Positions 1-64,000 of a stretch of 64,000 bases of DNA are shown here, one piece after another. The notes beneath the pieces were generated by a model. The model worked only from the letters and a program-made list of their open reading frames with translations, was not told where the DNA came from and did not search any database. The DNA is taken from positions 122,120-186,119 of IMG/VR virus record IMGVR_UViG_3300029286_002355; one strand, given 5' to 3'. This DNA comes from a virus. Both the position numbers and the translations under genes were made by a program. Every line of letters begins with the position of its first letter. Positions within the stretch are counted from its first letter, which is position 1.

Positions 1-645
1 CCAATCGTGGAATGTACGATAATTTTCCCTTTGCTTTATTTGTAGCTCTGAAAATGTTCCTATTTTTTTATCTAGATCATTTAACTGTTGATATAGCTTT
101 TCTATAAGTTCTTCGGTAAGCGGAACACTTTCATCAACACGTTTTACACAGTTACATTGGGTGCTTAGTGGCAATTCTCCTCTCTGAATGTTGTATTTTG
201 CGTAAGCTTTTTCGAATTTGTCTACACGACGATTGTAAATGTCATCGGGCCACAATCCATACATTCTGCATGACAATGGACGATCTTTATAAACTGTGCA
301 TCTTCCTTCTTTGCTCAACAACATACAGGGTTTAACCATGGTTTCCATACCCCACTTAGCATATTCGTATCTGAAGAAATATTCAACGCTAGTGCATACA
401 ATATCTAATATTTCTTCTATGTTCTTGGTTTCATATATAGTAGAAAGTATTTGAAGAAATTCAGAATAGTTAATTTGCGGCATGGCAACCTTGCAACAAA
501 TATTTTGCTGCTTGCACGTGCTTTCCAAATTTATACTATCGTGGTATATGCTCTGTAAAACACTTTGTAAGTTGGTTCTTTTTCTAGCAATTTCAGACAA
601 CCTCTTCTGCCCTAGTTTCTTATGCTTTTTTGATTTATTTCCCAT
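1..645 (-). CDS. YkgJ-like cysteine-cluster protein, C-terminus beyond window edge
   Basis: 215 codons are visible and the frame is still open at the left edge. The start ATG follows AAAGGAG at good spacing. Cysteines at about 44, 50 and 51 (CKQQNICC) and at 107, 116 and 126 (KEGRCTVYKDRPLSCRMYG) match the YkgJ/CxxCxxCC family, which is thought to bind zinc or an Fe-S cluster. The function of that family is not settled. The N-terminus is strongly basic. A TGTATAAT promoter-like motif lies 17 bases before the start, which leaves almost no leader. Confidence 0.75.
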   Translation of the reverse strand, partial: MGNKSKKHKKLGQKRLSEIARKRTNLQSVLQSIYHDSINLESTCKQQNICCKVAMPQINYSEFLQILSTIYETKNIEEILDIVCTSVEYFFRYEYAKWGMETMVKPCMLLSKEGRCTVYKDRPLSCRMYGLWPDDIYNRRVDKFEKAYAKYNIQRGELPLSTQCNCVKRVDESVPLTEELIEKLYQQLNDLDKKIGTFSELQIKQRENYRTFHDW

Positions 646-661
646 GGTTCTCCTTTATAAT

Positions 662-669
662 ATTATACA
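662..669 (-). promoter_or_regulatory. YTGTATAAT promoter-like motif
   Basis: TTGTATAATA on the minus strand directly before the YkgJ-like gene. It is one member of the recurring intergenic motif. No -35 hexamer is evident. Confidence 0.5.
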
Positions 670-675
670 ATAACT

Positions 676-1992
676 CTACTTTTTAATATATGGCAACAGT
701 CCTAATACTTCTACTTTTTTTAATTTTTTTACAATAAACTCAAATTTTGCTCCCAACACTTTTTCAACATAGTGTTTTTTAATAACAATTCTCCGAAGGT
801 ACGACTTCCAAAACTTAAATGTGGAATCAAACCCAGTTACCTCAACATATTTATTTTCTTTTGGAAAATAAAAATCATATCTACAAGAACCTAACCCTCC
901 ATACTTCTTATTGTACGAAAAGTTAATTTTCTGAATTCGATATTGGATATAAAAATAAGCATCAATCATAGACGAGCAAACAGTTCCATCGTCTAACATA
1001 ACCCCATTACAAGACGGACAACCGTTGCCGTCAACTCTTCCCATTATTCTAGCTTTCCATTCAAAGCCACACCTACTGCATTTCCACCATACGGATAAAT
1101 TGCTCCCCCAACTAACATCAAACGGAGTTAATTTTCCATTTTTGGTTGGATGCCATTCTCTTGATAACTCTAGATTTTTAGATCCTAATGAGTCACACTT
1201 AAAGCAAGACTTTAATCCTTTATTCCTCGCAAGGATTGATGCCAACCATTCGTTTTTACACTTTCCACATTTCCACCATACTTTTCTTTTACTGCCATAA
1301 GTTACATGATACGGAGTAACACTTCCATTCTTACTGGCATTCCATTCCGAAGCCAGTCTAGGATTTTGAGAGGCTAAACAATTACATATGGGGCAAGATT
1401 TTTCCAGAACACTCCTCGCTCTAATTTCCGCATCCCATTCGTGTCCGCATTTATTGCATTTCCACCATACTTTTTTACCGGATCTATAATCAACATCAAA
1501 CGGAGTTAATTTTCCATTTTTGGTTGGATGCCATTCTCTTGATAATCCAATTTCTTTTTCCCCCAGAGAATTACACTTAGAACATTTTGTTATTCTATTA
1601 TCTTGTGTTCTTAATAGAGGCGAAGACGCCCATTCATAACCACATTTATTACATTTCCACCATACTTTTTTACCGGATCTAAGGCTTATTTTATTAGGGG
1701 TCAAATCTCCGTTTTTGGTTGGATGCCATTCTTCTGCTAATTCTGGACATTTTTTAGACAAAGAATTATTTTCCGTAATGGCTCTCCCTATACACGATGG
1801 ACAATTATAATTTCTAATTCTATTGTTTATTATTGCTTCCCATTCATAACTACACTTATTACATTTCCACCATACTTTTTTATTACTTCTATAACAAAAA
1901 TCCTTTGGAGTCAAATTTCCGTTTTTGGTTGGATGCCACTGCTCTAACAAAGTAGGACAGGAATCGCTTAAGTTTCTATGCGAATGTTTCAT
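676..1992 (-). CDS. Zinc-ribbon repeat protein with C-terminal nuclease-like domain
   Basis: 438 aa. Five tandem units of about 65 residues each carry W(H/N)PTKNG, then KVWWKCNKCGYEW and a second CxxC, the pattern of the probable zinc-ribbon family DUF4379. After residue ~340 the repeats stop and a segment with YDFYFPKENKYVEVTG follows; a D-x(n)-E-x-T/K arrangement like this suggests a small PD-(D/E)XK or homing-endonuclease-type domain. No strong Shine-Dalgarno precedes the ATG. A shorter relative lies at 61708-62853. Likely a free-standing mobile endonuclease whose ribbons read DNA; the repeats are seen directly, the nuclease role is inferred. Confidence 0.7.
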   Translation of the reverse strand: MKHSHRNLSDSCPTLLEQWHPTKNGNLTPKDFCYRSNKKVWWKCNKCSYEWEAIINNRIRNYNCPSCIGRAITENNSLSKKCPELAEEWHPTKNGDLTPNKISLRSGKKVWWKCNKCGYEWASSPLLRTQDNRITKCSKCNSLGEKEIGLSREWHPTKNGKLTPFDVDYRSGKKVWWKCNKCGHEWDAEIRARSVLEKSCPICNCLASQNPRLASEWNASKNGSVTPYHVTYGSKRKVWWKCGKCKNEWLASILARNKGLKSCFKCDSLGSKNLELSREWHPTKNGKLTPFDVSWGSNLSVWWKCSRCGFEWKARIMGRVDGNGCPSCNGVMLDDGTVCSSMIDAYFYIQYRIQKINFSYNKKYGGLGSCRYDFYFPKENKYVEVTGFDSTFKFWKSYLRRIVIKKHYVEKVLGAKFEFIVKKLKKVEVLGLLPYIKK

Positions 1993-2059
1993 GTTATAGT
2001 ATTCGATAAAATCTGAATAATTCCTTTGTTTATTTTATTAGAGAAACAGATATTCGCAG

Positions 2060-4597
2060 CTATTCAATTCTTTTTATCTCACTTAAACCGCATAACCCAG
2101 CATGTTTTTCTATAATGATGTTGTTTTTTAGCCGCTGTTGTATTTCTGGACTATGCGTAATTATCATGACCCTATCAAATCTGTTTTCCAGTCTTTCTAG
2201 CATTTTAAAAACAGATTCAACATGCGAATTATCTAGACAGTTAAATATTTCGTCAAGGCAAACCAATCCGGGCTTTTGGGAGGATCTTGAAAACGATAAC
2301 AAAGCCAAACCTACATCAACCGCCAATCGAACAATCATTTGCTCTCCACCGCTCAACATTTCGTAGGTATCTGCCGACCCTCCCGTTATAGTCATATCAA
2401 CCTTGGAACTATCATTAATAAACATTTTAACCACTACTTCTCCATGGCTTAAAATATCCAAGAATTCTCTGATATAGACATTGAGTAGCGGAAGGTATTT
2501 TTTTACAATACGTGTTTGTATTCCTTCTAGCCCATAAATTTCTTCAAGAATTAACATCCTCTTTAGAGTCTTGCCTTCTTTTTCAAACTCTTTTCTTTTG
2601 TTTTCTAGGTTTGTTTTTAACTGTTCGAAATTTTCTATTTCTTTACCCAAGAATCCAACTTTTTCTGAGTATTTTTGTTTGCGCTGCGAATACTCATCTT
2701 TCTTCTTTTTGTTCTCTTCTAGCTTGGCTTTTACAATGGCCGCTTCTGCCTCTGCCTGTTTGTATTTTTGAGTTAATTCCGACAATTTGTTTTGAATAGA
2801 TTCGATTTCAACCTTAAAGCGGGTTTCAATTTCAATACACTTCTGTTTGTATTCTTTGGATTTGAGTTCAAGCCCCTTTATAGATTTACTGGATTCCTCT
2901 ATTTCGGTTTTTTCAACTTTAAGAGTGGCTTCAACCTCTTTGAGTCTTTCATGGTATTCCGTGAATGATTTAAACTCGGCAAGAATATCGTTATGTTCTA
3001 TCTGACTCTGTAGGCTTCCTCTTGCTCGATTCTCTAAATTAGACAAAAACGCTTTATCAACGGATAACTTCTCAGAAATCTCTTTCATAATTCTTGTTTT
3101 TTCTTCGCAAGCAAGAAGAGCTTCTTTTAGTTTGGATTCTATATGGTCTTTTGTCACCTTCATTTTGCATTCGCTACAAATGAAAGAATCACCCTTTTTA
3201 AGTTGGTTCTGAAATTTAAGTATAATTTCCTGATATTCCTGCACTTTCGACTTGAGTTTGGATATCTCGCCAACTTTTTCCTCAACATTTACTTTAGCAT
3301 TTGGAATCAGTTTTTCTACTTCGGTTTTGGCATCAATAATTTTTTTGAGTTGGGCTAACTTGTTTTCTTTTTCTCCTTTGTTGAAAGCCTTTATCTTGTT
3401 CTCTAGGATTGTCTTTCGTTCTATGCCCTTACAAACCCTATCTTCTTTGGTCTGTAAGGAAGCACTCTGTTTAAGGAGTTCCGCTTCTGATTCTTTTTGA
3501 AGTTTATCCCAATCCGCTAATTGTTTTGCGCATTCTTCTTCTCTTTCTTTCTTTTGTTTTTTGTAATTTCTCCCTTCTTCCATAATCAGTCCTAATTTGG
3601 AAATAGGCTCTGACTTTGAAAGAAGATCGATTTCGTTCTGTAAATCCGTAATGTTCTTGTCGCATAAAATAACCTTTTCGTTACATTCCTTTTGGATAAC
3701 GGATAAAGCGTTTACGAGCCCCTGAGGAGAATCTATTTTTGATTTATCTTCCATTATCCCCATCATGTCTTCGTAATTAATGTAAGCTTTAAGGAACATA
3801 TCTTCAAGAAAAGAAACATTGGATTGGATCGCTTGAACAACCTTATCTTGAGCATTTTTTTTCTTACGCAAATTTTCCAAGCATCCAACTACTACATTTT
3901 CCAAACGCAAAAGACTAATTAACATTTCTTTCCTAGTTTTGTCGCCGCCAGTTAGATATTTCCCAGCATCGTTTTGTCCAAACATCTGACTGTTAACAAA
4001 AACATCGTAATCCTGAGTAATAACATCGGAAATAGATTCTTTAGTATCGGTTGTTCTATGGCCCGACAAGCTATCAGAACCGTCTTTGCTAATGCATTCA
4101 AATTCCAACAAAGGAGTGCTACTTTTCTGAGTTGAAACAAAAGTCCTGCCTCTCTTAATACGATATATCCTATCCGCATCTTCCAAAAATTCTTCTACAT
4201 AGGATTCTCTTAGATTGGGTGGATATTTCCCATTTATCTTTGTTACAACAGATAAACCCGCTTTTTCTACCTTATCTGAATTCCTAGTCTTACGAACAAT
4301 TTTTTCATAATGGGCATAACAAATTCCCTCCATGATACTGCTTTTACCCACTCCATTAGACATATCGACATTACCATCTACTAATCCTATGATGCCTAAT
4401 TGTTTTTCTATGCCCCTTTGTTTAGCTTTCTTAATATGGGTAACAGGATCTTTTTTAACCCCCTCATATATGTCATCCATGGTTATTTTTTCTTCTTTCA
4501 AGTCCATCTTTTGTTGAGAAGTAAGATCGAATACAATAGTGTTATTACTTTCCCCGAAGCGAAGAAAGTTATGGAACTTCATGGCGTAAACTTGCAT
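2060..4597 (-). CDS. SbcC/Rad50-like recombination ATPase (gp46-like)
   Basis: 845 aa. Walker A DMSNGVGKSS near residues 79-87, a long coiled coil through the middle, a zinc-hook CSEC near 474-477, the ABC signature LSGGEQMIVRLAV near 750 and Walker B PGLVCLDEIFNCLD near 785, followed by a THSPE switch motif. This is the complete Rad50/SbcC order. With the SbcD-like nuclease it should form the ATP-driven end-processing complex that T4 calls gp46/gp47, used in recombination-dependent replication and host DNA breakdown. Its ATG overlaps the stop of the upstream SbcD gene (TAATG) after GGAGG, so the two are translationally coupled. Confidence 0.95.
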   Translation of the reverse strand: MQVYAMKFHNFLRFGESNNTIVFDLTSQQKMDLKEEKITMDDIYEGVKKDPVTHIKKAKQRGIEKQLGIIGLVDGNVDMSNGVGKSSIMEGICYAHYEKIVRKTRNSDKVEKAGLSVVTKINGKYPPNLRESYVEEFLEDADRIYRIKRGRTFVSTQKSSTPLLEFECISKDGSDSLSGHRTTDTKESISDVITQDYDVFVNSQMFGQNDAGKYLTGGDKTRKEMLISLLRLENVVVGCLENLRKKKNAQDKVVQAIQSNVSFLEDMFLKAYINYEDMMGIMEDKSKIDSPQGLVNALSVIQKECNEKVILCDKNITDLQNEIDLLSKSEPISKLGLIMEEGRNYKKQKKEREEECAKQLADWDKLQKESEAELLKQSASLQTKEDRVCKGIERKTILENKIKAFNKGEKENKLAQLKKIIDAKTEVEKLIPNAKVNVEEKVGEISKLKSKVQEYQEIILKFQNQLKKGDSFICSECKMKVTKDHIESKLKEALLACEEKTRIMKEISEKLSVDKAFLSNLENRARGSLQSQIEHNDILAEFKSFTEYHERLKEVEATLKVEKTEIEESSKSIKGLELKSKEYKQKCIEIETRFKVEIESIQNKLSELTQKYKQAEAEAAIVKAKLEENKKKKDEYSQRKQKYSEKVGFLGKEIENFEQLKTNLENKRKEFEKEGKTLKRMLILEEIYGLEGIQTRIVKKYLPLLNVYIREFLDILSHGEVVVKMFINDSSKVDMTITGGSADTYEMLSGGEQMIVRLAVDVGLALLSFSRSSQKPGLVCLDEIFNCLDNSHVESVFKMLERLENRFDRVMIITHSPEIQQRLKNNIIIEKHAGLCGLSEIKRIE

Positions 4598-5883
4598 TAT
4601 TTAGCCTCCGTTGCTTCTTTATAGATATCCGTAGACATTTGAATCAAAATGTCCTGTTCCTCTTTGATTACTTCACGTTCTTTGATCATGTCGTTGATAG
4701 TTCCCAACACAACCACTTCATTAATGCGCCCTTCCCCCAAAATAGTTTCTTCAATTTCCATAGCTTCTTTGTCTTCTTCTTCGTCAATTACTTTTTGTTC
4801 ATGGAATACATGTATGGGATTTATTTTCTGACGAATCTTTCTTTTAATCTCTTCCAATCCCAAAGAGAAATCCATCAACTCATTATTATTTCCAACAAAA
4901 GATATCTTAACGATAGCTCCCTTGAACCCCTTAGGAACGGCATCCAAAGTGTTTTCTATCTGTTTAATATTACCTTTTAGTTCAAGCATCGGACGGCAGT
5001 TGGGATATTCAATAAATTTACATTTACCCATTGGAGAATTTTCAACTATTTTATCATCATAAACTACAAAACCCTTTTTGTGGTCTATTTCTGTCATATC
5101 TGTTTTTTCTATACTGCCACAATACATAGAGATACTGTTTTTAACTGGAAGAATTTGAAACTGATGATAGTCTCCAAGGAATATATATTTTGCACCTATT
5201 AACTCCAAATCTTCAAGACCAATATCGTTTAAGTTGGTGTTGTAGAAATTTTTCTTGCCTGTTGTTGTTGTATTCGTAATCGTGCGCTCGGTTTGTAACT
5301 CAACATATTGGCTTTTAATAGCACCCTTAACCCCAAAATGACCGAAAAAAAGTTTTTCTTTCAAAGCTAACTCAGGTTGCTCTTTAATTTTCGCCTCTAC
5401 TTGCCTAATAAAAGTGTGTAGCTGATCCTTGATAAGTATTTTCCCTTGTTCAACCTCCATCGAATAAGGAAATAGCAAAAGAAGTTTGTCTTTGAATTCT
5501 AGAATCTGAGGGGTTTCAACAACCTTGATATTCTTAAACTGGGATCTGGCAATGGGGCGAAGGGCGTGGTGCTTCTTACAAACATCATGATTCCCTACCA
5601 AAATAATAATGGGTATCTTGGCTTCGGTTAGTTCTCTTAGTTTGGCATTAAAGAAAGCTCTAACATCATTAGAAGGATCAAAGGTTTCAAAAGAATCGCC
5701 TGCTATAACAATCAGATCAGGTTTAATTTGATCTTTGTTTAGAGAAATCATATATTCGAATGACTTCATGAAATCAACGGATCTAAAAGGCATATCGGAA
5801 TACCCTTTATCCATAACACCTTTATAAACCGATTTATTAAGGTGTAAATCTGCCATGATGCTTATTTTCAAAGTAGTTCCCAC
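4597..5883 (-). CDS. SbcD/Mre11-like nuclease (gp47-like)
   Basis: 428 aa calcineurin-like phosphoesterase. Metal motifs in order: ADLHLNKS, AGDSFETFD, VGNHDVC, FFGHFG and LGDYHQFQ. It partners the SbcC-like ATPase encoded directly downstream. The start shown is GTG within the end of the preceding small gene; a TTG four codons later is possible, while the first in-frame ATG (residue 10) would remove part of the first beta strand. The C-terminal third (after ~330) is acidic and probably holds the Rad50-binding region, as in the family. Confidence 0.93.
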   Translation of the reverse strand: MGTTLKISIMADLHLNKSVYKGVMDKGYSDMPFRSVDFMKSFEYMISLNKDQIKPDLIVIAGDSFETFDPSNDVRAFFNAKLRELTEAKIPIIILVGNHDVCKKHHALRPIARSQFKNIKVVETPQILEFKDKLLLLFPYSMEVEQGKILIKDQLHTFIRQVEAKIKEQPELALKEKLFFGHFGVKGAIKSQYVELQTERTITNTTTTGKKNFYNTNLNDIGLEDLELIGAKYIFLGDYHQFQILPVKNSISMYCGSIEKTDMTEIDHKKGFVVYDDKIVENSPMGKCKFIEYPNCRPMLELKGNIKQIENTLDAVPKGFKGAIVKISFVGNNNELMDFSLGLEEIKRKIRQKINPIHVFHEQKVIDEEEDKEAMEIEETILGEGRINEVVVLGTINDMIKEREVIKEEQDILIQMSTDIYKEATEAK

Positions 5884-6089
5884 CCTTCTAATTCTAGTTC
5901 ATATGCGAATCTTTCAATCCCACTAACCAAGTGATTGTGTTTTTTGTAAAACTCGCAATGACATGCTCCGTCACGCCAAGGGTTTCGACATTGGTTACAT
6001 GTTGTTTTTGATTGAACAAATTCTCTATACGCTCTTATCAACGGATGATTCCTTGCTTGCTTCTTGAATAGGTTCTTGAATAGGCTCAT
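5868..6089 (-). CDS. Small cysteine-containing protein, unknown
   Basis: 73 aa. The start was chosen at the ATG preceded by AAAGGAG. It contains CNQCRNPWRDGACHC, a likely metal site. It overlaps the preceding gene by 65 bases in another frame and ends inside the SbcD start. I do not recognise the family. Confidence 0.6.
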   Translation of the reverse strand: MSLFKNLFKKQARNHPLIRAYREFVQSKTTCNQCRNPWRDGACHCEFYKKHNHLVSGIERFAYELELEGWELL

Positions 6090-6252
6090 CGTCTTTCTCC
6101 TTTTTTCGTCTAACTCCAAGTATTTCTTTCATTTTATCTGGACTTTCATTAGATAGTTTTTCCCAATGTTTATCGCATAAAGGTTTCCCGAAATATGTTA
6201 TCTCTACTTTGTCTTTACACTTCTTAAACCAACATGTGCAAACTTCACTCAT
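6025..6252 (-). CDS. Small zinc-binding-like protein, unknown
   Basis: 75 aa, starting CTCWFKKCKDKVEITYFG and then PLCDKHW, a CxC...CxxH arrangement like a small treble-clef or zinc ribbon. The tail is charged and low-complexity (PIQEPIQEAS). It is the first gene after a TGTATAAT motif and a terminator. Confidence 0.6.
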   Translation of the reverse strand: MSEVCTCWFKKCKDKVEITYFGKPLCDKHWEKLSNESPDKMKEILGVRRKKEKDDEPIQEPIQEASKESSVDKSV

Positions 6253-6281
6253 GACAACCTGTTATTGTTTTTCATAGAGAT

Positions 6282-6289
6282 ATTATACA
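6282..6289 (-). promoter_or_regulatory. YTGTATAAT promoter-like motif
   Basis: TTTTGTATAATAT on the minus strand, abutting the T-run of the preceding terminator and about 30 bases before the start at 6252. One transcript appears to end exactly where the next begins. Confidence 0.65.
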
Positions 6290-6290
6290 A

Positions 6291-6324
6291 AAAAGGGAGT
6301 AAAGAAAAATCTTTACTCCCTTTT
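6291..6324 (-). terminator. Bidirectional Rho-independent terminator
   Basis: A perfect 14-bp stem (AAAAGGGAGTAAAG with its complement) closes a 6-base loop. There are U-runs on both strands. It sits directly after the tandem SpoVS gene. Confidence 0.85.
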
Positions 6325-6345
6325 TGTTTTGTAATCAGTTCTATA

Positions 6346-7080
6346 CTAGGCTTCGTTACTAAAACAATAGAAGGCTATGCCGGTACGTTCGTTGTCTCCC
6401 ATTTCGGTTACTATAAAATCATCAAAGGCATATAGATCTGCGCCTCTAGTGGCCGTAAATCCTCTTGCAATAGCCAACGCTTTACAGGCCTTACCGATAC
6501 AGGCATTCCCGAAACATCTAACCAAACATTCCTTGTTTTCTTCAACAGCATGTGTAATAGCTCCAGCAAGTTTCCTTACTCGAATTCGTCTTTCTGCGGG
6601 ATCGATATCTTTAGGGTCTGCCTTAACCATAAGAACGCTTTTTACTTTCTCTAAATCAATTTTTTTAGTTTTTTCTGAAGCAAAGACGCAAAAGACAATG
6701 CCAGTTAATGTGCTATCACCAATTTGTGCCGTTAAAAACGCTGGTGCATAAGCTAGTTGCAGATTGTTCGTGTCCTCAACATAAGACTTAGCAATAGCAA
6801 GTGCTTTGACCGACTTCCCAATAGCTGCGTTTCCAAATGCCCTAACGTTAATTTCTCCATTGGTTCTTAAAGAATGGCTGATGGCTCCTGCTAATTTTTT
6901 TACATTTCTTTTTCTATCTTCTGGCGTAATATCGGCAGGATCGGCAGCAACTTTAAGTGCAGGTTTTGAATCATCGGTTAATGGTTTTGGGACAGATGCT
7001 TGTGGTATTGCTTCAACTAACTCCTTGTCTTCGTGCATTTCCTCAAGATCGTTTTTATCTATTACTATATTTTCAGTCAT
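6346..7080 (-). CDS. Tandem SpoVS/Alba-like nucleic-acid-binding protein
   Basis: 244 aa. Two copies of a SpoVS-like domain: first LAGAISHSLRTNGEINVRAF, then GNAAIGKSVKALAIAKSYV; second LAGAITHAVEENKECLVRCF, then GNACIGKACKALAIARGF; each ends with a GD(S/N)xxTGI strand. Bacterial SpoVS is a single small domain of Alba-type fold, so this is a duplication. About 45 acidic residues precede the first domain. Alba-type proteins bind DNA or RNA; the phage role is not known. It has its own promoter motif and terminator, so it is a single-gene transcript, and probably abundant (inference). Confidence 0.8.
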   Translation of the reverse strand: MTENIVIDKNDLEEMHEDKELVEAIPQASVPKPLTDDSKPALKVAADPADITPEDRKRNVKKLAGAISHSLRTNGEINVRAFGNAAIGKSVKALAIAKSYVEDTNNLQLAYAPAFLTAQIGDSTLTGIVFCVFASEKTKKIDLEKVKSVLMVKADPKDIDPAERRIRVRKLAGAITHAVEENKECLVRCFGNACIGKACKALAIARGFTATRGADLYAFDDFIVTEMGDNERTGIAFYCFSNEA

Positions 7081-7094
7081 CTCATCCTCCTATT

Positions 7095-7102
7095 TGTATA
7101 AT
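7095..7102 (+). promoter_or_regulatory. Plus-strand TGTATAAT motif facing a terminator
   Basis: TTTGTATAATTC on the plus strand inside the leader of the SpoVS-type gene. No plus-strand gene follows; the bidirectional terminator at 7172-7206 is about 80 bases downstream. It could start a short antisense RNA or be chance. Confidence 0.3.
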
Positions 7103-7141
7103 TCAATTTTTGTGAGCAACATTCATTTGGTGCTCTTATAC

Positions 7142-7149
7142 ATTATACA
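7142..7149 (-). promoter_or_regulatory. YTGTATAAT promoter-like motif
   Basis: CTTGTATAATG on the minus strand about 60 bases before the SpoVS-type gene, just downstream of the sigma-factor terminator. Confidence 0.65.
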
Positions 7150-7171
7150 AGAAGCGGAGTGATTTTAACCA

Positions 7172-7206
7172 CAAAAAAAGGAGACCAAGAGTGGTCTCCT
7201 TTTTTT
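7172..7206 (-). terminator. Bidirectional Rho-independent terminator
   Basis: A 10-bp stem AAGGAGACCA/TGGTCTCCTT with a 4-base loop and runs of seven T on either strand. It closes the sigma-factor transcript. Confidence 0.85.
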
Positions 7207-7228
7207 AGGTCATGAACAACTAATTGAT

Positions 7229-8122
7229 TTAGTTACTGCCTAATTTTGATATATAATGCTCTTTATTTTTTCGTAGCTCCCTTATGGTTCGCATAATGAA
7301 ATCTGTTTCTTCAGTTTTCTTTAATTCAACGGCGTACTTTAAGCGGCTAGACCCTTCGACAACATAGCTAATGAGTTTGAAGTCACCATTGATTGCGCCT
7401 TTACCCTTTAGGAGTTCCTTTACTACCTTTGAACATTTATTTTTACAAAATTTCTTGGCTTGATTTCTAGTAATATGCACAAAACCATGTTTAGTTCGAT
7501 ATTCTTTAATCAGGGCTGTTAAGCTATTCCCTTCGCTTACTTTTTCTAGAAATTTCTTGAGACGAGAGTTATTATTGGCTAAGATTTCTAGGGTTTCGTC
7601 AAAATGAGTTTTATTCAAATTGAATTCTTTTTCATGTGGGTTTCCGCTAGGGATAACATCTTTTAATGTAACTTCTGATCCATCTTTATCGTTATACGGG
7701 AAGTCAAGAGATAGAATCATTCCACATAGAGGCCCATTATAGAATTCCGAAATTCTCTTTTTTGCATGTTTACTATTTTTTATGTTTTTTACTCTGTTTA
7801 GTAAAAACGTAAACAGGCAAGTATTAAATGATCCACGCCGCCTGTCATATTTCTGAGCCGCTCTGACAAAAACTACAGATAATTCGGAAAACAAATCTTC
7901 TACGCTAATGGCTAGGCCGGGGTAAAAGTGTTTGGTTGCCCAGCTTCTTAATGTTGGAATCCTATTCCTATATACCTTTTCAAGAACTTTCATATCTCCG
8001 GTTTTTTGAAAATCTACTACATCTTTATTTTCTTGATTTCTATCAATACAAACCATACTTTCGTCTATATCATATGCCATGTTGTTATCTTTCATCCACT
8101 CTGTACTGTTATTACTCTGCAT
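7229..8122 (-). CDS. Sigma-70-family factor, phage late type (gp55-like)
   Basis: 297 aa with GGGAGGG before the ATG. Residues ~70-125 resemble sigma region 2: SVEDLFSELSVVFVRAAQKY, then DRRRGSFNTCLFTFLLNRVKN, comparable with the region 2.1-2.3 core of sigma factors. The rest (~190-250) is basic and helical but has no clear region 4, which fits phage late sigmas of the T4 gp55 kind. Such factors direct RNA polymerase to -10-only promoters. This matches the recurring YTGTATAAT motif in the window, though the link is inferred. Confidence 0.7.
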   Translation of the reverse strand: MQSNNSTEWMKDNNMAYDIDESMVCIDRNQENKDVVDFQKTGDMKVLEKVYRNRIPTLRSWATKHFYPGLAISVEDLFSELSVVFVRAAQKYDRRRGSFNTCLFTFLLNRVKNIKNSKHAKKRISEFYNGPLCGMILSLDFPYNDKDGSEVTLKDVIPSGNPHEKEFNLNKTHFDETLEILANNNSRLKKFLEKVSEGNSLTALIKEYRTKHGFVHITRNQAKKFCKNKCSKVVKELLKGKGAINGDFKLISYVVEGSSRLKYAVELKKTEETDFIMRTIRELRKNKEHYISKLGSN

Positions 8123-8143
8123 AGCCCTCCCTTGTTGTTTGTT

Positions 8144-8824
8144 TTACTTTTCCCAGCAAATAGTTTGATATTCGCAAACAATACATTCTCTATTATTTTT
8201 CTCTTTATAAGGTCTCAAAGGTATAGTGCCTTTTATTTGATTCCCGAACAGTTGAAGACATTTGTTTTTGGCTGACGTAATGATAGATTTATAAGGCAAT
8301 ATATGGAAGATGTTGTAGTCTTGAGTATTCTTGTTTTCATAAAGTAAAAGGCCGTTTTTAACTTCTGATAACCACATAAGAAGCATAAGTTCAATAACAT
8401 GCCTTTTGATTGATCCCTCTTCATTTACTTTGGAGTACTCGTCTTCGGATAAAACTTTCACAAGGAGAACAAAAATACAATCCTTTATTTTAAGAATGGC
8501 ATCGATTTTACCATTAAGATTATAATTGCAATCGGCGGTAACGACATCCCTAGCTACAACTTTAATTCCGCTAAAACTATCAAGAAAATCAACCCATTTG
8601 TTTTTAGTATATTCTCTAATAACGTCCTGTTGATAAGAATAATTTTGATCTACTTTAGTTCCTCTAGCACGATAAATAATTCGTCTTGGGCATTCTGTAA
8701 TTTGTGTAGGGTTATATACTTCGTTATTTTTTACGAAATTCCTTCTTTTTATTTCATCTTTTATCAGGCCGTGTATATCTTTTGTCCATTCGTCTTTTTT
8801 GACAAATATATCTTTACTGTGCAT
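8144..8824 (-). CDS. Cas4/RecB-like PD-(D/E)XK family protein
   Basis: 226 aa from the ATG at 8824; a longer frame would need a TTG inside the primase gene. It has an early cysteine in TQITECPRRIIYRAR, a GKIDAILK motif and three late cysteines in ECIVCEYQTICW, the layout of Cas4-type nucleases with a 4Fe-4S cluster. The usual ExK of motif III reads LLVKV here, so one catalytic acid seems missing, while the K and a later E (RHVIELMLLMW) remain. It lies between primase and sigma factor, suggesting a role in replication or end processing. Confidence 0.6.
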   Translation of the reverse strand: MHSKDIFVKKDEWTKDIHGLIKDEIKRRNFVKNNEVYNPTQITECPRRIIYRARGTKVDQNYSYQQDVIREYTKNKWVDFLDSFSGIKVVARDVVTADCNYNLNGKIDAILKIKDCIFVLLVKVLSEDEYSKVNEEGSIKRHVIELMLLMWLSEVKNGLLLYENKNTQDYNIFHILPYKSIITSAKNKCLQLFGNQIKGTIPLRPYKEKNNRECIVCEYQTICWEK

Positions 8825-9617
8825 AGAGAATCTCTTTGGATGTTTCTTCTCGAACAACCTTTTGGCAAAGCTTGTAGATTTCGGATTGAGTTAAGGTCTT
8901 CTCAAGTTTAAGGAAAGCATCCAATCCTTCTTTGCTGACAAATACATCGGGATCTATCTTAAGAGGCAAATGGATGACGGATATATTTTCACAAAAGTCA
9001 TATTTTTTTAAAATGGTAATGGCTATTTGTTTACCTTTGTCTCCAGATTCGTTGTCATCGGTATCAAAACATAAACAAATGTTATTGCAGTATCTAGCAA
9101 TCAAACTAATTTTACGTAAGGCAAAAGCGGTTCCCATAATCCCAACAACATTTTTTAGACCATATTGAAACAAAACTAAAGCGTCCATATACCCTTCTAC
9201 GACATAGACCTTATTTTTTTCAAAGATGGTCTTGCGAGCTTTATCTAAAAGAAAAAGATGATTTCCTTTTTTGAAAGGCGATGGTAAATTCCACCAAGAA
9301 TTTCCCGGCTTTGACGTAGGACTTCTAGTAGCAAAAGCAACAACCTCCCCAAATTCAGAAAAGATAGGGACTATAATTTTTCCATGAATATAAGGAGAGA
9401 TATCCCATCTTTTTTCTGTATCCCCCGAACCATAAAAACGGACAGGATCGGGAATGTTAAAACCTGTCTTACAATAACCTATTATATGAGAATTCCAAGA
9501 TTTTTCAAGTAGTTTTCTCTCATTAATAAGATATTCTCTGGCAGTTTTAATTTCCCGATCTGCACCCGATAAGAGCGAAACATTACACTCTTTTATAAAC
9601 TCTGACAGATCAGACAT
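8814..9617 (-). CDS. DnaG-type primase, TOPRIM core without zinc domain
   Basis: 267 aa. The DnaG RNA-polymerase core is visible: HGKIIVPIFSEFGEVVAFATR, then the TOPRIM motifs VYVVEGYMDALVLFQ with the catalytic Glu and CFDTDDNESGDKG with the DxD. The N-terminal CHC2 zinc-binding domain of bacterial DnaG is absent and so is the C-terminal helicase-binding domain, so template recognition must come from elsewhere. It overlaps the Cas4-like gene and follows recA closely. Confidence 0.85.
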   Translation of the reverse strand: MSDLSEFIKECNVSLLSGADREIKTAREYLINERKLLEKSWNSHIIGYCKTGFNIPDPVRFYGSGDTEKRWDISPYIHGKIIVPIFSEFGEVVAFATRSPTSKPGNSWWNLPSPFKKGNHLFLLDKARKTIFEKNKVYVVEGYMDALVLFQYGLKNVVGIMGTAFALRKISLIARYCNNICLCFDTDDNESGDKGKQIAITILKKYDFCENISVIHLPLKIDPDVFVSKEGLDAFLKLEKTLTQSEIYKLCQKVVREETSKEILYAQ

Positions 9618-9623
9618 TTATGC

Positions 9624-10844
9624 TTATTTTTCCTCTTCTTCCATCTTCATATCATCGGAATTATCTTCTTCCATGGCAGGAGCTTCATTAACTTGTACCG
9701 CACTTACATCTCCCTTCAAAGGAGATACCGCTATGGATGGATTGTCGATAATTTCCTTAATAATAGGATTTATCTTAACTACATCTCCATTCTTATCCTC
9801 TTCTGGATCATCTTCATACGCTCCAACACAAGCGTTAGCAACAGTAAGAACCATATCATTCTTAACTAAATAATCCGCTAGTTCTACCATTGATTTACAG
9901 CCCGTATCAACATTTTTCTTGGCTTTCATCATATCCTTGCCAAGTTTGAACTCCCCTTCTCTTAACGATACCACCTTGTAATCTTTTGCTGCATTACAAA
10001 GTTTGACAACAGGATTCATGGCTGTTTCATCAAAAACGATCTCAAGAGTACATTGCCCATAGGGAGAAGCTACCTTGTTTTTCACAAACTGAACCCAACT
10101 AGAACGAGCAATGACCCTTTCGCTATTGCCTTCTTTAACTTTTATTTTCCTTCCGGGAGTAACTTTTATTCTAATATGAGAATAGAATTTTAAAGCTCTT
10201 CCGCCGGGGGTAGTTTCGGCATCACCAAACATGACATTCATCTTCTCTCTAATTTGGTTTAACAATACGCATATGGTTCCTGTACTACCGCAATGAGCTA
10301 TGATTTGCCTACAAGCCTTTGACATTGCTCTAGCCAAGAGCGCATAGTCCTGATCTCCAACCTTCCCTTCTAACTCTTTTGATGGAATTAGAGCGGCGGT
10401 TGAATCTACCACAACAACCCCAAATGCTCCACTCTTGCAAAGAAGAATAACGTAATCCAAAATCTTTTCGGCAGACATGGGTTCGTTAATTATATAGAGA
10501 CTCTTAACATCTACACCATGTTTTTTAGCCCATTTAGGATCAAATGATTGTTCCGCATCGACCAAACAACAAGGCAATCCCTTCTTTTGAGCAGAAGCAA
10601 TTAATTTAAGAGATAGGAATGACTTGCCGCCCGATTCCGATCCAAATATTTCAACAAGCTTCCCTTTTGGAACCCCGCCACAATTACTAGCTTTATCAAC
10701 ATCGGGATAATCAAACGATATAACGTCTATTACTTCATTTTCATTAACCTTATAGATAATCGGATCGCCTTTGTTGCCCATCAACTTTTCAATATTTGAA
10801 ATAACTGCATCAATATCTTTACATATTTTTTTAGGTCTAGCCAT
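9624..10844 (-). CDS. recA: RecA/UvsX recombinase
   Basis: 406 aa. Walker A GSESGGKSFLS near 67-77, Walker B FGVVVVDSTAAL, the L1/L2 region LLNQIREKMN and GGRALKFYS, all in RecA order. It catalyses ATP-dependent strand exchange on ssDNA. The start follows AAGGAG. The C-terminal ~60 residues are acidic, as in RecA proteins. Its neighbours, primase and SSB-like protein, are the expected partners for recombination-dependent replication. Confidence 0.95.
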   Translation of the reverse strand: MARPKKICKDIDAVISNIEKLMGNKGDPIIYKVNENEVIDVISFDYPDVDKASNCGGVPKGKLVEIFGSESGGKSFLSLKLIASAQKKGLPCCLVDAEQSFDPKWAKKHGVDVKSLYIINEPMSAEKILDYVILLCKSGAFGVVVVDSTAALIPSKELEGKVGDQDYALLARAMSKACRQIIAHCGSTGTICVLLNQIREKMNVMFGDAETTPGGRALKFYSHIRIKVTPGRKIKVKEGNSERVIARSSWVQFVKNKVASPYGQCTLEIVFDETAMNPVVKLCNAAKDYKVVSLREGEFKLGKDMMKAKKNVDTGCKSMVELADYLVKNDMVLTVANACVGAYEDDPEEDKNGDVVKINPIIKEIIDNPSIAVSPLKGDVSAVQVNEAPAMEEDNSDDMKMEEEEK

Positions 10845-10870
10845 TTTTCTCCTTAATTTTCTTTAGTAGA

Positions 10871-10899
10871 AAGCGGGGAAAAATGTTTTTCCCCGCCTT
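10871..10899 (-). promoter_or_regulatory. Strong hairpin between SSB-like gene and recA
   Basis: An 11-bp perfect stem GCGGGGAAAAA/TTTTTCCCCGC with a 2-base turn. On the minus strand only TTTCT follows, so the U-run is poor. It may be a partial terminator or an RNA-processing site that sets the recA level below that of the SSB-like gene. Confidence 0.55.
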
Positions 10900-10907
10900 C
10901 ATAGGAA

Positions 10908-11663
10908 TTAGAATTTGATATCTTCATCGTCACCGAATAAATCCTTATCTTCGGATTTTTCGGCAGGAGCTTCTGGCATAGACTCTTCTATTTTTGCCGC
11001 AGGAACTTCTTCTGTTTTCTCGTCTTTATCAGCCTTACTTTCTTTCTTCGGTGCAATTTTTTCAGAATCAGGAAGAGCATCCCATAGCTGCTTAATCTTT
11101 TCCAGAGACGTAGAAGCATACATGTCCTTTAGAGGAGCTTTCTTCGCCTTGAAGTTAGCAATCTCTTCATCTGTGAAAGGAGATGCCTTCTTCTTTGCAT
11201 TAGCCGCATAAGTAGCTTGCAACTTATTCCCATTGGGCCAAGCCACTGTAATAACAAAGTCAGATCCCTCTCTACCAGCAGGATCAATTTCGTTAACAGC
11301 CTTCTCTCTAGCAAAACATTTAAATAGACTACGGCCCTTTTCTAGAATTTTTAATTGACCATCAGCCCTGTCAATTACATGAATAGCAAATGTTACCCTA
11401 GGATAAAATTTTGCTAACCAAGCAGGATCTTCGTTCTTATATGCTTCGTCCGTAATCACCCTTTCTGTAAAAGGTTTCCAATGTCTTAAAAACTTGACAT
11501 GTTTTCCAATGAGCCGTACTGTATACTCACCGGGTTTGTCAAATTTCATGTATGGCAAGCGAGCCTTACCATTACTACCCTTGGATTTATCTCCGTCCTG
11601 ACCTTCAGTTTCTGGAGGAAAATCCGTATCCCAACTACCTTCATTTGCCTGTTTATCGCTCAT
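10908..11663 (-). CDS. Single-stranded DNA-binding protein (gp32-like)
   Basis: 251 aa. A central region with KFDKPGEYTVRLIGKHVKFL, FYPRVTFAIHVIDRADGQ and FKCFAREKAVNE looks like the OB-type core of large-phage SSBs. A lysine/glutamate linker follows and the tail ends KDLFGDDEDIKF, the acidic aromatic-ended tail typical of SSBs that recruit replisome partners. It is first in the recA-primase series, with a TGTATAAT motif about 65 bases upstream and AAAGGAG before the ATG. Called from architecture and context. Confidence 0.75.
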   Translation of the reverse strand: MSDKQANEGSWDTDFPPETEGQDGDKSKGSNGKARLPYMKFDKPGEYTVRLIGKHVKFLRHWKPFTERVITDEAYKNEDPAWLAKFYPRVTFAIHVIDRADGQLKILEKGRSLFKCFAREKAVNEIDPAGREGSDFVITVAWPNGNKLQATYAANAKKKASPFTDEEIANFKAKKAPLKDMYASTSLEKIKQLWDALPDSEKIAPKKESKADKDEKTEEVPAAKIEESMPEAPAEKSEDKDLFGDDEDIKF

Positions 11664-11728
11664 ACTACTATCTCCTTTTGTTGTTACTGGTTATTGTTAC
11701 TGTTTTCTGTTCTTTACTCATTAGAGTA

Positions 11729-11736
11729 ATTATACA
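11729..11736 (-). promoter_or_regulatory. YTGTATAAT promoter-like motif
   Basis: ACTGTATAATTA on the minus strand in the intergenic gap before the SSB-like gene. Confidence 0.65.
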
Positions 11737-11813
11737 GTAAATTTTTAAAATCTTAACAAAAATCTTAACTTTTTTTGGTGGGAATATAAGATAAGAATCC
11801 GGGCAAAATGTTC

Positions 11814-12668
11814 CTAGCTTTCAAACGATAATTCTTTTGCCTGACGTTTTCCATCAATAATTGTTTCTTTATCTTCATTGTCTAGTTCGCTTGGTTTTTC
11901 CCCAAGTGCTGCATACGTTTCTTTTTCAAAATCAAAATCTGGTAACGCTCCCCTTCCAATATCATGTAGTTTTAGTTGTAATTGGATAACGGTAACTCTT
12001 CTAGAAAGGGTATCACTTAAACTATCAAGGTTCCTTAAAATATGTAAGCAAGATTTCAAGCAAGCATCTGTTTGTGCAAAATCACGCTCAAAATCGCTTA
12101 ATCTATACGCCGCATCGCCTTTTCGTTTATCCGCACTAGATTCTTTTGAGAACCTTGACCAAGAATCTCTAAGAATATCCACGGCTCTCTTTTTAAAACT
12201 ATGGCATCTTAACAAGCCAATAAATATTTCTGATAATCGATCCTTGGCCGCTTGAACTTTTTCGAATTCCAAATTAATGACTTGAAGTGTAGGGGTGGGG
12301 CATGATTTTATGGATAACACCTTTAGTTCGGTATAGATAGCATCATAATCTAGTTCAGGAAGATACTTATATTGGAATAACATCCTGTCAACGACTTCTT
12401 GATAGGATTCGGGATAGTCATTCCCCATTAAAATAGGAATCACAAAATCTTGGTCTTTTAATTGCGCATGAGGCTTAAACGGTTCTACCAATTGAACAGG
12501 GCTTGATGGAACCGAACTACTTGTTGGATCTATTGTAGGATTAGCCGAAGAAGTAGGAAGCATAGGACTAGACGAACTTCCTTCATCTGTCAATTTAGTT
12601 GTTGTAGGCTTCTTGTCTAACAATCCTAGAAGCTCATCGTCTTCGTCGTATAATTCTTTAGAAGCCAT
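11814..12668 (-). CDS. Unknown protein with Ser/Pro/Thr-rich N-terminal linker
   Basis: 284 aa. The first ~60 residues are acidic and then Ser/Pro/Thr-rich (probably disordered); residues ~75-240 are predicted helical with many charged positions; the tail is acidic. No family recognised. It lies in the replication block between the SSB-like gene and the polymerase. GAGGT precedes the ATG, and the SD is immediately preceded by a hexamer repeat. Confidence 0.75.
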   Translation of the reverse strand: MASKELYDEDDELLGLLDKKPTTTKLTDEGSSSSPMLPTSSANPTIDPTSSSVPSSPVQLVEPFKPHAQLKDQDFVIPILMGNDYPESYQEVVDRMLFQYKYLPELDYDAIYTELKVLSIKSCPTPTLQVINLEFEKVQAAKDRLSEIFIGLLRCHSFKKRAVDILRDSWSRFSKESSADKRKGDAAYRLSDFERDFAQTDACLKSCLHILRNLDSLSDTLSRRVTVIQLQLKLHDIGRGALPDFDFEKETYAALGEKPSELDNEDKETIIDGKRQAKELSFES

Positions 12669-12675
12669 TTTACCT

Positions 12676-12701
12676 CAATGTCAATGCCAATGCCAATGCC
12701 A
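12676..12701. repeat. Four tandem hexamers just upstream of a Shine-Dalgarno
   Basis: CAATGT followed by three copies of CAATGC, next to the SD of the gene starting at 12668. On the mRNA it reads as TGGCAT repeats. Slippage here would change the spacing to upstream signals but not the protein. Confidence 0.8.
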
Positions 12702-12719
12702 CAAAATTACTAGAAATTA

Positions 12720-13055
12720 TTAGATAGATTCGTAAACAACCACGTAATCGTTCCCGCTCAAAAAGGCTGTTTGTTTAGGAATTAATTTGAAAGTTAATGA
12801 TCCGATATCGTCTCTAGATATCGTAACTTTATCGCATCCTGCTACTTTACCTTTCCTAAATGCATCAATTGTTGGAGCCCCAGCTAAACCCGTAATATCA
12901 ACTTCCACTTTAACTGCCTCTCCAATTTTTCTATCCGAACATCGAACGGTAAACGAATCAATATTGTTTAACGAAGCTATTTTCCCAAAAGCCACTTCAA
13001 ACATATCAACAATTTCTTCACTACTTAATTTTTCAACCCTTATTTTCTTATTCAT
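12720..13055 (-). CDS. Unknown small protein in replication block
   Basis: 111 aa with AAGGAG before the ATG. A mixed alpha/beta pattern (EEIVDMFEVAFGKIASLNNI, VKVEVDITGLAG) is visible but no known motif. GGTATAAT lies upstream at 13074-13081 as a weaker form of the promoter motif. Confidence 0.7.
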   Translation of the reverse strand: MNKKIRVEKLSSEEIVDMFEVAFGKIASLNNIDSFTVRCSDRKIGEAVKVEVDITGLAGAPTIDAFRKGKVAGCDKVTISRDDIGSLTFKLIPKQTAFLSGNDYVVVYESI

Positions 13056-13081
13056 GCCTATTCTCCTTTCTCTTATTATAC

Positions 13082-13630
13082 CTATTCGAACAAATCTTTA
13101 TCGTCATCATCAAAGAATTGTCCTAAATCTTCTTTATCTGTTTTTTCGGATATTTCTGATTTTTCAGCTTCTTTGGTCTTTTCGTTTTCGTTCCCAGCAG
13201 GACTATCATCTTCAAAAAGATTCTTGACATCTTCTTCTACAATCTTTTGAACAGGTGTTTCTTCGGGAATAGGTATTTGACTATCTTTGTTATTTTTTTG
13301 TTCGGCAGCGGCTTGAATTACTTTTTCTTTGGCTCCATTAGCTATATTGGGAATAGGGCCATTTTCCAACCAAGCAGGAATGGCTTTTTGAATAGCCTCT
13401 TGAACTTCAACCGCCTGATCAACGCCTTTACCTAATCGTTCGGGGATGGCTTTCATACTACGAATCATATTAGTTACAAGCTCGTCCCTTAAAGCATCTT
13501 CCTTGGCAATTCTCACTGAATCTGAATCAAACTCTATTTCCTCTTCGGCATTTTTAGTTAGTTCGATATGTTGGTAGTTGCCTACGTTAATACGAATATT
13601 AATGCACTCTGCTATTTTTCTTTTCGCCAT
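13082..13630 (-). CDS. Unknown protein with SSB-like acidic tail
   Basis: 182 aa. The N-terminal ~95 residues are compact (INIRINVGNYQHIELTK). The rest is a Q/K/E-rich linker ending LGQFFDDDDKDLFE, with an internal VKNLFEDDSP repeat of the same motif. This acidic/Phe tail resembles that of the SSB-like protein, so it may compete for or share its partners. It has its own promoter motif and AAGGAG. Confidence 0.7.
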   Translation of the reverse strand: MAKRKIAECINIRINVGNYQHIELTKNAEEEIEFDSDSVRIAKEDALRDELVTNMIRSMKAIPERLGKGVDQAVEVQEAIQKAIPAWLENGPIPNIANGAKEKVIQAAAEQKNNKDSQIPIPEETPVQKIVEEDVKNLFEDDSPAGNENEKTKEAEKSEISEKTDKEDLGQFFDDDDKDLFE

Positions 13631-13659
13631 ACTTCTCCTTGTAATGTTTATTTGAAGAT

Positions 13660-13667
13660 ATTATACA
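13660..13667 (-). promoter_or_regulatory. YTGTATAAT promoter-like motif
   Basis: GTTGTATAATATC on the minus strand, 30 bases before the start at 13630. Confidence 0.65.
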
Positions 13668-13682
13668 ACAAAAAATATAAAA

Positions 13683-16619
13683 CTATAATTTTATGGTAGA
13701 TGATCCCAATCTATCAAAGACAGAACCACCACCCATCTTTTTCGTGTATTCATCTCGTTTTTTCTTCTGCGCTTTTCCTTTGTCTACTTCATCTCTAATC
13801 TTTTCATATTGTTCTAGTAATGTCGCCTTTGGAACATGCCAGCATTCATCCATACATCCCGCCTTAACCAAAAAAGAGAAAACCCTGCTAGTCACTCTTC
13901 TTCTGTCAATTCGGTATAGAAAATCTTTAATATCAGTAAAAGGTTGATTTTCGATAATGCTTTCTACTGCTTTTTCACCAACATTTTCAACAGTCGTCAA
14001 TGGGCATCTAATGAAGTCGCATTCCTGACCATCTGAATTTTTACCCCTTGAAATCTTGAATTTAGCTTTACTCTTATTCAAATCTGCAGGTTTAATAACC
14101 AATCCCATTCGTTTAGCTTCATCTTTATAGCGATTTAATTTCTTGTCTTTGTCATTGTTCTTTATTTCAGATGACAAAAGGTTGCACATAAATTCTATGG
14201 GGTAATATATTTTTAGCCATGCCGTTTGATAAGCTATAAAAGCATAAGCCGTACTATGAGATGCATTAAACCCATAACCTCCGAAATATTCTATTTGCTC
14301 AAATATTTTTTTGGCAATGGCTTCACTAATCCCATTTTTCTTACATCCCTCAATAAACTTTTCATCCAGCTTTTCTTTCTTGATAAGTTCTGGTTTCTTT
14401 TTTCCAACAATCTTTCTTAGGGTATCAGATTGCCCCTTGGTAAACCCCGCTAATTCCTGAGAAACTTTCATCAAAGACTCTTGGAACACCATAATTCCAT
14501 AAGTATCTTTTAGTATTTCGCCCATTTTTGGATGAAGATATTCTACCTTCTTCCGTCCATTTTTATAATCCGCATATAAATCTGGCACCCCTGCACCCAA
14601 TGGCCCCGGACGATAAAGAGCATTACAAACAACCAAATCATTGAACGAATCCACATGAATATTTTTCAGGAGTTTAGAGATGCCCCAAGCTTCAAACTGA
14701 AAAATACCCCAATTATCCATATTCTTCTGCCCACCATGGAACAGAGATAAAACCTTATTATCTGTAGGCTCTAATTTGTCTATATCGAAATCATCCTTAA
14801 TCTTGTCGGGATGCCTTTCTCTAATCATTTTAACAGTATCTTCTATAACCGTAAGCGTTTTTATGGCTAAGAAATCAAATTTTAACAAACCCAGCTCTTC
14901 CACTTCATCTTTATCAAACTGGGAACAAATTTGATCATTAGATTCTCTCACAGCAATATGATCAGTAATTGGATCTTTACAAATAACAATACCGGCAGCG
15001 TGAACACCAGAAGATGATATGGTATTTTCTATATGCATAGCGGCATCAAGCAATTCAGGGTAATTTTCAATAGCCCTTCTAAAATCATTACTGTCTTTTA
15101 ATGCACTTTCAAGCGTCACGTTGGGGCCAAAAGGAATAGACTTGGAAATTTGATCTGCTAAACTTAAACTATTCTTGGTTAATTCAACTTTAACTTCGGG
15201 ATTCTTCTGCTTTCTTGCCTGATAAATATCCCAGTCCTTACCAATATCTAGTGCTTTAGCGGCATATCGAATTACTGCCCTAGCCTTAAAGCTATTGTAG
15301 GTTGCTATTTTGCAGCAATGATCTTGTCCATATTTTTGATAAGCATAATGATAAATTTCATTTCTTCTAAAATAGTCGAAATCTATGTCTGCATCAGGGG
15401 GGCTTACTCTATCGGGATTAATAAAACGTTCAAACAATAATCCATATTTTATTGGATCTAATTTTGTAATTCCTAAAACGTATAAACAAAGACATCCTAC
15501 ACCGCTTCCTCTTCCAGCCCCCCATCTTATTCCACTCTGTTTTGCGAAGTTAATAATGTCCCAAAGAATAAGAAAATATCTTACAAATCCACACTTTATA
15601 ATTGAATCCATTTCAAATTTAATACGAGTTCGATATTCCGCTTTATCCATCAGCCCTTTTGACTTCATGCCATCTGTAACTAAGGTTTTTAGATAAGCTA
15701 TATCATCTGCGAAACCATCGGGAACAGCAAAGTAAGGAAGTAAATCAGGTTCTTGCTCCATTAATCCTGTTTCTACTTTTTCTGCTATCTCAACCGTGTT
15801 AGAAAGCATTTCTGGGGCCGATTTATAAAGACTAAACATTTCATCATAAGACTTAAGATAAAATTCGTTGCTGTTAAAAGTGAAACGATCAGGATTTTTG
15901 ATGTGATCTCCTGTTTGCATGGAAAGCAAAATATCCTGATACTTGGCATCTGATTTTTTAGCATAATGAGCATCGTTCGTACAAACAGGCTTAACCCCCA
16001 TTTTTTTTGCAAGCTTAAACAGTTTTTTAGCTATTTCCTTTTCCTTGTTCGCCTGCGCAAGACTTTCTGGATAATATTTATGCATCATGATTTCGATATA
16101 AAAATCATCACCAAAAAGATCTTTATAATTCTTGACAAAGGTTTCGGCACCCACATCATCTCCTGATAAAACTTTGCTAGGTAGTTCTCCTGCGGGACAT
16201 GCCGTTAAACAAATGATTCCTTCGTGATACTTTTGAAGTAATGGGAAATCAATACGTGGCTTCCGATATTTCCCTTCTATCTCCGCAACACTAGCTAACC
16301 GCATGATATTTTGTAAGCCTTTCCTATTCTTTGCCAACAATATGAGATGGTTGATCTTTGTTTCTTTTTCCTTGATTAAATGATCTTCGGTAATGTAAAC
16401 TTCATCTCCCAGAATAGGCTTGATACCCTTATCTTTGCAGGATTTTTGAAAGGAAAATAATCCACCCACAGTCCCATGATCTGTTATAGCAAGAGATTTA
16501 TAACCATGTTCTACTGCCGCTTTAGTCATGGCTTCTGTAGAGCATAAGCCATCTAAAAGTGAATATTCGGAATGATTATGCAAATGAACAAATTTTTCTC
16601 CAGTGGTTCCGTCAGACAT
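13683..16619 (-). CDS. dnaE: DNA polymerase III alpha subunit (DnaE-type replicase)
   Basis: 978 aa family C polymerase. The PHP domain opens with HLHNHSEYSLLDG and ITDHGTVGG; the palm has PDADIDFDYFRR near 408-418 with the catalytic Asp pair and a third acid around FDKDEVEELGLLKFDFL near 580; a helix-hairpin-helix (TTVENVGEKAVESI) lies near 890. Bacterial DnaE is about 1160 aa; this one stops soon after the HhH, so the C-terminal OB fold and tau-binding region are missing. The PHP His residues appear intact, so it may proofread or hold a metal-stabilised PHP. The clamp and loader are not in this window. Confidence 0.95.
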   Translation of the reverse strand: MSDGTTGEKFVHLHNHSEYSLLDGLCSTEAMTKAAVEHGYKSLAITDHGTVGGLFSFQKSCKDKGIKPILGDEVYITEDHLIKEKETKINHLILLAKNRKGLQNIMRLASVAEIEGKYRKPRIDFPLLQKYHEGIICLTACPAGELPSKVLSGDDVGAETFVKNYKDLFGDDFYIEIMMHKYYPESLAQANKEKEIAKKLFKLAKKMGVKPVCTNDAHYAKKSDAKYQDILLSMQTGDHIKNPDRFTFNSNEFYLKSYDEMFSLYKSAPEMLSNTVEIAEKVETGLMEQEPDLLPYFAVPDGFADDIAYLKTLVTDGMKSKGLMDKAEYRTRIKFEMDSIIKCGFVRYFLILWDIINFAKQSGIRWGAGRGSGVGCLCLYVLGITKLDPIKYGLLFERFINPDRVSPPDADIDFDYFRRNEIYHYAYQKYGQDHCCKIATYNSFKARAVIRYAAKALDIGKDWDIYQARKQKNPEVKVELTKNSLSLADQISKSIPFGPNVTLESALKDSNDFRRAIENYPELLDAAMHIENTISSSGVHAAGIVICKDPITDHIAVRESNDQICSQFDKDEVEELGLLKFDFLAIKTLTVIEDTVKMIRERHPDKIKDDFDIDKLEPTDNKVLSLFHGGQKNMDNWGIFQFEAWGISKLLKNIHVDSFNDLVVCNALYRPGPLGAGVPDLYADYKNGRKKVEYLHPKMGEILKDTYGIMVFQESLMKVSQELAGFTKGQSDTLRKIVGKKKPELIKKEKLDEKFIEGCKKNGISEAIAKKIFEQIEYFGGYGFNASHSTAYAFIAYQTAWLKIYYPIEFMCNLLSSEIKNNDKDKKLNRYKDEAKRMGLVIKPADLNKSKAKFKISRGKNSDGQECDFIRCPLTTVENVGEKAVESIIENQPFTDIKDFLYRIDRRRVTSRVFSFLVKAGCMDECWHVPKATLLEQYEKIRDEVDKGKAQKKKRDEYTKKMGGGSVFDRLGSSTIKL

Positions 16620-16620
16620 A

Positions 16621-16800
16621 TTAATCCCACCTTATTAAAGCAACATCTTTTGTTTTGTATTCTGAAATAAAAGGCACCTGAACTTTAGATAATTCTACTC
16701 TACTCATGGGACCATTGTTCCCTTCTATCTCATCACAAACATATACTTCTAAATTTTTGTCATAAGATTTTAAAGCCTCAATTAACTCTTTGATATTCAT
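16621..16800 (-). CDS. Unknown 59-aa protein upstream of dnaE
   Basis: The start was placed at the ATG after AGGAAAA, which overlaps the previous gene's stop; a longer frame is possible. It begins MNIKELIEALKSYDKNLEVY, a pattern common in small phage proteins, and ends right before the dnaE start. Function not known. Confidence 0.65.
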   Translation of the reverse strand: MNIKELIEALKSYDKNLEVYVCDEIEGNNGPMSRVELSKVQVPFISEYKTKDVALIRWD

Positions 16801-16810
16801 GTTTATTTTC

Positions 16811-17302
16811 CTATCTAGATCCAAAAATCTTGACCGTATAAGATTCCTGTCTTTGATAAATTACTCCGTGGATGAAATAAAGAAGACGATCTACAAATTC
16901 AACCCAATTGTAATTTTCAATATTTATATTCCTAATGCATTCATAAGGCTCTTCACCAAAATTCAAACCAGAATGTAATGGATAAACCGGAGTCTTAATA
17001 GCAATATTCTTCCCATCCATCCATACATAAATACGTTTACTAAATCCCTTCTTCCCTATAATAAATCCTGTGCAAAACAAATCGCTTTCAATAGAACTAT
17101 CAGAAGGAGCACTTGTGATATTATCGATTACTCCCTCTGACACAAAACAATCCAATATTGCCTTAACTCTTGTTACCATTTTACCCAGCAACAACTTGTG
17201 ATCATCGTCTATCTTAGTAGGCAAAAGACCTACCGCTTCCCTAAATGAATTATGAGCGGTTTTTATTCTTTCTCGTATTAATGGTGTATTTAACGGTTCC
17301 AT
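16811..17302 (-). CDS. Unknown protein, 163 aa
   Basis: AAGGAG before the ATG, in an operon with dNMP kinase upstream and dnaE downstream. Helical N-terminus, beta-rich middle (GKKGFSKRIYVWMDGKNIAI). No recognised motif. Confidence 0.75.
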   Translation of the reverse strand: MEPLNTPLIRERIKTAHNSFREAVGLLPTKIDDDHKLLLGKMVTRVKAILDCFVSEGVIDNITSAPSDSSIESDLFCTGFIIGKKGFSKRIYVWMDGKNIAIKTPVYPLHSGLNFGEEPYECIRNINIENYNWVEFVDRLLYFIHGVIYQRQESYTVKIFGSR

Positions 17303-17311
17303 TATATCTCC

Positions 17312-17887
17312 TTATTCGTATTCAAATATGCGGGTAGTCAAATATACAGGTATTATGTGATCTACCTTACTATATAAATCCTGAAATGTTCCATTGTTCT
17401 CTAAAATATATTCTGCTTCTAAGTCATAGGCTTCGCTTGCATGCCCTTGAAGACCAACCACCCCGTTACACCCTTCTCTTACGGTTTTCATGGAAACAAA
17501 CGGCATATGATTCTTCAACGCATTATCTTTGAAATATTGAAGCTCATTGGGGAATCGGACATCGGTAACAACATAATTATTATCTTTATCGTCGCAAATT
17601 CTATACCAAAGAGATTTGACCCATATAGCATCATCTATGTTTTCTCTAAAAAGCTCCGTGCCTATAAACTGCAATAACTTTCTAACTGTCCAACCCGGCC
17701 AGCTCTCCAAAGGTTGTTCTCTTGCCATCCTATCATAAACCATATGCTTATCTAAAACAAAAACATCTTCAACCAGTCTTTTGATAGGATCAGCCAAGGC
17801 TATTCGCTTGAAGCCATATTGCTTAACCAAGTAATCTCCAACGGTGTCCTTCCCGCTTCCTGCTTTTCCGCAAATCCCAACCAGCAT
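17312..17887 (-). CDS. Deoxynucleoside monophosphate kinase (T4 gp1-like)
   Basis: 191 aa P-loop kinase. GICGKAGSGKDTVGDYL at the N-terminus, an ADPIKRLVEDVF lid, WTVRKLLQFIGTELFREN and VVTDVRFPNELQYF are diagnostic of phage dNMP kinases, which phosphorylate dNMPs for DNA synthesis. AAAGGAG precedes the ATG and a TGTATAAT motif sits 26 bases upstream. It supplies the polymerase encoded in the same operon. Confidence 0.9.
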   Translation of the reverse strand: MLVGICGKAGSGKDTVGDYLVKQYGFKRIALADPIKRLVEDVFVLDKHMVYDRMAREQPLESWPGWTVRKLLQFIGTELFRENIDDAIWVKSLWYRICDDKDNNYVVTDVRFPNELQYFKDNALKNHMPFVSMKTVREGCNGVVGLQGHASEAYDLEAEYILENNGTFQDLYSKVDHIIPVYLTTRIFEYE

Positions 17888-17912
17888 AATCTTCTCCTTT
17901 GTATTTTGCTAT

Positions 17913-17920
17913 ATTATACA
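17913..17920 (-). promoter_or_regulatory. YTGTATAAT promoter-like motif
   Basis: CCTGTATAATATA on the minus strand directly before the dNMP kinase gene. Confidence 0.65.
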
Positions 17921-17947
17921 GGAGAAAAATAAGACGTTGGTAAATAA

Positions 17948-18832
17948 TTACTTTTGTGAATCTTGAGGGTCTTTCCCGTTAAACACAACATCGACCTTAT
18001 TTGTTATCTTATTAAACGGAGGCATTTCAATCTCTTTAATTTCGGTTCTTTCTACCATAAGATCGGGATTCTTCCTTGCCTCATGTTTGGGCGGAAGTTT
18101 ATCAAGTTCTTCCATGGTAAATTTTTTAGTCACGATTCTTCGTTGGACATAAGTTCCACGTTTGAAGAAGGCAGGGTAATCATTAAAGTTTACCCCTTTC
18201 TTAAATAACATCTCTTGTTTTTCAGATCCATTCTTGCAATACAGTTCCTTGTCAGAATAAAATTCGCTTGCCGCCATTGAAATGCTGTTCTTGGTAGCAT
18301 CCTGTTCTCTCCATAAAAGAGTATTACAGGCTTCTATTTGATTGGGAACCATCCATACCCTGCAATCAAAAACAGGCAACATCATGGCTTTTTGAATCCA
18401 AAGATTGTGATTATCTAGTTCCCCTTTACTATTATGTTTAAACTCCATCCTAGATTTCGATTCAAACAATCCACTTCTGATAAGGGTATTGAAGTATACT
18501 GAACACATGGATGCAAGTACCGATGTCATCTTTTGAATTCTTCCATCAAAAAATACTTGACTTTCAGAACTATCGCTATAAAAGATAAGAGATATTTCGT
18601 CAGACTGAGTATATCCAATTTTAGCATTGGTTTCTTCAACCATATACTTAGTTGTTTCTATCATCAGTCGAGAGAAAATTTCATCATAGGGTCTCCGCAT
18701 TCCTTCGGTAAAATGATGGAAACTTTTACCATCTAATCTTGCGCAAATGGGTAATAGGGGAATAAACCGCCTATCGGATTCCTGCCCTTCATATGACTTT
18801 ATTCTATCGCCTAGTGAATCTTTAGTCTTCAT
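17948..18832 (-). CDS. tRNA(His) guanylyltransferase-like 3'-5' polymerase (Thg1-like)
   Basis: 294 aa. PICARLDGKSFHHFTEGM and YTQSDEISLIFY carry the two catalytic Asp sites of the Thg1/TLP family, and LASMCSVYFNTLI continues the fold. Family members add nucleotides to RNA 5' ends in the 3'-5' direction: G-1 of tRNA-His, or templated repair of 5'-truncated tRNAs in the bacterial TLP branch. In this RNA-repair-rich genome a tRNA 5'-end repair role is plausible (inference). It overlaps the upstream zinc protein by four codons. Confidence 0.88.
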   Translation of the reverse strand: MKTKDSLGDRIKSYEGQESDRRFIPLLPICARLDGKSFHHFTEGMRRPYDEIFSRLMIETTKYMVEETNAKIGYTQSDEISLIFYSDSSESQVFFDGRIQKMTSVLASMCSVYFNTLIRSGLFESKSRMEFKHNSKGELDNHNLWIQKAMMLPVFDCRVWMVPNQIEACNTLLWREQDATKNSISMAASEFYSDKELYCKNGSEKQEMLFKKGVNFNDYPAFFKRGTYVQRRIVTKKFTMEELDKLPPKHEARKNPDLMVERTEIKEIEMPPFNKITNKVDVVFNGKDPQDSQK

Positions 18833-19034
18833 AATTTCTTTTCCTAATATCGAAATCCATCCTTACGCCACAAATAGTACAACGCCCCCTATGATAACGA
18901 TGAATACATGGCTCAAAAAAATGAAATTTACAATGGGGACAATAATAATGCATTCTGTCTTCTGAATTGGGGAATGAATCCATTTCGGACTTGCTACCTT
19001 TCCATTTACATTTAGAGCATTCGAATATCTTCAT
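18822..19034 (-). CDS. Small multi-zinc-ribbon protein
   Basis: 70 aa with CSKCKWKG, CPHCKFHF and CTICG pairs, so at least two zinc sites. TTGGAGG before the ATG; ATGA overlap with the preceding gene. Possibly an RNA- or DNA-binding accessory of the Thg1-like enzyme it precedes. Confidence 0.7.
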   Translation of the reverse strand: MKIFECSKCKWKGSKSEMDSFPNSEDRMHYYCPHCKFHFFEPCIHRYHRGRCTICGVRMDFDIRKRNYED

Positions 19035-19495
19035 ACCTCCAAGTCCTTTATGGGGTTTATAGATTCTGTATCAATATTTTGTGTTTTTTCGCTAATTTTT
19101 TTAATATCGAATCCATTGTCTAAAATAACTTTTCTCAGGTATTTACAACCATTATCTGCTATAGCACTAAAAGATGGATACATAAAAGCCGAAGGCATAT
19201 CTTTACCCATTGTTTTTTCAAATGCCTTCCAAGCTTTTCTTTCTTTTTTGCTCATGAGAACACTTTGCGGTTTCATTTTAGACTCTTCATGCATGGCGTC
19301 ACATAGTCCCTCATGTAAGAAGTGCAAGGCGGCTTCCAATTCCATACATTTAGGCTTAATAAGGGTTCTACAACTTACTCCACCCTCTTTAACTACTACC
19401 AGCCAAGTGCCTCTGGAAAGCCCCTCATAAGCATAAGGATCATTGTAGACGATATATTTCTTCCCACGTTTGATATAAAATTTTTCACCAGACAT
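19031..19495 (-). CDS. Unknown protein, 154 aa
   Basis: It begins with FYIKRGKKYIVYNDPYAYEG, a beta-rich start, then helical. Overlaps the next gene by ATGA. No family recognised. Confidence 0.7.
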   Translation of the reverse strand: MSGEKFYIKRGKKYIVYNDPYAYEGLSRGTWLVVVKEGGVSCRTLIKPKCMELEAALHFLHEGLCDAMHEESKMKPQSVLMSKKERKAWKAFEKTMGKDMPSAFMYPSFSAIADNGCKYLRKVILDNGFDIKKISEKTQNIDTESINPIKDLEV

Positions 19496-19497
19496 GA

Positions 19498-20052
19498 TTA
19501 TCCTTGGGGCTTATTGGGATCTACATCTATAGGAGATTTTACTATAGGATGCTGCTCTGTCAAGTCTCCTGCCACTGTAGTCCAATGTTCCTCCTCTTTT
19601 TCCAGCGGCTTAGCGTTTTTTAAAATATCCCCTGCTTGAGCAATACCGCTACCCTGATTGTTTGGGTTCTTCATTTTCTTAAAATTGCGCCATCTCCCAT
19701 GTCTACGCATTCTCTTGTCCTGTCGATTGGTATTAGGACATGACTTTTCGGACACTTTTTCTGTTGGCACCACATCTGTTTTAATTTCTTTGTCAGATGG
19801 TTCCTTAACAGCCATGAAAGCTAATATCTTGAAAACAGGAATAGCATAATCTCCATCTAAAAAAACAAATCCGCATTCAAAGGAGTCCCTAATGAATTTT
19901 ACAAAGTTATCCCGATAGGACATCCCAGTATCATATTTAGTATTCAAGTCAGAAAAAGAAACAAAACCTTGAGCTTTTTCTGTCTTCCAAATTCCAATTC
20001 CAATGGATAAGTCTTCAACTTCCTTCTCAAAAATAATTTTAATTTGCTTCAT
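19498..20052 (-). CDS. Unknown protein, 184 aa
   Basis: AAAGGATT before the ATG; divergent from the uracil-DNA glycosylase gene. An N-terminal folded part of ~90 residues is followed by a charged, basic linker (RQDKRMRRHGRWRNFKK) that looks disordered. No motif recognised. Confidence 0.7.
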   Translation of the reverse strand: MKQIKIIFEKEVEDLSIGIGIWKTEKAQGFVSFSDLNTKYDTGMSYRDNFVKFIRDSFECGFVFLDGDYAIPVFKILAFMAVKEPSDKEIKTDVVPTEKVSEKSCPNTNRQDKRMRRHGRWRNFKKMKNPNNQGSGIAQAGDILKNAKPLEKEEEHWTTVAGDLTEQHPIVKSPIDVDPNKPQG

Positions 20053-20064
20053 ATTAATCCTTTC

Positions 20065-20072
20065 TGTATAAT
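20065..20072 (+). promoter_or_regulatory. YTGTATAAT promoter-like motif, plus strand
   Basis: TTTCTGTATAATG on the plus strand, about 47 bases before the first plus-strand gene. Its flip to the plus strand together with the gene supports the motif as a true promoter. Confidence 0.7.
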
Positions 20073-20118
20073 GCCTTTGTTCAATTATACTTGAATTTTG
20101 TTTTTTTACAAGGAGTTT

Positions 20119-20727
20119 ATGCTAAAATATCGACAATACAAAAACTATAAGGAGTTCAACGAAGCCAAACAAGCTTGCCGGGAATGCCAAATTGGTAAAG
20201 CATATGATAAGGTAGTTGCGTCTGATGGGAATACTATTAATCCAAAAGTTCTATTCTGCGGTGAAGCTCCGGGGAACGATGAAGTTATCAAGGGTATTCC
20301 GTTTGTAGGCAAAGCAGGGAAATTGCTACGATCAACACTTAAAGAATTTAGATTTACTTCTGAAAACTCCCTCATAACAAATACCATCCCTTGCCGCCCC
20401 CAAGATAATCAATTCCCCAAAGATGAAGGTATTGTCAAAGCCTGTAAAAATACATGGCTTAGAGAAGAATTGAGGTTAACGAATCCCGATATCATTGTTC
20501 TAGTTGGAGCTAAACCCTTGAAATTTTTATTGGGACTTGAAGGCATAACAAAAACTAGAGGCCAATGGTTTGAAAGAAAATTCAATGGCAAAACCATAAA
20601 ACTCATGGCAATTTTTCATCCTTCTTATGTCCTTCGCAAAGAATATATGGACGAAGGCAAACAAATTAAAGAAGATTTCAGGAACGATCTAAAATTAATT
20701 TCAAAAACATGTGGATTGTCTGTATAA
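20119..20727 (+). CDS. Uracil-DNA glycosylase, family 4-type (Fe-S)
   Basis: 202 aa from the ATG after AAGGAG; a TTG seven codons earlier was rejected. CRECQIG gives two Fe-S cysteines; motif A GEAPGNDEVIKGIPFVGKAG, ITNTIPCRPQDNQ with a third Cys, VKACKN with a fourth, and motif B IFHPSYVLR follow in family order. It removes uracil from DNA, here presumably from phage DNA made by the DnaE replicase. One of only four plus-strand genes. Confidence 0.92.
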   Translation: MLKYRQYKNYKEFNEAKQACRECQIGKAYDKVVASDGNTINPKVLFCGEAPGNDEVIKGIPFVGKAGKLLRSTLKEFRFTSENSLITNTIPCRPQDNQFPKDEGIVKACKNTWLREELRLTNPDIIVLVGAKPLKFLLGLEGITKTRGQWFERKFNGKTIKLMAIFHPSYVLRKEYMDEGKQIKEDFRNDLKLISKTCGLSV

Positions 20728-20728
20728 T
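20721..20728 (+). promoter_or_regulatory. YTGTATAAT promoter-like motif, plus strand
   Basis: GTCTGTATAATGTG overlaps the last codons and stop of the glycosylase gene and precedes the next plus-strand gene by about 56 bases. Confidence 0.6.
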
Positions 20729-20783
20729 GTGATTGGTCGCATTATTAACATCCATCCCGTAAGATGGTAAAGGAGTTGTTCCT

Positions 20784-21338
20784 ATGTCAAAAAAGTCATC
20801 AGAATTCCCTTCCGAAATATTCAACAACACAAAAGACATCATCGATAAGTCTATTCAGAATTGTTATCTTATACAAACCTATTCAATGGCAAGCGAAACA
20901 ACGACAGGATTTTGCCCCAACGATCTATCCTATTGGAAAGAGTTTTGTACTGTAGGAATAAATCTACCAAGAAGAACCGGAAAAACATACGCTATAACTA
21001 ATTTAGCTATTGAACGCTTTAACAATGTCATATTCATGTCTCATACGCTAAAGGCAGTAGAATATATGAAAAAGCCTATTGGTTATCTGCTATCATCTAA
21101 AAAATACAACATAGAAAAAGAAACCGCTTCACAAATAAAATTCAGAGATGAAAATGGAATTCTTTCTGAGTTTAACTTTGGCAGTATAGGTTCTATTGAT
21201 TCCATGAAAGGTTATTACAATATAGATGCTGTAATCGTTGACAATAGCTTTATGTTATCCGAAAAGAAGAAAGATGACATTTATCGTTGTTTTGGGCCTA
21301 GCATGACGAACCCAAAGTTCTTCATCTTTATAGGATAA
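20784..21338 (+). CDS. Short P-loop ATPase-like protein
   Basis: 184 aa. GINLPRRTGKTYAITNLA is a good Walker A and AVIVDNSFML a possible Walker B with Asp but no following Glu. The arrangement resembles the N-terminal half of a terminase large subunit or DEAD-like ATPase, but the protein stops after Walker B, so the second half is absent. It ends one base before the convergent phosphatase gene. A truncated ATPase or a distinct regulator; not resolved. Confidence 0.65.
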   Translation: MSKKSSEFPSEIFNNTKDIIDKSIQNCYLIQTYSMASETTTGFCPNDLSYWKEFCTVGINLPRRTGKTYAITNLAIERFNNVIFMSHTLKAVEYMKKPIGYLLSSKKYNIEKETASQIKFRDENGILSEFNFGSIGSIDSMKGYYNIDAVIVDNSFMLSEKKKDDIYRCFGPSMTNPKFFIFIG

Positions 21339-21830
21339 TTAACCCTGCTTATTTCTCATGCCCATCTCAGTATTTCTAAGTGTTTCCAAAATATATGGGT
21401 TGGGAAGAATATTTTCATCCAATAAAGGCTCTCTTATATATTCCGATGCAAAAGTAGCAACAGCACCACTTCTCGAAACACCCGCATTACAATGAATTAA
21501 AAGAAGCATCGGTTCAAGCTTGCGTTCAGCCAAATTTAAGAACTCGATTATTTTTCTGGCATGATCTTCGTTAAAAAGAATAATCTTGGGATAAACCGGT
21601 TTTATCTTTTCATAATCTTCACCCAAAATATCATCAAAACGGATCGACATAACCATTGTCAATCCATCTTTCTCCAAACTTTCCATATTTTTCCCTTCAA
21701 TCAAAAATGGCTCATCAAATCCATTAATTGAAAGCAACGCCCACTTCGGCATCATGGTGGGGACAGGCGACAATCCCATTACAATCAGTTCTGCCCCAAA
21801 TCTATTCATTACCTTTATCTGTTTTATCAT
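21339..21830 (-). CDS. Dual-specificity/tyrosine phosphatase-like protein
   Basis: 163 aa. LLIHCNAGVSRSGAVATF is the CX5R(S/T) active-site loop. The start at 21830 shares ATGA with the upstream stop. An upstream acid for general catalysis is not obvious. Phage phosphatases of this type may act on proteins or RNA 5' ends; substrate unknown. Confidence 0.8.
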   Translation of the reverse strand: MIKQIKVMNRFGAELIVMGLSPVPTMMPKWALLSINGFDEPFLIEGKNMESLEKDGLTMVMSIRFDDILGEDYEKIKPVYPKIILFNEDHARKIIEFLNLAERKLEPMLLLIHCNAGVSRSGAVATFASEYIREPLLDENILPNPYILETLRNTEMGMRNKQG

Positions 21831-22336
21831 ACGGTTAATCCTATTGGATGTACATAACACTGTTTATCGACCACATATAGGGCATCCGTTCCCCATAACC
21901 ACAACTTGCAATATTGATAGTTCCCGATTATTTGTTCTGGTCCCATACCGCCACTATCCAACCAAAAATACTTAATCTTATTCCACTTATCTCCCATTGC
22001 AGAATAAATAGCGTAGTAAACTTCATTAAGAGATGGTTTAAAAAATCCGTAATATCCCCAACGATGAAAAGATATAATTGGAACAGCGTCCACTTGACCT
22101 AAAAAGCCATTCAATTTTACTCTAGGAAACTGCTTATCGTTACCCTCTATCCATGTATAAGCAATTTCTTTAATCGGAATATTCTCTCTGTTCTTAAAAG
22201 TATATCCTTTGTGATCTTTTTGATCGTAACCAACAACAGGTACTAGTTTCCTTCTCATTTCTTCTGCTAATTCATTGGGTACATCTTTAACCAGAATTAC
22301 ATCGTCACTCAGTATACGCATGTCACCTGTGTCCAT
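21827..22336 (-). CDS. Unknown protein, 169 aa, downstream of tmRNA
   Basis: AGGAG before the ATG, 22 bases after the tmRNA CCA end with no terminator between, so it is probably on the tmRNA precursor. The sequence has many aromatic residues (YCKLWLWGTDALYVV). Family not recognised. Confidence 0.7.
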   Translation of the reverse strand: MDTGDMRILSDDVILVKDVPNELAEEMRRKLVPVVGYDQKDHKGYTFKNRENIPIKEIAYTWIEGNDKQFPRVKLNGFLGQVDAVPIISFHRWGYYGFFKPSLNEVYYAIYSAMGDKWNKIKYFWLDSGGMGPEQIIGNYQYCKLWLWGTDALYVVDKQCYVHPIGLTV

Positions 22337-22357
22337 AATTTGCTCCTATGTTTAAAT

Positions 22358-22728
22358 TGGTGGAAGCGAGGAGAGTTGAACTCCTGTCACGTATAATTTC
22401 AACCAAGTTTCTTTCACATGTTTAGTCTACTGTTTCTGAGACTGATTGCTCGGAGCCAAAATAGACTCACTCCGGACGGTTCCTTATACCTCAAGCATTT
22501 CGTCTTCCCGAAATTCCACAGAGCTAAGCTACTCTGTCCGCACTCTTGTGTCTTATGCTACTCAGGTTTACCAGAATTATCTTAACCCTTTCACAGGCCA
22601 CTATTAAGCAGCCATTGCCATTCTAGGAACAGCATTTAATTTTTTGTAATGGATATTTTAAGAGGCCAACCATCATCCTCTACATGCAACTGGATTTACG
22701 TTACCACGCTCGATACCGTAACGCTCCC
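22358..22728 (-). ncRNA. ssrA: tmRNA (transfer-messenger RNA)
   Basis: 371 nt. The ends pair as an acceptor stem (5' GGGAGCG with 3' CGCTTCC, then ACCA encoded); the T arm AGGAG-TTCAACT-CTCCT precedes it, and the 5' part has the D-like GGTATCGA. The conserved GTTGGCCTCTTAAAA run leads into the tag frame, which I read from the GCT at 22633: A-VPRMAMAA then TAA TAG. The tag ends AMAA, fitting the protease signal of other tags. tmRNA rescues stalled ribosomes with host SmpB and alanine charging. The resume codon is inferred, the ends and the tag stop are clear. Confidence 0.93.
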
Positions 22729-22756
22729 AATCTACAATACATTATTTTTAAAACAT

Positions 22757-22941
22757 GAGCATGATGGTTGCTAATCCATCTGTGGCGTCAACATGCGAGC
22801 TTTAAGTCGAGTTAACTAATTGCCCACCACCAGTCGTTGCCTATTGCGAAGCGTGTCGTCAAAACTCTCCAGTTTCCCGTAGTACGCTCCTGCCACACTT
22901 AACTGACTTCGTTGCGTGTCTGCATTTCCACGCCGATGCTC
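22757..22941 (-). ncRNA. Unidentified structured RNA upstream of tmRNA
   Basis: About 185 nt between a sigma70-type promoter and the tmRNA, without an open frame of note. A closing pair GAGCAT/ATGCTC joins its ends. Internal pairs include GCGTG/CACGC around a 10-base loop, CAGTT/AACTG, GAGTT/AACTC and GATGG/CCATC. GGCGT can also pair with ACGCC, competing with the first hairpin, so two states are possible. It is much more GC-rich than its surroundings. I cannot name its class. Confidence 0.65.
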
Positions 22942-22950
22942 ATTACATAC

Positions 22951-22978
22951 ATTATACTACAATATACTTAGAAATCAA
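22951..22978 (-). promoter_or_regulatory. Sigma70-type promoter of the structured RNA-tmRNA unit
   Basis: TTGATT, 16 bases, TATAAT on the minus strand. Unlike the phage motif it has a -35 box, so host RNA polymerase should read it early. The expected start is close to 22944, just before the closing helix of the RNA. Confidence 0.75.
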
Positions 22979-22985
22979 GTATTAT

Positions 22986-23294
22986 TTATGCAAACAATTT
23001 AGCCAAAAGCTCTTTAAATTTTATTCCTTCCTTGTAAATTTCTCCAAATTTAACCGCATAACCTTCATCAATCCACGAACGAAATGCTCCTTCCCACCCT
23101 ATATCCTTCTCTTTCTCTTTGCTTTTTTCATATTTATATCGATCTATCGCCCGAAGTTGCATTAAAATTCTAGGATCAGGATGCGAAGAAATCAAAAACT
23201 CCTTAAGAATACAATAATGATCATTTTCACAATATCCCGAACAAACATCTTCTAGAAGTTCTTTATACTCTGCTTTATTTAACCGATAACTCAA
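22986..23294 (-). CDS. Unknown protein with TTG start, 102 aa
   Basis: The start is TTG, but AAAGGAGGG at good spacing supports it. Charged and helical; one CSGYCENDHYC cluster could bind a metal. It ends just before the tmRNA-unit promoter. Confidence 0.65.
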   Translation of the reverse strand: MSYRLNKAEYKELLEDVCSGYCENDHYCILKEFLISSHPDPRILMQLRAIDRYKYEKSKEKEKDIGWEGAFRSWIDEGYAVKFGEIYKEGIKFKELLAKLFA

Positions 23295-23306
23295 TATTAC
23301 CCTCCT

Positions 23307-23780
23307 TTATTGTTTTTCCATCCAATAAGAAGTTTCACCTCCATAAGTCTTTTCTGAAATCATGCGAAATCCATTTTTTTCCCAAAACCTTACCGTATCC
23401 TGAACTGAAATTAAACAGATTTTTAACCCACTTTTACTGGCTTTGTGAAGAACAGTATTAATTAATCTTTTAGCTATTCCTCTATCCCGGTATTCTTTTT
23501 TTACCCCAAGATCGTGAATGTAGATACAATCTTCTTCAATGTTTTCTTTTATTTTTCCTTTAAGTGGGACTTCTAATCCGCTGTTATAAGGAAATGCAAT
23601 AATATATCCGATTAGTTTCCCATCTTCTTCGGCATACATTGAAAGAGTTTTTCTAGCTAAAACCTTGGAAGCCCAATTGTCAAAACCTTCGTGAAAATTT
23701 GACGAATAGCAATCTGCACTTAATTGAGATAATTCTTCCATCTTTTCTAACGGAATATCAACCACAGATTTAATATCCAT
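23307..23780 (-). CDS. GNAT-family N-acetyltransferase
   Basis: 157 aa. YIHDLGVKKEYRDRGIAKRL is the acetyl-CoA-binding motif A with the R/Q-x-x-G-x-A/G signature; VRFWEKNGFRMISE is motif B. It acetylates an amine on an unknown small molecule or protein. Confidence 0.85.
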   Translation of the reverse strand: MDIKSVVDIPLEKMEELSQLSADCYSSNFHEGFDNWASKVLARKTLSMYAEEDGKLIGYIIAFPYNSGLEVPLKGKIKENIEEDCIYIHDLGVKKEYRDRGIAKRLINTVLHKASKSGLKICLISVQDTVRFWEKNGFRMISEKTYGGETSYWMEKQ

Positions 23781-23783
23781 ATT

Positions 23784-24047
23784 TTATCCCACCATGAATT
23801 CAAAACCATCGAGTGGGATATCCTCTGTATCGTTTTTAATGGCATTGAATCGATGTTCCGCTTCTTGCAAAATAGGCCAAACACATTTATCCATCATTTC
23901 TTTTTCGGGAGTCTTTTTGTTTTCCATTTCTACTAACGCCGATGTCATAGCCCGAAGCGCATTAACGGCTATTTGTTTATACAACTCGTCCTTCTCCCTT
24001 TCTGCTGTAGGATCAATGATGGGGATTCCTTGTTTGTTAACTAACAT
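23784..24047 (-). CDS. Unknown protein, 87 aa
   Basis: Begins at the ATG after AAAAAGAGA; a TTG-started form 11 codons longer would overlap the neighbour more. The helical core has NALRAMTSALVEME. No family recognised. Confidence 0.6.
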   Translation of the reverse strand: MLVNKQGIPIIDPTAEREKDELYKQIAVNALRAMTSALVEMENKKTPEKEMMDKCVWPILQEAEHRFNAIKNDTEDIPLDGFEFMVG

Positions 24048-24381
24048 TCTCTTTTTTACTCTTTTCTCTCTTTTGTTCAAATTTGAAATCTCTCTCTGCC
24101 TGTCTCCACTTCATTACTAAAATGTTGCAAAGAAACCTTTTTATCTCTTCAGTTATTGATTGGCTACGGTTAACGCTTTCGATGCATTTTTCTTTCCAAA
24201 TATGGCATAAAAGAATTTTGTGTCCGTTGGAAAGGTTGGAAAAGTATAAATCATTAACTACATTCGTAAATTCGTTGTAGTAATTACCCACTTTACGAAT
24301 ATATTTTGGGCTGGCTTCTTTTTCCAGTATTTTTACTAGAATATGAGCCGCTTTCGAATCGCCGTATGTTCCCGCATCCAT
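24037..24381 (-). CDS. Unknown protein, 114 aa
   Basis: Helical, with basic C-terminus. Its ATG overlaps the upstream stop (TAATG). No motif recognised. Confidence 0.65.
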   Translation of the reverse strand: MDAGTYGDSKAAHILVKILEKEASPKYIRKVGNYYNEFTNVVNDLYFSNLSNGHKILLCHIWKEKCIESVNRSQSITEEIKRFLCNILVMKWRQAERDFKFEQKREKSKKENVS

Positions 24382-24662
24382 TATTTAACTATAGCCTTTA
24401 TTGGTAATTCACGAAGTTTTGTCCAAACAGCTTCAATAATGACCTCAGCAGCATCGTCTGGATGTTCTTTTCCTGTATCTTTTTTAAGAACTTCGTTGTG
24501 AGCCCAAAGACCAAACGAATTTTGTATTGCTCTGTTCCAACCGTGATGGAAACCTATTACGTCATCTTTTTCTCTACTCCTAACGTATGCTTTATCTTGA
24601 TCGCTCATTCTGCTAATAAGTTCATCAACGGCTTCTTTTACGGATGGTGGTTTTTCTTTCAT
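24381..24662 (-). CDS. Conserved hypothetical protein (DUF6794-like)
   Basis: 93 aa. VIGFHHGWNRAIQNSFGLW and a later HPDDAAEVIIEAVW match a pattern I know from short bacterial and phage proteins of unknown function (DUF6794-like). Overlaps its upstream neighbour by ATGA. Confidence 0.65.
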   Translation of the reverse strand: MKEKPPSVKEAVDELISRMSDQDKAYVRSREKDDVIGFHHGWNRAIQNSFGLWAHNEVLKKDTGKEHPDDAAEVIIEAVWTKLRELPIKAIVK

Positions 24663-24916
24663 TTTTTATTCAAACTTTCATCCACATCCTTAATAAAAAC
24701 CTGACCGCAAGGAGATCCCATCCATTGCACAATCATGTTAGCAGTTTTAATCTGTTCTGGAGTTGGCGTCGATCTAACATTAATTTCCCCTGAGATAAGG
24801 TACTCAAGGGTATGACTCCACTTATTAAGCTTTAGCCACGCATCCGCAAAAGCCTTTTCTTTAGGATTGTTTTCAAACCGATATTCAGAAAATCCATCTT
24901 CATTTTGATTTTTCAT
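24659..24916 (-). CDS. Unknown protein, 85 aa
   Basis: Part of the same coupled series of short genes. It contains PTPEQIKTANMIVQWMGSP. Family not recognised. Confidence 0.6.
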   Translation of the reverse strand: MKNQNEDGFSEYRFENNPKEKAFADAWLKLNKWSHTLEYLISGEINVRSTPTPEQIKTANMIVQWMGSPCGQVFIKDVDESLNKK

Positions 24917-24917
24917 A

Positions 24918-25127
24918 TTATGTCCATTTTAACTGTTTTAATACCTTACCCTTACGATCTAATACGGCCATAACTTTGTTCGCTTGGTCTTCGTGCATTT
25001 CTTTATGAAAATAACTATATAATCCAAGTGCTCTTCTTAGAATTTCACACTTAGAACGGCCTTCTTTTTTCGCCATTTCGCTAAGCAACCCATGAACTTG
25101 ATCGTTAAAATCTACACTATATTTCAT
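24918..25127 (-). CDS. Ribbon-helix-helix-like DNA-binding protein
   Basis: 69 aa starting at the ATG after AAGGAG. MKYSVDFNDQVHGLLSEMAK, then a GRSKCEILRRAL helix, follows the strand-helix-helix plan of MetJ/Arc regulators. A local transcription regulator is likely; target unknown. Confidence 0.65.
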   Translation of the reverse strand: MKYSVDFNDQVHGLLSEMAKKEGRSKCEILRRALGLYSYFHKEMHEDQANKVMAVLDRKGKVLKQLKWT

Positions 25128-25324
25128 TTTTCTCCTTGGCAATCTACTTTTGTAGAAGCAACTAAATCGCTTTTAAGAACGTCTAAACTCTCTCTAATTT
25201 TATTTTCCAAGACGCAACCCTTGCAACTATCGGCACAAATCCCTGACGGCCATCTCTCATGGTGCACAGAAGAGATCATTCCGTCTATTGCGGAGATTAA
25301 CACCAATCTCTCTTTCTGTCGCAT
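25124..25324 (-). CDS. Unknown protein, 66 aa, first gene after the broken SET gene
   Basis: GGAGGAAG before the ATG. It has CADSCKGCVLE, a possible metal cluster. ATGA overlap with the ribbon-helix-helix gene. Confidence 0.6.
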   Translation of the reverse strand: MRQKERLVLISAIDGMISSVHHERWPSGICADSCKGCVLENKIRESLDVLKSDLVASTKVDCQGEK

Positions 25325-25391
25325 TATCTTCCTCCGTCAACTTCCTTTACGATTTACCAGTATCCGCCCGTAAATGTAGGACGTTTCCCCT

Positions 25392-25442
25392 TTAATTTAC
25401 TTCACTCTCAACCGGAGTAAACCATAATTCACAATCGTAATC
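25392..25442 (-). pseudogene. Detached 3' end of the SET-domain gene
   Basis: Right after the TnpB element the frame DYDCELWFTPVESEVN-stop resumes, which is what a SET domain needs after GEELRF. It is separated from the rest of the gene by the insertion of about 1.4 kb. Joining ...RF to DY restores the usual EELxFDY end. Confidence 0.7.
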
Positions 25443-25444
25443 AA

Positions 25445-26677
25445 CTACCCAGCGACTAAAGATCGCTGGGTTTGCATCTTCTGAAGACACAATTGGCTAG
25501 TTGATGGTAGCCTGCCCATAAAGTTCAGTCCACCATCAATAGGTATACCAAACGATACAGGGCGTTTTACTCCTTTGGCCTCTTTTATTTTGGAGTATTT
25601 GTTGGCAATATTTATTGATGCATTCCAATCTGCATCAAAAACCTTGCCATCTGAGGCATAATACCTGCATCCCCTTCTTTCTCCTTTCTCAATTCCTCTG
25701 TAGTCTAATTGAGACGTTAAATAGGGGTTAACCGTTACTACTCTTTTTCCATTGAGTAGTGCCTTGTAGGTCAATATTCTTTGTAGTTCAAAGAATGACA
25801 TTTGACTTAATCTATTTTTACTCGATTTGCCTTTCTTGTAGTTTTTCTTTCCTAGGTTATTTTTCTTTAAAGAGGATAAGTCTTCAAGAACTATAGTATT
25901 CATTTTAGTCTTTAGTATCTCGTTGACTAACTGGTAACTAGTGTTTTTGTTCTTGTTTTTCTCTTTTCGTTTTAGTTTCTTGAGCTTAGTTTTTGCAGAG
26001 TGAGATCTATTTATTTTAAGATTTGAGTTTAATTGTCTTTTTAGATATCTTAATTGTCTTTTTTGTTTTAGAAATTGCTTGTCAGAAATAGCAATACCTT
26101 CAGAAGTAGTTATGAGTCTTCTTTCTCCAAGATCTACTCCAAGATAACCGTTTTCAATATGTACTGGTTCTGGAACTGAAAAGGATACTGCCAGCCAGAA
26201 CACGCTATCCTTAAAGAAAATCAGTGGATCGCAAAGAGAATAGGTTTTTAAGAGTTTAGAGAATTTAGGATATGGTTTAAAATCGCATACAATTCTCTTT
26301 CCGGTGGTTGTTAATTTAATTTGATTGTTATCAAGAAAGGTATAGATTCGCTTGTCTAACCTAAGAGATAGGTTAATTTGCTTGGCAGATTCCGTTAATT
26401 TAGATCTTTGTTTATTAGATTGTATAGTTTTGTAGGTGGCATAAACAGAGTCTTTGGCTCGTATTATAACCTGAGAAGGACAATCGGGGAACAACTTTCT
26501 GCACTGATGATAGTTCTTGTCGTGAAGCAGTTTCTTATCTAATTTCTTGGCTTTAAAGGCATATTCTGACATATAATTCCATATTTTCTGATGCTCAAGA
26601 AGAGTATTATAGAGCAGATCAAACTCTTCTTTACTCTTTGGAACAAGCTTAATATTATATGTTATAACTGAGTTCAT
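25445..26677 (-). CDS. tnpB: TnpB RNA-guided nuclease, zinc ribbon degenerate
   Basis: 410 aa. RuvC acids are in YLGVDLGERRLITT, IVLEDLSSLKK and DADWNASINIA. The zinc ribbon normally reading TSQ-CxxCG...CxxCG is here TSQLDYRGIEKGERRGCRYY, with the CxxC pairs lost. TnpB proteins use a guide RNA from the element's right end to cut DNA lacking the element, favouring its retention. The 3' end of the gene runs into the right-end hairpin, so the guide RNA should overlap it and take its guide from the SET gene remnant. Confidence 0.88.
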   Translation of the reverse strand: MNSVITYNIKLVPKSKEEFDLLYNTLLEHQKIWNYMSEYAFKAKKLDKKLLHDKNYHQCRKLFPDCPSQVIIRAKDSVYATYKTIQSNKQRSKLTESAKQINLSLRLDKRIYTFLDNNQIKLTTTGKRIVCDFKPYPKFSKLLKTYSLCDPLIFFKDSVFWLAVSFSVPEPVHIENGYLGVDLGERRLITTSEGIAISDKQFLKQKRQLRYLKRQLNSNLKINRSHSAKTKLKKLKRKEKNKNKNTSYQLVNEILKTKMNTIVLEDLSSLKKNNLGKKNYKKGKSSKNRLSQMSFFELQRILTYKALLNGKRVVTVNPYLTSQLDYRGIEKGERRGCRYYASDGKVFDADWNASINIANKYSKIKEAKGVKRPVSFGIPIDGGLNFMGRLPSTSQLCLQKMQTQRSLVAG

Positions 26678-26731
26678 AATTATTACTTCTATAATTATTT
26701 ACTCTTTCCTTCTTATTTCTTTGATTATTTT

Positions 26732-26776
26732 CTTGCATTCAGGAATTAAAGATGTATAATAGTAGAAAGTTAAAGA
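26732..26776 (+). promoter_or_regulatory. Plus-strand promoter and SD left from a deleted tnpA
   Basis: TTGCAT, 16 bases, TATAAT, followed by AAAGGAG and an ATG, pointing away from tnpB. The frame that follows soon enters TAACTCGCTTACCTCCCC, similar to the segment just after tnpA in the 41.7 kb element. This is the layout expected if the tnpA body was deleted. Confidence 0.5.
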
Positions 26777-26804
26777 AAGGAGATGAGTGGATATAGTAAC
26801 TCGC

Positions 26805-27155
26805 TTACCTCCCCCACACTAAAGATGTCGGGGTTTCTGCTCGCATTAAATGAAAACGAAGTTCTTCTCCATATTGTATATTCCGTTTAGCATACGCCCT
26901 AATTGTTCCATATTTTTTAAATCTCTTTAAATATATATTTGGTTTTTCGGAATGATTCATAAAATTAATCAGCCCCATAGCAAGACAATCATGTTTATTT
27001 GACCAAGCCATACTATAATCTTTTAACTCTGATTTTTCTATTTTAGAATACGTATATGGAATCACTGGATTTTCTACAATTAGGCTTCCCCGACTTATAA
27101 ATTTATCTGTAAATACACCTTTCCCACAACCTTTAACGTCTTTTAAGTATATCAT
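26805..27155 (-). pseudogene. SET-domain protein, 3' end cut by TnpB element
   Basis: Start at the ATG after AAGGAG. KGCGKGVFTDKFISRGSLIV, then GLINFMNHSEKPNIYLKR, then IRAYAKRNIQYGEELRF are the SET motifs, including the NH(S/C) of the SAM/lysine site. After RF the frame reads into element sequence and stops; the native end is at 25392-25442. SET enzymes methylate lysines; a phage version could modify phage or host proteins. The truncated product lacks the last motif with its usual Tyr, so it is probably inactive. Confidence 0.8.
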
Positions 27156-27163
27156 TTTTCTCC

Positions 27164-27541
27164 TTAACAGTTCTTTTCTTCCCACATAGGATTCTTCTCA
27201 AAATCCAACTCTTTTCTAGATTTACCCGCATTGCCCGTAAATGGAGGATGTTTTTCCTCAAATTTACATACTTCGCCCAATGACATATCTTTAAATTCTT
27301 TTTCCTTGCCTTCCATTTCCCTCAACGCTTCTTCTGCCCATTCCCATCCGTCTTTCACTAAGCCATCTCTTCCTCTAACTTCTAAACTGGTATATTTAGG
27401 ATCTAGTTTTGACCTATTAACAATCTTTTTAAATTTGTTGCAAAACCCCCTATATTGCCAAAAATCCATATTGCCATATATCTTAAGAGCATGGATGGCA
27501 ATTTCAAGTTTTTGTTTATCGGTGAGTTTCTTTACTTTCAT
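27164..27541 (-). CDS. Unknown protein, 125 aa
   Basis: GGAGG before the ATG. Helical N-terminus (EIAIHALKIYGNMDFW), Pro- and Lys-rich tail. Family not recognised. Confidence 0.7.
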   Translation of the reverse strand: MKVKKLTDKQKLEIAIHALKIYGNMDFWQYRGFCNKFKKIVNRSKLDPKYTSLEVRGRDGLVKDGWEWAEEALREMEGKEKEFKDMSLGEVCKFEEKHPPFTGNAGKSRKELDFEKNPMWEEKNC

Positions 27542-27549
27542 TTTTCCTC

Positions 27550-28071
27550 CTATGGTTTTGGCAAAATTCTAGCCTTAATATCTTGAATGATCTTATTTTT
27601 GTCAAGATCAACTAAATTCTTGTTATTTTCAATAAAGTCGCCATAATCTTCTCCCTCAACGTATTCTCTAGCAAATATGTTACACAAGAACTTCGCATCG
27701 GACTCGCTATCATTACCTATAGCCGAATGATTTAACGTATTCCAAGTATTTCCATCTTTGGGAATATATGCCCTTAACTCTTTTCCACTAAAGTAGATAC
27801 AAAAGTAAATCGGAATTTCCAAGTCACCGCCTGCGTTACAACCTAACAAAATCATCCCGTTATCTAGTTCCTGATATCCCAGTAAATGTTTTTTGTCTTT
27901 CCATCCATATTCTTCGCTTATAGATACGTTCTCCATATCAAATTCTACTTTTTCAAGATCTGTAGCTATTCGAGGAGTTAGATGTTTAAGTTGATACTTG
28001 TCCCCATCCCAAATTGCATCAACTTTATCTCTAAATTCTCTTAACGAAATAGGTGCAAAATATCTAGCCAT
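27550..28071 (-). CDS. Unknown protein, 173 aa
   Basis: AAGGAG before the ATG. Mixed alpha/beta with HLLGYQELDNGMILLGCNAG. I considered a SUKH fold but saw no convincing motif. Confidence 0.7.
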   Translation of the reverse strand: MARYFAPISLREFRDKVDAIWDGDKYQLKHLTPRIATDLEKVEFDMENVSISEEYGWKDKKHLLGYQELDNGMILLGCNAGGDLEIPIYFCIYFSGKELRAYIPKDGNTWNTLNHSAIGNDSESDAKFLCNIFAREYVEGEDYGDFIENNKNLVDLDKNKIIQDIKARILPKP

Positions 28072-28080
28072 AACATCTCC

Positions 28081-28425
28081 TTACTTATCTATCTCTGACC
28101 AATTGGGATTATCTTTTTTAGCTTTTTCTATAAGATATTTATAGTTTCTCCATGCATACCTTATCGCTTCATGTTTGCAATCACAACTTCTGTAACGATA
28201 GAATTCTGCCGCTAAATTTTTATTGTCAATATTATCTCCGGGAGCTTTAAACGTAAAAAGTCTACCGTTAGAAACTATGACATATCCGGGAGGGGGCTTG
28301 GTATGTCCATATACGACATTAATCAAACTAGATTCGTCATAACTTACCCACATAAAAAAAGAAATAAGCAAAGTAGCCCCCGCAACAAGCACAACACTGA
28401 CTGGATCTATATATTTTAAAAACAT
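28081..28425 (-). CDS. Membrane-anchored protein, unknown
   Basis: 114 aa. Residues ~9-28 (VSVVLVAGATLLISFFMWVS) form one transmembrane helix; the rest is soluble with a YRSCDCKHEA motif. AAGGAG before the ATG. Directly after the Tpt1 gene. Confidence 0.7.
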   Translation of the reverse strand: MFLKYIDPVSVVLVAGATLLISFFMWVSYDESSLINVVYGHTKPPPGYVIVSNGRLFTFKAPGDNIDNKNLAAEFYRYRSCDCKHEAIRYAWRNYKYLIEKAKKDNPNWSEIDK

Positions 28426-28433
28426 AATTCTCC

Positions 28434-29048
28434 TTATAATTTTGTTGGTTTAAGTGGATAAAATGCCTTGGGAAGAGAATCATTATATAGAAAGTCAATG
28501 TACTTAGCAGGAACATCATCAACCAGCCATACACCATTATTTGAAAGAAAGAAATCATATCCTTCTTTTATCATAGCTTCTGTATCAATACGAAGAACAT
28601 GGGGACTTCCATGCCTAGAACCAACCTTTACCGCCGTATCATGATCCTTAGAGAGATGAACATGATTACGTTGCCTCTTATCTAAGCCATTAATTCTAAT
28701 AGATGGAATGAATTGCTTCGCCGTACCATGAAAGAGAAACTTGGGCGGTATATTAGAATCTAACTCTAAATCTACATCTACCGAATGACCTTGACAAGCC
28801 CTAATCTGCCACCCATCTTCGCTATACTCAAAACGTTTCTTATCGTTATCAGCAACAACTTCATCAAGAATAGCCTTGGTAATCGGTTCAAACCCTTCCG
28901 CTTTTTGAAAAGTATTACTTCGGTCAATTAGTTCTTTCACATCAACCCAACCATTCTTGTCCAAGGCAATCCCAATCGTTTCGGGTTTATGCCTTAGAAC
29001 CATGGCTAGAAACTTACTAACCCCAACCAATTCTTTTTTCAACGCCAT
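28434..29048 (-). CDS. kptA: RNA 2'-phosphotransferase (Tpt1/KptA)
   Basis: 204 aa, the full family length. An N-terminal winged helix with SKFLAMVLRHKPETIGI and WVDVKELI; the catalytic half has FLFHGTAKQF, RNHVHLSKD and SPHVLRIDTEAM. It removes a 2'-phosphate from RNA using NAD+, giving ADP-ribose 1'',2''-cyclic phosphate. In tRNA repair this 2'-phosphate marks some ligation junctions. A polynucleotide kinase-phosphatase gene is directly upstream, so they probably work together. AAAGGAG before the ATG. Confidence 0.93.
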   Translation of the reverse strand: MALKKELVGVSKFLAMVLRHKPETIGIALDKNGWVDVKELIDRSNTFQKAEGFEPITKAILDEVVADNDKKRFEYSEDGWQIRACQGHSVDVDLELDSNIPPKFLFHGTAKQFIPSIRINGLDKRQRNHVHLSKDHDTAVKVGSRHGSPHVLRIDTEAMIKEGYDFFLSNNGVWLVDDVPAKYIDFLYNDSLPKAFYPLKPTKL

Positions 29049-29111
29049 ATTAACTCCTTTTCAACATTGTAAGACAACTTAATTATATTTCAACCATTTT
29101 CTTTGGAAATT

Positions 29112-30086
29112 TTATCGTTCGAAAAACTCGTTAGCATTTTGATAAATGAATCCGCATCGATTACTAAAGGTTTTATCGCTTGTAGAATCACCAACATAAA
29201 AGCATTTATTAGGATTTAATTTATATTTTTCAACTAAATAGACACCTAATCCGCTTAGTGGCTTACGGCAATAACATCTAATGGGAAAAGAATGATGTGG
29301 ACAATATACATAAGCAATATCAAATCCGATAAGCATATTAGTTTGATTGAAGCAAGCCTTAGCCTGAGTCTCGCTAAGATCCCCCTTCTCAATACCACTC
29401 TGATTGGATACGCCTAAAAGAAAATAACCCTCATAAACATACTTTTGGAGAATTTTCTTTGTATTGGGTAATATTTCAATATCTTCTGGTTTTAAGGGAT
29501 ACTTGCCACCACTCTTTGTTTTTCTAAGGGTTCCATCATAGTCTAAAATAACAGCACGATTATCATAACCCGAAGGAAGAGGCTTCCTAACAAAATCAAT
29601 TTCTATTATGTCAGAAAATCCTTCATCCATGGTAGGCTCTTGGAAGGCTTTCTTGTAGGCGTAAAGGGCTATAGAAGGAATATTACAGGGATCTTTATCT
29701 AACTTGCTACCATTAGGCCCTAAAATATCATTTAATGGGAATAGAGGCTTTGCGGGATCTAAGACATAGCGTTTCAAAATTCGATAAGCGGCATTATATT
29801 GTGCATCTTCTATTTTAGTTGTTACCCAAATGCATAATACTTTAAATCCATACTTTTTTGCTATATCAATTACACACTTCCTAGATTCTTTGGTTCCATA
29901 GGTATTATCAAGAACAAATTTTTCCTTGCCGCTATTTATTTGACTTATTAGTTTTTCGTTGAGCTTTTCAAGATTGCAGCCCATCTCGTCCCGATTCAGC
30001 CTGACATAGCCTTTATCGGTGTATGATTTTACGTGGGATGATTTACCTGCACCCTGTATCCCACATATGATTACAATTTCTTTCAT
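29112..30086 (-). CDS. Polynucleotide 5'-kinase/3'-phosphatase (Pnkp-like)
   Basis: 324 aa in the T4 order. Kinase: ICGIQGAGKSSHVKSY P-loop at the N-terminus, VLDNTYGTKESRK. Phosphatase (HAD) from ~180: VILDYDGTLRKTKSGGKYP with the DxDGT nucleophile, GVSNQSGIEKGD, and YVGDSTSDKTFSNRCG. The enzyme heals broken RNA ends (5'-OH and 2',3'-cyclic phosphate) for a ligase. No RNA ligase is visible in the window. ATGA overlap with the preceding gene. Confidence 0.92.
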   Translation of the reverse strand: MKEIVIICGIQGAGKSSHVKSYTDKGYVRLNRDEMGCNLEKLNEKLISQINSGKEKFVLDNTYGTKESRKCVIDIAKKYGFKVLCIWVTTKIEDAQYNAAYRILKRYVLDPAKPLFPLNDILGPNGSKLDKDPCNIPSIALYAYKKAFQEPTMDEGFSDIIEIDFVRKPLPSGYDNRAVILDYDGTLRKTKSGGKYPLKPEDIEILPNTKKILQKYVYEGYFLLGVSNQSGIEKGDLSETQAKACFNQTNMLIGFDIAYVYCPHHSFPIRCYCRKPLSGLGVYLVEKYKLNPNKCFYVGDSTSDKTFSNRCGFIYQNANEFFER

Positions 30087-30607
30087 CGCCCCTCTCTTTC
30101 TCTTTCTTTTTCGGATGGTAGAATTTTAACATCCTCTATTTTGAAAACCGCCAACCCTTCATTATCCATTCCGCTTATCTTTGCCTTTTCCCAAAGAATA
30201 TTGTCTAGTCCTGTTCCAACATTTACACGACCCCAATTCCTGTAAACTGACGCAATCGCATGGCCCTTAAACGGAGATATCGCAAGAAGCTCGTCCCAAT
30301 TCTTATCACAATATAGACGGCGCAACCATATTTGAATTAACAATGTCCATTCTTTAATATCACCGCTACGCAATTTATTCATACATTGAGTCAGTTTGTT
30401 TTTGCATGTTTTCTCATGTTCTTTACCTGTCCATCCAAAATGCCCTAGTAATTTTCTAGAAGTGCAACCCGCTTTCATCGCAATCTCAATAAGTTTCTTA
30501 TCGGGATTCATCTTTTTAATAAGATACATGGCAAACGTATTAAGAAAAACTTCGGCTCTCTCGCTTTCTTCCTGTTCTCTATACATATCTGTAATACCAT
30601 CGCTCAT
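30083..30607 (-). CDS. Unknown protein coupled to polynucleotide kinase
   Basis: 174 aa from the ATG after AAGGAG; a longer frame has no SD. Helical, with CTSRKLLGHFGWTGKEH in the middle. Overlap with the kinase gene suggests a related job, but no motif is known to me. Confidence 0.65.
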   Translation of the reverse strand: MSDGITDMYREQEESERAEVFLNTFAMYLIKKMNPDKKLIEIAMKAGCTSRKLLGHFGWTGKEHEKTCKNKLTQCMNKLRSGDIKEWTLLIQIWLRRLYCDKNWDELLAISPFKGHAIASVYRNWGRVNVGTGLDNILWEKAKISGMDNEGLAVFKIEDVKILPSEKEREREGR

Positions 30608-30617
30608 AATTGGCTCC

Positions 30618-30821
30618 TTATTTCTTTGCCTTAAATAAATCATTTAGAAAATCTGGCACATCATACTTGCCCGAAGCTGCTGATTTACTATAATTAGCTA
30701 GATCTTCAAAAACCTTATATTTACCCATACATTCCGTGCACAGTAATACAGACCCCTTTTTAAGCTTACCTTTGGTCATCTCCCCAAGATAACACAAGCA
30801 TTTTTTACATTTTAATTCCAT
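30618..30821 (-). CDS. Small zinc-ribbon protein
   Basis: 67 aa. CKKCLCYLGEMTKGKLKKG and LLCTECMGKY give a CxxC...CxxC ribbon. ATG at 30821 preferred to TTG five codons upstream; the SD is weak. Confidence 0.6.
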   Translation of the reverse strand: MELKCKKCLCYLGEMTKGKLKKGSVLLCTECMGKYKVFEDLANYSKSAASGKYDVPDFLNDLFKAKK

Positions 30822-30825
30822 TGGA

Positions 30826-31125
30826 TTATTTTTCAAACAAGTTGTTATCTCGACAATAATTATCTGCTTGTTTTTCTGTCATGATTCTTCCTCTTACGGC
30901 TACCATAACAGCAGAACTGATAATAAAAAATTGGCTTCTTGCCCATAATGGTTTACCCTTATCGCTAAGTTCTTTAACTATTTTAGAATACGAAGCACTA
31001 AGCTTACGGTTTTTAATTAAATCCCTAAGAGACTCGTCATCAAGAGATTCTACCATTAAAACAGTGTAAATACCGTCATCCGATAAAAATGGATGTTTCA
31101 CTCTATCGTTATCGCTAATAAGCAT
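30826..31125 (-). CDS. Unknown protein, 99 aa
   Basis: ATG after TGGAGG, four codons inside the longest frame. Helical; FFIISSAVMVAVRG could be a short hydrophobic core. No family recognised. Confidence 0.6.
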   Translation of the reverse strand: MLISDNDRVKHPFLSDDGIYTVLMVESLDDESLRDLIKNRKLSASYSKIVKELSDKGKPLWARSQFFIISSAVMVAVRGRIMTEKQADNYCRDNNLFEK

Positions 31126-31142
31126 GTTTGCCTCCATAATAA

Positions 31143-31367
31143 TTATTCTGTTAGTCTCAAAAGATGGGGACGAATACCGTAGCAGCTTTGCATATCGGGT
31201 TCTCCTTCGGGATGGACAATAGCAAAAATTTCTTTGGTTTCGTAACGGACATTAACCCATTTCAAAACTACTCTTTTGTTATTAGTAGAATCAATATAGA
31301 TTTGTCCCGGATGCAACTGAACCAGATCATCAACTTCAACTTCTGTTTTTTGTATAGTTCTTTTCAT
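31143..31367 (-). CDS. Unknown protein directly after RNase P RNA
   Basis: 74 aa, ATG after GAGGTAAC, 16 bases past the 3' end of the RNase P RNA. Beta-rich (VEVDDLVQLHPGQIYID). A KOW/SH3-like barrel is possible but not shown. Confidence 0.65.
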   Translation of the reverse strand: MKRTIQKTEVEVDDLVQLHPGQIYIDSTNNKRVVLKWVNVRYETKEIFAIVHPEGEPDMQSCYGIRPHLLRLTE

Positions 31368-31383
31368 AGTTACCTCAATAAGT

Positions 31384-31616
31384 GAAAGCGAATACCTCAT
31401 AACCCGAATTCTGTTTCTCTTCTATCATTTGACTCACTTTCGTGGCAGGTTCTTATCTCCTGCTGCACCAACCCGACCATCAACGTATAGCTAACCTACT
31501 ACGGTCTATTTGGCTTGCTCCTTCATCGGTTATAACAGGTTTCCCCTCCCGGCTTAAGCTAAGGAGTTCGGAGTTTCCTCTGCTTTATGGCAGCGATAGA
31601 TCGAATATCCGTTTTC
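31384..31616 (-). ncRNA. rnpB: RNase P RNA, catalytic domain with reduced specificity domain
   Basis: About 233 nt. CR-I reads GAGGAAACTCCGAACTCC and CR-V ACAGAATTCGGGTTA. P4 pairs AAC-(U)-CCGAA with TTCGGGTT, keeping the bulged U, and both strands differ from the common form in a compensating way. CR-IV is GGAGCAAGCCAAATAG. P1 (GAAAACGGATA/TATTCGCTTTC), P2 (CTATC/GATAG), P3 (CTGC/GCAG), P5 (CTCC/GGAG), P15 (GACC/GGTC, loop with AGGTTAG for CCA) and P18 (GCAGG/CCTGC) can be drawn. Between P5 strands there are only about 43 nt instead of roughly 150, so P10-P14 are gone. Confidence 0.93.
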
Positions 31617-31908
31617 ATCCTTTATTAACTATAACCCATTTCTCAATTATTTCAAGTTCTTTTTTTGCCCCAATGTATTTTTTAATAGCTTCTATTACTT
31701 CAGTTGGAACGGCTGTTTCCCATATTTTTACCGCTTTTGTTCTTTTATAACGATCTTTATCGGTTTCAAAACAGTGTATTAAATTACCATCAAGGTTAAT
31801 AGCTACTTTAAGTTTTGGAATATAATATTCTTCAATTTGTCTTGTAAATCCATGAGCACGATCCAATATGCTATCACATATTTTTATTTTATACATTTCT
31901 GCTTTCAT
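31615..31908 (-). CDS. Unknown protein upstream of RNase P RNA
   Basis: 97 aa; its TGA overlaps the first bases of the RNase P RNA, so the RNA is probably cut from a longer transcript or has a promoter within this gene. ATGA overlap upstream. No family recognised. Confidence 0.65.
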   Translation of the reverse strand: MKAEMYKIKICDSILDRAHGFTRQIEEYYIPKLKVAINLDGNLIHCFETDKDRYKRTKAVKIWETAVPTEVIEAIKKYIGAKKELEIIEKWVIVNKG

Positions 31909-32111
31909 GATACTTTGAAACCCCCTATCTCTTCATTCGTAATTTTTCTATCGGTTTTAAGTATTGAACAGTTGAAAACAATTCCTTCAACGTCAGATTT
32001 ACCAAGGTCTACGCTGACATTCTGATAACCCATTCCGCTTTCGGGTAATTCCTGAAGTGTTTTAATCCACTTTTCATTTAACTGTAATGAATATGCTCTT
32101 CTTAGATTCAT
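31905..32111 (-). CDS. Unknown protein, 68 aa
   Basis: AAAGGAG before the ATG and a TGTATAAT motif just upstream, so it starts the transcript that includes the RNase P RNA. Beta-rich; unknown. Confidence 0.65.
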   Translation of the reverse strand: MNLRRAYSLQLNEKWIKTLQELPESGMGYQNVSVDLGKSDVEGIVFNCSILKTDRKITNEEIGGFKVS

Positions 32112-32129
32112 GATCTCCTTTTATATAGT

Positions 32130-32137
32130 ATTATACA
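32130..32137 (-). promoter_or_regulatory. YTGTATAAT promoter-like motif
   Basis: TTCTGTATAATAC on the minus strand 19 bases before the start at 32111; the nearest promoter candidate for the RNase P RNA unit. Confidence 0.6.
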
Positions 32138-32463
32138 GAAATAAAAACGATAGACTTGGGATAATTATGGCCTACATAATCTTTTGCTGTAGATGAAAAA
32201 TATTGGAACTCTTCTGGCGGTGAAATTCCCATTCCCCAATAATCTTTGTAATTCTTGCGAAAGTAGAATATTTCTGGATTGGACAGGATATAGCAACTAT
32301 ATCGACTGCTATCTTGAAGGATCACTTCCAAGATAGAGGGAAGGATACGGATAATTTTCTCGTTATCAAAAAAACTTTGACCACCAACTGCTTTCCCGAA
32401 TTTGAGACAGAAAAACCTACATAGCATTGCCTCTGCACTCATATGAGTAATTGCCAGACTCAT
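32131..32463 (-). CDS. Unknown protein, 110 aa
   Basis: Its last codons overlap the promoter motif for the next gene. Contains SAEAMLCRFFCLKFGKAVGG. No recognised motif. Confidence 0.65.
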   Translation of the reverse strand: MSLAITHMSAEAMLCRFFCLKFGKAVGGQSFFDNEKIIRILPSILEVILQDSSRYSCYILSNPEIFYFRKNYKDYWGMGISPPEEFQYFSSTAKDYVGHNYPKSIVFISV

Positions 32464-32497
32464 AGGGTTTAATTCTTAAAAAGATTTAAGTTTCCTT

Positions 32498-32902
32498 TTA
32501 AGCCATATAACCTGTCAACCTAAGAAAATTTCTTATAACAGGCCACTTTTGCCATGTTTTAAATCCATCAATATAAAGACAGGTTTCTGCTGCTTTACCA
32601 TGCCACCCATAAACAAGAGCAAAAGCAGGGAACATATCCATGAATTTTTTACTCACGTGTTCGCTTAAGGGCTCGTCAACTACAACATCTACAATATCTT
32701 TCATAGGAACATATCGAACTTTTTCGTGGCATTTACATTTAAGTGTTTCCGTATGAACCAAATACGAAATTCCATCCGGCCCACATTCTTGAAACATTCT
32801 CTTTTTAATATCTTTGTCTTCCGAATAGGTCAGCAAAAGCCAAGGATCATACACGTTTTCAAAATGAGTACGGATGGTTATTTGTACAGGATATACAATC
32901 AT
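32498..32902 (-). CDS. Unknown protein, 134 aa
   Basis: Includes LKCKCHEKVRYVPM and a C-terminal TWQKWPVIRNFLRLTG. No recognised family. Confidence 0.65.
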   Translation of the reverse strand: MIVYPVQITIRTHFENVYDPWLLLTYSEDKDIKKRMFQECGPDGISYLVHTETLKCKCHEKVRYVPMKDIVDVVVDEPLSEHVSKKFMDMFPAFALVYGWHGKAAETCLYIDGFKTWQKWPVIRNFLRLTGYMA

Positions 32903-32904
32903 TT

Positions 32905-33129
32905 CTATATTCCCATATTCTCAAAATAGGAGTAATCTAATATTGGCCGTTTAGTAGCTTTTGCCATATGTTTAAGAACCCACTTTATTCCCTTGATTTC
33001 TTCGGAAGTAATATCAATAGGATCTACCGTACAAGAAACAGGCTTGTCTTTCTTATAAAACACTTCGTGAACGGCATACCAAGTATTTTTCCCCTTAGTA
33101 TGCCTCAATATTCTATAATTCCAAGACAT
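32905..33129 (-). CDS. Conserved hypothetical protein, 74 aa
   Basis: Starts MSWNYRILRH, a beginning I know from short phage and bacterial proteins of unknown function; the body (WYAVHEVFYKKDKPVSCT) is beta-rich. ATG overlaps the stop of the homing endonuclease gene (TAATG). Confidence 0.7.
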   Translation of the reverse strand: MSWNYRILRHTKGKNTWYAVHEVFYKKDKPVSCTVDPIDITSEEIKGIKWVLKHMAKATKRPILDYSYFENMGI

Positions 33130-34253
33130 TATTTTTCTTTTTCCTCCGTTTCTTGTTTTGCCAATTTTTTCATTGCCCATCCAACCCTAGATAGCGTATA
33201 TCCTGTTGATTTAATAATTTCACTCTTGATTAATCCTTGGTTAAGCATCTTTTTAATAGTTTCCATAACGATAGGCGTTTTTTCTCTCTCTGAAACATAT
33301 CCTAAATCAACTTTATTCCATTTCCTAGACATAATAGGCAAATTCATTCTAATAGCTTCTCTCTTCATTGATTTTAGCAAATAGTTATCATATATGCCAA
33401 AATCAAGATAACGTCTATTAACCAAATCAACCACCCTGTCAAAACAACGCACATAGCATCTTGGGTCAACACCATTGTTTTTAAAATTGTTAATTAGAAA
33501 CGCATTAAATTTTCTATATATGCCCAACCAACTATCGTGGCACATTAGTCTCATGTAAGCAGCATTACAGTCTTTTGTATGATATATACACCCATCTCCG
33601 TCAATTAATCCAATCAACATTGACAACATTAAATCTTTATTTTTTTCTATAAGCGATATGTTTGGTGGGTTATATGTTTTATTGCTCTGAATTGAAAACA
33701 TGCTGCATAGCTTGGGAACACCATTCTTAGAATAAATACTAACTGTTACAGAATTATTGGTATTAGGTTTCATATCAGGAGAGGAAACAAAATTAGCAAA
33801 TCTACGAACAACATCTTCATCTTTTTTCGCCAAAGTAAGGACGCATTTTTTTGCTTTTAAATTAAAATGACCATCCGATAACAATAAACCTATCCAGTAG
33901 CAAGATATAGGGTTAAGATCTAATAGCGGCGATATATCTCCCTTTCCCCTAATAAATTTTATTTTAAGCCTGCTAGCAACGGAAATAATACTTGATTTTG
34001 GTCTAAGTGGCAAAAGTTGGCTAACTAACTTCCATCCTCCACGTGGATATTTATCATACAATATTCCAATTTCTTCGCTACTCCAACTCCTAGTGTTTCT
34101 AGAAAGCTTAAAAACTCTATAGGCTCTAGACTGTATCCCTACCCACGTTCTTTTAGGGAATTTATTGATCAATTCTTGTTTACTTAATTTAGAATAGTTA
34201 TCTTTTAATACTTGATCTTCTTCTTTTGACCACCAATTTATTTTTTCTAACAT
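33129..34253 (-). CDS. LAGLIDADG homing endonuclease with Myb-like N-terminus
   Basis: 374 aa. An N-terminal WWSKEEDQVLKDNYSKLSK Myb/SANT-like helix-turn-helix is followed by two LAGLIDADG motifs: CYWIGLLLSDGHFN near 118-131 and MLIGLIDGDGCIY near 212-224, each with its catalytic Asp. A C-terminal helix-turn-helix (LIKSEIIKSTGYTLSRVG) is possible. It is free-standing: neighbours on either side are whole, so no intron is seen. Such genes spread by cutting endonuclease-free copies of the locus. Confidence 0.88.
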   Translation of the reverse strand: MLEKINWWSKEEDQVLKDNYSKLSKQELINKFPKRTWVGIQSRAYRVFKLSRNTRSWSSEEIGILYDKYPRGGWKLVSQLLPLRPKSSIISVASRLKIKFIRGKGDISPLLDLNPISCYWIGLLLSDGHFNLKAKKCVLTLAKKDEDVVRRFANFVSSPDMKPNTNNSVTVSIYSKNGVPKLCSMFSIQSNKTYNPPNISLIEKNKDLMLSMLIGLIDGDGCIYHTKDCNAAYMRLMCHDSWLGIYRKFNAFLINNFKNNGVDPRCYVRCFDRVVDLVNRRYLDFGIYDNYLLKSMKREAIRMNLPIMSRKWNKVDLGYVSEREKTPIVMETIKKMLNQGLIKSEIIKSTGYTLSRVGWAMKKLAKQETEEKEK

Positions 34254-34305
34254 ATTAATTTATTCTATAAAAAGGCACCAATTCCTTCAAATAAAATAGT
34301 TTTTT

Positions 34306-34875
34306 TCATAGATCATGTTTTGACCCATCGGCATCTTCTTTCTCTTCTTTCTCTTCATTATCTTTTCCATCTGGTATTTCGTCGGATTCTTCATCGTTTA
34401 GGTCTAAACTAGGCATTAATTTTGTATTTAGCTTAGTGCCTTTATCCATCAAGTCTGGCAAACCATCTTTTTTATCAAACCAATTTACACCAACCGAGTC
34501 TAGTATAGCCTTCCAGTCCTCACAATCGTGCTTAATTAACCTCTCGTAGTCTGGATGAACATGGAGCAATTCATGAAAAATAATCCACTGCTTTTGTCTC
34601 ATGGTCCACGCATTCCAGTCACTCCAGAAGACTTCAATTAAATATCTTACCGGAATATTATGGACCTGAAATATAGCTTTTTCCGCTCCTTTAATTGGCT
34701 TAATTTTAGCAAGGGTCTTGTTCTTTTCGCTTCTTTCTACGTTTTCAATTCCCATTACTATAATATTGTCAGGTTGCTTTATACACCACATAAATTCTGG
34801 CTGATTTTCGCAAAGACCCTTAATCATTTCATCTGCTTCTTCTACTTTTTTATATACTCTAGCTTTTCTTCCCAT
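34306..34875 (-). CDS. Putative phage metallopeptidase
   Basis: 189 aa. KQWIIFHELLHVHPD has the HExxH zinc site plus a later His, the form of the putative phage metallopeptidase family. N-terminal half beta-rich (RYLIEVFWSDWNAW); the last 50 residues are acidic and low-complexity. AGGAG before the ATG. Substrate unknown. Confidence 0.75.
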   Translation of the reverse strand: MGRKARVYKKVEEADEMIKGLCENQPEFMWCIKQPDNIIVMGIENVERSEKNKTLAKIKPIKGAEKAIFQVHNIPVRYLIEVFWSDWNAWTMRQKQWIIFHELLHVHPDYERLIKHDCEDWKAILDSVGVNWFDKKDGLPDLMDKGTKLNTKLMPSLDLNDEESDEIPDGKDNEEKEEKEDADGSKHDL

Positions 34876-35062
34876 GTTTCTCCTTATTGTTATCTTCTTC
34901 GATCAATTCCATAATCTTTGCAGTTGCTTTTTTTGACGGATTGGGTTGCTTTTTGAGAACCAAACCAATAACCATTAGTGTTTCTCTATCTGACAAGTTC
35001 CCGTTTTTCCAATCGCTAAGAACTTCTTTAATTAGTTTTAGTTTTTTGATTGTTTTTTTCAT
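34859..35062 (-). CDS. Unknown basic protein, 67 aa
   Basis: Lysine-rich and helical, overlapping both neighbours by a few bases (ATGA upstream). Function unknown. Confidence 0.6.
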   Translation of the reverse strand: MKKTIKKLKLIKEVLSDWKNGNLSDRETLMVIGLVLKKQPNPSKKATAKIMELIEEDNNKEKHGKKS

Positions 35063-35316
35063 TCTCCTACATCTCCATTTTCTATTATGGCTCCATCTTC
35101 TCTTGAATCCAAATATCTTCTCCTGAATTCATCTGCACAATGATTGGCTGCATATACAGTATCATGTAATTGAGTGTATCTATACTCCTTATCCTTCATG
35201 TATCGTTTCATCAGTTTAAAGATACAATATTCAAGCTCTCCTTTCTTATCGATTTTTTGAATCCCATTAAGATATAGGTCAAATTTCTCTCTATCTTTTA
35301 CGGCAATGTATGGCAT
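35059..35316 (-). CDS. Conserved hypothetical protein (DUF6899-like)
   Basis: 85 aa starting at MPYIAVKDREKFDLYL after AAGGAG. The MPYI start, the GELEYCIFKLMKRYM centre and ANHCADEFRRRYL end fit a short phage family of unknown function (DUF6899-like). Confidence 0.65.
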   Translation of the reverse strand: MPYIAVKDREKFDLYLNGIQKIDKKGELEYCIFKLMKRYMKDKEYRYTQLHDTVYAANHCADEFRRRYLDSREDGAIIENGDVGE

Positions 35317-35340
35317 ATGATTTCTCCTTGTTTCTGATGT

Positions 35341-35348
35341 ATTATACA
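35341..35348 (-). promoter_or_regulatory. YTGTATAAT promoter-like motif
   Basis: TTCTGTATAATAC on the minus strand, overlapping the stop region of the nucleotidyltransferase gene and 25 bases before the start at 35316. Confidence 0.6.
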
Positions 35349-35995
35349 GAAGGTTCAGCGTCAAGGAGATCTTTTTCTAAATCTCTTTTGCGTTGAAGAA
35401 AATTATCTTTCCAATAATTCCACTTGAATTGATCACATCCATCAATTTCTGCCCAGTAATCATTGGCCTCCGAAAAATCAATAATTTCTCCATGCTCAAC
35501 CATCTGAATTCCAAATATCAAAATCCTTAGCGAATGAAAAATACTCTTCAATCCTCTTTCTATATCCATTTCTAAAAGCTTAATCTTCCCTTTGTGCCAA
35601 GCATCATGAGACTGCGATAAAAAAGCTTTCTTTAGCTTACCCTTGTCAATCTTGAAAACTTCTTTAAACTTTTCAGACTCTTGAACAACCGCAAAAGATG
35701 GAGCATAAATACATTCCAAATTAACCGCTCGATAATTCCATAAATCGTCTCGAAATTTGTCGGGTGTAACAATATGGAGGTTATACTTACTGTCTCTAAT
35801 TTCCTTCTCCCTGTCTAAACTGCAAGCTACTACCATAAAGTCATAGTCTGAGCCGGGATGATCGGTTCCATAAACCCTTGAACCATAAAGATATATAGCA
35901 CGTATTTTATGTTCGGGTAATTGGGAAAGAGAAATGATTTCGTCTTTAAAAAACGATAGTTCATTTAGTCGGAATTGGACAGTAGATAAGCTCAT
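35342..35995 (-). CDS. RlaP-like RNA-repair nucleotidyltransferase
   Basis: 217 aa from ATG at 35995; the longer frame has no SD. AIYLYGSRVYGTDHPGSDYD gives the GS...DxD polymerase-beta motif with an added helix-rich C-terminal half, as in RlaP/DUF-type nucleotidyltransferases often coded next to RNA-repair genes. Substrate unproven; adding nucleotides to RNA ends is the family's proposed role. Fits with Tpt1, Pnkp and Thg1 in this window. Confidence 0.78.
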   Translation of the reverse strand: MSLSTVQFRLNELSFFKDEIISLSQLPEHKIRAIYLYGSRVYGTDHPGSDYDFMVVACSLDREKEIRDSKYNLHIVTPDKFRDDLWNYRAVNLECIYAPSFAVVQESEKFKEVFKIDKGKLKKAFLSQSHDAWHKGKIKLLEMDIERGLKSIFHSLRILIFGIQMVEHGEIIDFSEANDYWAEIDGCDQFKWNYWKDNFLQRKRDLEKDLLDAEPSV

Positions 35996-35999
35996 GGTA

Positions 36000-36344
36000 T
36001 TACTTTCGTATAAATAAAATAGATGGATTTTTAAGAGCACAATAATCAACTATTTTGGTTTCTCCGGTGTTTATATCTCTTAAATGAGCGGCTTTTCTTC
36101 CAATTGTCGTTTCAACATTTTCTAACCTAAAGATACTTCTCCCGATGACCACCAGAGTACCTTTTTTTGGGATTTGCCAATTGATAGGGATATGAGCTGG
36201 TGAATAAAATAAAATACGGGTATCAAGAGGTTCTTTGAATTTACCTCCATCATAACCCATAATGTTGCCATACATATCCAAAGGAGATTTCTTCTTAACA
36301 GATGATTGTATCCATCCGTCTCCATATGTCGGTACTAATGCCAT
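36000..36344 (-). CDS. Unknown protein, 114 aa
   Basis: The start lies after TTGGGGC at the end of the thioredoxin gene. Beta-rich (KKGTLVVIGRSIFRLENVET). Ends NPSILFIRK, similar to the tail shared by the small-gene array upstream. Confidence 0.65.
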   Translation of the reverse strand: MALVPTYGDGWIQSSVKKKSPLDMYGNIMGYDGGKFKEPLDTRILFYSPAHIPINWQIPKKGTLVVIGRSIFRLENVETTIGRKAAHLRDINTGETKIVDYCALKNPSILFIRK

Positions 36345-36345
36345 T

Positions 36346-36654
36346 TTATAGCCCCAATTGTTTCTTCATCGCCTCTTTGTTTGTAGATCCAGTAATTCTA
36401 ACCTTTTCATCTTTTTTGTCAAAGAGAATAATAGTGGGAACCGCACGAATCCCCAACTTTATAGGTAATTCGCTGTCATCACCCGCATTGAATTTTACAA
36501 ACTTAAACTTATCTCCGGATTCTTTTTCCATGGCTTCTAACATGGGGGAAATTTGTTTACAGGGGCCGCACCATGTAGCATAAAAATCTACAACCACCGG
36601 CTTATCTGAGTTTTCCACTTCTGCTTCCCAATTTTTACTGTTTATTTCTTGCAT
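36346..36654 (-). CDS. trx: Thioredoxin
   Basis: 102 aa. VVDFYATWCGPCKQISPML contains the WCGPC active site; the cis-Pro is in IRAVPTIILFD. It reduces disulfides, for instance in ribonucleotide reductase, and in phages can serve as a polymerase cofactor. TAGGAG before the ATG. Confidence 0.95.
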   Translation of the reverse strand: MQEINSKNWEAEVENSDKPVVVDFYATWCGPCKQISPMLEAMEKESGDKFKFVKFNAGDDSELPIKLGIRAVPTIILFDKKDEKVRITGSTNKEAMKKQLGL

Positions 36655-36660
36655 ATTCTC

Positions 36661-36873
36661 CTATTTCATGATGATTTTAACTTCTGGGTAATTGTCGTAT
36701 CGCAAATATTTCTTAGGAACCGTTAATTCATCTAGACCATCTCTATATAACCTTGCTGAATCTCTATCAAAACCAAAAAAATGTTCAAAAGTAGGATATT
36801 CTACCACTTTCCATTTTCCCGATAAGTCGTTTCTGCTTGGTAATTCTAAAATGACCCAATCTCCGGATCTCAT
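36661..36873 (-). CDS. Small protein, downstream edge of the tandem array
   Basis: 70 aa. Starts MRSGDWVILELPSRND, resembling an SH3-like barrel opening, and ends NYPEVKIIMK, a diverged form of the shared array tail. The SD is weak; a stronger one serves a 34-codon frame (36778-36885) in another reading frame, probably chance. Confidence 0.6.
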   Translation of the reverse strand: MRSGDWVILELPSRNDLSGKWKVVEYPTFEHFFGFDRDSARLYRDGLDELTVPKKYLRYDNYPEVKIIMK

Positions 36874-36951
36874 GTATTCTATCTCTCATGTTATTTCCTT
36901 CAATGATATTTTTCTACGCTTTACCTACGTATTTCTTTGTGCATTTCTTAT

Positions 36952-36959
36952 ATTATACA
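36952..36959 (-). promoter_or_regulatory. YTGTATAAT promoter-like motif
   Basis: GCTGTATAATATA directly after the stop of the array gene at 36961, with a ~75-base leader to the next start. Confidence 0.6.
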
Positions 36960-36960
36960 G

Positions 36961-37233
36961 CTATTTTCTTATTGTCCTCATAAATTTATATTGTTTGGCC
37001 TTTTCTAGTAGAGTAATAAACAATAAAGGAACCCCATATTGTTGCTCGCTCCATGGCATCCAAAACACAGGCAAATTATTTTTCCCTCTAAAAAGAGTAG
37101 CACATATACTTTTATTCCCGCTGGATTCTATCATTGCGGTTACTCTTTTAATACCATCATATATGTAAAAACGCCTTTTATCATTTATGCCACAACGGAT
37201 AATATAGGAAAAAATAATATCAAAATCACTCAT
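36961..37233 (-). CDS. Array protein A1, paralogue of the next gene
   Basis: 90 aa starting MSDFDIIFSYIIRCG; the neighbour begins MSDFDILYSFIVRCG and both end with a K(F)x(R)xI tail. The two are a tandem duplication. Function unknown. ATGA overlap. Confidence 0.7.
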   Translation of the reverse strand: MSDFDIIFSYIIRCGINDKRRFYIYDGIKRVTAMIESSGNKSICATLFRGKNNLPVFWMPWSEQQYGVPLLFITLLEKAKQYKFMRTIRK

Positions 37234-37502
37234 TGTATTATTACTCGCAGAAATTTAGCTCTTTTGGCTTTCTTTACTAGACGGCTAAATGGCATAACCA
37301 ATTTCTTATCTTCTTCTCTCCATACCATTGTTTTGCCATTTAGATAAACATGTATTCGTCTAATTCCTTTCCCATTACTAGTAGCCGATACCTCTCGAAT
37401 CCAATCAAAAATACGAAAGTTAGTTGTTCTAGATCCAGAATTGCACATGGTATCTTTGCCACAACGAACTATAAAAGAATAAAGAATATCAAAATCACTC
37501 AT
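37230..37502 (-). CDS. Array protein A2, paralogue of A1
   Basis: 90 aa. FRIFDWIREVSATSN and KGIRRIHVYLNGKTMV match A1's corresponding parts loosely. The end AKRAKFLRVIIQ parallels AKQYKFMRTIRK of A1. Overlaps both neighbours. Confidence 0.7.
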   Translation of the reverse strand: MSDFDILYSFIVRCGKDTMCNSGSRTTNFRIFDWIREVSATSNGKGIRRIHVYLNGKTMVWREEDKKLVMPFSRLVKKAKRAKFLRVIIQ

Positions 37503-37827
37503 GCCTGATTACCTTAATGGTTTTTACTTCCTTTTTTTCTTTAACTTTAGGACTTTTACCAAAAACACTTAGGGCTTTTATATACATAAAATTAGGATGA
37601 TTACCGTCCCAATATTCTTTTGCGTTTTTTGTATTGCTTCGGATATAGGCTTTCCCGCCCATCTTTTTTGTATCCCCATAAGCCCAAATAACTCCAAAAT
37701 CTACATTCTTAGGAATATGTTTGTGGCAATAAACATCAATTTCATCTGAGCCTGTTTCGAAATCAACTAAATGCATATCTATTTCGGCCTTACACTTTTT
37801 ACATTTATGCATATAGATGTCGCACAT
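37495..37827 (-). CDS. Array protein with zinc site
   Basis: 110 aa. HKCKKCKAEIDMHLVD and a later CHKH form a likely zinc site. It ends VKTIKVIRHE, the array tail, encoded by ATTAAGGTAATCAGG just before the next ATG. AAGGAAA before its own ATG lies in the tail of the previous gene. Confidence 0.7.
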   Translation of the reverse strand: MCDIYMHKCKKCKAEIDMHLVDFETGSDEIDVYCHKHIPKNVDFGVIWAYGDTKKMGGKAYIRSNTKNAKEYWDGNHPNFMYIKALSVFGKSPKVKEKKEVKTIKVIRHE

Positions 37828-37828
37828 A

Positions 37829-38107
37829 TTATTTCCTTATTAATTTGATTGACGGATATTCTGGTATTGGATTCCTAAGGATTGACCCTAATTCCTTTAC
37901 GCCAGATTCCCAATCCATCTCCTCTTCACAATCCTTAACCGAACAACTGGCCCAAGCCTCTACTTTGGTATAAGAACTATCTTTTCCTTCTCTAATATTC
38001 TTGAAAAACTCCTGCTCATCGGAAACATTAAAGTTAACATCTACTTCGTGTCCCATAGAACAAGTTTCAAAAACAAGAATATAGTCATCTATTATTTTGG
38101 CGTACAT
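37829..38107 (-). CDS. Array protein, 92 aa
   Basis: Acidic, with a CSVKDCEEEMDW pair. Ends YPSIKLIRK; the IRK codons ATA AGG AAA are also the SD of the next gene. Function unknown. Confidence 0.7.
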   Translation of the reverse strand: MYAKIIDDYILVFETCSMGHEVDVNFNVSDEQEFFKNIREGKDSSYTKVEAWASCSVKDCEEEMDWESGVKELGSILRNPIPEYPSIKLIRK

Positions 38108-38349
38108 ATAACCTTTATGGTGGGTAGTTTAAAATCAACTTCCCAAGGAAAAGCCCAGAAACCATTATCGCAAATCAAATAAATGTGTTCCATTAAATCA
38201 GGTCTTCCTACGTGTATGTCTTTAACGGTATAACTATCAACAGATGTCCATTTATTTTCCCCTGAACGAAAACACATCCTATCAATAACATATTCCTTAT
38301 TTTTGGCTGTATTAAATATAATTTTGTCTCCAACCCGTATTATTTGCAT
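38092..38349 (-). CDS. Array protein, 85 aa
   Basis: MQIIRVGDKIIFN start, HIYLICDNGFWAFPWEVDFK then LPTIKVICTPK. Close relative of the next gene upstream (same VGDxII start, FWAFPWE/TWGYPYE core, LPTIKVIC tail). Confidence 0.72.
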   Translation of the reverse strand: MQIIRVGDKIIFNTAKNKEYVIDRMCFRSGENKWTSVDSYTVKDIHVGRPDLMEHIYLICDNGFWAFPWEVDFKLPTIKVICTPK

Positions 38350-38603
38350 ATAACCTTTATGGTGGGTAGTGCTTGTTTAAACTCATAAGGATATCCCCAT
38401 GTACCATCTAAAAGAGAAAAATAAACATTTTCGACCCCACTTAATACCGAAATTTTACAACTAGAAACACTCATCCATTCATAATCAGTTTCTTTATTTT
38501 TATTAATTTGGATTGATTTAATTACTTTATTAATATGGATGGATTTAACCACACATTTTTTCCCACTACATCGAATAATCAGTTCATCTCCAACTTTTAT
38601 CAT
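38340..38603 (-). CDS. Array protein, 87 aa
   Basis: MIKVGDELIIRCSGKKC start, VYFSLLDGTWGYPYEFKQA then LPTIKVICK. An internal duplication IHINKVIKSIQINK is visible. The ATAAAGG in the tail serves the following start. ATGA overlap with the preceding gene. Confidence 0.72.
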   Translation of the reverse strand: MIKVGDELIIRCSGKKCVVKSIHINKVIKSIQINKNKETDYEWMSVSSCKISVLSGVENVYFSLLDGTWGYPYEFKQALPTIKVICK

Positions 38604-38797
38604 CGCCGTATAACCTTTATGGGAAAAACTTCTACCAAATCCCTTAAAAGAAATGGTACATCAGAACTTCCGCAATCATAACGACAAAAAGCTATTTCCA
38701 CTTCTGGCTCTAAACTAACAAAAGACTTTACAGTTAGAAGTTTTGCATCTTTTTCTTTGCTAGTTGTACATCTAACTATTGATCCAATTTGAATCAT
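38600..38797 (-). CDS. Array protein, 65 aa
   Basis: MIQIGSIVRCTTSKEKD start, DVPFLLRDLVEVFPIKVIRR end. Reads like an SH3-barrel-type small protein (G-S-x-V opening). ATGA overlap upstream. Confidence 0.72.
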   Translation of the reverse strand: MIQIGSIVRCTTSKEKDAKLLTVKSFVSLEPEVEIAFCRYDCGSSDVPFLLRDLVEVFPIKVIRR

Positions 38798-38994
38798 TGT
38801 CGTATCGCTTTAATGGGAAATAAAATATCTTCGACTAAATCTCCGTAATACATTCTTATTTTCACATCAATGTGGGTTCTGTTATGACAAATTGCAATGG
38901 TTTTATCGTGATCTAAACATTCAAATATTAATGGAAAATGTTTCTTCTCCTTAATGTCCCATCTAGGAATTACTTCAGAACCTTTTTGTATCAT
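38794..38994 (-). CDS. Array protein, 66 aa
   Basis: MIQKGSEVIPRWDIKEKKH start, YYGDLVEDILFPIKAIRQ end. Overlaps the broken copy upstream by ATGA and has its SD inside that copy's tail. Confidence 0.72.
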   Translation of the reverse strand: MIQKGSEVIPRWDIKEKKHFPLIFECLDHDKTIAICHNRTHIDVKIRMYYGDLVEDILFPIKAIRQ

Positions 38995-39183
38995 TGCCGT
39001 ATTACCTTTATGGGAAATGGGATAACCTCTATCATGGTTTCAAAATAAACTGAATAATGTAATCCCGCCTTGTTATCAGAAACACAATAAGCATATCCCT
39101 TTTCCTAAACAATCCATTTCTTCTACAATGAAAAAATTATCTCTGCACGTTTTGAGCTTTACTATAGAACCTACCCTTATCAT
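38991..39183 (-). pseudogene. Frameshifted array member
   Basis: Starts MIRVGSIVKLKTCRDNF, runs to about codon 32, then the match continues one base over: GYAYCVSDNKAG and MIEVIPFPIKVIRQ. The shift falls in GGAAAAGGGAT and the full span is 193 bases, one more than a multiple of three. Either a real loss, a sequencing indel, or a +1 recoding site. Confidence 0.7.
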
Positions 39184-39500
39184 TACCCAATTCCGAAGTT
39201 GATCATGCTCTTAAATTGCTCTGGTTTTTCTACTCTTTCCCATTTTCCGCTTTCATCAAATTCGTCATCTTTTTGATTTCCAGATTTCCACTTGTACCAA
39301 ACCTGATCGTTCTCATGGCATAATGAATGTATCCCCTCATATAATTTCTCAATAACTATATAATTATAGAAACATTCATGCATATCACATCGGTTTTCTA
39401 GAACTGCCTTTTCCGATTTTTCAAAACTATCAAACCATCCAAAGCATCTCTTTTGGAGTGGATCGTCCGTGTTCATTGCCGTGATTGTATATATATTCAT
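39183..39500 (-). CDS. Conserved hypothetical phage protein, 105 aa
   Basis: MNIYTITAMNTDDPLQKRCF start, then GWFDSFEKSEKAVLENRCD and YNYIVIEKLYEGIHS, a pattern I have seen in short phage proteins of unknown function. Its stop overlaps the ATG of the broken array gene, so it heads the array transcript. Confidence 0.68.
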   Translation of the reverse strand: MNIYTITAMNTDDPLQKRCFGWFDSFEKSEKAVLENRCDMHECFYNYIVIEKLYEGIHSLCHENDQVWYKWKSGNQKDDEFDESGKWERVEKPEQFKSMINFGIG

Positions 39501-39548
39501 GTCTTATTATAACTAGAAAGGAAATAAAATCAAGAGAATAATGGCGAG

Positions 39549-39583
39549 AAAAATTACTATAGTTTTCTAATAACATATAGTAA
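39549..39583 (-). terminator. Rho-independent terminator after the C1q-like fragment
   Basis: An 8-bp stem TTACTATA/TATAGTAA closes a 14-base loop and TTTTT follows on the minus strand. Confidence 0.65.
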
Positions 39584-39644
39584 TTTGAGCAAGAATAACA
39601 CTAATCCAACAATCAATATTATTCGCACCATAATATTAGTAATA

Positions 39645-40086
39645 CTATTGCACTTGCCCAAACCACCAATTGTTCGTACTAGCACCAACTGTAGTAGAAG
39701 CATTACCCGATAAATAATATACCTCGTAGAAATCATTCGTGCTGGTATTAACAGTTTCAAGATAATTCCATGTAACAGTAAATGGGAAATCTCCATTATT
39801 AGGTCTGTACGAATAAACTGTGGTGTAATTTGTTCCGTTCTTGTACAAATACAGAGCGTGTACCGTATTGGCCTGCACCGTATCTACTCGTATGCCACCC
39901 ATAAATTCAATAACCTTACCTGTAGTTCTTGGATACCATCTTGAGTTAGTAGCAGTATAAGTACTACCACCAGAAGCTGCCAATACTACATTAGTAAGAT
40001 TAAATTTAGCCGTGCCAGTTGTTAATGCATAATTTGCCTGTAGACCCGCTTTGAACCGAATAGGAGTACCAATAGTAGGTGAATGC
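39645..40086 (-). pseudogene. C-terminal fragment of a C1q-like structural protein
   Basis: About 147 codons without a start of their own, open from the IS boundary: PTIGTPIRFKAGLQANYALT, then VLAASGGSTYTATNSRWYP, HALYLYKNGTNYTTVYSY and FYEVYYLSGNAST. The beta-rich, aromatic pattern fits the C1q/TNF-like domains of phage tail or capsid decoration proteins. The upstream part is missing: the IS600-kb-scale neighbour begins exactly here, and beyond the element's other end lies Hsp20, not the rest of the gene. So the insertion was followed by a rearrangement, or the gene's front was lost. Confidence 0.65.
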
Positions 40087-40090
40087 TCCC

Positions 40091-41266
40091 CTAGCCTAAA
40101 GGCGTAGGGGCTTCTATAGGAATATCTCTATCCCTAAGAGAATCCATTCCGATTCTCAAAATATTCTTACTAGCATTGAAATCTCTATCCATAATCAATC
40201 CACACCAACTACATTCGTGGATTCTATCAGATAGTTCCTTACTAGTTAATTTACCACAACTTGAACACATCTTAGTAGTATTCTTTGGATTTACGAACAC
40301 AATCTTAGTACCAGCATCTTCCGCTTTGTACTCTAATTGTTGAACGAATTGATTCCAAGCAACGTCCTGTATACTTTTATGTGTTCTTGTTGCCTTTATT
40401 TCTTTACCGTTTACTGAAATTGTTTCCTGTTCTTGCATCTTCTTGATATTTAACTTTTCTAAGCAAATAATACCATATTGACTGACTAGCTTTTTTGATA
40501 ATTTATGAGTGAAATCTGCTCGTTGATTTTGTATTTTTTCATGGATTTTACCAACAATCATTCTCTGTTTATTTCGTTCTGGAGTTTTCTTTTCTAATTT
40601 GGAAAATTTTCTTTGTGCTTTCGCTAATTTCTTTTCGCCATCTTTAAAGAATCGTTCTCTTTTTACTTTTTCACCATTAGAAAGAACTGCAAACTCCTTT
40701 AGTCCTAAATCAATGCCAACAGCGGGATTGGCATTGATTCTTTTTACATCTGCCAAAACGCAAGAAAATATTGCAAACCATTTACCACTTTTTGTTCTTT
40801 GTATTGTTAATCTCTTTACCTGTTCTGGAAGCGTTCTATGTGATTTTATTTTAACACAACCTATTTTTGACAATTTCAATCTTGTTTCATTTTGGGTTAT
40901 TGAAAATCCTGACTGTGGAAATGTGAACGAATCATATCTTCCATATTGTTTAAAACGTGGAAATCCTGCTTTCTCGCCTTTCTCCTTACATCTACGGAAA
41001 AACGATTTAAAAGCTAAATCAACTCTTTCAGAAACGTTTTGGATTACCTGAGAATGGATATTGTTTAATGATTCTCGTTCAAGCTTCCAATCTTTAATTA
41101 AATTATTGGTAGCATATTTATTAAGTGTTTTCTGTTCAGATTCATAAGTTTTAATTCTGGTGTCAAGAATCTTATTGTATACAAAACGACATTCCTCAAG
41201 TGTTGCAAGTAGTTCTCGCTCTTGCTTTTTCGTAGGATATAATCTGAATTTGTAGTTCTTTTTCAT
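40091..41266 (-). CDS. tnpB: TnpB RNA-guided nuclease, intact zinc ribbon
   Basis: 391 aa, starting MKKNYKFRLYPTKKQ as usual for TnpB. RuvC acids in AVGIDLGLKEFAV, IICLEKLNIKKM and DRDFNASKNIL; zinc ribbon KMCSSCGKLTSK...HECSWCGL complete. Together with an omega RNA from the element's right end it should cut unoccupied target sites. Diverged from the TnpB at 25.4 kb, which lost its zinc ligands. The upstream promoter TTGTATAATATAAG matches the phage motif. Confidence 0.92.
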   Translation of the reverse strand: MKKNYKFRLYPTKKQERELLATLEECRFVYNKILDTRIKTYESEQKTLNKYATNNLIKDWKLERESLNNIHSQVIQNVSERVDLAFKSFFRRCKEKGEKAGFPRFKQYGRYDSFTFPQSGFSITQNETRLKLSKIGCVKIKSHRTLPEQVKRLTIQRTKSGKWFAIFSCVLADVKRINANPAVGIDLGLKEFAVLSNGEKVKRERFFKDGEKKLAKAQRKFSKLEKKTPERNKQRMIVGKIHEKIQNQRADFTHKLSKKLVSQYGIICLEKLNIKKMQEQETISVNGKEIKATRTHKSIQDVAWNQFVQQLEYKAEDAGTKIVFVNPKNTTKMCSSCGKLTSKELSDRIHECSWCGLIMDRDFNASKNILRIGMDSLRDRDIPIEAPTPLG

Positions 41267-41274
41267 ATAGTTTT

Positions 41275-41310
41275 TGTATAATATATTTATGCTAACTCTT
41301 ATATTATACA
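41275..41310. promoter_or_regulatory. Divergent YTGTATAAT motifs of tnpA and tnpB
   Basis: Plus strand TTTTTGTATAATATA (41271-41285) faces tnpA; minus strand GTTGTATAATATA (41303-41312) faces tnpB. Both carry the same motif as the phage genes. Confidence 0.65.
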
Positions 41311-41339
41311 ACAAAAGCATAAAATAATCCTTTAAAATA

Positions 41340-41747
41340 ATGAAAAAAGTTTCTTATAACAAAAATAGTCATAGCAAATACTTATTGAGGTATCATTTTG
41401 TCATGTGTACAAAGTATCGTCACAAGATACTTGTTGAGCAAATTTCTAAAGATATCAAGCAAATCATAGAAGATATTTCCAAAAAAGAAAAGTATGATAT
41501 AGAAATAATGGAGACTGACGTTAACCATATTCACTTGTTGGTGTCAGCTAAACCTAACATTTCGCCATTTCAGATAGTTCACAAAATCAAAACAATTACA
41601 ACAAATAGAATATGGAAGAAACACGAACAATTGTTAATTAAGTATTATTGGAAAGAAAGAACCTTTTGGAGTGATGGATATTTTGTTTGTAGTATTGGAG
41701 AAGCGAATGCAGAAACTATTAGAAAATATATTGAAGAGCAGGGTTAA
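41340..41747 (+). CDS. tnpA: TnpA, IS200-type HUH tyrosine transposase
   Basis: 135 aa. NHIHLLVSAKP holds the HUH metal site and ETIRKYIEEQ the catalytic Tyr; RYHFVMCTKYRHKIL is the usual start region. Moves single-stranded DNA of the element by a peel-and-paste reaction. No obvious SD, but the element-type promoter lies 60 bases upstream. It could also mobilise the TnpB-only element if the ends are similar enough. Confidence 0.93.
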   Translation: MKKVSYNKNSHSKYLLRYHFVMCTKYRHKILVEQISKDIKQIIEDISKKEKYDIEIMETDVNHIHLLVSAKPNISPFQIVHKIKTITTNRIWKKHEQLLIKYYWKERTFWSDGYFVCSIGEANAETIRKYIEEQG

Positions 41748-41844
41748 GTCGTTCGCTTACATCCCCGAACCTGAAGGTCAAGCAAAACGCAGCTAACGCT
41801 GGTTTTGTCGGGGTTTTACGCTCACTTTATAAAAGTTTTGGGGC

Positions 41845-41868
41845 GAAATAAAGCCTGAGCGGGGCTTC
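41845..41868 (-). terminator. Terminator after Hsp20
   Basis: AAGCC/GGCTT stem around CCGCTCA followed by TATTT on the minus strand, five bases after the Hsp20 stop. Modest strength. Confidence 0.5.
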
Positions 41869-41872
41869 TTAT

Positions 41873-42379
41873 TTATTTAACTTCTATTTTCTTTACTTCT
41901 TTTTGTGGGAAGAGCGGAACCTTGACTTTAAGCATTCCGTTTTCGTAGGAAGAAGTAATGTTCTCACGATCCACTCTACCATTCAATACGTAAGACCATT
42001 CCATTCTTCTTTTTGCCAGACCACGATGAAGATACTCTTTCTTGGCATCCTCTTCCTTGGTCTCTTCTGATCTTTCCACTTTGATACTGAGTTCGTTGTC
42101 ATCAACTTCAATCGTAATATCGTCCTTGTCAAAACCAGCAAGGGCATATTGAATTTCAGTTGCAACAATATCCCCCTTTTCATCTTTGTGTTGGATTACG
42201 TCATGGGGAACAGTACTAGATTGCCATGTACTAGACTGCCATATCTTATCTACATCTCCCATAGTGCTTTCGAAGTCGCTCCAAAATCCATCCCATATAG
42301 CAGAACTGAATAGGGATGGGAAACGGGGAAAACTAGGGAAATTATTACCTTTAACTACTGCACTTGTCTTTTTAAACAT
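41873..42379 (-). CDS. Hsp20-family small heat-shock protein
   Basis: 168 aa. The alpha-crystallin domain is seen in IQYALAGFDKDDITIEVDDN and LSIKVERSE, with the A-x-x-x-n-G-x-L end motif as ENGMLKVKVPLF. An N-terminal arm rich in Phe/Trp and a C-terminal KKIEVK follow the family layout. It holds unfolding proteins. Unusually for this window it has a sigma70-type promoter, so it may be expressed early by the host polymerase. Confidence 0.93.
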   Translation of the reverse strand: MFKKTSAVVKGNNFPSFPRFPSLFSSAIWDGFWSDFESTMGDVDKIWQSSTWQSSTVPHDVIQHKDEKGDIVATEIQYALAGFDKDDITIEVDDNELSIKVERSEETKEEDAKKEYLHRGLAKRRMEWSYVLNGRVDRENITSSYENGMLKVKVPLFPQKEVKKIEVK

Positions 42380-42449
42380 ATGAACCTCCTTATTAAGCTA
42401 GGTTTACTTTATTTGTTACGCCCTGCTCAGGCTCGTTCCAAACATTATC

Positions 42450-42477
42450 ATTATAACAGAAATCCTGAAAATTTCAA
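42450..42477 (-). promoter_or_regulatory. Sigma70-type promoter of Hsp20
   Basis: TTGAAA, 16 bases, TATAAT with TGT before it (extended -10). It resembles the tmRNA-unit promoter and not the -10-only phage motif. Leader of about 64 bases. Confidence 0.7.
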
Positions 42478-42833
42478 GAAGTTTTTTCTTTTGCTGCCTT
42501 AATCTTAGCTTTAAAATCGTCCTTGGCTTTTTGACAATTCCCGCATCCCTTTTCCTCAATGAGTTTAACCACTTTGTCAAATAAATCAAAATAGGGTATT
42601 TCAACCGTTTTGCCTTCTTTCATAATGGGGATCAGATTTTCCAATAAAAGCAGTCTATATTGCCTTATTTCATCCGATAGCTCTTTAGAAGCCCCTAGAC
42701 ACTCCTCAGACGCCTCCGCAAGATGCCCCAGAACGCCTAGGAGATGCTTAGAATAGCCTGTTTCTACCTCTCCCTGTAGAACATAGGCTTGTCCCAAGTG
42801 TTTAATTGTACAATCTAAACAATATTCTCTCAT
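42474..42833 (-). CDS. Unknown protein with cysteine pairs
   Basis: 119 aa. CLDCTIKHLGQAYVL at the start and GCGNCQKAKDDF at the end; a helical middle (LLLLENLIPIMKE). The two Cys pairs could join in one metal site. The protein at 45458 has a similar YRSLLFEMM plus CNLC end. Confidence 0.68.
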   Translation of the reverse strand: MREYCLDCTIKHLGQAYVLQGEVETGYSKHLLGVLGHLAEASEECLGASKELSDEIRQYRLLLLENLIPIMKEGKTVEIPYFDLFDKVVKLIEEKGCGNCQKAKDDFKAKIKAAKEKTS

Positions 42834-43099
42834 ATTTCCGAATTTAATGTTATATCTGTAGTTTCTTCACATTTTTGAATTTTCTTTTGAATAGACATGA
42901 TCACTTTTTTCTCAGTTACTTCGATAACCTTAATAATAGGTGAACATTCATAATAACTATTGGCAATACGCATGGCTATAGCTACCGCATTAAAATCATC
43001 TTTACAACGGGAAATAATAATATCATGATTATCCGTGCTTTTATCGTTCATGGTAATGATATAGTTTAAATCAACATCTTCTACTTTTGTTATACCCAT
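42830..43099 (-). CDS. Unknown protein, 89 aa
   Basis: Begins MGITKVEDVDLNYIITM; the gene at 44974 also starts MGITKLTAYIIAS. Alpha/beta, with VAIAMRIANSYYEC. ATGA overlap downstream. Unknown. Confidence 0.65.
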   Translation of the reverse strand: MGITKVEDVDLNYIITMNDKSTDNHDIIISRCKDDFNAVAIAMRIANSYYECSPIIKVIEVTEKKVIMSIQKKIQKCEETTDITLNSEI

Positions 43100-43100
43100 A

Positions 43101-43583
43101 TTAATCTCCTTTTATTACTTTTGTTGAAAATCCACGAAATAGTTTGTTTGGGAGCACTCTGAATTTAGCCCAATTATCATCTTCTTGAACACTGACAAGC
43201 TCTATCCATGGGCAATCCAGCATTCTTAGATTGTTGTCTGTCGTTGCATATTGTTTGTTGGAATAACTGGCTGGATGAGAACTCCATTTAACTATTACCA
43301 TATCCCTTCCCCATTGCAAACCGCTATCTTCTAAAAATTTGATTTCTTCTCGCCACTTGCTACTAGAAGGACTATTTACCCAAATTACATAGCCATTAGA
43401 AAGATAAAAAGTTTTCCCATTAGCCTGTTTAATTCTTGGAGACGCCAATCGTTCCCATTCCCAATAGCTTATGGACTCAGCAAATTCAGGTAAACTAATA
43501 TTTACTATCTCCCTGTCAATTCCAAGATATTTTAAGGAGTAGCTATTAACAAACATCGTATTCCAAAATGCATAGATATACAT
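43101..43583 (-). CDS. Unknown protein, 160 aa
   Basis: Contains SPRIKQANGKTFYLSNGYVI and repeated Trp residues. No family recognised. Confidence 0.65.
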   Translation of the reverse strand: MYIYAFWNTMFVNSYSLKYLGIDREIVNISLPEFAESISYWEWERLASPRIKQANGKTFYLSNGYVIWVNSPSSSKWREEIKFLEDSGLQWGRDMVIVKWSSHPASYSNKQYATTDNNLRMLDCPWIELVSVQEDDNWAKFRVLPNKLFRGFSTKVIKGD

Positions 43584-43592
43584 GATACTCCA

Positions 43593-44519
43593 TTAGTCCC
43601 TATTGATGATATGATTCCAAAAACTTTCCCTATCAATATCGGCAATGGTCTCGCTATTACTTTCAGGATCAGGCAAAGTTCCCCAACCACCCTTCTCGTA
43701 ATACATTTTTCCTTTTACCCATTTGCCTATTTCGGGATGAACCATGCAAACTGCCGCACAAGGATCATGAAATTTTTTCTCCTTATGTTTTTGCAAGTAA
43801 AGATCCATTCCTTTTATAAAAAGAACATCGGCTTGGTTTTTAGGCGGGACACTTCTTACCTTACTATGAATTTCCCTATTATAAACAATCGTATGACAAA
43901 CATTCTTGGAAACAAAACGGAGATTTTTAATTCCTTTGAAATCTATAATACGCTGAGTATCTTCTTTGGCACCATTAGGATTGTAAGAAGGATACGTTGT
44001 TTTACCAACAAAATGAGGAAGTTTTTCGCAGGGATAATCATGAAACTGATATCCCATAAATCCACCTTGGAATGTAACCTGACCTATTTCCGCCGATGGA
44101 TATTCTTTAACAAATTTACCCACATTTTTAGGAGCCCCAATAATAAATAATTCGCTATCTGGATATTTGAAAAAGGTATCAGCTATTACTTTGACTCCTA
44201 AATCATCTGCTTTCGCCTCATAAGGATAACCAAAAGCTTTCAGAAGATTGTAATGAAAGCCAACATACTCTTTAACTTCTGCTCCTTCAAAACTTCCCTT
44301 ATAACTTTTAAGATCGGGGGATTTTCTATGAAGATCAGATACACCAACAGGAATATCCAAGCCAACCTCTTTGCAGAAAAATCGGACTAAAGCTATTTGG
44401 TGGGGGTCGCCTGCCGTGATAGTAATAGCACGAATATTGACTCCTGCCGAATGAAGGTAACAGAGGGAAAACCAGTCGTCCGGATCATGGCCGGCATCCG
44501 TTTCAATAATTACGTTCAT
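43593..44519 (-). CDS. Inosine-uridine-type nucleoside hydrolase
   Basis: 308 aa. IIETDAGHDPDDWFSLCYL is the Asp-rich calcium/ribose site (usual form DTDxGxDD), with AITITAGDPHQ following; LFIIGAPKNVGKFV and FQGGFMGYQF fit the family's later strands. It splits nucleosides into base and ribose. In a phage this might recycle or remove nucleosides or a modified nucleoside; unproven. Confidence 0.8.
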   Translation of the reverse strand: MNVIIETDAGHDPDDWFSLCYLHSAGVNIRAITITAGDPHQIALVRFFCKEVGLDIPVGVSDLHRKSPDLKSYKGSFEGAEVKEYVGFHYNLLKAFGYPYEAKADDLGVKVIADTFFKYPDSELFIIGAPKNVGKFVKEYPSAEIGQVTFQGGFMGYQFHDYPCEKLPHFVGKTTYPSYNPNGAKEDTQRIIDFKGIKNLRFVSKNVCHTIVYNREIHSKVRSVPPKNQADVLFIKGMDLYLQKHKEKKFHDPCAAVCMVHPEIGKWVKGKMYYEKGGWGTLPDPESNSETIADIDRESFWNHIINRD

Positions 44520-44528
44520 TATTTTCCT

Positions 44529-44774
44529 TTAGTGATAAACAACATCTAAAACAGGTTTATGTTCGGTTATATCAATTATGTCGAAAAACTTGAGTTTGTT
44601 TTTTCTAAACACTCCTGAACCACAATCCTCTTCAATTTGTTTTTTTGCTAATTGCTTGGCAGATTTCTTTGTTAGATTTTCTCCCTGAACCAAAACGCTA
44701 GCAACATTAATGTCTTTGGAGGTTAACTTTTTATTAGCCCATTTTACCGCATATATTATATTCATATTTCCCAT
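44529..44774 (-). CDS. Unknown protein, 81 aa
   Basis: Alpha/beta pattern with KKSAKQLAKKQIEEDCGSG. Unknown. Confidence 0.6.
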   Translation of the reverse strand: MGNMNIIYAVKWANKKLTSKDINVASVLVQGENLTKKSAKQLAKKQIEEDCGSGVFRKNKLKFFDIIDITEHKPVLDVVYH

Positions 44775-44777
44775 TTA

Positions 44778-44990
44778 TTAACTTTTTACAAAATCAGGTG
44801 GTTTAATTAAATGATATTGGGTTATTGGTAAAAGTTCTCGGAGTCTACGTTTTGCATTTTCAATATCGGGGATATCTTTATTTAGAGACAAAAAGGCATC
44901 AAAGATAAGACTTCTTTCACAATAATAATTGGTATCTTCCGACTCATTAATCCAATCCATAACTTCTTTTCTTTCACTTTCTGTTATCAT
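44778..44990 (-). CDS. Unknown protein, 70 aa
   Basis: ATG chosen after CGGAG, four codons inside the longest frame. Helical (RKEVMDWINESEDTNYY). Unknown. Confidence 0.55.
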   Translation of the reverse strand: MITESERKEVMDWINESEDTNYYCERSLIFDAFLSLNKDIPDIENAKRRLRELLPITQYHLIKPPDFVKS

Positions 44991-45318
44991 TATTCTCCGC
45001 ATTCTTAGATAAACTGATAACTTCTTTTACCATATCAGTATCTTTAGATTCTCCCATAACATAATCAATAATATCTTTCCCACCAGTTTCTTTTTCTACC
45101 ATAGCTCTTATTTCAACAACAATATCTTTCATTGCTTGTTCTGCATCTTGAGGAGTATCATAAATAGGCGTAGTATTCAAAAGGGGGCGAAAACGGTCTT
45201 CTTCTCCCAAAGTGATCCAACCCACGTATTTACCATTATCTTTTGCGGGGCCACCATAAGTTATTACAATATCTTCTCTACTGGCGATGATATATGCTGT
45301 CAATTTAGTTATTCCCAT
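44974..45318 (-). CDS. Unknown protein, 114 aa
   Basis: AAGGAG before the ATG. Starts MGITKLTAYIIASREDIVIT; WITLGEEDRFRPLLNTTPI in the middle. Unknown. Confidence 0.65.
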   Translation of the reverse strand: MGITKLTAYIIASREDIVITYGGPAKDNGKYVGWITLGEEDRFRPLLNTTPIYDTPQDAEQAMKDIVVEIRAMVEKETGGKDIIDYVMGESKDTDMVKEVISLSKNAENNDNRK

Positions 45319-45335
45319 TGTATTCTCCTTAGCTT

Positions 45336-45409
45336 TGGAGCACGTGGGGAGAATTGAACTCCCGTCTTAAGATTGGAAATCTTAGGTAATGCCGTTATAC
45401 GACACGTGC
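45336..45409 (-). tRNA. tRNA-Gly (anticodon UCC)
   Basis: 74 nt with encoded CCA. Acceptor GCACGTG/CACGTGC, D arm GTA...TAC with GG in the loop, anticodon stem TAAGA/TCTTA with loop TTTCCAA, T arm GGGAG-TTCAATT-CTCCC, discriminator U. A regular bacterial glycine tRNA. Confidence 0.93.
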
Positions 45410-45457
45410 AAAATTATTTCGGAACCATAATCTATTGTAGGTTAATTTGTTTTCTTT

Positions 45458-45868
45458 TCAAGTCTTAATTATCTTACCAACGCATAAATTACATGAATCG
45501 TGCATCATTTCAAATAAAAGAGATCTATATTCTTTTATTAACCTGTTTAAATTTTGATGTAATCCTATCATGGCTAAATTATCGCCATAAAGCACGGAAC
45601 TTCTTGAATTACCTGACCTTATATCTTTGGCGACAATGCTCAATAAGCTAGAAGTAACAAAAAAGTAAATAGCTGGTTCCGTATAATTACGTTTCATTGC
45701 CTCGTCTATCATTACCTTTATTTCATCAAAAGAAAAATAGCTAATTTCTTTTTCTCCGCTCTTAGAGAGACCCGGTGGTATTTCGATGTTTTTGTGGTAA
45801 ACAGGTATATGGCATAACTCATAAATAAAGTTTTTCTCTAGCCCCTCAATAATACTTGCATAAGTCAT
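45458..45868 (-). CDS. Unknown protein, 136 aa
   Basis: ATG overlaps the upstream stop after CAGGATAA. Helical, with NLNRLIKEYRSLLFEMM and CNLCVGK near the end. Unknown. Confidence 0.65.
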   Translation of the reverse strand: MTYASIIEGLEKNFIYELCHIPVYHKNIEIPPGLSKSGEKEISYFSFDEIKVMIDEAMKRNYTEPAIYFFVTSSLLSIVAKDIRSGNSRSSVLYGDNLAMIGLHQNLNRLIKEYRSLLFEMMHDSCNLCVGKIIKT

Positions 45869-45870
45869 TA

Positions 45871-46584
45871 TTATCCTGTTATACCCACGGAATTGAACCC
45901 CCACAATTTCATTCCGCCGGGGAGATTCTTTCTAATTCCTTCTATAGAACAATGTTTCCGCATTTCTTCAATTTGTTCAATACTCTTGTCGTCCCAACTA
46001 TTAATTTGTAGGAAAATTTCTTGTATAACAGATTTAATTATTTCCTCTTCTTTATAAGTTGAAATTCTATAGTGGGTATGAAGAAAAACAAACCATCCGT
46101 TAATTTTATTTTTCCACATAAGTTTCTTAAAGGTTCTTGATAACTTATATTTGTTAGATAGTCCAACTAGCATTTCGGTGAATTTAGTATTCCATCGATC
46201 ATATCTATCCAGACCAACATCTAAATTAATACCTATAGTCCCTGTATTAACTTCATTTACTTCTACCCCATCCGATCCATAAATGTCTATTTCAGGAGCT
46301 TCTATTTCTTTATCATTTTCCCAAACCCTCTTAATAGCTTTAGGTCTGTCAACATCAATAGTCTCAGCACCATCTAACATCTCAGCCAGAGCCATTTGCT
46401 TAATCAACTCAGGCGTTAGCTCAACAGGCTTAAATACTACTTTCTTGGGTGCCTCAACATCCTTGGCTTGATCAGGTATTAATCTTGCAATACCAACATC
46501 TAAAATACCATCCTGTAGTATCTTATTTGGGTTATTATCTATGATTATAGTTTTAGCTTCCGCCTTCTTCGCTTCATCACTCAT
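45871..46584 (-). CDS. Unknown protein, 237 aa
   Basis: AAGGAG before the ATG. The first ~90 residues are charged and probably extended; from ~130 helical and aromatic (WKNKINGWFVFLHTHYR). Unknown. Confidence 0.7.
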   Translation of the reverse strand: MSDEAKKAEAKTIIIDNNPNKILQDGILDVGIARLIPDQAKDVEAPKKVVFKPVELTPELIKQMALAEMLDGAETIDVDRPKAIKRVWENDKEIEAPEIDIYGSDGVEVNEVNTGTIGINLDVGLDRYDRWNTKFTEMLVGLSNKYKLSRTFKKLMWKNKINGWFVFLHTHYRISTYKEEEIIKSVIQEIFLQINSWDDKSIEQIEEMRKHCSIEGIRKNLPGGMKLWGFNSVGITG

Positions 46585-46594
46585 CTTTATCTCC

Positions 46595-47146
46595 TTATAC
46601 TTCCAAATCTTTTATGGTTCCATTACCTGTTGCATTTACCACTTCTTCCTTGAGTTTAATCACTTCTTTATTGGCTTTCGCTATCTTCTTAATAAGCCTT
46701 TGTTTCTTCTTCCCCAATAAAACATGTTCTTTAGCTAACGCTTCTATTTCGTTTTTAAATGTGTTACAACCATCTTCCATTTTTATTTTTTCGTTTTCTA
46801 AACAAAGAAGCTCATTTTTAATTTTGTTCATTTCTCGCACTAAAACTCCATTCTCATCGTTTAAAATTTCCTTGATGGCTTTTTGGCGAATAGCTAATTC
46901 TATGTCGCATTGTGCATTTTTAAATTCGTTTATTTGTCTTAGTTTCTCAGCGTGAATTTGAGAAAAAATCATTTTTGGGGTTTCGGTATCTTCGGCAAAA
47001 GCACCATCAGGATAACCTTTAGTAGACCATGAGGAATTTGAAAGTAATTCTTTTAATTTAGCTGCTTCTGTTGTTGTAAATCCGTATAACTTGTTTGAAG
47101 TTTTTTTAGACTTAGGCTTGGGCTTGCCAGATGTCCGTTTTAACAT
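46595..47146 (-). CDS. Coiled-coil protein, 183 aa
   Basis: Residues ~75-175 are heptad-rich (NKIKNELLCLENEKIKMED); the N-terminus is Lys-rich and basic. Possibly structural or scaffolding. Unknown. Confidence 0.7.
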   Translation of the reverse strand: MLKRTSGKPKPKSKKTSNKLYGFTTTEAAKLKELLSNSSWSTKGYPDGAFAEDTETPKMIFSQIHAEKLRQINEFKNAQCDIELAIRQKAIKEILNDENGVLVREMNKIKNELLCLENEKIKMEDGCNTFKNEIEALAKEHVLLGKKKQRLIKKIAKANKEVIKLKEEVVNATGNGTIKDLEV

Positions 47147-47185
47147 AATTTCTCCCGTATTTAAATATTCTTAGGAACCATTACC

Positions 47186-47193
47186 ATTATACA
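47186..47193 (-). promoter_or_regulatory. YTGTATAAT promoter-like motif
   Basis: TTCTGTATAATGG on the minus strand, 40 bases before the coiled-coil gene. Confidence 0.65.
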
Positions 47194-47216
47194 GAAAAAA
47201 TGTATTTCTGGTGATT

Positions 47217-47603
47217 TTAGAACAACTTGGTTATAGGTTTTGGAGGATCGTCCCTATGTAGCTGCAAAAGCTTTTGATTTTGAATTTCTCTATCGATTTT
47301 AGCTAAACGTACTGCCTCTGATATTTGTTGTTCCGCTTTTCTTTCCGCATAAGCTTTCCATCTCGGAGATTTGTCATAAATACAGCACAAAATATATTCA
47401 ACAAAAGATAAAGACCATACAAATAAAAGCGGATATGCATACAAAATTCCAAAAAATATCCACGCTATAATGGAAATCGCAACAAAAAACCTATAAGGAT
47501 AGACGAGAAAGAAAATGGGTAGTTCGCCATAATAATCGTGCTTTTCTTTCTCTTTAAACGGAACCATCCATAACATATTTCTTAAGAATGTAATGAAATT
47601 CAT
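47217..47603 (-). CDS. Two-helix membrane protein, unknown
   Basis: 128 aa from the ATG after AGAGGA. Two adjacent transmembrane helices near 35-75 (FFVAISIIAWIFFGILYAY and LLFVWSLSFVEYILCC) and a charged helical tail. Unknown role. Confidence 0.7.
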   Translation of the reverse strand: MNFITFLRNMLWMVPFKEKEKHDYYGELPIFFLVYPYRFFVAISIIAWIFFGILYAYPLLFVWSLSFVEYILCCIYDKSPRWKAYAERKAEQQISEAVRLAKIDREIQNQKLLQLHRDDPPKPITKLF

Positions 47604-47630
47604 AAATCCTCTATACAAAAATGTGTTTTG

Positions 47631-47831
47631 TTAATCCTTAAACTCTATATTAAGATAGGGGCAAGCAACAAGATCAGCCTCAAGTTTTGATCCCACCTCA
47701 ACATTGTCCCATGTTATATTAATACATTTAACTCTGGTTTTAAGGGTATCGTCATTTAATATTCTGTCTTTAATGGTTTCGCAAATTATCGCTAACTTAT
47801 CTGTTGATTTTGATGTGCATGTTGTTGCCAT
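47631..47831 (-). CDS. Unknown protein, 66 aa
   Basis: AAAGGAG before the ATG, promoter motif upstream. Short alpha/beta. Unknown. Confidence 0.6.
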   Translation of the reverse strand: MATTCTSKSTDKLAIICETIKDRILNDDTLKTRVKCINITWDNVEVGSKLEADLVACPYLNIEFKD

Positions 47832-47886
47832 TGTTTCTCCTTTATTTTACTTTGAAAGAGGGTTTTAACCAAGTTTCTTTGAAGAT

Positions 47887-47894
47887 ATTATACA
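47887..47894 (-). promoter_or_regulatory. YTGTATAAT promoter-like motif
   Basis: TCTTGTATAATATC on the minus strand, 56 bases before the start at 47831. Confidence 0.6.
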
Positions 47895-47906
47895 AGAATT
47901 TTACTT

Positions 47907-48323
47907 ATGAAAATATATAGAAAAGCAGAGCTAACTTTTACCAACTCAGACATACAAGCTATGTTCCAAAATACGAGCGATGCCAGTAGACAACAAGTTC
48001 GCCTATTAGCCCAACAATATATCAGTAATGTAAAAAATGCCCTAACCACCATGGGAGAATTAGAAACAAAAATGGCCCAAATAGAAAAATTATTGGAAAT
48101 ACAAATATCCACGCCAATAAGACAAGTCATTAGACAAGCTTTTTCCAAATCTAAAGCCTATGAACTATTAGCGGGAGCCAAATATGCCCCTGAAAATCCA
48201 GATGCCCTACTCTTTAACGCAGGGAATATATCTCAAGTAGAAACTAGAATAACCAATGATGTAGGACAGGCACAAGCAGGACAAGGACAGGGAAAATTTG
48301 TAGGAACTCAACCCACTGTATAA
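47907..48323 (+). CDS. Unknown helical protein, plus strand
   Basis: 138 aa, isolated on the plus strand between minus-strand genes. Helical (NVKNALTTMGELETKMAQIE), C-terminus Gln/Gly-rich (QAQAGQGQGKF). No clear SD before the ATG. Its orientation suggests separate timing or a recent arrival. Confidence 0.65.
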   Translation: MKIYRKAELTFTNSDIQAMFQNTSDASRQQVRLLAQQYISNVKNALTTMGELETKMAQIEKLLEIQISTPIRQVIRQAFSKSKAYELLAGAKYAPENPDALLFNAGNISQVETRITNDVGQAQAGQGQGKFVGTQPTV

Positions 48324-48324
48324 A

Positions 48325-48924
48325 TTATTTCGTTCCTACAAAATCTACATGCAAAACCTTATTATCCTTATCAAAGAAATCAAATCCTCTCAACTCGCCT
48401 TCTTTAACGGTTTTACATTCCTCTTTCAAGAATTCCGTGGTTAATTTTATGTCCTTAGCGTCTTCTGACATGAAAAAAATCTTCCTTCTAGGATCATTCC
48501 AATTAATAAAACAATCTCTATATAATGGGTTATGCCCCAAAGTATCAATCGGAATCAACCAATAATGACCAAACTCATGTTTTTCAACCTCATACCAAAT
48601 ATCATCCATGTTCTCAGGATTACAACCGAATTCTATTTTAGATCCGCTACACATGCCTCCAATATATTGTCCCGGCCATCTAGGATCTTGCCATACCCAC
48701 ATATTGCCAATTTTCTTTTCCCCCACATGCTTTGAAATAGAACAACTATATTCTTTGCCCACCTTTGTCCCTTTGCTTTCAATTGCCCCCTTAGCATCTC
48801 CTTGCGCTTGTTTGCATTCCGCCTTAATATCACTTGGACATCGAAATGAAGGGCCAAATATTGAAGCGCAACCCGTAAAAGAAACCATCATACACAACAT
48901 TAGCAACATAACTAGTATTTTCAT
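48325..48924 (-). CDS. Lipoprotein with HEXXH metallopeptidase motif
   Basis: 199 aa. The signal peptide (MKILVMLLMLCMMVSFTGC) ends in a lipobox SFTGC, so the mature protein should be lipid-linked at the cell envelope. EKHEFGHYWLIPIDTLGHNP has HEFGH plus a later His in range of a third zinc ligand. Several further Cys pairs (CPSD, CKQ, CSIS, CSGS, CNPE) suggest disulfides. A phage envelope protease or superinfection factor is possible. Convergent with the plus-strand gene. Confidence 0.7.
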   Translation of the reverse strand: MKILVMLLMLCMMVSFTGCASIFGPSFRCPSDIKAECKQAQGDAKGAIESKGTKVGKEYSCSISKHVGEKKIGNMWVWQDPRWPGQYIGGMCSGSKIEFGCNPENMDDIWYEVEKHEFGHYWLIPIDTLGHNPLYRDCFINWNDPRRKIFFMSEDAKDIKLTTEFLKEECKTVKEGELRGFDFFDKDNKVLHVDFVGTK

Positions 48925-48947
48925 TTATCTCCTTATTTCATTAAAAT

Positions 48948-49024
48948 TGGAGCGACGGACCGGGCTTGAACCGGCGAACCTGAATCTTGGCAAGATCCCG
49001 CTCTACCAACTGAGCTACCGCCGC
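48948..49024 (-). tRNA. tRNA-Gly (anticodon GCC)
   Basis: 77 nt with encoded CCA. Acceptor GCGGCGG/CCGTCGC, D arm GCTC/GAGC, anticodon loop TTGCCAA on stem GGATC/GATTC, T arm with TTCAAGC loop, discriminator U. Confidence 0.95.
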
Positions 49025-49094
49025 AAAATCGGGATAGGTTTCTGAAGGCTTACTATGAGCGTCCCCATATGCTTTTCCAGCCCACATCCCGACA

Positions 49095-49622
49095 TTATTT
49101 CCTGTAAACAACCAAAACATTATCCCTCTTCTCCCGCAACGATCTCATATCAATAACTTTTGCACTTTTATCCAATGCTCTCAATGGCCCAAAATTCCCA
49201 TCTAATATATCCTCGATAACATAAACCCCACCTTTTTTAAGCCTAGGATACAAAATATTAAACGATGCAATCTGTTGTCTTAAAACATGCGAAGCGTCAT
49301 CTATAATTATATCAAACTCTGTCCCTCTAAATTCGCCATCTAAAACCTTATGGTCAGAACAATTCAATCGATAATATTTTATATTGGGAATTTCACATAT
49401 TCTTGCCGGTTTTTCAATGATATCAACCCCATGAATAGCCGCATTGACAAGGTAATCGTTCCATAATAATAACGATCCGCCCAAATGCACTCCTAATTCA
49501 AGTAATACTGCATTCTTCCCAACAAACGGGGACAATAATTCCTCATAAGTTTCCAAGTAAGAATGTGTACTACCTTTATCAGTAAGAGTTATGTATTTTT
49601 CGTAAATTTCTTTTAGTGACAT
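49095..49622 (-). CDS. SAM-dependent methyltransferase (CmcI/rhamnosyl-type)
   Basis: 175 aa. LLELGVHLGGSLLLWNDYL is SAM motif I, IHGVDIIEKPARI motif II, FDIIIDDASHVLRQQI with DDASH motif III, GGVYVIEDI motif IV. This set fits the small-molecule/sugar O-methyltransferases related to CmcI. The glycosyltransferase block at 58-64 kb is a possible partner. ATG overlaps the upstream stop. Confidence 0.82.
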   Translation of the reverse strand: MSLKEIYEKYITLTDKGSTHSYLETYEELLSPFVGKNAVLLELGVHLGGSLLLWNDYLVNAAIHGVDIIEKPARICEIPNIKYYRLNCSDHKVLDGEFRGTEFDIIIDDASHVLRQQIASFNILYPRLKKGGVYVIEDILDGNFGPLRALDKSAKVIDMRSLREKRDNVLVVYRK

Positions 49623-50047
49623 TATGCAAGTATTTTCTTGATGTCTTCCAATTCCATTTCTGTTCTAGCTTCTTCGCTTACCAAACCGCCGAGCCTCTTC
49701 TTGGTTTCGTCTAATTTCTTCTTTCTATTATCCCATTCAATCATTTTGATCCTCAACTGGAAATCTTCTTCCCATTCTTTTAGTGTATATCCTTCCCACC
49801 TGAATTCCGACTGAATCCCCAATCTCTTACAAGCTTTTTGAAACGCTTCTTCTTGGTAAATCAAAAAACCTAGAGCACCCGCCAATGAATAGAAATCTGT
49901 AACCGTATTGATATTAAACCAATTGTTACTATCTTTCTTAAAGATACCATTCGTTTGCCAAGCAACTTTTTCCTTCTTTCCCAGTCCCGCTTTCTGCTCT
50001 TCTACCTTTTCAAGTAACTCTTTAATCAACCCATCATTTTTACTCAT
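49622..50047 (-). CDS. Unknown helical protein, 141 aa
   Basis: Heptad-like ends (KNDGLIKELLEKVEEQKAGL and RKKKLDETKKRLGG). ATGA overlap with the preceding gene. Unknown. Confidence 0.65.
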   Translation of the reverse strand: MSKNDGLIKELLEKVEEQKAGLGKKEKVAWQTNGIFKKDSNNWFNINTVTDFYSLAGALGFLIYQEEAFQKACKRLGIQSEFRWEGYTLKEWEEDFQLRIKMIEWDNRKKKLDETKKRLGGLVSEEARTEMELEDIKKILA

Positions 50048-51192
50048 GTTTCTCCTCCTACTTTATATTTAGCACCGTTTTCACATTCGATATACAAATC
50101 TTTAACTAACGCCTTTACTTCTGTTACCGTCAATCCTTCCTTATAAAACCCATATTTTATGCGAGTATCATAAGGCTGGTCACGTGGCGCACATAGCGAT
50201 TCTCTATATTCCCCATTCTTTATTTCTGCAAATTTTTCACATGTAATTTCATATTTTTGTTCCTTCTGCTTTTCCCGATCCCAATAACTACTATTTCGGT
50301 CATACCATTCCCTAACATTACCAATATAATATTTGTCATTTAAGAAGATACAAATTGAATTCCAATACCAATAATGTTCTCCTGTCCCCAACTTAATCTT
50401 GGAATCTTCGAGAGTCAATCTTACAGGTTCAGAAACATATCTTGACTTAATTAGCTTCTCAAACTCATCGGCATATGAAGGAATTGGCTTATCGCTAGTT
50501 CTAGCTGCTAACTTGGTAAAACCACCTTGAAGCCAATATCTCTGCCTGCCTTTTTTCTTATCATCTAGGTATACAAAAACATGCTCCTTCTTTCCAATAA
50601 TAGCCTTATTCCAATTGTAGGATCTTATGCTCTTTTCGTCAAACCAAGTATGTCTTCCCAAATACATTACTTCTTCTTTATCCTTGGTCAAATAAGTGCA
50701 TCCAGCTTCTACGTCCTTAGCAGAAATTTTCTTAAGCTGTAATTCGCAATGTTCAACTGATTGTTTATACTCAGGGCAATCAAAGGGAAGCAATACCAAC
50801 TCTGTCCCATTCCATGCATAAACAAATTCGCCCTCAAGTCCTTTACCTTTAATAGCTGAACACTCTTGAAGAATGAATAATAGATTGGCTACAGAAATTT
50901 CAAATTCAAAACAACGTTTGTCGTACACTCTAATATACTCGTTACGAGCATTCCACCCATAGCTTTGCCTAGCTCCACCCACTCCACGGTTTAGAACAAA
51001 CCCATCGGTAGGTTCATTTTTAAATTCTTGGGGTTCTATTTTTTTATCTCTCCACGATTCCCATGAAGCTTCTTTCCTTAAGACTCCTTTTGAGTCTATA
51101 TAGATCACATATGCCAGTTTACCAGTATATGTATCGCTTCTATTTTGAAATCCCACTTTAATAGTTTTTGGTATGGTCAGTTGATTATTCAT
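50044..51192 (-). CDS. Conserved hypothetical large-phage protein
   Basis: 382 aa. KVGFQNRSDTYTGKLAYVIY, EASWESWRDKKIEP and FEFEISVANLLFILQE are features I recall from hypothetical proteins of large phages; no function known. Its long aromatic-rich beta segments suggest a structural protein. Confidence 0.7.
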   Translation of the reverse strand: MNNQLTIPKTIKVGFQNRSDTYTGKLAYVIYIDSKGVLRKEASWESWRDKKIEPQEFKNEPTDGFVLNRGVGGARQSYGWNARNEYIRVYDKRCFEFEISVANLLFILQECSAIKGKGLEGEFVYAWNGTELVLLPFDCPEYKQSVEHCELQLKKISAKDVEAGCTYLTKDKEEVMYLGRHTWFDEKSIRSYNWNKAIIGKKEHVFVYLDDKKKGRQRYWLQGGFTKLAARTSDKPIPSYADEFEKLIKSRYVSEPVRLTLEDSKIKLGTGEHYWYWNSICIFLNDKYYIGNVREWYDRNSSYWDREKQKEQKYEITCEKFAEIKNGEYRESLCAPRDQPYDTRIKYGFYKEGLTVTEVKALVKDLYIECENGAKYKVGGET

Positions 51193-51222
51193 AACTTCTC
51201 CTATGTTAACATTTCTTCAGTA

Positions 51223-51230
51223 ATTATACA
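51223..51230 (-). promoter_or_regulatory. TGTATAAT promoter-like motif
   Basis: AATGTATAATTAC on the minus strand, 31 bases before the start at 51192. Confidence 0.55.
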
Positions 51231-51251
51231 TTTTTATTTAGTTTTCAAAAA

Positions 51252-52211
51252 CTATTTCAATCCATATCTTTTAGCCCACCACTTAATAGTATTAGATGAA
51301 AGACTTAACTCTCGTCCAATCTGGGAGTAATTTTTAGTACTTAAAAGTATAGCAAGGTCTTCCTTAGACATATTAAATTTTGTTTTCTTTTTAATTTCAT
51401 GTTTTAAAATACATACGTCACAATAGTTTCCTTTTTTTATTTTGTATTGTCCTACTGCTATAAATTCTTCCCCGCAGCGCAAACATTTTTTTGTTTTCTC
51501 TGGCAATGTAATTCTAACACGGTCAACACCCATTATCGATAGGACAGTACTAACTGTTGATGAAGCTAACCCCATTTTTTTACATATTTCAACATTTGTT
51601 AAGCCTTTTTTATTTAGGGCAACAATGTCATTCCTGTTAAATTGTTTATATTCGTCCATGTCCTCAGATTTTCTATATATCTCATCTTTGAACTTATTAA
51701 ACCTTTTCTGATCAAAATGCTCTGAAATATGACAGTTTCTACAAATAACATCACATTTTTCCAATTCTTTTCCAATTTTATCACTAAGAGTGGTTAAAAA
51801 CTTATAAGCATTACCCAAAGAAAAATCTTTGTCTTCAGAATCCCTATGGTGAAAATCTAGACAAGAATAGCTTTTATCATATCCGCACTTTTGGCATGAA
51901 AATACATTTTTTATCTCTAGAAATTTGTATTTAATTTTTTTACATACCGTTTTCGGGTTGGTTTCTGCATCATGTAACTCGCCATGGCAATTTTTACACA
52001 ATAAGACACATTTTTTGACCTCTTTTTCTATCTTTGACCATCTTGAGGAAATAATTGCATAAATATCAAAAGACTTATTTTTATTATGGTGAAAATCTAA
52101 ACACAAAATATTACTATTACCACATCGGGAACACTTACCACCCAATAAACTAACTGCTCTGACTTTTCTTGACCACTTCCTAATATATACATCATCTTTT
52201 TTCATTTTCAA
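51252..52211 (-). CDS. HNH endonuclease, double zinc-HNH with HTH tail
   Basis: 319 aa. Two HNH-like units: CSRCGNSNILCLDFHHNK with CVLLCKNCHGELHD, and CQKCGYDKSYSCLDFHHRD with CDVICRNCHISEHFD. Then two helix-turn-helix segments (NVEICKKMGLASSTVSTVLS; QIGRELSLSSNTIKWWAK) around a CLRCGEEF zinc ribbon. Near-identical plan to the protein at 54812-55783, so the two are paralogues. Free-standing homing endonuclease. Confidence 0.88.
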   Translation of the reverse strand: MKMKKDDVYIRKWSRKVRAVSLLGGKCSRCGNSNILCLDFHHNKNKSFDIYAIISSRWSKIEKEVKKCVLLCKNCHGELHDAETNPKTVCKKIKYKFLEIKNVFSCQKCGYDKSYSCLDFHHRDSEDKDFSLGNAYKFLTTLSDKIGKELEKCDVICRNCHISEHFDQKRFNKFKDEIYRKSEDMDEYKQFNRNDIVALNKKGLTNVEICKKMGLASSTVSTVLSIMGVDRVRITLPEKTKKCLRCGEEFIAVGQYKIKKGNYCDVCILKHEIKKKTKFNMSKEDLAILLSTKNYSQIGRELSLSSNTIKWWAKRYGLK

Positions 52212-52264
52212 AATTCCTTTTTCATATTATTCAATAAAAAATTTGAAATACCTTCTTTCAATTT

Positions 52265-52468
52265 TCAGAAAATTCTTCCCATAAAATACATTCTATGGTA
52301 TGGTTTACCGTATGAAACAATTTGATCACTAGAAATGGTTACGCCCTTGAGATCGCCATTTTGCTTGGCTATTTGTCCCCAATAAGGAAGCAGTAAATTT
52401 CTTATTCCCCATTGGATTTTATAGCAAACAAACATGATATACTTCAATATAGTTTCGATGATTTTCAT
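52265..52468 (-). CDS. Unknown protein, 67 aa
   Basis: Hydrophobic start (ETILKYIMFVCYKIQWGI) that could be a membrane helix. SD weak. Unknown. Confidence 0.5.
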   Translation of the reverse strand: MKIIETILKYIMFVCYKIQWGIRNLLLPYWGQIAKQNGDLKGVTISSDQIVSYGKPYHRMYFMGRIF

Positions 52469-52490
52469 ACAATGATATAGAATACAAAGA

Positions 52491-52841
52491 TTATTTTGGC
52501 TTGGATTCCTCTATCCTCTTGACTTGATCTTCCCAAATTTCTACTTTGCCAGAATCTCTGAACGTTCCACAATTGCAATGCCCACAATATTTACACCCAA
52601 CAGGAGCCATATCTTCGTAAGTATCAAAATGCCTGTAATAAGTATGACCACATTCGCATAGTTTATTATCTCCAAAAGCAGGGTCGTAAGCCTTTTCACC
52701 CATTACGTCCACTTGCGCTATCAAAATCCTTACCGCTATCTTCAACTCGTCAATATTTGCTGTTTCAGAGTTCAGCATGGTTTCAAAAGCGTCATATTGT
52801 TCTTGTGTAATGTATTTATAATCGTATTTATAATCTTTCAT
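52491..52841 (-). CDS. Zinc-site protein, unknown
   Basis: 116 aa. NKLCECGHTYYRHFDTYEDM and CKYCGHCNCGTF form a dense Cys/His cluster, probably one or two zinc sites. Unknown function. Confidence 0.68.
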   Translation of the reverse strand: MKDYKYDYKYITQEQYDAFETMLNSETANIDELKIAVRILIAQVDVMGEKAYDPAFGDNKLCECGHTYYRHFDTYEDMAPVGCKYCGHCNCGTFRDSGKVEIWEDQVKRIEESKPK

Positions 52842-52869
52842 ACTCTATCTTTTCTCTTTAATCATTTTC

Positions 52870-53055
52870 TTAAATTTTTTTATCTAAGAAATCAGCATAT
52901 TCTTTCGGCGTCATCCCCTTACACTTCGCAGCAAACAGGAAAAAGCAGCTATCTCTATACGTCTTATCTTTCCAATTCAAACTAAACTGACATAAACAGG
53001 ATGGGATTGGCTGTTCTTTGATGGCGTTCCACTCGTCAAGTAAAGCGTATTTCAT
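52870..53055 (-). CDS. Unknown protein, 61 aa
   Basis: CLCQFSLNWKDKTYRDSC and CKGMTPKEYADFLDKK. ATGA overlap with the preceding gene. Unknown. Confidence 0.6.
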   Translation of the reverse strand: MKYALLDEWNAIKEQPIPSCLCQFSLNWKDKTYRDSCFFLFAAKCKGMTPKEYADFLDKKI

Positions 53056-53288
53056 AACCCTGCTCTCTTTTCAAAATCTTTCTTGAAAAAATCTTCCGTA
53101 TATTTATGGACAATCTTCTTTATTTCTTTGCTCAAATCTTTATTGGTTGTTTTCCCCGTAATCCCTCTCAACTTCATTACGTCTAAGGAATCTATATCAA
53201 GATCGAAGTGAATAGGTTCAGGACAACCCTTAACCGGCTCAATCATTGCGTTTGCTAAATCCGATTCCTTTCTAGATATTTTCTTCAT
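53052..53288 (-). CDS. Unknown protein, 78 aa
   Basis: ATG after TTGAGAA within the previous frame's end; the longer frame needs a non-ATG start. Helical, basic C-terminus. Unknown. Confidence 0.6.
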   Translation of the reverse strand: MKKISRKESDLANAMIEPVKGCPEPIHFDLDIDSLDVMKLRGITGKTTNKDLSKEIKKIVHKYTEDFFKKDFEKRAGL

Positions 53289-53695
53289 TTTTCTCAATAT
53301 CCCTATAACCATCTAAATCATTACGATTATGCTCTACATCCTCACGAGTCCATGTTTCCAAAACAGATACGGGAATATCTTTCATTATACCCATCCATCT
53401 ATTTAACTCGCCCCCATGCATTCTCGATATCTGATCTAAGCCACAATGCTACTGGTAATAGTACACCCGACCTTTTAGCAGCTTCATGCCTATGAGTACC
53501 GGAAAGTAACTGAATCCTACCTTCTCGTGGATACCCTATTAATACAGACTTACTCTTATCAAAACCGTTAGATAAAAAAGCTGTGGTTAGCTCCGCAACC
53601 TTATCAAAATCATGCTTGGATGACATATCTAATCCATGAGGAGGATCGCAATCATTAGAACTAACCCACAACACTACACCACCATGAGATTCCAT
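53272..53695 (-). pseudogene. ParB/Srx-like domain gene with frameshift in a G-run
   Basis: The first 98 codons hold the ParB-like VLIGYPREGRIQLLSGTHRH and VALWLRSDIENAW. At TGGGGGCG the frame ends in TAG; read with one G fewer it continues GELNRWMGIMKDIPVSVLE and RNDLDGYRDIEKNEENI, which looks like its natural end. So either a homopolymer error, a real mutation or recoding. The second part alone (53272-53394) would be a 40-codon frame without a good SD. GAGG before the start. ParB-like domains bind DNA or act as nucleases/CTPases. Confidence 0.65.
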
Positions 53696-53707
53696 ATACC
53701 ACCTCGC

Positions 53708-53764
53708 TCAAAAATACCATATTTCAACATTAGTTTTCTCTTTGCGTTTTACTGTAATTTTCAT
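53708..53764 (-). CDS. Possible 18-codon leader peptide before the ParB-like gene
   Basis: ATG to TGA frame MKITVKRKEKTNVEIWYF between the promoter motif and the ParB-like start, in the same frame as the latter. No good SD. Might be a leader or chance. Confidence 0.3.
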   Translation of the reverse strand: MKITVKRKEKTNVEIWYF

Positions 53765-53770
53765 AGACGT

Positions 53771-53778
53771 ATTATACA
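53771..53778 (-). promoter_or_regulatory. YTGTATAAT promoter-like motif after tRNA-Gly(CCC)
   Basis: TTTTGTATAATACG on the minus strand, starting five bases past the tRNA CCA end and pointing to the ParB-like gene. Confidence 0.6.
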
Positions 53779-53783
53779 AAAAA

Positions 53784-53858
53784 TGGAGCGAGAAAGGAGA
53801 ATTGAACTCCCGTAATTTTGCTTGGGAAGCAAACACCTAACCACTAGGTTATTCTCGC
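53784..53858 (-). tRNA. tRNA-Gly (anticodon CCC)
   Basis: 75 nt with encoded CCA. Acceptor GCGAGAA/TTCTCGC, D arm ACCT/AGGT, anticodon loop TTCCCAA on stem TTTGC/GCAAA, T loop TTCAATT, discriminator U. Confidence 0.95.
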
Positions 53859-53863
53859 AAAAG

Positions 53864-54382
53864 CTACTCTTGTCCCTTAAATGAAAGCCTAGAGTGTTCT
53901 GATGGCGACATAATTTTCAAATTTTCTGGACCATTATCCCATCTCTTACCGTTAATATGATGGATATGCTCGTCTTTTCTTAAATGCCTACCTATAACAC
54001 CCTCCATTATCAATCTATGCTCATACACATAACCCCACGTATTGGCTTCAGGATGCATAGGACAATAAACCCTAACATATCCAATCTTCTTGTCTAACTT
54101 TCTAGAAGCACTCTCTAAACATTCTGGTATAGACAAATATTTCTTTCTGGCAGCAGATGAACATTCAGGGGAACAATATTTATGTTCTCCACGAAAAGAA
54201 ATAAAATTACCCCCACAATGTTTACAAATAAAGTTACTGCCTTTTGCGTTACCGTTTCTACTTCCGAATCTAGCATATCGACGTTTGCCCTTTGCACTTA
54301 CATAACACTTTGATGAGCAATATATTTTCCCATGACTTTCTTTAAAGTTATTTTTACAATTTGGGCATGTTTTCATAACCAT
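53864..54382 (-). CDS. HNH homing endonuclease with N-terminal zinc ribbons
   Basis: 172 aa. CPNCKNNFKESHGKIYCSSKC and CKHCGGNF...YCSPEC are two treble-clef ribbons; then YEHRLIMEGVIGRHLRKDEH with HIHHINGKRWDNGPENLKIM is the HNH motif. Sits in the tRNA cluster, as free-standing homing endonucleases often do. Confidence 0.9.
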   Translation of the reverse strand: MVMKTCPNCKNNFKESHGKIYCSSKCYVSAKGKRRYARFGSRNGNAKGSNFICKHCGGNFISFRGEHKYCSPECSSAARKKYLSIPECLESASRKLDKKIGYVRVYCPMHPEANTWGYVYEHRLIMEGVIGRHLRKDEHIHHINGKRWDNGPENLKIMSPSEHSRLSFKGQE

Positions 54383-54447
54383 ATCTCCTCTTTTGATATA
54401 GTTATTCCTACCATCTATTCCTACTACCTTCTTTTTATTTTAAAAAA

Positions 54448-54536
54448 TGGTGCGGCATATGAGATTCGAACTCATACGGTCTGTTTGGAAGACAGAAATG
54501 CTAGGCTTTCGCCGTTCCGTTAAACATCAATGCCGC
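54448..54536 (-). tRNA. tRNA-like gene, anticodon UCC, enlarged D region
   Basis: 89 nt with encoded CCA. Acceptor GCGGCAT/ATGCCGC, anticodon stem TCTGT/ACAGA with loop CTTCCAA, T arm ATGAG-TTCGAAT-CTCAT, discriminator A. Between position 9 and the anticodon stem there are 31 nt instead of about 17; the extra part holds a GNRA hairpin GGC-GAAA-GCC after a D-arm-like GTTTAACGGAAC. The anticodon says glycine, but A73 is unlike the U73 of the other three. Confidence 0.75.
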
Positions 54537-54538
54537 AT

Positions 54539-54610
54539 TGGACCCATAGGGAATTGAACCCTAATTCGAAGCTCGCAAAGCTCCTGTAATAGCCATTATA
54601 CTATGAGCCC
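54539..54610 (-). tRNA. tRNA-Ala (anticodon UGC), no encoded CCA
   Basis: 72 nt. Acceptor GGGCTCA/TGGGTCC has the G3-U70 pair that marks alanine, anticodon loop TTTGCGA on stem GGAGC/GCTTC, T loop TTCAATT, discriminator A. The next bases are AT and then the following tRNA, so CCA must be added. Confidence 0.92.
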
Positions 54611-54620
54611 CTACTTAAAA

Positions 54621-54695
54621 TGGTAGGCGGTGAGGGTAACGCTCCCCCTTCACGTGCTTATAAGACACGGGTAATTACTTTTATACGAACCGCCC
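54621..54695 (-). tRNA. tRNA-Ile-like (anticodon UAU), atypical loops
   Basis: 75 nt with encoded CCA. Acceptor GGGCGGT/ACCGCCT (first pair G-U), anticodon stem CGTGT/GCACG with loop CTTATAA. The D loop TAAAAGTAAT lacks GG and the T loop reads CGTTACC instead of TTCRANN, with one T-stem mismatch. The tertiary D-T contact would be lost; may be poorly functional or specialised. Confidence 0.7.
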
Positions 54696-54705
54696 ATACT
54701 AAAAA

Positions 54706-54781
54706 TGGTGGAAGCGGGGATGCTTGAAATCCCACGAACCTGATTGCAGGTCAGGTGCTCTGCCTCTTAAGCTACGCCCCC
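54706..54781 (-). tRNA. tRNA-Ala (anticodon UGC), second copy with C33
   Basis: 76 nt with encoded CCA. Acceptor GGGGGCG/CGCTTCC with G3-U70, D arm GCTT/GAGC, anticodon loop CCTGCAA on CCTGA/TCAGG, T loop TTCAAGC, discriminator A. Position 33 is C, not the nearly universal U. Its 3' acceptor strand is identical to that of the tmRNA (CGCTTCCACCA). Confidence 0.88.
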
Positions 54782-54811
54782 ATTTAAACTAATTTTTCAA
54801 AGAGCTTTTCG

Positions 54812-55783
54812 TCACCTTGGCAATAGTTTTTCAACTTCTGCAAATATGCCATATCTTTTCGCCAAATTTGTTACTGCATGCAATGAAACATTATATCTTC
54901 TAGATATCCCCCTATATGTCTCATCCAACAGCATTTTTTCAAAATCTTCTTTGGATATATCTAACTTTATTCTCGACAAATGCATACATTTTTGAGAGCA
55001 ATATTTTCTATTTTTCATCGCCCTATTGTCATATACTAAAAATTCCCTATTACACTTTTCACATTGTTTTTCTTTTGGAAAATATTCTTTCAACGTATTT
55101 GTTTGCAAATTATATTTCTTTAATATATACACTACCGACGCTTCTGAACAATTTATCCGCCTACTTATCTCCGCATTTGATAAGCCACTTGAATGCATTT
55201 TTTTTAATTCACAATGATTCACTACCTCTAGCTCCTTATAGGATTTAATCTTATCATCTATATCTTTTTGAAACCTACTCATCTTTTCATTATCAAAATG
55301 TTTTATCGCATGACAATTTTTACATAAAATATCACACTTTTCCAACTCTCTTTCTATTCTCCAGCTTTGCGATGTTATAAATCCATATGCACGTGACAAA
55401 TTAAAATCTTTCAACTCTGTATCCCTATGATGGAAATCTAGACTAGAGATGTTCTTATTATATCCGCATATTTTGCAGCAACTAGTTCCCTTTAATTCTA
55501 AGAACTTTTTCTTAATATCACCATACCTAGTTTTTCCCACAAAATGTATTTCCATATGGCAATTTCTACACAATATAATGCATTTTTTTGTTTCATCTAT
55601 CAATTTAGAAAGTCTGCTTCTGCACAAAAAACTAATACTATGTTCTTTTTCTCCGTTAACATGATGAAAATCCAAACATATTAAATCCTTATTTCCACAT
55701 TTAGAACAACAACCACCATTTTCGTCTAGTAATATTCTCTTCTTTGCATATTTTAACACGAACTTATAATCACTTGTATTCAT
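54812..55783 (-). CDS. HNH endonuclease, paralogue of the one at 51252
   Basis: 323 aa. CSKCGNKDLICLDFHHVNG with CIILCRNCHMEIHF, CKICGYNKNISSLDFHHRD with CDILCKNCHAIKHF, then NAEISRRINCSEASVVYILK and a terminal RGISRRYNVSLHAVTNLAKR helix-turn-helix, around a CEKCNREF...YCSQKC ribbon. Same domain order as the protein at 51252-52211. The two flank the tRNA cluster. Confidence 0.88.
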   Translation of the reverse strand: MNTSDYKFVLKYAKKRILLDENGGCCSKCGNKDLICLDFHHVNGEKEHSISFLCRSRLSKLIDETKKCIILCRNCHMEIHFVGKTRYGDIKKKFLELKGTSCCKICGYNKNISSLDFHHRDTELKDFNLSRAYGFITSQSWRIERELEKCDILCKNCHAIKHFDNEKMSRFQKDIDDKIKSYKELEVVNHCELKKMHSSGLSNAEISRRINCSEASVVYILKKYNLQTNTLKEYFPKEKQCEKCNREFLVYDNRAMKNRKYCSQKCMHLSRIKLDISKEDFEKMLLDETYRGISRRYNVSLHAVTNLAKRYGIFAEVEKLLPR

Positions 55784-55887
55784 TCTGTCCCCCTATAACA
55801 TTTACATTCAAACTTGCATAATACTATATTCTACAAATAATTTAAATGTCCTGCATCCAGAGGAACTATTTATTCCCGCAATTGATT

Positions 55888-55922
55888 AAAAAAAAAGGCC
55901 CGTAGATTTTCACCTACGAGCC
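55888..55922 (-). terminator. Strong Rho-independent terminator of the 28-codon unit
   Basis: A 9-bp stem GGCTCGTAG/CTACGGGCC with an 8-base loop followed by nine or more T on the minus strand. The remaining gap 55784-55887 down to the HNH gene shows no gene or motif. Confidence 0.9.
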
Positions 55923-55945
55923 TTCTCAAATTCTTAACCTTGATT

Positions 55946-56032
55946 TCAGTATCGGTTCAAGGCAGAGAAAGCCCGTAGGGTTCCCGCACCGGCCCCTGCT
56001 ATTATGGCTATCTCTATCCTCTTGACGAACAT
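55946..56032 (-). CDS. 28-aa hydrophobic peptide in its own transcription unit
   Basis: ATG after AGGAGTG; the sequence MFVKRIEIAIIAGAGAG then TLRAFSALNRY has a basic start and a short hydrophobic, Ala/Gly-rich stretch. A TGTATAAT motif lies 32 bases upstream and a strong terminator 24 bases downstream, so this is a complete unit of about 170 nt. It may be a membrane-active peptide, a leader peptide, or an sRNA with an incidental frame. Confidence 0.6.
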   Translation of the reverse strand: MFVKRIEIAIIAGAGAGTLRAFSALNRY

Positions 56033-56063
56033 GTTATTCACTCCTATCGTTACCTATTTCTTT

Positions 56064-56071
56064 ATTATACA
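56064..56071 (-). promoter_or_regulatory. YTGTATAAT promoter-like motif of the 28-codon unit
   Basis: TTCTGTATAATAAAG on the minus strand. Confidence 0.65.
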
Positions 56072-56089
56072 GAAAATTCCTTCAAAAAT

Positions 56090-56302
56090 CTAAAATCTTG
56101 GCGTACATTTTGGACATGGACAAGAAATATTATGAATGCATCTTGTGCCGTTCTTCTTAATCCCTGTTCCTACGCAATCCGGGCATCCATCATGCAAGCA
56201 AGGTCGCCATTCAATATCGCTCACGCTCTGAACGTTTTTAAGATGCTCCTCTTGTTGCCGCCTTAATGCTTTTTCGTAACTTTTTCTTTCCAATAAACCC
56301 AT
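56090..56302 (-). CDS. Small zinc-site protein (DnaJ-type Cys pattern)
   Basis: 70 aa. CLHDGCPDCVGTGIKKNGTRC then CPCPKCTPRF resembles a DnaJ-like CxxCxGxG zinc repeat. N-terminus helical and charged. Unknown partner. Confidence 0.65.
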   Translation of the reverse strand: MGLLERKSYEKALRRQQEEHLKNVQSVSDIEWRPCLHDGCPDCVGTGIKKNGTRCIHNISCPCPKCTPRF

Positions 56303-56376
56303 AGACTCCTTTTCTTATTGTTTACGCAGATCATAACATAATTGAAAAATAAAGCAAGAACTATTTTCAATTATTT

Positions 56377-57189
56377 TTAAAGATTGGCGGCTCCATCAGT
56401 ACCAACTAATAATGGTTGTATGAAACTTGAATCTATATATTTTATCGTAAAAGCAGTGGTTATTCTTGCCAAATGAGGATTGAGTTTTTTATAAACATAT
56501 TCTACTATTTCTCTTGAAGGCATACCATAATAAGCCTGAGCAATACCACCAGTAATGCAAGCGATAGTATCCACATCTCCTCCCATAGCAATAGATTTTC
56601 GTATGGCGTTTTCGTAGTTATCGGTTTCGGTAAATATAGCCATACATCTAGGAATAGCAGCTTGGCATGTTTCATCAAATGTTCTATCAAAATCTTCTGT
56701 TTTTCTAGCCAAGTCATATCCAAGAGTTTCAATAGCTTCTCTTATGGTTTGCTTGCTTGATCCTATTCTAGCCATATAAACAGCTAAGGAAGCGGCTTGG
56801 GCTCCCTTAATTCCCTCCCGATGGTCATGCGTACACTCTGCACTTCTTTTAGCCTCTTCTAATACATGTTCAACGCTATTACAAGCCCAACCAATAGGAG
56901 AAGCCCTCATAGCAGAACCATTACCAAAGCTATTATAGGGGGTTAAGCTTCCAGATTTAACCATTTGAAGGAAGTGACCACCATAGCCTCTATTTGGAAA
57001 AGCTTTGGCATAATCGTAATAATATTTACCATATTCTGCTCCATCTAGTATAACATCGGCTGTCGCTACCGTAAGTATTGAATCGTCTGTATAGGTAGCC
57101 TTTTCGTTAAATAGAGGGAAGTCTTCATTTGATATATTATTAAATTCATATCGAGATCCGCAAATGTCTGCAAATATTGAACCAATCAT
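56377..57189 (-). CDS. ADP-ribosylglycohydrolase (DraG/ARH-type)
   Basis: 270 aa. IGSIFADICGSRYEF, then EKATYTDDSILTVATAD with the TDDT-like metal site, SFGNGSAMRASPIGWA and SIAMGGDVDTIACITGGIAQ with the second metal site. This is the full family set. It removes ADP-ribose from proteins or nucleic acids, and could reverse host ADP-ribosylating defences or process ADP-ribose phosphates from the Tpt1 reaction; both ideas are inference. Confidence 0.9.
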   Translation of the reverse strand: MIGSIFADICGSRYEFNNISNEDFPLFNEKATYTDDSILTVATADVILDGAEYGKYYYDYAKAFPNRGYGGHFLQMVKSGSLTPYNSFGNGSAMRASPIGWACNSVEHVLEEAKRSAECTHDHREGIKGAQAASLAVYMARIGSSKQTIREAIETLGYDLARKTEDFDRTFDETCQAAIPRCMAIFTETDNYENAIRKSIAMGGDVDTIACITGGIAQAYYGMPSREIVEYVYKKLNPHLARITTAFTIKYIDSSFIQPLLVGTDGAANL

Positions 57190-57205
57190 AAATTCCCCCG
57201 CAACG

Positions 57206-57874
57206 TTACCTGAATTTACCTTGGGTAGTTGGGCCAGTAGAAGATGGTTTGATTATATCGGGAGAATCCAATACCATAATACTATTATCGAGTCCGTCCA
57301 AACATTCCATCAATATATTTTCACTAATTTCCAATCTTTTAGGGATACCTCGCCAAAGGCCCATAAAGCTTCTATCAACATCTCTTGGCGAAGATTCAGT
57401 TTCGGCAAGCGGTGCTTCTTTGTCTATGTTTAATCTTTTTACGAAAAGAACCAAATCATTTATAGAATTCTCGAATCTTATTGCGTTGTCACATAAAAGT
57501 CCGGTATAAGTTGATGAAGAGCTAGGAGCCTGCTCTTTTTTGCATCTTTTCATTTCTGCGCCTATTCCATACAAACTAGTGTCTATTAGAGATCTGATTT
57601 TATCTATGGATTCCGCTCTTGTATCAAACCATATTGCTAGGTCATGCCATATCGAATTAAAAGAAGGGGTAGCAACTTTTACATTTACATCAGATTTTTC
57701 TCCCACTACACCTTGAGGATTGTCTTGCGGATCGATCCCTATTTGTCTCATAAATGCATTAATATTTTTAATAGCCCTATCGCAATTGTCTACATGCTTA
57801 TTGGTAATAGAAACCATATCTTCTTTTTCTTTCGCCGCATTCCCATTGTCTGAATAATTTCCTGTAATAGCCAT
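57206..57874 (-). CDS. Unknown protein, 222 aa
   Basis: Helical pieces separated by polar linkers (CKKEQAPSSSSTYTGLL). It precedes the glycohydrolase gene closely. Unknown. Confidence 0.7.
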   Translation of the reverse strand: MAITGNYSDNGNAAKEKEDMVSITNKHVDNCDRAIKNINAFMRQIGIDPQDNPQGVVGEKSDVNVKVATPSFNSIWHDLAIWFDTRAESIDKIRSLIDTSLYGIGAEMKRCKKEQAPSSSSTYTGLLCDNAIRFENSINDLVLFVKRLNIDKEAPLAETESSPRDVDRSFMGLWRGIPKRLEISENILMECLDGLDNSIMVLDSPDIIKPSSTGPTTQGKFR

Positions 57875-57877
57875 AAT

Positions 57878-58453
57878 TTACTCCTTTTCTTTTGTTTCAA
57901 TAATTTCAGCACCTAGATCTAGTTTAATTTTATCCATGGCTCTTTTAATATTTTCTGGATTGGGCATATCTATCTTTCCCAATCCGTTTTCTCCACCTGC
58001 CCCAAAATTAGGAGGATCAGGATGAAGTAGAGTTATATTCTGATTTTCATCTAAGGGATCTGTATCATCTTTATTTTGGAATTGATACGCACCTTGGTCA
58101 AGTATTTTTATATCGTTGGCCGGTGTTCTTCCTCTTTTAATCATAGGCTGAGGAGGTTGTACTAATTTTAAATCAACTTTAGATCTTTGAACATTCCCTG
58201 AGCTACCCCTACCCGAAGAGCCCAAAGTATCTTTTCTCATATCATTAACAATCTCATAAAAATATTGCAGGCTACCCAATAGATAACGATATCCGCCGTG
58301 CCATTCGTGAATATCCATTACGCTGTCATCAGAATCTACTCTATTTCCAAAAAAGAAATATTCCAGAACATTCGTATAAATAATTTCATCCAATCCTTTG
58401 TCTAGAAATTTCTTTTTTTCTTCTGCAGTTTCGGGTGTAATTGTTATCTTCAT
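57878..58453 (-). CDS. Unknown protein, 191 aa
   Basis: An N-terminal alpha/beta part (VMDIHEWHGGYRYLLGSLQ), then a Gly/Ser/Pro/Asn-rich half likely disordered. ATGA overlap upstream. Unknown. Confidence 0.68.
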   Translation of the reverse strand: MKITITPETAEEKKKFLDKGLDEIIYTNVLEYFFFGNRVDSDDSVMDIHEWHGGYRYLLGSLQYFYEIVNDMRKDTLGSSGRGSSGNVQRSKVDLKLVQPPQPMIKRGRTPANDIKILDQGAYQFQNKDDTDPLDENQNITLLHPDPPNFGAGGENGLGKIDMPNPENIKRAMDKIKLDLGAEIIETKEKE

Positions 58454-59376
58454 TTTTCTCCTTTTATTCCTAGTCTTTCATTCGTTATTTGCAAGAACGT
58501 TTTGACCAAACCGGACGTGGACGCATTATCCAAATACCATTGAAAGGCATTATTAGCCATTTCCCCAGTATTATACATTGAATCAAGTTTAGATATATCG
58601 GTTTTTTCATCAATAAATATGTAGTGTTTTCCGGGGATCAAAGGGTTATAGTAATAGGGCCTGTAATTCAATAGAAGTGGTTTTTTCAAAATCATATAAT
58701 CCATTTCCCTGCGATTTTTGGTATCGGAAAAAAGACTACCTCTACCTCCCAAAACCAGTCCATATTTGCTACTCTTCATTTTCTTAATATACTCATCGTC
58801 ATTAATGGGCTTTCCACGGCGCAATTCTTGATTACTGTCCATATACTCTATACCCTGAGCGACAAGAGAAGTTTTGATTCCACTTCTGCTCTTCCATCCT
58901 TTCCCGCAGAAGAAACATAATCTTTCTATAGGAGCAGATTCAATTTGATCTTCTTTCCCCACAAATTGGCAAATCATACGACTGGGAAAAAAAGACCAAG
59001 GAACCACTTTGCCAAGGAATATCTTACGTTGTTCTTCGGTCTTGTTTTTAAATATCCCTTTTCTATTACAGCAGCTATTAAAATATGCCATGTCCATCTT
59101 TCTTGCCTGAAGTTTAATAATCAAGTCAAAATTGGCATCTAAAACCGGGTCAGTATATGTAGGTGCAGGATATTCCCAAAAATCCAAAAAAATACGTTTT
59201 CCTTCTAAAAGCAATATAGTGGCTCTTTCTGTCCTTAAGGTATTTATAGATTCTTCGTGAGCATAAATATCAAACAAACCGCTATTCCTCAGAGCGGACA
59301 AATAGATATCCATTCCCAAGGTGCCGGAACCATTAGCCAAACGATTCTTATTAATTCCTAATCGAAGTTTATCCAT
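58450..59376 (-). CDS. Putative glycosyltransferase (CAP10-like)
   Basis: 308 aa. KYGLVLGGRGSLFSDTKNRR, then EMDYMILKKPLLLNY is the nucleotide-sugar region of lipopolysaccharide-modifying GT90-like enzymes, where a conserved Arg/Glu pair binds the donor. It sits in a block with two more glycosyltransferases. Confidence 0.6.
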   Translation of the reverse strand: MDKLRLGINKNRLANGSGTLGMDIYLSALRNSGLFDIYAHEESINTLRTERATILLLEGKRIFLDFWEYPAPTYTDPVLDANFDLIIKLQARKMDMAYFNSCCNRKGIFKNKTEEQRKIFLGKVVPWSFFPSRMICQFVGKEDQIESAPIERLCFFCGKGWKSRSGIKTSLVAQGIEYMDSNQELRRGKPINDDEYIKKMKSSKYGLVLGGRGSLFSDTKNRREMDYMILKKPLLLNYRPYYYNPLIPGKHYIFIDEKTDISKLDSMYNTGEMANNAFQWYLDNASTSGLVKTFLQITNERLGIKGEK

Positions 59377-59378
59377 TT

Positions 59379-61658
59379 TTATAGCCCGTTATCTTCTATA
59401 GTAATATTCTTATTGGATGGTGGGATATTATCAACTGGAGGTTTGGATAATTTTGACGAATCATCGGAAATTGCTCCACGGGGAATATTTTTGGCAATTT
59501 TTGGGGGAACCGATATAGCATTTGAATTTTTAGGTATTAAGGTTGCTTGGTTTTCTAATGGTTTTTGTGGTAACTGAACCGTTTGCCAAGGAGATACTTT
59601 CCCAACTACCTGCCTTATCGGAAGCTTTGGAATTGGATTAGGAGTAATTACTTTAGGCATAGATGGCATAGATGGTATAGGATTTAAAATCGGAGTAGAA
59701 GGAACAGTTTTTGGTTTATCCATTTTTGGAGCCATAGGAATAATTGGAGCCCTTACTTGTTGCGGCGGTTTGGGAACTATGATGGGACTAGGTTTGTTCA
59801 TCGTCTTTGCCATAGGAGTAAAAATATTTGTTAAATGGGCTTTTTGCGACTTATCAGGCTCTTCTTTCCACTTCTTCTTTTCTTCGGGTTTAGAATACAT
59901 ACCCCATGTTCTCTCGTTTTCTACATCACCTAAATTTAACATAGCTTCTGAAATAGCTTCTTCGAAAGAGACAAAAGGAAATACTTTTAGTTCACTTTCT
60001 GGATTGCAGTTATAGACTTCGAACTTTTCTGCTTCAAAAACAGGTTTCAATCTAGGCAAATATTCTTCCTTTAAATGATCATAGGTATTCATATTGCATT
60101 TGACTGCCCCCTTGCTTCGCTGTTCATCAAAATGGTAAGTATAGGTTTCTGACATTTTCATATCACAACCTAAAAGATAAACTTTTCTGAAACCTAGCAA
60201 ATGAAGTATTTTGAGTGCGGGTAACATAACCGATCTACCCCCACCTTTTTCAGCACTATTTCCCCAATTTATAGAAGATTCCACAAGAAATGATTCCGCA
60301 TTAAAAACATCATTTCTCATATAACCTACCACATTAGGACAATCTCTTACATAAGTATTAACCATCTCCCATTTTTCATTATCAAATATCAACTTATCAA
60401 AATGAGATTGGGGAACAAATTTCATTATTTTTGGATCTAACCATATAGATTTAAGAAATCGAGCAGGATCGTCTACACTTGTCCAAAAATTAGGTCGGAA
60501 CGTTTTAGCCCCATTGTTAACACCAAAAGTCATGATTCCGGGTAAATTAAGACGCTTATGATCGAGTGTTGCAAAACTAGGCCCATTGCAGATTAAAAAC
60601 GCAGATCTTCCTTTATAGAGACCTTCCAATGCTAAAAAAGCCCTGTCATTGGTGAAGAAATGAGGGACTATTTGATGATATTCTTTTTCTGTAGTATAAC
60701 CATGGTGTCTGTCTCTAGGATGTCTAAAAGCACTATCATCTCTCCTGTCCCCAATAACATCTCTTTTACTATCGTCAACTTTTACGTTCGGTTTATCTTT
60801 TTTATAAAGAACCACATTCCCGCTCAAATATTCTTTTAATCTTTTGTCGGCATAAGGTAAAAACGAATTGATATTGGAAATATTACTTTTCCTCATTCCT
60901 TCAAAAGTATCTTTCCATATTTTACAATTTTGTATATCAGAAATACAGTGCTTATTGCCACAAAAATGATAAACTGTTGGATTTTCGTAAACCGCATCAT
61001 CTAGAACATAAATATTATAGTTGCCAGACATTATTCCTATTTTCAATCCCCATCTATCTATGCTGGGATAAAGAACAGAAAAAGCAACTTCCTCAGGAAT
61101 ATATGATTTTATTTCAACGCCTATTTTAGCCAACTGAATCCATGTTTCCGCAAAACTCTTCCATTGCTCTGATTTTTTGAATGCTATAACGCCCGTATTA
61201 ATAGATGGGTGATTATTTAATGCTTCTTGGATAAAATCATTTTCTATATGGCCCTGAAATTTTTTAATTCTGCCAGAGCATAGATTTTCTTTTCCCTGAG
61301 TTGTATATTTATTCCAAAAATGAGGAATACAAACATCAACTTCGCTCAAAGCATTAAACATTTCATCTATCTTATCTACTACCACAATATCTAAATCAAG
61401 CCAGAGGTTTTTATCATAAGGCGGATTGTTGAAAAGATAATTTTTTTTGATAAAGACATCTTCCTTGGATTCCGGAAGATGAATCACATTGCAGCCAAAA
61501 TCAGTTAGAACTTTTTCGAACTCTGGTAAACAGGGATCTTCAACATAGAAAGTAATGGGGCCACTATAATGTTTTCTAAGACTATAAAGCGCAACTATAG
61601 CCCGAATGATCATTTCAGTACCGCAATTAAACATTATGATTCCATGAGTTTCTGCCAT
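59379..61658 (-). CDS. Fusion: GT8-like glycosyltransferase, DUF115/MptE-like domain, Pro-rich tail
   Basis: 759 aa from the ATG after AAGGAG. Residues 1-~260 form a GT-A domain with KNLWLDLDIVVVDKIDEMF (DxD). From ~320 a DUF115-type domain begins: LYKGRSAFLICNGPSFATLD, MTFGVNNGAKTF and KVYLLGCDM. The last ~170 residues are Pro/Lys-rich, repetitive and probably disordered. Such fusions occur in phage and bacterial surface-glycan loci. The acceptor may be virion proteins or host polysaccharide; unresolved. Confidence 0.78.
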   Translation of the reverse strand: MAETHGIIMFNCGTEMIIRAIVALYSLRKHYSGPITFYVEDPCLPEFEKVLTDFGCNVIHLPESKEDVFIKKNYLFNNPPYDKNLWLDLDIVVVDKIDEMFNALSEVDVCIPHFWNKYTTQGKENLCSGRIKKFQGHIENDFIQEALNNHPSINTGVIAFKKSEQWKSFAETWIQLAKIGVEIKSYIPEEVAFSVLYPSIDRWGLKIGIMSGNYNIYVLDDAVYENPTVYHFCGNKHCISDIQNCKIWKDTFEGMRKSNISNINSFLPYADKRLKEYLSGNVVLYKKDKPNVKVDDSKRDVIGDRRDDSAFRHPRDRHHGYTTEKEYHQIVPHFFTNDRAFLALEGLYKGRSAFLICNGPSFATLDHKRLNLPGIMTFGVNNGAKTFRPNFWTSVDDPARFLKSIWLDPKIMKFVPQSHFDKLIFDNEKWEMVNTYVRDCPNVVGYMRNDVFNAESFLVESSINWGNSAEKGGGRSVMLPALKILHLLGFRKVYLLGCDMKMSETYTYHFDEQRSKGAVKCNMNTYDHLKEEYLPRLKPVFEAEKFEVYNCNPESELKVFPFVSFEEAISEAMLNLGDVENERTWGMYSKPEEKKKWKEEPDKSQKAHLTNIFTPMAKTMNKPSPIIVPKPPQQVRAPIIPMAPKMDKPKTVPSTPILNPIPSMPSMPKVITPNPIPKLPIRQVVGKVSPWQTVQLPQKPLENQATLIPKNSNAISVPPKIAKNIPRGAISDDSSKLSKPPVDNIPPSNKNITIEDNGL

Positions 61659-61689
61659 AATATCTCCTTGATTATTACAATTCATAACT

Positions 61690-61697
61690 ATTATACA
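61690..61697 (-). promoter_or_regulatory. YTGTATAAT promoter-like motif
   Basis: ATTTGTATAATAG on the minus strand, 32 bases before the fusion glycosyltransferase gene. Confidence 0.65.
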
Positions 61698-61707
61698 AAT
61701 TATAACA

Positions 61708-62853
61708 TTATTTTTCCCACTCTCTTACTTTCCTAATCTTATCTTTAGAAAGCGTTATTATTTCAAACATAAAGTTGGCGTGTAACTTTCCTTCAACAAA
61801 ATTCTTCTTGTATAAAATCTTTTCGTAATAATTTTTCCACCATCGGCAATTAGTCTCGTTATAAGACGTTACTTCAACATATGTGTTTTTATCAACTAAA
61901 TAAAAATCATACCTTATTTTTAAATCGGCTCCGGGATATATTTGATCGTGTAAATATTTAACATTATTTTCTTCAAGAAAAATACAATAATACGCTTCAG
62001 CTTTAGAACTGCAAAATATCCCATTTTTCAAATATATTTTACGACAATATGGACAGCCATTTCCAATAGTCCGCATATGTGGCGTAGCTTTCCACTCATG
62101 ACCGTTATGACATTCCCACCAAACCTCTTTGCCGCTTCTAGGTAATATTTTTTTCGGATCTATATTTAAGTTTTTATTATAATTCCATTCCTTAATAAGT
62201 TCTGGGTTTTTTAAAACTATATTATTGTCTTTAGTAGCACAACGTCCTGAGCAATATGGGCAACCATTGCCTTCAACCCTATGACCAATTGTAGTTCTCC
62301 ATTCATGTTCTTTGTTATTTAAGCAAATCCAATTAAAAATTTTCCCAGAAGAAACAGAAACCTTAAAAGGGTCTTCGTTTTTTTCCCAGTTCCATTCTTT
62401 CAATAGCTCTGGCCGACTCATTGCAAAGCTATTTTGCAATAACGTGTACAAACCACTACAATATGGACACCCCGTATGTGAATATATCCTATCTCTGGGA
62501 GTTGCTGCCCATTGATGCAAATTATTCTTTTTACATTTCCAAAATACATGCTCTTTAGATGACTTGCAAATATTTTTTGGATTTAATGTGTTTTTATTCC
62601 AGTCCCATTCTTCCATCAACTCGGAACAAGAAAAAAATAAATTATCACACTCAGGACATTTACCGATACCATAACTTCTATTATATATTGGAGCCTGCCA
62701 ATTATGTCCATTTTTACATTTCCACCATACTTTCTTCCCGCTACCACATGATACTTGTGATGGTAATAACGGATAGTTTTTATTATAGTCCCATTCTTCG
62801 CATAAATCAGAATGGAGATCCATAAAGGAATTAGGTTTATTTACCTTTACCAT
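61708..62853 (-). CDS. Zinc-ribbon repeat protein with nuclease-like C-terminus
   Basis: 381 aa, ATG at 62853. Four tandem ribbon units (EEWDYNKNYPLLPSQV, KVWWKCKNGHNWQA, CPYCSG and so on) as in the protein at 676-1992 but with one unit fewer and CxNxH in place of CNKC in some. The C-terminal RYDFYLVDKNTYVEVTSYN repeats the nuclease-like motif. A mobile endonuclease is likely, here inserted between glycosyltransferase genes. Confidence 0.72.
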   Translation of the reverse strand: MVKVNKPNSFMDLHSDLCEEWDYNKNYPLLPSQVSCGSGKKVWWKCKNGHNWQAPIYNRSYGIGKCPECDNLFFSCSELMEEWDWNKNTLNPKNICKSSKEHVFWKCKKNNLHQWAATPRDRIYSHTGCPYCSGLYTLLQNSFAMSRPELLKEWNWEKNEDPFKVSVSSGKIFNWICLNNKEHEWRTTIGHRVEGNGCPYCSGRCATKDNNIVLKNPELIKEWNYNKNLNIDPKKILPRSGKEVWWECHNGHEWKATPHMRTIGNGCPYCRKIYLKNGIFCSSKAEAYYCIFLEENNVKYLHDQIYPGADLKIRYDFYLVDKNTYVEVTSYNETNCRWWKNYYEKILYKKNFVEGKLHANFMFEIITLSKDKIRKVREWEK

Positions 62854-63004
62854 TATCAAATTCCTTCATTTTATTATAGTATTCTCGTATAAATAACCGG
62901 AAAGCCATAGAAAGATTAACAGCATACTTATTTTTAAGTTCTAAAATAAGGTTGTGTTCCTCTTGTGTTATTTTGGTATTAAAATTATATGTTTTTGTTT
63001 TCAT
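62837..63004 (-). CDS. Small ribbon-helix-helix-like protein
   Basis: 55 aa. MKTKTYNFNTKITQEEHNL, then an ILELKNKYAVNLSMAFRLFI segment, fits the strand-helix-turn-helix of Arc/MetJ proteins. It overlaps the start of the zinc-ribbon nuclease gene, so it may regulate it. The SD is weak. Confidence 0.55.
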   Translation of the reverse strand: MKTKTYNFNTKITQEEHNLILELKNKYAVNLSMAFRLFIREYYNKMKEFDNGKGK

Positions 63005-63058
63005 ATCTTATATATTCTTTATTTTTAATGTAAATCCTTCTTTTTTCTTAATTTTATA

Positions 63059-63895
63059 TTAACGCTGTATGGAGCTATCCCCCCTGTCGTGATTTAAATG
63101 AAAAATCTTCTTTACATCCATGGGAACTCTTCCTCCCATATGACAACGAAATTGCCGGTCTGATCTTGTTGCCCTCCATACGTCGCTCTTTCTACCCGAA
63201 TAAACACCCCCTTTATTTTTTATAGCTGTCACATTGGCTAATTGAAAATAACCAGCAGCAATCCCACTTCCATGTTTCCATCGAACAGGCCAATCTTTAG
63301 TTATATCGGCAACGTTTTCTACAACACAAGGATATTCTCTTTTATCTTCCTCAAAATATTTTATACAGAATGGAATTTGTAAAGAATATCTGTCGGCTCC
63401 TATGACTTTGGTTTCATTCTTGAATTTATCGCTTTCTAGTTGTTTTCTTATATCTTCGAAAAAGGTTGACTCATATACCAAGTCAGAATCAGCAAACAAA
63501 ATCCAATCTGCTTCAGTTGCTTTGGCTCTAATATTTCTGGGAATAGCCCTATTGCTTTCTTGGCCTTTTTCTAGTGGTATTTCAAGAATATTCAATCCCT
63601 TTTCTCTGAATAACTTAATTACTGATTCTGTGGTTGGGTTTCCTGAATTGGGGAGATAGGATATGCTGATTAAGATATCGGGTTTTTCTCCTGTTTGTTG
63701 AAGAATGGAACTTAACATCCAGCATAATCTTTTTTGGTAATTGAAGCAATGGATACAAATTTCAAGCCTTAGTGGGCCATCGTGAGAAATTACATTTGAT
63801 ACTACGTTAGAAATTACATTAGAAGACAAACCCATTCGTTCTCTTCTAAGTCTTATTCTTTCATTCCTTATTTTAATTCGTTCCGTTATGGTCAT
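63059..63895 (-). CDS. Family 2-type glycosyltransferase
   Basis: 278 aa. LEICIHCFNYQKRLCWMLSS is the first strand, RNIRAKATEADWILFADSDL has the DxD, and a W-R-HGSG region follows near 210. The first ~35 residues are basic and helical. It would use a nucleotide-sugar donor; acceptor unknown. ATGA overlap with the gene at the edge. Confidence 0.8.
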   Translation of the reverse strand: MTITERIKIRNERIRLRRERMGLSSNVISNVVSNVISHDGPLRLEICIHCFNYQKRLCWMLSSILQQTGEKPDILISISYLPNSGNPTTESVIKLFREKGLNILEIPLEKGQESNRAIPRNIRAKATEADWILFADSDLVYESTFFEDIRKQLESDKFKNETKVIGADRYSLQIPFCIKYFEEDKREYPCVVENVADITKDWPVRWKHGSGIAAGYFQLANVTAIKNKGGVYSGRKSDVWRATRSDRQFRCHMGGRVPMDVKKIFHLNHDRGDSSIQR

Positions 63896-64000
63896 GTTTT
63901 GAAGACCTTTATATTGGTTGGCTTTTTACCATGGAGTAATTCTCTAGCATCACTATATGCTTTATCAATAGTTCTTTTCCCATCTCTTTTCGTTTCTCCA
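63892..64000 (-). CDS. C-terminal fragment of a protein cut by the right edge
   Basis: The last 35 codons of a frame entering from the edge, ending RELLHGKKPTNIKVFKT and TGA within the ATGA overlap. Too short to name. Confidence 0.6.
   Translation of the reverse strand, partial: GETKRDGKRTIDKAYSDARELLHGKKPTNIKVFKT

Follow-up and report, generated by a model that had tools for sequence, protein, structure and literature searches.

The window, the whole 64,000-nucleotide stretch of DNA analyzed here, belongs to a 186-kb virus record that is a phage, with genes for a DnaE-like polymerase, a UvsX-like recombinase, an SbcC-like protein, and an NAD-dependent ligase. An RNA on the minus strand occupies the gap between two coding genes of the same strand. 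Upstream, the open frame stops at 31615, ∼3 nt before the RNA; the downstream frame, with a possible ATG start near 31367 and a GAGG ahead of it, lies ∼16 nt past it. The window also contains a tmRNA and five tRNA genes, all on the strand of the RNA, and the 3' CCA is encoded in five of the six. Scans for promoters and terminators yielded no more matches than expected by chance.

22358-22728, minus strand: tmRNA with encoded 3' CCA, likely substrate
31384-31612, minus strand: phage RNase P RNA, 229 nt, class A catalytic domain without CR-II/CR-III (RF00010; held-out phage model)
45336-45409, minus strand: tRNA-Gly(UCC), likely substrate
48948-49024, minus strand: tRNA-Gly(GCC), likely substrate
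53784-53858, minus strand: tRNA-Gly(CCC), likely substrate
54539-54610, minus strand: tRNA-Ala(UGC), no encoded CCA
54706-54781, minus strand: tRNA-Ala(UGC), likely substrate

The tRNA-Gly(GCC) gene has 62% G+C in a phage of 35% G+C and was perhaps acquired recently. Elsewhere in the window, a KptA/Tpt1 RNA 2'-phosphotransferase adjoins a Pnkp-like kinase-phosphatase, forming an RNA-repair pair (28434-30086) 1 to 3 kb from the RNA; an open frame resembles a TnpB/IS605-type protein by its motifs (25445-26677), and a further phage gene has a SET domain (26805-27185). The RNA-repair neighborhood was dropped as a shared feature, with KptA present in 0 of 22 other RNA-carrying records.

Identity and architecture of the RNA

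The preliminary description, made from the sequence alone, had placed an RNase P RNA lacking most of the specificity (S) domain at 31384-31616. The Infernal search agrees: in an Rfam cmscan, the bacterial class A model RF00010 (RNaseP_bact_a) gives a significant match at 31384-31612 on the minus strand, covering model positions 1-367 with 50.1 bits. With a stretch of 801 bases as the search space, the E value is 2.3e-14; with the full virus record of 186,119 bases, in which this is the single RF00010 match, it is 1.3e-15. The locus thus stands, with its extent corrected to run from 31612 to 31384. The alignment spans the model end to end and skips the S-domain positions. Because the S domain is absent, the score stays below the RF00010 gathering cut-off of 100 bits, and a default Rfam scan is therefore silent on this RNA; other phage RNAs that lack the S domain are overlooked by standard annotation for the same reason. 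Against all Rfam families, cmscan kept RF00010 as the best of its clan, ahead of the archaeal model, and gave no separate type T match. We consider it near certain that 31384-31612 is an RNase P RNA of the bacterial class A type. It is classed as a variant rather than an ordinary class A RNA because CR-II and CR-III (P9-P14) are absent. Judged by its sequence, the phage RNA is of class A descent and retains the catalytic domain after loss of the specificity domain.

As the preliminary description had it, CR-I, CR-IV, and CR-V are all present and in order. A search for the bare CR-I pattern GAGGAAANTCCGNNC finds a single copy in the window and none in 100 shuffles. Helices P1, P2, P3, P5, and P15 and a hairpin at the position of P18 can be drawn, as can a short P7; for P1 and P3 of the window RNA, the support is hand-drawn pairing only. 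P4 pairs AAC-U-CCGAA with UUCGG-GUU, so that AAC/GUU replaces AAG/CUU while the bulged U is kept. The subfamily referred to below has seven members: the window RNA and loci L022, L023, L025, L026, L186, and L198.

31604-31611, minus strand: P1 5' strand CGGAUAUU; 8 of 8 standard pairs with 31389-31396
31595-31599, minus strand: P2 5' strand CUAUC; 5 of 5 pairs with GAUAG; P2 covaries in the subfamily
31580-31593, minus strand: P3 hairpin CUGC-(6)-GCAG; drawn pairing
31567-31580, minus strand: CR-I GAGGAAACUCCGAA, including P4 5' strand AAC-U-CCGAA with U bulged; RF00010, pattern
31563-31566, minus strand: P5 5' strand CUCC; P5 100% paired in the subfamily
31527-31559, minus strand: mini-domain with GCUUAAG, P7 (CGG/CCG), GAG, hairpin AGG-GGAAA-CCU, and GUUAUAA; 7-member subfamily alignment
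31518-31521, minus strand: P5 3' strand GGAG; P5 100% paired in the subfamily
31506-31518, minus strand: CR-IV (J5/15) GCAAGCCAAAUAG; RF00010, invariant GCAA
31467-31514, minus strand: P15, GCC/GGU plus GACC/GGUC; RF00010, pairing, phage model
31494-31496, minus strand: L15 GGU, predicted to pair with the tRNA 3' CCA; GGU invariant in the subfamily
31435-31463, minus strand: P18-position hairpin GCAGG/CCUGC, then CAC-GAAA-GUG hairpin; subfamily alignment
31422-31426, minus strand: P2 3' strand GAUAG, pairs with CUAUC; covariation
31400-31414, minus strand: CR-V ACAGAAUUCGGGUUA, including P4 3' strand UUCGGGUU; RF00010, P4 pairing across phage RNAs
31389-31396, minus strand: P1 3' strand GGUAUUCG, pairs with the P1 5' strand

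In the alignment of its subfamily, the P18-position and CAC-GAAA-GUG hairpins belong to the window member only. The interleaving of P2 and P4 is present in the window RNA and is backed by covariation. The thermodynamic (MFE) fold of the whole RNA is uninformative (z, -0.13), as expected because the RNA is pseudoknotted.

The window RNA contains no CR-II or CR-III motif and none of the helices P9-P14. The preliminary description had given the P5 loop as ∼43 nt, with P10-P14 missing; the helices are indeed missing, and the measured length between CUCC and GGAG is 41 nt. Its picture of an empty loop does not hold, since the insert carries P7, a small P8-like hairpin, and a conserved GCUUAAG...GAG motif. 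Across the subfamily, the insert follows one plan: P5, GCUUAAG, P7, GAG, hairpin, a GUUUGCA-like strand, P7, GAG, and P5. The length of the hairpin varies widely between members. P7 covaries in the other six, with A-U, C-G, and U-A at one position, and is shortest in the window RNA, at 3 bp. Other groups without the S domain, such as that of A3Wally, L011, L012, and L024, have a different insert, with a shared AAGCC...GCAAUGG-like stretch. Among 41 distinct phage RNAs, the CR-II/CR-III core is absent in 22 and kept in 19; the phages thus display a series from near full length to minimal.

Relatives in other phages and covariation

Pattern scans of IMG/VR, followed by covariance-model checks, found RNase P RNA in more than 40 records, representing the 41 distinct RNAs. 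The scans used only the spacing of CR-I, CR-IV, and CR-V, and candidates were then scored with the Rfam model; the collections scanned may omit the closest relatives. In one scan, three of six candidates were true RF00010 matches; in another, 13 of 14 loci matched, and the fourteenth (L023) falls under the RF00010 threshold yet aligns closely with L025; in a further scan, all 26 loci matched. A pattern demanding one exact CR-IV spacing was too strict and had no matches. Loci L010, L013, L014, and L016 were rejected as chance pattern matches with no Rfam match. The shortest RNA, L198 (L198:1408-1620; G042:C1:30517-30714), looks complete at only 198 nt and scores 63.8 bits (E, 6e-21).

With the window RNA as query, blastn returned nothing from 50,697 phage records, and a search with the polymerase for close relatives of the phage was abandoned, as its best match had ∼37% identity. 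Prevotella phage Lak-C1, considered as carrying a homologue of L025, was discarded: the match covers just 51 nt, and Lak-C1 has no RF00010 match. Ten named phages, mostly large, lack an RF00010 match, so the trait is not universal and not generally needed. The RNA is present in four isolated Microbacterium phages: A3Wally, Big4, Zooman, and one further phage. A3Wally, reached through L012, carries an RNA (72 bits; E, 1.3e-20) that fills the space between two tRNA genes. In A3Wally, Big4, and Zooman, the RNA is unannotated. L012 itself, a 114.8-kb viral contig, groups a GOLLD RNA (2438-2853), a tmRNA (6827-7195), and a minimal RNase P RNA (8917-9151), together with 18 tRNAs, within ∼10 kb.

Across the 41 phage RNAs, 162 of 164 cells hold a standard pair at the four P4 positions left free by the search patterns (N68 and three inner pairs); in the shuffle control, the mean is 110 and the maximum 123 of 164. 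Counts for the remaining P4 positions, which the patterns held fixed, and for P5, whose partners were picked by best complement, are not independent. In the window subfamily, analyzed over the six members other than the window RNA, both sides vary in 17 of 28 pairs and 94.6% of cells are paired; none of 500 shuffles is as good, and slid structures reach 27 to 44%. P4 is 100% paired in the subfamily, and P1 differs in sequence in each member and still pairs, with one mismatch in L022. A covariance model built from these six members, with the window RNA held out, gives that RNA the top score in a search of 184 kb of the phage genome, at 67.3 bits versus 22.7 for the runner-up (E values are rough). 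Covarying homologues, which the preliminary description had proposed to look for, occur in other phages, with covariation in P2, P4, P5, P7, and P15. The RNase P assignment thus withstands the refuting outcome named in that description, which was a lack of both a significant RNase P model match and covariation in the homologues. Covariation of this strength indicates selection for structure.

The compensating P4 swap from AAG/CUU to AAC/GUU, also noted in that description, proved genuine and recurrent among the phage RNAs. C-G replaces the usual G-C at N68 in 11 of the 41, and AAC/GUU is found in L018, L022, L023, L025, L026, L169, L171, L177, L179, and L183 besides the window RNA. L021, a close relative of L018 and L183, has AAG/CUU (that is, G-C), which makes the change true covariation rather than one lineage's fixed oddity. 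Among ∼110 short cellular RNAs in the matches listed, two show a clean N68 swap. Three Altarchaeum RNAs (L071, L119, and L122) have U-A in place of G68-C in P4, a compensated change rare in cells. By eye, compensated differences also separate the four Microbacterium phages in P4 (AAAGUCC/GGCUUA versus AAGUUCC/GGGCUA) and in P5 (CACCC/GGGUG versus CUCGG/CCGAG). Big4 and Zooman (L030 and L031, ∼1505-1726), with P4 AAGUUCC/GGGCUA, differ from A3Wally by two adjacent compensated changes beside the bulged U.

tRNA linkage, proposed function, and alternatives

The nearest tRNA gene lies within ∼100 nt in 29 of the 41 phage RNAs and within 1 kb in 35; wherever a tRNA is present, the nearest one is on the same strand as the RNase P RNA. 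Many of the RNAs directly abut a tRNA; processing of the tRNA ends would then free the RNA as well. The exceptions without a close tRNA are L186, L176, and the window RNA, which is at least 13.7 kb from its own tRNAs and ∼8.7 kb from the tmRNA. We found no RnpA (PF00825) in this phage or in 44 other records searched; the control matched in 10 bacteria. Host RnpA would thus be needed. The tRNA-array setting, the mostly CCA-encoding tRNAs, and the absence of a phage RnpA in these records fit tRNA and tmRNA processing with the host protein.

Our favored interpretation (probability, roughly 75%), in which activity is inferred, is that the RNA is probably a catalytically active ribozyme of the phage that relies on RnpA from the host and matures the tRNAs and tmRNA of the phage. 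The RNA would be transcribed together with the flanking phage genes, and its catalytic domain would bind host RnpA. The L15 GGU could then dock the encoded CCA of phage pre-tRNAs and pre-tmRNA, whose 5' leaders the RNA would cut. The mini-domain (P7-P8, GCUUAAG/GAG) may assume part of the lost T-arm recognition. The likely benefit would be extra or phage-tuned tRNA maturation during infection. Against this interpretation stand the nonadjacent tRNAs and tmRNA in the window and the window P7 of only 3 bp. In E. coli, the isolated catalytic domain can cut a model hairpin substrate whether or not C5 is present, and P18 is hardly needed in that form; the rate is ∼1% of that of the full RNA, a ∼100-fold reduction (PMC5839562). 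That such a domain cleaves at all speaks for the interpretation, and its weaker activity speaks against it.

Three rival readings are less likely. The bacterial catalytic domain carries the RnpA contacts, and its retention in RNAs of which 22 of 41 lack the substrate-recognition core would suit a decoy or retuner. Such an RNA would bind host RnpA, perhaps with pre-tRNA, without acting mainly as a catalyst; by drawing the protein off the host RNA, it would weaken host tRNA processing or shift it to phage substrates. However, a decoy requires neither the bulged U, P4, the GCAA, CR-V, and the GGU, all of which are retained, nor a site inside tRNA arrays, and the P4 changes are compensated; we regard this possibility as unlikely. 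An active RNase P RNA might instead act mainly on substrates other than tRNA, such as phage polycistronic mRNAs, small RNAs, or its own array transcript: the tRNA T arm is read less well without an S domain, and the window copy sits between coding genes rather than beside a tRNA. Its homologues, though, adjoin tRNAs, the L15 GGU matches the encoded CCA, and the window holds tRNA and tmRNA genes, making this a quite improbable account. Conservation of the active-site elements and location in tRNA arrays favor catalysis on tRNA over both of these alternatives.

Phages take up host genes, and some longer homologues (e.g., L166 and L174) keep the CR-II/CR-III core, as might be expected if the RNA were a piece of host rnpB, either taken up by a phage and now neutral or in decay, or present through host sequence contaminating viral contigs. 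Some of these longer homologues could indeed be contamination, as the check for surrounding phage genes covered the window and the Microbacterium phages rather than each other contig. For the family, such an origin is very improbable given the strong covariation, which implies selection for structure, the position of the window copy ∼3 nt and ∼16 nt from phage genes in a 186-kb phage record, and the four isolated Microbacterium phages with the RNA. In addition, the short cellular matches listed from GTDB are archaeal or CPR RNAs with an S core or fault-like MAG sequences; among them, MAG matches with N runs or a missing S domain look like assembly faults. CPR bacteria, including Dojkabacteria (L060, L076, and L092), have very short RNase P RNAs, with 150 to 190 nt from CR-I to CR-V, and among the matches listed from GTDB these mostly keep CR-II/CR-III.

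Relation to known RNAs and significance

The window RNA shares CR-I, CR-IV, CR-V, P1-P5, P15, J5/15, the L15 GGU, and the bulged-U P4 with the class A model and E. coli M1 RNA. Unlike M1 RNA, it is phage borne, has 229 nt versus ∼377, and lacks CR-II/CR-III and P9-P14; it departs from the class A model in P4 (AAC/GUU for AAG/CUU) and in scoring 50 bits against the cut-off of 100. A natural RNase P RNA without a recognizable specificity domain, the type T RNA of Pyrobaculum, was reportedly described by Lai et al. in 2010. The phage RNA resembles type T in being natural and without that domain, but type T is archaeal and works with archaeal proteins, whereas the phage RNA is of the bacterial class A type with a P7-P8 mini-domain. 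The engineered E. coli CP RPR likewise is a catalytic domain without the S domain (PMC5839562); it is a laboratory construct, whereas the phage RNAs are natural and selected.

Additional RNase P RNA genes in Mycobacterium austroafricanum and M. sp. YC-RL4 have an aberrant specificity domain and are regarded as products of horizontal transfer (PMC9569102). In contrast to the phage RNAs, these copies are reported in bacterial genomes, and the accessible part of that paper draws no link to phage-encoded RNase P RNA; they may be an integrated form of the phage family. Theta ribozymes of gut phages are also phage encoded, lie beside phage tRNAs, and have a proposed role in tRNA maturation (PMC10879173); unlike the phage RNase P RNA, they are an HDV-like self-cleaving motif on the 3' side, unrelated to RNase P. 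A full-text literature search, with most subscription papers outside its scope, found no earlier report of a phage-encoded RNase P RNA; the main text of a huge-phage survey does not mention RNase P, and the accessible part of a 2024 review treats phage tRNAs only as substrates.

Few ribozymes are nearly universal, and RNase P RNA is among them; the maturation of phage tRNAs is credited to the host enzyme. Our findings suggest that some phages bring the RNase P catalytic core with them and are not wholly reliant on that of the host; three of the carriers have been isolated and named and infect a Microbacterium strain used in the laboratory. We judge it about an even proposition that phages have evolved a natural RNase P RNA class of their own, in which a conserved mini-domain stands in for the specificity domain and a hybrid holoenzyme with host RnpA processes phage tRNA arrays, often including the ends of its own transcript where the RNA abuts tRNA genes. 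The phage RNAs, often without the substrate-recognition domain, are natural experiments on the purpose of the S domain and form a graded series from near full length down to 198 nt. They also offer a testable idea of how phages manage their tRNA supply.
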